Assembly: GCA_014634225.1 (NCBI GenBank)
Contig: BLFN01000201.1
Span: 1,743,959-1,763,958 of the forward strand
Direction: 5' to 3'
DNA length: 20,000 nucleotides
DNA from: Acropora yongei
Taxonomy: Eukaryota; Cnidaria; Anthozoa; Scleractinia; Acroporidae
A model generated the notes under the pieces. That model worked only from the letters and a program-made list of their open reading frames with translations, did no database searches and was not told where the DNA came from. Below are positions 1 through 20,000 of the stretch, one piece after another. The stretch's first letter is position 1; each line of letters starts with the position of its first letter. Both the position numbers and the translations under genes were made by a program.

Positions 1-16
1 TAAATTTAGAGTCTCA

Positions 17-190
17 AGTTCAGAGCTTAGAGTGGTAAATTTAAAGTTTAGAGCCTTAAGTTTAGAGTTGAGAGTGTTAAATTTAGAGTTAAGTGTTTTA
101 GAGTTTAGAGTGTTGAATTTAGAGTGCTGAGTTTAGAGCGTTGAGTTTAGAGTTCTGACTTTAGACCCTTGAGTTTAGAATCTTGGGTTT
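17..190 (+). repeat. Left-family module, copy 1
   Basis: The module runs from TTCAGAGCTTAGAGTGGTAA through an AGAGCC and GAGTTGAGAGTGTTAAAT core, then GAGCGTTGAGTTTAGAG, to TTAGAATCTTGGGTTT. Relatives lie near 1604, 2164, 2368 and 4051. I do not see this arrangement right of 5.1 kb. It is made of heptads throughout and has no coding content. Confidence 0.7.
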
Positions 191-1225
191 TAAGAGTGTT
201 AAATTTTAAGTTTAAAGTTTAGAGTCTTAAGTTTAAATTTTAAAATTTTAAATTGAGAGTTTAGAGTGTTGGAGTTTGGAGTTAAGAGTGTTGAATTTAA
301 AGTGTTGAGTTTGGAGTCTTGAGTTTAGAGTGTTGAGGTCAGAGTCTTAAATTTATAGTTTAGAGTCTTAAGCTTAAGCTCAGTGTTAAATTTAGAGTTT
401 AGAGTGCTAAATTTAGAGTTTACAGTCTTGGAATTTAGAGTTTAGACTGTGTTGAGTTTAGAGTGTTGAGTTTACAGTTGAGAGTGTTAACGTTAGAGTT
501 AACAGTCTTAAGTTTAGAGTTTAGAGTTAAAAAATCTAGAGTTTAGAGTCTTAAGTTCAGAGTTTAGAGTGTTAAATTTAGAGTTTAGCGTGTTAAATTT
601 GGAGTTTAGAGTCCTTAATTGAGAGTTTACAGTCTTGGAATTTACAGTTTAGAGTGTTGAGTTTAGAGTGTTAAGTTAAGGGTTTAGACTCTTAAAGCTT
701 AGAGTTTAGAGTCTTTAATTTAGAGTTTTTTAAGTTTAGAGTTTACAGTGTTTAATTTATAGGTTACAGTCTTAATTTTAGAGCGTAGAGTGTTAAATTT
801 AGCGTTTAGAGTCTTAAGTTTAGAGTTTTAAATTTAGAGTTTAGAGTCTTAAATTTAGAGTTCATAGTCTTAAGCCTAGAGTTTAGAGTGCTAAATTTAG
901 AGCTTAGAGTCTTAAATTTAGGGTTTATAGTGTGTAACCTATAGTTTAGAGTTTAGATCTTGGAGTTTAGAGTCTTAAGTATAGAGTTTAGAGTGTTAAA
1001 TTCAGAGTTCAGAATCTTAAGTTTAGAGTGTTAAATTTAGAGTTGAGGGTCTTAAGTTTAGAGTTTAGAGTCTTAAATTTAGAGTTTAGAGTGTTTGATT
1101 GAGAGTTTAGAGACTTAAGCTTAGAGTGGTAAATTTAGAGTTTGGAGTCTTAAGTTTAGAGTTCAGAGTGCTAAATTTAGAGATTAGAGTCTTGAGTTTA
1201 GAGTGCTAAATTCACAGTTTATAAT

Positions 1226-1430
1226 CTTAAGGTTAGTTTAAGTGTTAAATGTAGAGTTAAGAGTCTTAAGTTTAGTGTTAAATTTAGAGTTAACAGTCTT
1301 AAGTTTAGAGTTCAGAGTGTTAAATTTCGAGTTTACAGTCTTAAATTTACAGTTTAGAGTGTTAACGTTAGATTTGAGAGTCTTAGGGTAAGAGTTTAGA
1401 GTAATAAATTTAGAGTTTAGAGTCTTAAGT
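1226..1430 (+). repeat. Diverged relative of the C block's left half
   Basis: Carries in order the words AAGAGTCTTAAGTTTAGTG, TTTCGAGTTTACAG, GTTAACGTTAG and GAGAGT..AATAAATTTAGAG. These also mark the left half of the C blocks near 5430, 14010 and 18130. An extra CTTAGGGTAAGAG word, found after the island in C blocks, is present here too. There is no GC-rich island. Confidence 0.6.
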
Positions 1431-1603
1431 TCAGAGCTTAGAATTTTAAATTTAGAGTTTAGAGTGTTGAGTTTAAAGTGTTGAGTTTAGAGTGTTGAGT
1501 TTAAATTCTTAAGTTTAGAGTGTTAAATTTAGAGTTTACAGTCTTGGAATTTAGAGTTTAGAGTGCATAGTTTAGAGTCTTAAATTTAGAGTTTAGAGTC
1601 TTA

Positions 1604-1735
1604 AGTTCGGAGCTTAGAGTGTTAAATTTAAAGTTTGGAGCCTTAGAGTTGGGAGTGTTAAATTTAGAGTTTAGTGTCTTTGAGTTTAGAGCTGAGAGTG
1701 TTGAGTTTAGAGCGTTGAGTTTAGAATCTTGGGTT
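1604..1735 (+). repeat. Left-family module, copy 2
   Basis: Same order of words as the copy at 17-190: TTCGGAGCTTAGAGTG, then GGAGCCTTAGAG, TTTAGTGTCTTTGAG, GAGCGTTGAG and TTAGAATCTTGGG. It is shortened by loss of some heptads in the middle. Confidence 0.7.
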
Positions 1736-2163
1736 TACAGTGTTAAATTTACAGTTTAGAGTGTTAAATTATAAGTTTATAGTTTAGCGTGTTAAGTTTA
1801 AAGTTTAGAGTCTTAAATTTAAATTTTAGAAGTTTAAATCGAGAGTTTAGAGTCTTGGAGTTCGGAGTTTAAAGTGTTGAGTTTAGAGTGTTGAGTTTAG
1901 AGTCTTAAATTTAGAGTTTAGAGCCTTAAGTTTAGAGTTTAGAGTCTTGAGTTTAGAGTTGACAGTGTTAAATTTGGAGTTGAGGGTTCTTAATTTAGAG
2001 TTTACAGTCTTGGAATCTACAGTTTAGAGTGTTGAGTTTAGAGTCTTAAGTTTAGACTCTTAAAGTTTAGAGTTTAGAGTCTTTAATTTAGAGTTTTTCA
2101 AGTTTAGAGTTTAAAGTGTCTAATTTATAGGTTATAGTCTTAAGTTTAGAGTTTAGAGTCTTA

Positions 2164-2325
2164 AGTTCAGAGCTTAGAGTGTTAAATTTAAAGTTTGGAG
2201 CCTTAGAGTTGAGAGTGTTACATTTAGAGTTTAGTGTCTTTGAGTTTAGAGCTTAGAGTGTAGAGCTTAGAGTGTTGAGTTTAAAGCTGTGGGTTTAGAG
2301 CGTTGAGTTTTGAATCTTGGGTTTA
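2164..2325 (+). repeat. Left-family module, copy 3
   Basis: Close relative of the module at 1604, sharing GGAGCCTTAGAG and TTTAGTGTCTTTGAG. It has extra TAGAGCTTAGAGTG units and an AAAGCTGTGGGTTTAGAG variant before the closing GAATCTTGGGTTT. Confidence 0.7.
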
Positions 2326-2367
2326 GAGTGTTAAATTTTAAGTTTATAGTTTAGCGTGTTAAGTTTA

Positions 2368-2495
2368 GAGTTTAGAGCGTTAGAGTTGAGAGTGTTAAAT
2401 TTAGAGTTTAGTGTCTTTGAGTTGAGAGTTTAGAGTGTTGAGTTTAGAGCGTTGAGTTTAGAGTGCTGACTTTAGAGCTTTGAGTTTAGAATCTT
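2368..2495 (+). repeat. Left-family module, copy 4 (5'-shortened)
   Basis: Begins inside the module, at GAGCGTTAGAGTTGAGAG. It keeps TTTAGTGTCTTTGAG, GAGCGTTGAG and a TGCTGACTTTAGAG word that otherwise appears (as TTCTGACTTTAGAC) in the copy at 17-190. It lies directly after copy 3, so the two form a local tandem pair. Confidence 0.65.
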
Positions 2496-3279
2496 GGATT
2501 TAGAGAGTTTAGAATTTAGAGTCTCAAGTTTAAATTTTAAAATTTTAAATTAAGAGTTCAGAGTTTTGGAGTGTTGAGTTTAGAGTGTTGAGTTTAGAGT
2601 CTTAAGTTTCGAGTCTTCAATTTATAGTTTAGAGTCTTAAGTTTAGAGTTTAGAGTCTTGAGTTTAGAGTTGACAGTGTTAAATTTATAGAGTTTAGAGT
2701 GCTAAATTTAGAGTTTACAGTCTTGGAATTTAATTAGAGTTTAGAGTGTTAAGTTTAGAGTGTTGAGTTTACAGTTAAGAGTGTTAACGTTAGAGTTGAC
2801 AGTCTTAAGTTTAGAGTTTAGAGTAAAAAATCTAGAGTTTAGAGTCTTAAGTTCAGAGCTTAGAGTGTTAAATTTAGAGTTTCGAGTGTTAAGCTTAAGG
2901 TTTAGAGTCTTAAGTTTAAAGTTTAGAATTTTAAATTTAGAGTTTAGGGTCTTGGAGTTTGGAGATTGAGTTTAGAGTGTTAAATTTAGAGTTTAGAGTG
3001 TTAAGTTTGGAGTTTAGAGTGCTTAATTTAGAGTTTACAGTCTTGGAATTTACAGTTTGGAGTGTGGAGTTTAGAGGTTTGAGTTTACAGTGTTGAGTTT
3101 AGAGTTTTGAGTTTAGAGTGTTAAATTTAGAGTTTAGAGTCTTAAGTTTAGAGTTTAGACTCTTAAAGTTTATAGTTTAAAGTGCTAAATTTAGAGATTA
3201 GAGTCTTAAGTTAAGAGTTTAGAGTGCTAAATTTACAGTTTATAGTCTTAAGTTTAGAGTGTTGAATTTAGAGGTTAGA

Positions 3280-3620
3280 GTCTTAAGTTTAGAGTGTTAA
3301 ATTTAGAGTTTACAGTCTTAAGTTTAGAGTTCAGAGTGTTAAATTTCGAGTCTAGAGTCTTACAGTTTAGAGTGTTAACGGTAGAGTTGAGAGTAATAAA
3401 TTTAGAGTTTAGAGTCTTAAGTTCAGAGCTTAGAGTGTTAAATTTAGAGTGTAGAGTGTTAAGTTTAAAGTTTAGAGTTTAGAATTTTAAATTTAGAGTT
3501 TAGAGTCTTATAGTTTAGAGTTTAGGGTGTTGAGTTTAGAGTCTTACATTTAAAGCTTAAGGTCTTAGATTTTGAGTTTAGAATCTTACGTTTAGAGTTC
3601 AGAGTCTTAAGTTTAGAGTG
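3280..3620 (+). repeat. Island-free relative of the C block
   Basis: Matches the C block from AGTGTTAAATTTAGAG through TTTCGAGTCTAGAG, GTTAACGGTAG and GAGTAATAAATTTAGAG, and on to the pre-island words GTCTTACATTTAAAGCTTAA and TTAGAATCTTACGTTTAG (about 3541-3600). Where C blocks go on to the GC-rich island, this copy simply continues as TCAGAGTCTTAAGTTTAG. It therefore shows either the state before island gain or a copy that lost it. The 62-codon frame at 3294-3482 is a by-product of the repeat. Confidence 0.7.
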
Positions 3621-3648
3621 TTAAATTTAGAGTGGAGAGAGTCTGAAG

Positions 3649-3662
3649 TTTAGGGTTTAGGG
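3649..3662 (+). repeat. Two perfect TTTAGGG heptads in tandem
   Basis: TTTAGGGTTTAGGG followed by GCGTTG. Single TTTAGGG units are common in the array, but this is the only tandem pair I noticed. TTTAGGG is the Arabidopsis-type telomere unit, also used by dinoflagellates; animals, cnidarians included, generally use TTAGGG. Two units are too few to call a telomere or an interstitial telomere tract. Confidence 0.7.
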
Positions 3663-3859
3663 CGTTGCATTTAGAGTTTAGAGTCTTAAGTTTAGAGTTT
3701 AGAGTCTTAAATTTAGAGTTTAGAGTGCTTGATTGAGAGTTTAGAGTCTTAAGCTTAGAGTGGTAAATTTAGAGTTTGGAGTCTTAAGTTTAGAATTTAG
3801 AGTGCGAAGTTTAGAGTTTAGAGTGTTGAATTTAGAGGTTAGAGTCTTAAGTTTAGAGT

Positions 3860-3960
3860 TTTGAGTGTTAAATATAGAGTTAAGAGTCTTAAGTTTAGAG
3901 TGTTAAATTTAGAGTTTACAGTCCAGAGTGTTAAATTTCGAGTTTAGAGTGCTAAATTTA
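3860..3960 (+). repeat. Short relative of the C block's left half
   Basis: Contains AAATATAGAGTTAAGAGTC followed by TTTACAGTCCAGAG and TTTCGAGTTTAGAG, the order seen in the C blocks. It is cut short and passes into ordinary heptads by about 3960. Confidence 0.5.
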
Positions 3961-4050
3961 GAGTTTAGAGTCTTGGAATTTAGAGTTTAGAGTGGTGAGT
4001 TTAGAGTTTTAAGTTTAGAGTTTAGAGTGTTAAATTTAGAGTTTAGAGTC

Positions 4051-4180
4051 TTAAGTTCAGAGCTTAGAGTGTTAAATTTAAAGTTGAGAGCCATAGAGTT
4101 GAGAGTGTTAAATTTAGAGTTTAGTGTCTTTGAGTTTAGAATTTAGAGTGCTGAGTTTAGAGCGTTGAGCTTAGAATGTT
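4051..4180 (+). repeat. Left-family module, copy 5
   Basis: Shares TTCAGAGCTTAGAGTG, GAGAGCCATAGAGTTGAG, TTTAGTGTCTTTGAG, GAGCGTTGAG and a TTAGAATGTTGGGTTTACAG ending that matches copy 2. This is the last copy seen before the first C block. Confidence 0.65.
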
Positions 4181-5146
4181 GGGTTTACAGTGTTAAATGT
4201 AGAGTTTAGAGTGTTAAATTTTAAGTTCAGAAATTAGAGTATTAAGTTTAAAGTTTAGAGTCTTAAGTTTAAATTTTAGAAGTTTAAATTGAGAGTTTAG
4301 AGTCTTGGTGTTTGGAGTTTAGAGTGTTGAATTTAAAGTGTTGAGTTTAGAGTGTTGAGTTTACAGTGTTGAGTTTAGAGTCTTAAATTTTGAGTTTAGA
4401 GTGGTACATTCAGAGTTCAGCATCTTGCGTTTAGAGTAATAAATTTAGAGTTTAGAGTGTTTAATTTTAAGTTTAGGGTTTAGAGTGTTAAGTTTAAAGT
4501 TTAGAGTCTTAAGTTTAAATATTAAAATTTTAAATTGAGTGTTGGAGTCTGGAGTTTAGAGTGTTGAATTTAAAGTGTTGAGTTTAGAGTGTTGAGTTTA
4601 GAGTCTTAAGTTTACAGTTAAGAGTGTTAACGTTAGAGTTGACAGTCAGTTTAGAGTAAAAAATTTAGAGTTTAGAGTCTTAAGTTCAGAGCTTAGAGTG
4701 TTAAATTTAGAGTTGACAGTCTTAAGTTTAAAGTTTAGAGTCTTATTAAGTTTAAAGTTTAGAATTTTAAATTTAGAGTTTAGGGTCGTGGAGTTTAGAG
4801 TGTTGAGTTTAGAGTGTTGAGTTTAGAGTTTAGAACGTTAAGTTGAGAGTTTAGACTCTTAAAGTTTAGAGTTTAGAGTGCTAAATTTAGAGATTAGAGC
4901 TCGGAGTTTAAAGCGTTGAATTTAAAGTGTTGAGTTTAGAGTGTTGAGTTTAGAGTCTTAAGTTTACAGTTCAGAGTGTTAACGTTAGAGTTGACAGTCT
5001 TAAGTTTAGAGTTTATAGTAATAAATGTAGAGTTTAGAGTGTTAAGTTTAAAGTTTAGAGTCTTAAGTTTAAAGTTTGGAATTTGAAATTGAGAGTTTAG
5101 GGTCGTGGAGTTTAGAGTGTTGAGTTTCGAGTGTTGAGTTTAGAGT

Positions 5147-6270
5147 CTTAAGTTTAGGGTGTTAAATTTAGAGTTTAGAGTGTTAAATTTGGAGTTTAGA
5201 GTGCTTAATTTAGAGTTTACAGCATTGGAATTTAGAGTTAAGAGTGTTGAGTGTAGAGTGTTGAGTTTAGAGTGTTAAGTTTAGAGTCTTAAGTTTAGAG
5301 TGGTAAATTCAGAGTTTGGAGTCTTAAGTTTAGAGTTTACAGTGCTAAATTTACAAATTATAGGCTTTAGGTTAGATTTTAGAGTGTTGAATTAAGAGGT
5401 TAAAGCCTTAAGTTTAGAGTTTTGAGTGTTAAATATGGAGTTAAGAGTGTTAGGTTTAGTGTTAAATTTAGAATTTACAGTCTTAAGTTTAGAGTTCAGA
5501 AATTTAAATTTCGAGTCTAGAGTCTTAAGTTTACAGTTTAGAGTGTTAACGTTAGAGTTGAGAGTAATAAATTTAGAGTTTAGAGTCTTAAGTTCAGAGC
5601 TTACAGTGTTAAATTTAGAGTGTAGAGTGTTCAGTTTAAAGTTTAGAATTTTAAATTTAGAGTTTAGAGTCTTGGAGTTTAGAGTTTAGAGTGTTGAGTT
5701 TAGAGTCTTACATTTAGAGCTTAGGGTCTTAGATTTCGAGTTTAGAATCTTACGTTTAGAGTCTTAAATTTTGAGTTTAGATCTTAGTTTAAAGTCTTAT
5801 GTTTAGAGTTTAGAGGCGGGCTTTAGCTTCCCCAGTCCAAATCCAACGAGAGTTGGATTTCCAACCGGGTACTGCGGACTCTCACCACTACGAGGTACCC
5901 ACCTGAGGAGAGTCAAAAAACTGGAATTCAAGTTACAGTTTAGAGTCCTAGGTTTTGAGTTAAGACACTTAAGTTTAGAGTTTAGAGTCTTAGGGTAAGA
6001 GTCTTAAACTTAAAGTTTAGAGTCTTAAGTTTAGAGTTTACAGTGTTAAATTTAGAGTATAGAGTGCTAAATTTAGGGTTTACAGTCTTGGAATTTAGAG
6101 TTTAGAGTGTTGAGTTTAGATTGTTGAGTTCAGAGTCTTGAGTTTAAAGTTTAGATTGTTAACATTAGAGTTGACAGTCTTAAGTTTAGAGTTTAGAGTA
6201 ATAAATTTAGAGTTGAGAGTCGTAAGTTCAGAGCTTAGAGTGTTAAATTTAGAGTTTGGAGTGTTAAGTT
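5147..6270 (+). repeat. C block, copy 1
   Basis: A roughly 1.1-kb higher-order unit. In order it holds a TTTAGGGTGTTAAATTTGG-type start, AAATTATAGGCTTTAGG (here with an extra G>A-type divergence nearby), AATATGGAGTTAAGAG, TTTCGAGTCTAGAG, GTTAACGTTAGAG, CTTACATTTAGAGCTTAGGG, the GC-rich island, then CCTAGGTTTTGAGTTAAGAC and GTTAACATTAGAGTTGAC. Its left edge has an extra pair of heptads relative to copies 2 and 3. After the island it reads CACTTAAGTTTAGAG where copies 2 and 3 have CACTTAACTTTAGAG, and it lacks two heptads they share. It is thus the outlier of the three. The 87-codon frame at 5426-5689 is not a gene (see rejected items). Confidence 0.85.
5815..5930. other. GC-rich structured island, copy 1
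   Basis: A 116-bp sequence foreign to the heptad pattern, from GGCGGGCTTTAGC to CTGGAATTCA. Complementary segments are 5839-5847 with 5852-5860 (9 bp, AAATCCAAC with GTTGGATTT, closed by GAGA, a GNRA-type loop on the + strand); 5867-5872 with 5895-5900 (GGGTAC with GTACCC); and 5877-5883 with 5908-5914 (GACTCTC with GAGAGTC). The last two pairs cross, so as RNA they would form a pseudoknot or be alternatives. A run of six A follows the last arm. The minus strand is open across the island but has no ATG. I do not recognise the sequence. It could be an old mobile-element fragment, a small RNA or a protein-binding element. Confidence 0.75.
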
Positions 6271-6924
6271 TAAAGTTTAGAGTCTTAAGTTTAAACTTTA
6301 AAATTTTAAATTGAGAGTTTAGAGTGTTGGAGTTTGGAGTTTAGAGTGTTGAATTTAAAGTGTGGAGTTTAGAGTCTTGAGTTTAGAGTCTTAAGTTTAC
6401 AGTCTTAAATTTATAGTTTAGAGTCTTAAGCTTAGAGTTTAGAGTCTTGAGTTTAGAGTTGACAGTGTTAAATTTAGAGTTTACAGTCTTGGAGTTTAGA
6501 GTTTAGAGTGTTGAGTTTAGAGTCTTAAGCTAAGATTGTTAAATTTAGAGTTTAGAGTGTTAAATTTTAAGTTTAGGGTTTAGAGTCTTAAGTTTAAATT
6601 TTAAAATTTTAAATTGAGAGTTTAGAGTGTTGGAGTTTGGACTTTAGAGTGTTGAATTTAAAGTGTTGAGTTTAGAGTCTTAAGTTTACAGTCTTAAATT
6701 TATAGTTTAGAGTGTTAAGCTTAAAGTTTAGAGTCTTGAGTTTAGAGTTGACAGTGTTAAATTTAGAGTTTACAGTGTTGGAATTTAGAGTTTAGAGTGT
6801 TGAGTTTAGAGTGTTGAGTTTAGAGTCTTAAGTTTAAAGTTTAGAATTTTAAATTTAGAGTTTAGGATCTTGGAGTTTAGAGTGTTGAGTTTAGAGTGTT
6901 GAATTTAGAAATTATAGTTTTAAG

Positions 6925-6944
6925 TTGAGAGTTTAGACTCTTAA
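6925..6944. repeat. B-module hairpin, representative copy
   Basis: TTGAGAGTTTAGACTCTTAA pairs with itself: TTGAGAGT against ACTCTTAA, eight pairs including one G-T, with a TTAG loop. GACTC is one of the few words here that runs against the strand bias. The same word recurs near 8154, 10804, 11723, 12653, 15284, 15983, 17257, 19244 and at the right edge near 19981. A one-base variant lies near 9785. Confidence 0.6.
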
Positions 6945-8653
6945 AGTTTAGAGGTTGGAGTGCTAAATTTAGAGATTAGAGATCGGAGTTTAAAGTGTTG
7001 AATTTAAAGTGTTGAGTTTAGAGTGTTGAGTTCAGAGTGTTGTGTCTAGAGTGTTGAGTTTACAGTTCAGAGTGTTAACGTTAGAGTTGACAGTCTTAAG
7101 TTTAGAGTTTAGAGTAACAAATTTAGAGTTTAGAGTCTTAAGTTTAAAGTTTAGAGTCTTAACTTTAGGGTCTTGGAGTTTAGAGTGTTGAGTTTAGAGT
7201 CTTAAGCTAAGATTGTTAAATTTAAAGTTTAGAGTGTTAAATTTTAAGTTTAGGGTTTAGAGTGTTAAGTTCAAAGTTCAGAGTCTTAAGTTTAAATTTT
7301 AAAATTTTAAATTGAGAGTTTAGAATGTTGGAGTTTGGAGTTTAGAGTGTTGAGTTTAAAGTGTTGAGTTTAGAGTCTTGAGTTTAGAGTCTTAAGTTTA
7401 CAGTCTTAAATTTATAGTTTAGAGTCTTGAGTTTATAGTTGACAACTGTGTTAAATTTAGAGTTTAGAGTGTTAAATTTTAAGTTTAGGGTTTAGAGTGG
7501 TAAGTTTAAAGTTGAGAGTCTGAAGTTTAAATTTTAAAATTTTAAATTGAGAGTTTAGAGTGTTGGAGTTTGGAGTTTAGAGTGTTGAATTTAAAGTAGT
7601 GAGTTTAGAGTCTTAAGTTTACAGTCTTAAATTCAAAGTTTAGAGTCTTAAGCTTAGAATTTAGAGTCTTGAGTTTAGAGTTGACAGTGTTGGAGTTTAG
7701 AGTGTTGAGTTTAGAGTCTTAAGCTAAGAGTGTTAAATTTAGAGTTTAGAGTGTTAAATTTTAAGTTTAGGGTTTAGAGTGTTAAGTTTAAAGTTCAGAG
7801 TCTTAAGTTTAAATTTTAAAATTTGAAATTGAGAGTTTAGAGTGTTGGAGTTTGGAGTTTAGAGTGTTGAATTTAAAGTGTTGAGTTTAGAGTCTTGAGT
7901 TTAGACTCTTAAGTTTACAGTCTCAAATTTATAGTTTAGAGTCTTAAGCTTAAAGTTAAGAGTTTTGAGTTGAGAGTTGACAGTGTTAAATTTAGAGTTT
8001 ACAGTCTTGGAATTTAGAGTTTAGAGTGTTGAGTTTAGAGTGTTGAGTTTAGAGTCTTAAGTTTAAAGTTTAGAATTTTAAATTTAGAGTTTAGGATCTT
8101 GGAGTTTAGAGTGTTGAGTTTAGAGTGTTGAACTTAGAGTTCAGAGTTTTAAGTTGAGAGTTTAGACTCTTAAAGTTTAGAGTTTAGAGTGCTAAATTTA
8201 GAGATTAGAGCTCGGAGTTTAAAGTGTTGAGTTTAGAGTGTTGAGTTTACAGTTCAGAGTGTTAACGTTAGAGTTGACAGTCTTAAGTTTAGAGTTTAGA
8301 GTTTAGAGTAATAAATTTAGAGTTAAGAGTCGTAAGTTCAGAGCTTAGAGTGTTAAATTTAGAGTTTGGAGTGTTAAGTTTAAAGTTTAGAGTCTTAAGT
8401 TTAAACTTTAAAATTTTAAATTGAGAGTTTAGAGTGTTGGAGTTTGGAGTTTAGAGTGTTGAATTTAAGGTGTTGAGTTTAGAGTCTTGAGTTTAGAGTC
8501 TTAAGTTTACAGTCTTAAATTTATAGTTTAGAGTCTTAAGCTTAGAGTTTAGAGTCTTGAGTTTAGAGTTGACAGTGTTAAATTTAGAGTTTACAGTCTT
8601 GGAATTTAGAGTTTAGAGTGTTGAGTTTAGAGTGTTGAGTTTAGAGTCTTGAG

Positions 8654-8963
8654 CTAAGATTGTTAAATTTAGAGTTTAGAGTGTTAAATTTTAAGTTTAG
8701 GGTTTAGAGTGTTAAGTTTAAAGTTAAGAGTCTTAAGTTTAAATTTTAAAATTTTAAATTGAGAGTTTAGAGTGTTGGAGTTTGGAGTTTAGAGTGTTGA
8801 GTTTAAAGTGTTGAGTTTAGAGTCTTAAGTTTACAGTCTTAAATTTATAGTTTAGAGTCTTAAGCTTAGAGTTTAGAGTCTTAAATTTAGAGTTGACAGT
8901 GTTAAATTTAGAGTTTACAGTCTTGGAGCTTAGAGTTTAGAGTTCTGAGTTTAGAGTCTTAAG
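8654..8963 (+). repeat. A module, 310 bp
   Basis: Runs from one CTAAGATTGTTAAAT anchor to the next. It contains the AT-rich palindrome AAATTTTAAAATTT, the 8-bp unit TGTTGGAG and the GTTGACAGTGTTAAAT word. It is two heptads shorter than the full 324-bp module. Confidence 0.75.
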
Positions 8964-9259
8964 CTAAGATTGTTAAATTTAGAGTTTAGAGTGTTAAATT
9001 TTAAGTTTAGGGTTTAGAGTGTTAATTTTAAAGTTCAGAGTCTTAAGTTTAAATTTTAAAATTTGAAATTGAGAGTTTAGAGTGTTGGAGTTTGGAGTTT
9101 ATAGTGTTGAATTTAAAGTGTTGAGTTTAGAGTCTTAAGTTTACAGTCGTAAATTTAAAGTTTAGAGTCTTAAGCTTAGAGTTTAGAGTCTTGAGTTTAG
9201 AGTTGACAGTGTTAAATTTAGAGTTTACAGTGTTGGAGTTTTGACTTTAGAGTCTTAAG
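8964..9259 (+). repeat. A module, 296 bp
   Basis: Directly follows the 310-bp module. It reaches 296 bp by losing a TTTAGAG-TCTTGAG pair plus the final TTTAGAG-rich stretch, where it reads GTTGGAGTTTTGACTTTAG. The route to 296 bp differs from that in the copies at 11999 and 16625. Confidence 0.75.
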
Positions 9260-9950
9260 CTAAGATTGTTAAATTTAGAGTTTACAGTGTTAAATTTAGA
9301 GTTTACAGTCTTGGAGCTTAGAGTTTAGAGTTCTGAGTTTAGAGTCTTAAGCTAAGATTGTTAAATTTAGAGTTTAGAGTGTTAAATTTTAAGTTTAGGG
9401 TTGAGAGTGGTAAGTTTAAAGTTCAGAGTCTTAAGTTTAAATTTTAAAATTAGAAATTGAGAGTTTAGAGTGTTGGAGTTTGGAGTTTAGAGTGTTGAAT
9501 TTAAAGTTTTGAGTTTAGAGTCTTGAGTTTAGAGTTGACAACTGTGTTAAATTTAGAGTTTAGAGTCTTGGAATTTAGAGTTTAGAGTGTTGAGTTTAGA
9601 GTGTTGAGTTTAGAGTCTTAAGTTTACAGTTAAGAGTGTTAACGTTAGAGTTGACAGCTAGTCTTAAGTTTAAAGTTTAGAGTCTTATTAAGTTTAAAGT
9701 TTAGAATTTTAAATTTAGAGTTTAGGATCTTGGAGTTTTGAGTGTTGAGTTTAGGGTGTTGAATTTAGAAGTTAGAGCTTTAAGGTGAGAGTTTAGACTC
9801 TTAAAGTTTAGAGTTTAGAGTGCTAAATATAGAGATTAGAGCTCGGAGTTTAAAGTGTTGAATTTAAAGTGTTGAGTTTAGAGTGTTGAGTTTAGAGTGT
9901 TGAGTTTAGAGTGTTGAGTTTACAGTTCAGAGTGTTAACGTTAGAGTTGA

Positions 9951-9963
9951 CAGTCTTAAGTTT
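9951..9963 (+). repeat. Left target-site duplication of the tRNA-bearing insertion
   Basis: CAGTCTTAAGTTT, repeated exactly at 10319-10331. The last 11 bases, GTCTTAAGTTT, are certain target sequence. The leading CA may belong to the element's own end on the right side. Removing 9964-10320 plus one duplicate restores the ordinary B-module text, which is intact near 8275, 11845, 12775 and 16135. Confidence 0.85.
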
Positions 9964-9997
9964 CAAGTAAGCCATGATCATCGCAGTTTTGAACGCA
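9964..9997 (-). repeat. Inverted 5' fragment of the insertion
   Basis: 34 bp exactly complementary in reverse to 10239-10272. Its first 17 bases, CAAGTAAGCCATGATCA, also pair with 10009-10025, so the insertion starts with a potential 17-bp hairpin enclosing about 28 bases. This arrangement fits twin priming better than terminal inverted repeats, because the right end of the element is not complementary to the left end. Confidence 0.8.
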
Positions 9998-10008
9998 GTT
10001 TTAAACTT

Positions 10009-10066
10009 TGATCATGGCTTACTTGATTTCAAATCCGCAGTTCAACATATGAAACATTTCATATAT

Positions 10067-10073
<7 letters not shown>
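10009..10073 (+). repeat. Tail copy 1 (65-bp direct repeat)
   Basis: From TGATCATGGCTTACTTG to TATCACTTCA, with no difference from 10256-10320. Here it is followed by the leader of the next unit (CATCCATTCTTCACGGG); at 10320 it ends at the satellite. It shows that the source RNA spanned at least part of two tandem units. Confidence 0.85.
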
Positions 10074-10104
<31 letters not shown>

Positions 10105-10105
10105 C

Positions 10106-10136
<31 letters not shown>

Positions 10137-10148
<12 letters not shown>
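10137..10148 (+). promoter_or_regulatory. Pol III A box
   Basis: TAGCTCAGTTGG matches the A-box consensus TRGYNNARNNGG at every position. It lies in the D arm of the tRNA-like sequence. Confidence 0.75.
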
Positions 10149-10180
<32 letters not shown>

Positions 10181-10190
<10 letters not shown>

Positions 10191-10191
10191 C
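10181..10191 (+). promoter_or_regulatory. Pol III B box
   Basis: GGTTCAAACCC fits RGTTCRANNCC fully. Its spacing of 32 bp from the end of the A box is normal for a tRNA-type internal promoter. Confidence 0.75.
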
Positions 10192-10200
10192 CGTTGAAGT

Positions 10201-10215
10201 CCTGACTTTTTCAGG
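10201..10215 (+). terminator. Hairpin with T5 run just after the tRNA-like body
   Basis: CCTGACTTTTTCAGG forms a 5-bp stem (CCTGA with TCAGG) around CTTTT, and contains five T at 10207-10211. A T run of this kind can stop Pol III. If so, transcripts from the internal promoter would end here and would not include the tail, so an external promoter may have produced the RNA that was inserted. Confidence 0.5.
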
Positions 10216-10255
10216 CTTCTGTTCGCAATTGCTTAAATTGCGTTCAAAACTGCGA

Positions 10256-10320
10256 TGATCATGGCTTACTTGATTTCAAATCCGCAGTTCAACATATGAA
10301 ACATTTCATATATCACTTCA
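10256..10320 (+). repeat. Tail copy 2 (65-bp direct repeat, 3' end of insertion)
   Basis: Identical to 10009-10073. It ends in TATCACTTCA directly against the right target duplication, without A-run or microsatellite tail. Confidence 0.85.
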
Positions 10321-10331
10321 GTCTTAAGTTT
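10319..10331 (+). repeat. Right target-site duplication
   Basis: CAGTCTTAAGTTT, the match of 9951-9963. The satellite then resumes in register as AGAGTTTAGAGTAATAAATT, the normal continuation of a B module. Confidence 0.85.
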
Positions 10332-11998
10332 AGAGTTTAGAGTAATAAATTTAGAGTTTAGAGTCTTAAGTTTAAAGTTTAGAGTCTTAAGTTTAAAGTT
10401 TAGAATTTTAAATTTAGAGTTTAGGGTCTTGGAGTTTAGAGTGTTGAGTTTAGAGTCTTAAGCTAAGATTGTTAAATTTAGAGTTTAGAGTGTTAAATTT
10501 TAAGTTTAGGGTTTAGAGTGTTAAGTTTAAAGTTCAGAGTCTTAACTTTAAATTTTAAAATTTGAAATTGAGAGATTAGAGTGTTGGAGTTTGGAGTTTA
10601 GAGTGTTGAATTTAAAGTGTTGAGCTTAGAGTCTTAAGGTTACAGTCTTAAATTTAAAGTTTAGAGTCTTAAGCTTAGAGTTTAGAGTCTTGAGTTTAGA
10701 GTTGACAGTGTTAAATTTAGAGTTGACAGTCTTGGAGTTTAGAGTTTAGAGTGTTGAGTTTAGAGTGTTGAGTTTAGAGTTTTAAGTTTAGAGTTTAGAG
10801 TTTTAAGTTGAGAGTTTAGACTCTTAAGGTTTAGAGTTTAGAGTGCTAAATTCAGAGATTAGAGCTCGGAGTTTAAAGTGTTGAATTTAAAGTGTTGAGT
10901 TTAGAGTGTTGAGTTTAGAGTCTTAAGTTTACAGTTCAGAGTGTTAACGTTACAGTTGACAGTCTTACGTTTAGAGTTTAGAGTAACAAATTTAGAGTTT
11001 AGAGTCTTAAGTTTAAAGTTTAGAGTTTTAAATTTAGAGTTTAGGGTCTTAGAGTTTAGAGTTTAGAGTGTTGAGTTTAGAGTCTTAAGCTAAGATTGTT
11101 AAATTTAGAGTTTAGAGTGTTAAATTTTAAGTTTAGGGTTTAGAGTGGTAAGTTTAAAGTTGAGAGTCTGAAGTTTAAATTTTAAAATTTTAAATTGAGA
11201 TTTTAGAGTGTTGGAGTTTGGAGTTTAGAGTGTTGAATTTAAAGTAGTGAGTTTAGAGTCTTAAGTTTACAGTCTTAAATTCAAAGTTTAGAGTCTTAAG
11301 CTTAGAGTTTAGAGTCTTGAGTTTAGAGTTGACAGTGTTGGAGTTTAGAGTTTAGAGTGTTGAGTTTAGAGCCTTAAGCTAAGATTGTTAAATTTAGAGT
11401 TTAGAGTGTTAAATTTTAAGTTTAGGGTTTAGAGTGGTAAGTTTAAAGTTCAGAGTCTTAAGTTTAAATTTTAAAATTTGAAATTGAGAGTTTAGAGTGT
11501 TGGAGTTTGGAGTTTAGAGTGTTGAATTTAAAGTGTTGAGTTTAGAGTCTTGAGTTTAGAGTGTTAAGTTTACAGTCTCAAATTTATAGTTTAGAGTCTT
11601 AAGCTTAAAGTTTAGAGTCTTGAGTTGAGAGTTAACAGTGTTAAATTTAGAGTTTACAGTCTTGGAATTTAGAGTTTAGAGTGTTGAGTTTAGAGTGTTG
11701 AATTTAGAGTTCAGAGTTTTAGGTTGAGAGTTTAGACTCTTAAAGTTTAGAGTTTAGAGTGCTAAATTTAGAGATTAGAGCTTGGAGTTTAAAGTGTTGA
11801 GTTTAGAGTGTTGAGTTTACAGTTCAGAGTGTTAACGTTAGAGTTGACAGTCTTAAGTTTAGAGTCTAGAGTAATAAATTTAGAGTTTAGAGTCTTAAGT
11901 TTAAAGTTTAGAGTCTTAAGTTTAAAGTTTAGAATTTTAAATTGTGAGTTTAGGGTCTTGGAGTTTAGAGTTTAGAGTGTTGAGTGTAGAGTCTTAAG

Positions 11999-12294
11999 CT
12001 AAGATTTTTAAATTTAGAGTTTAGAGTGTTAAGGTTAAAGTTCAGAGTCTTAAATTTAAATTTTAAAATTTTAAATTGAGAGTTTAGAGTGTTGGAGTTT
12101 GGAGTTTAGAGTGTTGAATTTAAAGTGATGAGTTTAGAGTCTTGAGTTTAGAGTCTTAAGTTTACAGTCTTAAATTTATAGTTTAGAGTCTTAAGCCTAG
12201 AGTTTAGAGTTTTGAGTTTAGAGTTCACAGTGTTAAATTTAGAGTTTACAGTCTTGGAGTTTAGAGTTCAGAGTGTTGAGTTTAGAGTCTTAAG
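11999..12294 (+). repeat. A module, 296 bp (deletion sub-type, copy 1)
   Basis: Shares with 12929-13224 the variants CTAAGATTTTTAAAT, AAAGTGATGAG and GAGTTCACAGTGTTAAAT. Both also lack the same four heptads after the anchor (the TTTTAAGTTTAGGGTTTAG segment of full modules). The two copies are 930 bp apart and nearly identical, so they derive from one duplication. Confidence 0.8.
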
Positions 12295-12928
12295 CTAAGA
12301 TTGTTAAATTTAGAGTTTAGAGTGTTAAATTTTAAGTTTAGGGTTTAGAGTGTTAAGTTTAAAGTTGAGAGTCTTAAGTTTAAATTTTAAAATTTTAAAT
12401 TGAGAGTTTAGAGTGTTGGAGTTTGGAGTTTACAGTGTTGAATTTAAAGTGTTGAGTTTAGAGTCTTGAGTTTAGAGTTGACAGTGTTAAATTTAGAGTT
12501 TAAAGTCTTGGAATTTAGAGTTTAGAGTGTTGAGTTTACAGTGTTGAGTTTACAGTAATGAGTTTAGAGTCTTAAGTTTTAAGTTTAGAATTTTAAATTT
12601 AAAGTTTAGGGTGTTGAGTGTAGAGTGTTAAGTTTAGAGTTTAGAGTTTTAAGTTGAGAGTTTAGACTCTTAAAGTTTAGAGTTTAGAGTGCTAAATTTA
12701 GAGATTAGAGATCGGAGTTTAAAGTGTTGAGTTTAGAGTGTTGAGTTTACAGTTCAGAGTTTTAACGTTAGAGTTGACAGTCTTAAGTTTAGAGTTTAGA
12801 GTAATAAATTTAGAGTTTAGAGTCTTAAGTTTAAAGTTTAGAGTCTTAAGTTTAAAGTTTAGAATTTTAAATTTTGAGTTTAGGGTCTTGGAGTTTAGAG
12901 TTTAGAGTGTTGAGTTTAGAGTCTTAAG

Positions 12929-13224
12929 CTAAGATTTTTAAATTTAGAGTTTAGAGTGTTAAGTTTAAAGTTCAGAGTCTTAAGTTTAAATTTTAAAATT
13001 TGAAATTGAGAGTTTAGAGTGTTGGAGTTTGGAGTTTAGAGTGTTGAATTTAAAGTGATGAGTTTAGAGTCTTAAGTTTAGCGTCTTAAGTTTACAGTCT
13101 TAAATTTATAGTTTAGAGTCTTAAGCTTAGAGTTTAGAGTTTTGAGTTTAGAGTTCACAGTGTTAAATTTAGAGTTTACAGTCTTGGAGTTTAGAGTTCA
13201 GAGTGTTGAGTTTAGAGTCTTAAG
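12929..13224 (+). repeat. A module, 296 bp (deletion sub-type, copy 2)
   Basis: Partner of 11999-12294. Visible differences are few: GTTAAGTTTAAAG for GTTAAGGTTAAAG, TTTGAAATTG for TTTTAAATTG, and GTCTTAAGTTTAGCG for GTCTTGAGTTTAGAG. Confidence 0.8.
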
Positions 13225-13760
13225 CTAAGATTGTTAAATTTAGAGTTTAGAGTGGTAAATTTTAAGTTTAGGGTTTAGAGTGTTAAGTTTAAAGTTGAGA
13301 GTCTTAAGTTTAAATTTTAAAATTTTAAATTGAGAGTTTAGAGTGTTGGAGTTTGGAGTTTACAGTGTTGAATTTAAAGTGTTGAGTTTAGAGTCTTGAG
13401 TTTAGAGTCTTAAGTTTACAGTCTTAAATTTATAGTTTAGAGTCTTAAGCTTAGAGTTTAGAGTCTTCAGTTTAGAGTTGACAGTGTTAAATTTAGGATT
13501 TACAGTCTTGGAATTTAGAGTTTAGAGTGTTGAGTTTAGAGTCTTAAGTTTACAGTGAAGAGTGTTAACGTTAGAGTTGACAGTCTCAAGTTTAGGGTTT
13601 AGAGTAAAAAATTTAGAGTGTAGAGTCTTAAGTTCAGAGCTTAGAGTGTTAAAGTTTTAGTTTAGAGTGTTAAGTTTAAAGTTTAGAGTCTTAAGTTTAA
13701 AGTTTGGAATTTTAAATTTAGAGTTTAGGGTCTTGGAGTTTAGAGTGTTGAATTTAGAGT

Positions 13761-14880
13761 CTTAAGTTTAGGGTGTTAAATTTGGAGTTTAGAGTGCTTA
13801 ATTTAGAGTTTACAGCTTTGGAATTTAGAGTTAAGAGTGTTGAGTTTAGAGTGTTAAGTTTAGAGTCTTAAGTTTAGAGTGGTAAATTCAGAGTTTGGAG
13901 TCTTAAGTTTAGAGTTTAGAGTGCTAAATTTACAAATTATAGGCTTTAGGTTAGAGTTTAGAGTGTTGAATTTAGAGGTTAAAGCCTTAAGTTTAGAGTT
14001 TTGAGTGTTAAATATGGAGTTAAGAGTCTTAAGTTTAGTGTTAAATTTAGAGTTTACAGTCTTAAGTTTAGAGTTCAGAAATTTAAATTTCGAGTCTAGA
14101 GTCTTAAGTTTACAGTTTAGAGTGTTAACGTTAGAGTTGAGAGTAATAAATTTAGAGTTTAGAGTCTTAAGTTCAGAGCTTAGAGTGTTAAATTTAGAGT
14201 GTAGACTGTTCAGTTTAAAGTTTAGAATTTTAAATTTAGAGTTTAGAGTCTTGGAGTTTAGAGTTTAGATCAGTGTTGAGCTTAGAGTCTTACATTTAGA
14301 GCTTAGGGTCTTAGATTTCGAGTTTAGAATCTTACGTTTAGAGTCTTAAATTTTGAGTTTAGATCTTAGTTTAAAGTCTTATGTTTAGAGTTTAGAGGCG
14401 GGCTTTAGCTTCCCCAGTCCAAATCCAACGAGAGTTGGATTTCCAACCGGGTACTGCGGACTCTCACCACTACGAGGTACCCACCTGAGGAGAGTCAAAA
14501 AACTGGAATTCAAGTTACAGTTTAGAGTCCTAGGTTTTGAGTTAAGACACTTAACTTTAGAGTTTAGAGTCTTAGGGTAAGAGTGTTAAACTTAAAGTTT
14601 AGAGTCTTAAGTTTTGAGTTTAAAGTCTTAAGTTTAGGGTTTACAGTGTTAAATTTAGAGTATAGAGTGCTAAATTTAGACTTTACAGTCTTGGAATTTA
14701 GAGTTTAGAGTGTTGAGTTTAGAGTGTTGAGTTCAGAGTCTTGAGTTTACAGTTTAGATTGTTAACATTAGAGTTGACAGTCTTAAGTTTAGAGTTTAGA
14801 GTAATAAATTTAGAGTTTAGAGTCTTAAGTTCAGAGCTTAGAGTGTTAAATTTAGATTTTAGAGTGTTAAGTTTAAAGTT
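13761..14880 (+). repeat. C block, copy 2
   Basis: Same order of words as at 5147-6270, with an island offset of exactly 8582 bp. It shares with copy 3, against copy 1, CACTTAACTTTAGAG, GGTAAGAGTGTTAAAC, two extra heptads around CTTAAGTTTTGAGTTTA, and TTTAGACTTTACAG. Private differences include TTTAGATCAGTGTTGAGC just before the shared 273-bp segment. It ends by running into an A/B tract at about 14880. Confidence 0.85.
14397..14512. other. GC-rich structured island, copy 2
   Basis: Base-for-base identical to 5815-5930 as far as I can read. The paired segments fall at 14421-14429/14434-14442, 14449-14454/14477-14482 and 14459-14465/14490-14496. Identity with the other two copies continues into heptads on both sides, from about 14282 to 14554. 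Confidence 0.75.
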
Positions 14881-17866
14881 TAGAGTCTTGGAGTTTAGAG
14901 TTTAGAGTGTTGAGTTTAGAGTCTTAAGCTAAGATTGTTAAATTTAGAGTTTAGAGTGTTAAATTTTAAGTTTAGGGTTTAGAGTGTTAAGTTTAAAGTT
15001 CAGAGTCTCAAGTTTAAATTTTAAAATTTTAAATTGAGAGTTTAGAGTGTTGGAGTTTGGAGTTTAGAGTGTTGAATTTAAAGTGTTGAGTTTAGAGTCT
15101 TAAGGTTACAGTCTTAAATTTATAGTTTAGAGTCTTGAGTTTAGAGTTGACAGTGTTAAATTTAGAGTTCTTGGAATTTAGAGTTTAGAGTGTTGAGTTT
15201 AGAGTCTTAAGTTTAAAGTTTAGAATTTTAAATTTAAAGTTTAGGGTCTTGGAGTTTAGAGTGTTGAGTTTAGAGTTTTAAGTTGAGAGTTTAGACTCTT
15301 AAAGTTTAGAGTTTAGAGTGCTAAATTTAGAGATTAGAGCTTGGAGTTTAAAGTGTTGAGTTTAGAGTCTTAAGTTTACAGTTCAGAGTGTTAACGTTAG
15401 AGTTGACAGTCTTAAGTTTAGAGTAACAAATTTAGAGTTTTAATTTGATCTAAGAGTCTTAAGTTTAAAGTTTAGAGTCTTAGGTTTAAAGTTTAGAATT
15501 TGAAATTTAGAGTTTAGGTCATGGAGTTTAGAGTGTTGAGTTTAGAGTCTTAAGCTAAGATTGTTAAATTTAGAGTTTAGAGTGTTAAATTTTAAGTTTA
15601 GGGTTTAGAGTGTTAAGTTTAAAGTTGACAGTCTTAAGTTTAAATTTTAAAATTTTAAATTGAGAGTTTAGAGTGTTGGAGTTTGGAGTTTAGAGTGTTG
15701 AATTTAAAGTATTGAGTTTAGAGTCTTGAGTTTAGAGTCTTAAGTTCACAGTCTAAAATTTATAATTTAGAGTCTTAAGCTTAAAGTTTATAGTCTTGGG
15801 TTTAGAGTTGACAGTGTTACATTTAGAGTTTACAGTCTTGGAATTTAGAGTTTAGAGTGTTGAGTTTAGAGTGTTGAGTTTAGAGTCGTAAGTTTAAAGT
15901 TTAGAATTTTAAATTTAGAGTTTAGGATCTTGCAGTTTAGAGTGTTAAGTTTAGAGTGTTGAATTTAGAGTTTAGGGTTTTAAGTTGAGAGTTTAGACTC
16001 TTAAAGTTTAGAGTTTAGAGTGCTAAATTTAGAGATTAGAGCTCGGAGTTTAAAGTGTTGAATTTAAAGTGTTGAGTTTAGAGTGTTGAGTTTAGAGTGT
16101 TGAGTTTACAGTTCAGAGTGTTAACGTTAGAGTTGACAGTCTTAAGTTTAGAGTTTAGAGTAATAAATTTAGAGTTTAGAGTCTTAAGTTTAAAGTTTAG
16201 AGTCTTAAGTTTAAATTTTAGAATTTTAAATTTAGAGTTTAGGGTCTTAAAGTTTAGAGTTTAGAGTGTTGAGTTTAGGGTGTTGAGTTTAGAGTCTTAA
16301 GCTAAGATTGTTAAATTTAGAGTTTAGAGTGTTAAATTTTAAGTTTAGGGTTTAGAGTATTAATTTTAAAGTTCAGAGTCTTAAGTTTGAATTTAAAATT
16401 TTAAATTGAGAGTTTAGAGTGGTGGAGTTTGGAGTTTAGAGCGTTGAATTTAAAGTGTTGAGTTTAGAGTCTTGAGTTTAGAGTCTTAAGTTTACAGTCT
16501 TAAATTTATAGTTTAGAGTCTTAAGCTTAGAGTTTAAAGTCTTGAGTTTATAGTTGACAGTGTTAAATTTAGAGTTTACAGTCTTGGAGTTTAGAGTTTA
16601 GAGTGTTGAGTTTAGAGTCTTAAGCTAAGATTGTTAAATTTAGAGTTTAGAGTGTTAAATTTCAAGTTTAGGGTTTAGAGTGTTAAGTTTAAAGTTCAGA
16701 GTCTTAAGTTTAAATTTTAAAATTTTAAATTGAGAGTTTAGAGTGTTGGAGTTTGGAGTTTAAAGTGTTGAGTTTAGAGTCTTAAGTTTACAGTCTTAAA
16801 TTAAAAGTTTAGAGTCTTAAGCTCGGAGTTTAGAGTCTTGAGTTTAGAGTTGACAGTGTTAAATTTAGAGTTTACAGTCTTGGAGTTTAGAGTTTAGAGT
16901 GTTGAGTTTAGAGTCTTAAGCTAAGATTGTTAAATTTAGAGTTTAGTGTGTTAAATTTTAAGTTTAGGGTTTAGAGTGTTAAGTTTAAAGTTCAGAGTCT
17001 TAAGTTTAAATTTTAAAATTTTAAATTGAGAGTTTAGAGTGTTGTAGTTTGGAGTTTAGAGTGTTGAATTTAAAGTGTTGAGTTTAGAGTTGACAGTGTT
17101 AAATTTAGAGTTTACAGTCTTGGAATTTAGAGTTTAGAGTGTTGAGTTTACAGTGTTGAGTTTAGAGTCTTAAGTTTTAAGTTTAGAATTTTATATTTAA
17201 AGTTTAGGGTCTTGGAGTTTAGAGTGTTGGGTCTAGAGTGTTAAGTTTAGAGTTTTAAGTTGAGAGTTTAGACTCTTAAAGTTTAGAGTGCTAAATTTAG
17301 AGATTAGAGCTCGGAGTTTAAAGTGTTGAATTTAAAGTGTTGAGTTTAGAGTCTTAAGTTTACAGTTCAGAGTGTTAACGTTAGAGTTGACAGTCTTAAG
17401 TTTAGAGCTTACAGTAACAAGTTTAGAGTCTTAAGTTTAAAGTTTAGAGTCTTAGGTTTAAAGTTTAGAATTTTAAATTTAGAGTTTAGGGTCTTGGAGT
17501 TTAGAGTTTAGAGTGTTGAGTTTAGATTCGTAAGCTAAGATTGTTAAATTTAGAGTTAAGAGTGTCAAATTTTTAGTTTAGGGTTCAGAGTGTTAAGTTT
17601 AAACTTCAGAGTCTTAAGTTTAAATTTTAAAATTTTAAATTGAGAGTTTAGAGTGTTGGAGTTTGGAGTTTAGAGTGCTGAATTTAAAGTGTTGAGTTTA
17701 GAGTCTTGAGTCTAGAGTCTTAAGTTTACAGTCTTAAATTTATAGTTTAGAGTCTTAAGCTTAAAGTTTAGAGTCTTGAGATTAGAGTTGACAGTGTTAA
17801 ATTTAAAGTTTACAGTCTTGGAATTTAGAGTTTAGAGTGTTGAGTTTAGAGTGTTGAGTTTAGAGT
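14881..17866 (+). repeat. Alternating A/B higher-order modules, third tract
   Basis: No gene in 3.0 kb. A anchors lie at 14929, 15555, 16302, 16625, 16921 and 17535. Spacings are 626, 747, 323, 296 and 614 bp. The odd values 626 and 323 are each one base short of a heptad-quantised length (627 and 324). I can see a matching single-base loss in each: TTTAGGTCATGGAG near 15514 and TTTGAATTTAAAATTTT near 16386. A small non-heptad scar, TTTTAATTTGATCTAAGAG, lies at about 15438-15456. Confidence 0.8.
16625..16920 (+). repeat. A module, 296 bp, fully parsed reference copy
   Basis: I could divide this copy without remainder into 42 units: 40 of 7 bp and two of 8 bp (TGTTGGAG and TCTTGGAG), giving 296 bp. 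The AT-rich part (TTTAAAT, TTTAAAA, TTTTAAA, TTGAGAG) is also in register. Compared with the full 324-bp form it lacks two separate heptad pairs near the TGTTGGAG unit. Confidence 0.85.
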
Positions 17867-19020
17867 CTTAAGTTTAGGGTGTTAAATTTGGAGTTTAGAG
17901 TGCTTAATTTAGAGTTTACAGCACTGGAATTTAGAGGTAAGAGTGTTCAGTTTAGAGTGTTGAGTTTAGAGTGTTAAGTTTAGAGTCTTAAGTTTAGAGT
18001 GGTAAATTCAGAGTTTGGAGTCTTAAGTTTAGAGTTTAGAGTGCTAAATTTACAAATTATAGGCTTTAGGTTAGAGTTTAGAATGTTGAATTTAGAGGTT
18101 AAAGCCTTAAGTTTAGAGTTTTGAGTGTTAAATATGGAGTTAAGAGTCCTCAGTTTAGTGTTAAATTTAGAGTTTACAGTCTTAAGTTTAGAGTTCAGAA
18201 ATTTAAATTTCGAGTCTAGAGTCTTAAGTTTACAGTTTAGAGTGTTAACGTTAGAGTTGAGAGTAATAAATTTGCTTAGAGTTTTAAGTTCAGAGCTTAG
18301 AGTGTCAAATTTAGAGTGTAGAGTGTTCAGTTTAAAGTTTAGAATTTAGAATTTAGAAAGTTTAGAATTAAATTTAGAGTTTAGACTCTTGGAGTTTAGA
18401 GTTTAGAGTGTTGAGTTTAGAGTCTTACATTTAGAGCTTAGGGTCTTAGATTTCGAGTTTAGAATCTTACGTTTAGAGTCTTAAATTTTGAGTTTAGATC
18501 TTAGTTTAAAGTCTTATGTTTAGAGTTTAGAGGCGGGCTTTAGCTTCCCCAGTCCAAATCCAACGAGAGTTGGATTTCCAACCGGGTACTGCGGACTCTC
18601 ACCACTACGAGGTACCCACCTGAGGAGAGTCAAAAAACTGGAATTCAAGTTACAGTTTAGAGTCCTAGGTTTTGAGTTAAGACACTTAACTTTAGAGTTT
18701 AGAGTCTTAGGGTAAGAGTGTTAAACTTAAAGTTTAGAGTCTTAAGTTTTGAGTTTAGAGTCTTAAGTTTAGAGTTTACAGTGTTAAATTTAGAGTATAG
18801 AGTGCTAAATTTAGACTTTACAGTCTTGGAATTTAGAGTTTAGAGTGTTGAGTTCAGAGTGTTGAGTTTAGAGTGTTGAGTTCAGAGTCTTGAGTTTACA
18901 GTTTAGATTGTTAACATTAGAGTTGACAGTCTTAAGTTTAGAGTTTAGAGTAATAAATTTAGAGTTTACAGTCTTACGTTCCGAGCTTAGAGTGTTAAAT
19001 TTAGAGTTTGGAGTGTTAAA
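17867..19020 (+). repeat. C block, copy 3
   Basis: Its island is offset 4135 bp from copy 2. It is closer to copy 2 than to copy 1 by the shared variants listed for copy 2. Private changes are a 3-bp loss in AATAAATTTGCTTAGAG near 18265, a rearranged TTTAGAATTTAGAATTTAGA near 18340-18370, and two extra heptads (GTTCAGAGTGTTGAG) near 18853. It is followed by the third part of an A module joined without a CTAAGAT anchor. Confidence 0.85.
18532..18647. other. GC-rich structured island, copy 3
   Basis: Identical to the islands at 5815 and 14397. Paired segments fall at 18556-18564/18569-18577, 18584-18589/18612-18617 and 18594-18600/18625-18631. The local heptad rearrangement near 18340-18370 stops short of the shared segment, which stays unchanged. 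Confidence 0.75.
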
Positions 19021-20000
19021 TTTAAAGTTTACAGTCTTAAATTTATAGTTTAGAGTCTTAAGCTTAAAGTTTAGAGTCTTGAGTTTAGAGTTGACAGTGT
19101 TAAATTTAGAGTTTACAGTCTTGGAATTTAGAGTTTAGAGTGTTGAGTCTTAAGTTTAAAGTTTAGAATTTTAAATTTAAAGTTTAGGGTCTTGGAGTTT
19201 AGAGTGTTGAGTTTAGAGTGTTAAGTTTAGAATTTAGAGTTTTAAGTTGAGAGTTTAGACTCTTAAAGTTTAGAGTTTAGAGTGCTAAATTTAGAGATTA
19301 GAGCTCGGAGTTTAACGAGTTTAAAGAGTTGAATTTAAAGTGTTGAGTTTAGAGTGTTGAGATTAGAGGGTTGAGTTTAGAGTCTTAAGTTTACAGTTCA
19401 GAGTGTTAACGTTAGAGTTGACAGTCTTAAATTTAGAGTTTAGAGTGTTAAGTTTAAAGTTTAGAGTCTTAAGTTTAAAGTTTAGAATTTTAAATTTAGA
19501 GTTTAGGGTCTTGGAGTTTAGAGTTTAGAGTGTTGAGTTTAGTGTGTTGAGTTTAGAGTCTTAAGCTAAGATTCTTAAATTTAGAGTTTAGAGTGTTAAA
19601 TTTTAAGTTTAGGGTTTAGAGTGTTAAGTTTAAAGTTCAAAGTCTTAAGTTTAAATTTTAAAATTTTAAATTGAGAGTTTAGAGTGTTAAAGCTTGGAGT
19701 TTAGAGTGTTGAATTTAAAGTGTTGAGTTTAGATTCTTGAGTTTAGAGTCTTAAGTTTACAGTCTTAAATTTATAGTTTAGAGTCTTAAGCTTAAAGTTT
19801 AGAGTCTTGAGTTTAGAGTTGACAGTGTTAAATTTAGAGTTTACAGTCTTGGAATTTAGAGTTTAGAGTGCTGAGTTTAGAGTCTTAAGTTTAAAGTTTA
19901 GAATTTTAAATTTAGAGTTTAGGATCTTGGAGTTTAGAGTGTTGAGTCTAGAGTGTTGAATTTAGAGTTTAGAGTTTTAAGTTGAGAGTTTAGACTCTTA
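19021..20000 (+). repeat. Alternating A/B modules, right end of window
   Basis: No gene. A partial A module without its anchor (19021-19150) leads into a B module with the hairpin near 19244, GAGCTCGG near 19300, an unusual TTTAACGAGTTTAAAGAG insertion near 19312-19330, and the GTTAACG box near 19407. A full A module starts at 19566, and a new B module is cut by the window edge inside its hairpin. Confidence 0.75.

Follow-up and report, generated by a model that had tools for sequence, protein, structure and literature searches.

The 20-kb window (the whole stretch of DNA analysed here) is a degenerate seven-base satellite that carries three copies of a larger unit, the C block, each with a 116-bp island of non-satellite sequence inside a 273-bp zone that shows no difference among the copies. 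This three-copy identity most likely reflects recent block copying or homogenisation rather than a proven job of the island, and no cellular function is needed to account for it. We favour, with a probability of about 0.6, an explanation in which non-satellite DNA was trapped once in the heptad satellite and then spread together with the C block, through recent duplication and/or conversion. A short non-satellite piece would have entered the satellite, and the C block, with the island now inside it, would have been copied to further sites of the array via unequal exchange or segmental duplication. The identity over 273 bp would be the trace of this recent copying, perhaps with help from conversion between the three C blocks.

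Self-similarity of the window peaks at multiples of 7, with values of 0.575 at lag 7 and 0.621 at lag 21. Counts on the + strand are 748 for the heptad TTTAGAG and zero for its reverse complement; TTTAGGG occurs 49 times, and the base counts give a G+C content of 30%. A strong strand asymmetry was observed across the array (1-20000), with C at 5.8% and G at 24.4%. Neither two adjoining TTTAGAG heptads nor any of three sequence pieces of the window were found in literature text.

Anchored alignment places the collinear stretches of the C block on the + strand at 5188-6253 (copy 1), 13781-14856 (copy 2) and 17887-19005 (copy 3). As stated in the original prediction, the 273 bp of 5700-5972 are exactly repeated on the + strand at 14282 (14282-14554) and 18417 (18417-18689), and nowhere else in the window. 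The zone of copy 1 comprises 115 bp of heptads, the island at 5815-5930 and a further 42 bp of heptads; exact matches put the other two islands at 14397-14512 and 18532-18647, also on the + strand. The island is marked as non-heptad by its G+C content of 52.6%, by heptad scoring, in which 80-bp windows within it reach only 9-10 of 80 against the heptad references, and by 7-mer content, common 7-mers being few across 5803-5939. Pairwise exact runs through the zone measure 273 bp between copies 1 and 2, 303 bp between copies 1 and 3 and 341 bp between copies 2 and 3, and these top the 61 maximal exact repeat pairs of at least 80 bp in the window, the fourth being 153 bp long.

A blastn search of both strands of the window with the three islands masked returned a single 19-bp match to the island (E 0.88), which we took as chance and not as a remnant. 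The island was also predicted to be the only complex sequence repeated in the array, and this is borne out, since the other complex stretch, the tRNA-bearing insertion of 9964-10319, is present in a single copy. Within the window the island is repeated only inside the C block of about 1.07 kb, the left half of which most resembles heptads from the initial 4.9 kb. Spacings between the zones (5700, 14282 and 18417) are 8582 and 4135, close to multiples of about 2.1 kb, and neighbouring exact repeats at 6216-6493 and 8326-8603 are offset by 2110; together these hint at a loose higher-order period.

The remainder of the C block varies among copies, again as predicted, with 37 differences in the collinear core of about 1.07 kb and none in the zone. 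These are 31 substitutions and six indels, four of the latter being 14 or 21 bp long, sizes that fit heptad exchange as expected. By a hand count, private changes number 16 in copy 1, six in copy 2 and 15 in copy 3. The original prediction had set the island with its near flanks apart from the more variable rest of each C block; on the three copies available, a comparison of island and near heptads finds both change-free, so that the island does not stand out. Heptads make up 157 of the 273 bp of the zone and are equally unchanged, and the invariance is therefore not limited to the island. The probability of being change-free by chance is 0.012 for the 116-bp island alone and 0.002 for the 157 heptad bases.

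When the 37 changes are spread at random, a change-free run of at least 273 bp arises with P 0.0005, or P 0.0025 with substitutions only, and repeats of the test over the core and over 5250-6200 gave P 0.0004 to 0.002. The significance of the gap depends on the independence of the changes. Merging changes no more than 15 bp apart as one event raises P to 0.07 for the core and 0.05 for 5250-6200, and merging within 30 bp chains most of them into six events (P 0.79). Since P is borderline once changes within 15 bp are merged, a gap beyond the C blocks' own rate of change is suggestive, not secure. If the changes are independent (P 0.0004 to 0.0025), recency alone would not readily leave such a gap, and a local process is therefore likely unless the changes cluster (P 0.05 to 0.07).

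A related block without the island was found at 2847-3598 on the + strand, with 83.6% identity to 5000-5762; its local alignment to the C block stops before the island. Over 5700-5762 this block departs from every C copy at 3 of 63 sites, so the left heptads of the zone are able to change and are not frozen. Further left, 41 of 519 sites differ over six bins (5, 9, 18, 3, 1 and 5), a count in which up to five border columns are included twice. Recent common descent of the C blocks, or homogenisation among them, would thus be the better explanation for the identity of these left heptads.

Heptads of the zone are atypical, their median 11-mer count outside the C blocks being 1, whereas unchanged sites in other parts of the core have a median of 15. 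One idea was that the rest of the core had been overwritten by commoner heptads. Heptads at changed sites were not significantly commoner (median count 35 versus 15, P 0.22), and an apparent origin from other heptads was not significantly more frequent for changed bases (17 of 31 versus 27 of 62, P 0.38). This leaves the overwriting idea without direct support, and it was dropped.

Subfamily affinity was scored for each C block in 80-bp windows, with two references of 4.9 kb that contain neither C-block sequence nor the tRNA-bearing insertion: A (1-4900) and B (an equal length drawn from 6700-9950 and 10340-11989). Of the 34 scoring windows to the left of the zone, taken over the three copies, 26 favour A, one favours B and seven favour neither; right of it, three of 15 favour A, two B and ten neither. 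These windows are not independent, the copies being alike. Given the A-like majority on the left, copies 2 and 3 resemble heptads of 1-4900 set among others. By blastn, the right part of the C block also finds its two best relatives within 1-4900 (best 8 of 284 alignments). A reading of the zone as an A-to-B heptad junction was not retained as established, the initial B reference having begun at 6301, so that windows from 6320 matched themselves; with equal references the left side is A-biased and the right undecided, and a position at a junction of heptad subfamilies is possible on these scores. Among the alignments listed, the best matches to the right part of the block lie within 1-4900 ahead of those to the left part (2631-2878 and 3006-3535; 321-582 and 1020-1503), whereas inside the C block the right part comes after the left, with the zone between them. 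The order in the C block may be a rearranged one.

Several explanations of the identical zone have to be weighed against one another. The three island copies share the same C block and are collinear in both flanks, which favours block duplication. The window offers the island no partner beyond its own copies, and the remaining array is thus unable to overwrite it; on this view its identity would reflect recent copying. An ongoing gene-conversion tract among the three C blocks, in which the non-heptad sequence sets a unique pairing register and repair favours it, would also explain why the window's three longest exact repeats all cross the zone and why changes run up to its edges (23 events in 5188-5699 and 14 in 5973-6253). 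No common breakpoint is seen, however: each border is a change private to one copy, at 5699 in copy 2 on the left and at 5973 in copy 1 on the right. The gap is only borderline with clustered changes, and a conversion test would need more than three copies. We consider such a tract unlikely, and a role of the island as anchor point of gene conversion is no more than compatible with the data. The original prediction had also proposed a conserved functional element, either a structured RNA or a protein-binding site comparable to the CENP-B box. Full identity of the three copies would agree with this, and the three stems are present as it described: a 9-bp hairpin with a GAGA loop (5839-5860, + strand; 5839-5847 paired with 5852-5860) and two crossing stems at 5867-5914 on the same strand, one of 6 bp (5867-5872/5895-5900) and one of 7 bp (5877-5883/5908-5914). 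A hairpin of at least 9 bp with a loop of at most 10 was obtained in 17 of 5000 dinucleotide shuffles, crossing exact stems totalling at least 13 bp in 310 of 5000, and both together in 2 of 5000, these features having been picked after the sequence was seen. The 9-bp hairpin is thus uncommon, and the crossing pairs are nearly at chance level. The minimum-energy fold of 5810-5930 is modestly stable on the + strand (z -1.86, 8 of 200 shuffles as good); for the minus strand the values are z -1.44 and 17 of 200. Against a function stand the adjoining heptads, which are equally unchanged, the crossing pairs at near-chance level and the absence of any Rfam match on the island when 5600-6050 was searched at E up to 10; six weak microRNA or snoRNA matches all fell outside it. 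Short motifs had suggested, on inspection, a ribozyme or a relic of a tRNA; this was dropped in the absence of an Rfam match. The best CENP-B-box match in the island (11 of 17, at 5835 on the minus strand) was equalled in 782 of 2000 shuffles, and a resemblance to the CENP-B box was rejected on this ground. On these tests the proposal of a functional element is not supported, and we regard it as improbable. More improbable still is a foldable, non-repetitive anchor that recruits recombination or a DNA-binding protein, spreads the C blocks and homogenises its own surroundings.

The other explanation that deserves attention concerns the source of the trapped DNA: the island could be a piece of some dispersed element, or of a gene, that entered a single time, ahead of the multiplication of the block. 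This may coexist with block duplication, and we regard it as rather less likely than not. The island is unlike the satellite, two reading frames are open across it, and five stop-to-stop frames of at least 25 aa overlap 5800-5940. On the other side, a search with the 63-aa frame, the one frame searched, found no protein with three 5-residue words in common. Island patterns had no match in viral contigs or genome contigs, and blastn of the island against phages and plasmids gave none; these collections are not of eukaryotes, and since the satellite suggests a eukaryote host, such negatives weigh little. The heptad pattern and the tRNA-insertion pattern likewise had no match in viral contigs. 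A clean empty site was also not found, the best of 650 flank joins reaching 50 of 60, a value equalled by 87 of 600 single random heptad joins, and short target duplications around the island mean little because its flanks are heptads. The island may be older than the tRNA-bearing insertion, or may have arisen by end-joining.

That insertion is a clean one. The element at 9964-10319 bears a tRNA-Thr (GGT) at 10130-10202, the one Rfam match to pass the gathering score over the whole window, and is bordered on both sides by a 12-bp target-site duplication (AGTCTTAAGTTT). Exact 62-bp empty sites are present at 12763 and 16122. The element also contains a perfect 65-bp direct repeat and inverted arms of 39 nt that are 97% complementary. 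It resembles what we presume to be a common repeat of stony corals.

Under the preferred explanation of trapped DNA copied with its block, the island is a clear marker of block duplication in a degenerate heptad satellite, and its history is ordinary satellite behaviour. Should the island prove identical genome-wide while the heptads drift, it would become a natural probe of satellite homogenisation and of anchoring by unique sequence.

The CENP-B box of alpha satellite has a 17-bp consensus with essential positions. The island is like it in proposed role alone, as a short invariant site within a satellite that varies, and unlike it in sequence, with 11 of 17 positions at best, a level that the shuffles above reach readily. 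In corals, the available portion of a study of Porites describes a 188-nt satellite with a palindromic telomeric sequence (PMC10236652). The array of the window similarly carries telomere-like motifs, yet differs from the Porites unit as described there in having a 7-bp unit, TTTAGAG, and an island of other sequence (PMC10236652). A second coral paper mentions FISH markers in the part available (PMC12355185), and the coral passages of both papers make no mention of a TTTAGAG heptad satellite (PMC10236652, PMC12355185). According to the excerpted text of a study of Meloidogyne satellites, conserved boxes of 17 and 20 bp, common to many monomers, lie at transitions between monomer types, and low-variability boxes in higher-order arrays have a proposed role in rearrangement (PMC3694981). 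Box 1 in that excerpt agrees with the CENP-B box at 10-12 of 17 positions and at 4-5 of nine essential bases; the island's best match, with 11 of 17 and six essential, is of the same size, yet at chance level (PMC3694981). The zone differs from the boxes described in those passages in spanning 273 bp in three blocks and in having a junction position that is only possible (PMC3694981). As far as the same excerpt goes, it is like them in being a low-variability segment inside a higher-order satellite array (PMC3694981), and this likeness, an analogy, may serve as a lead only.
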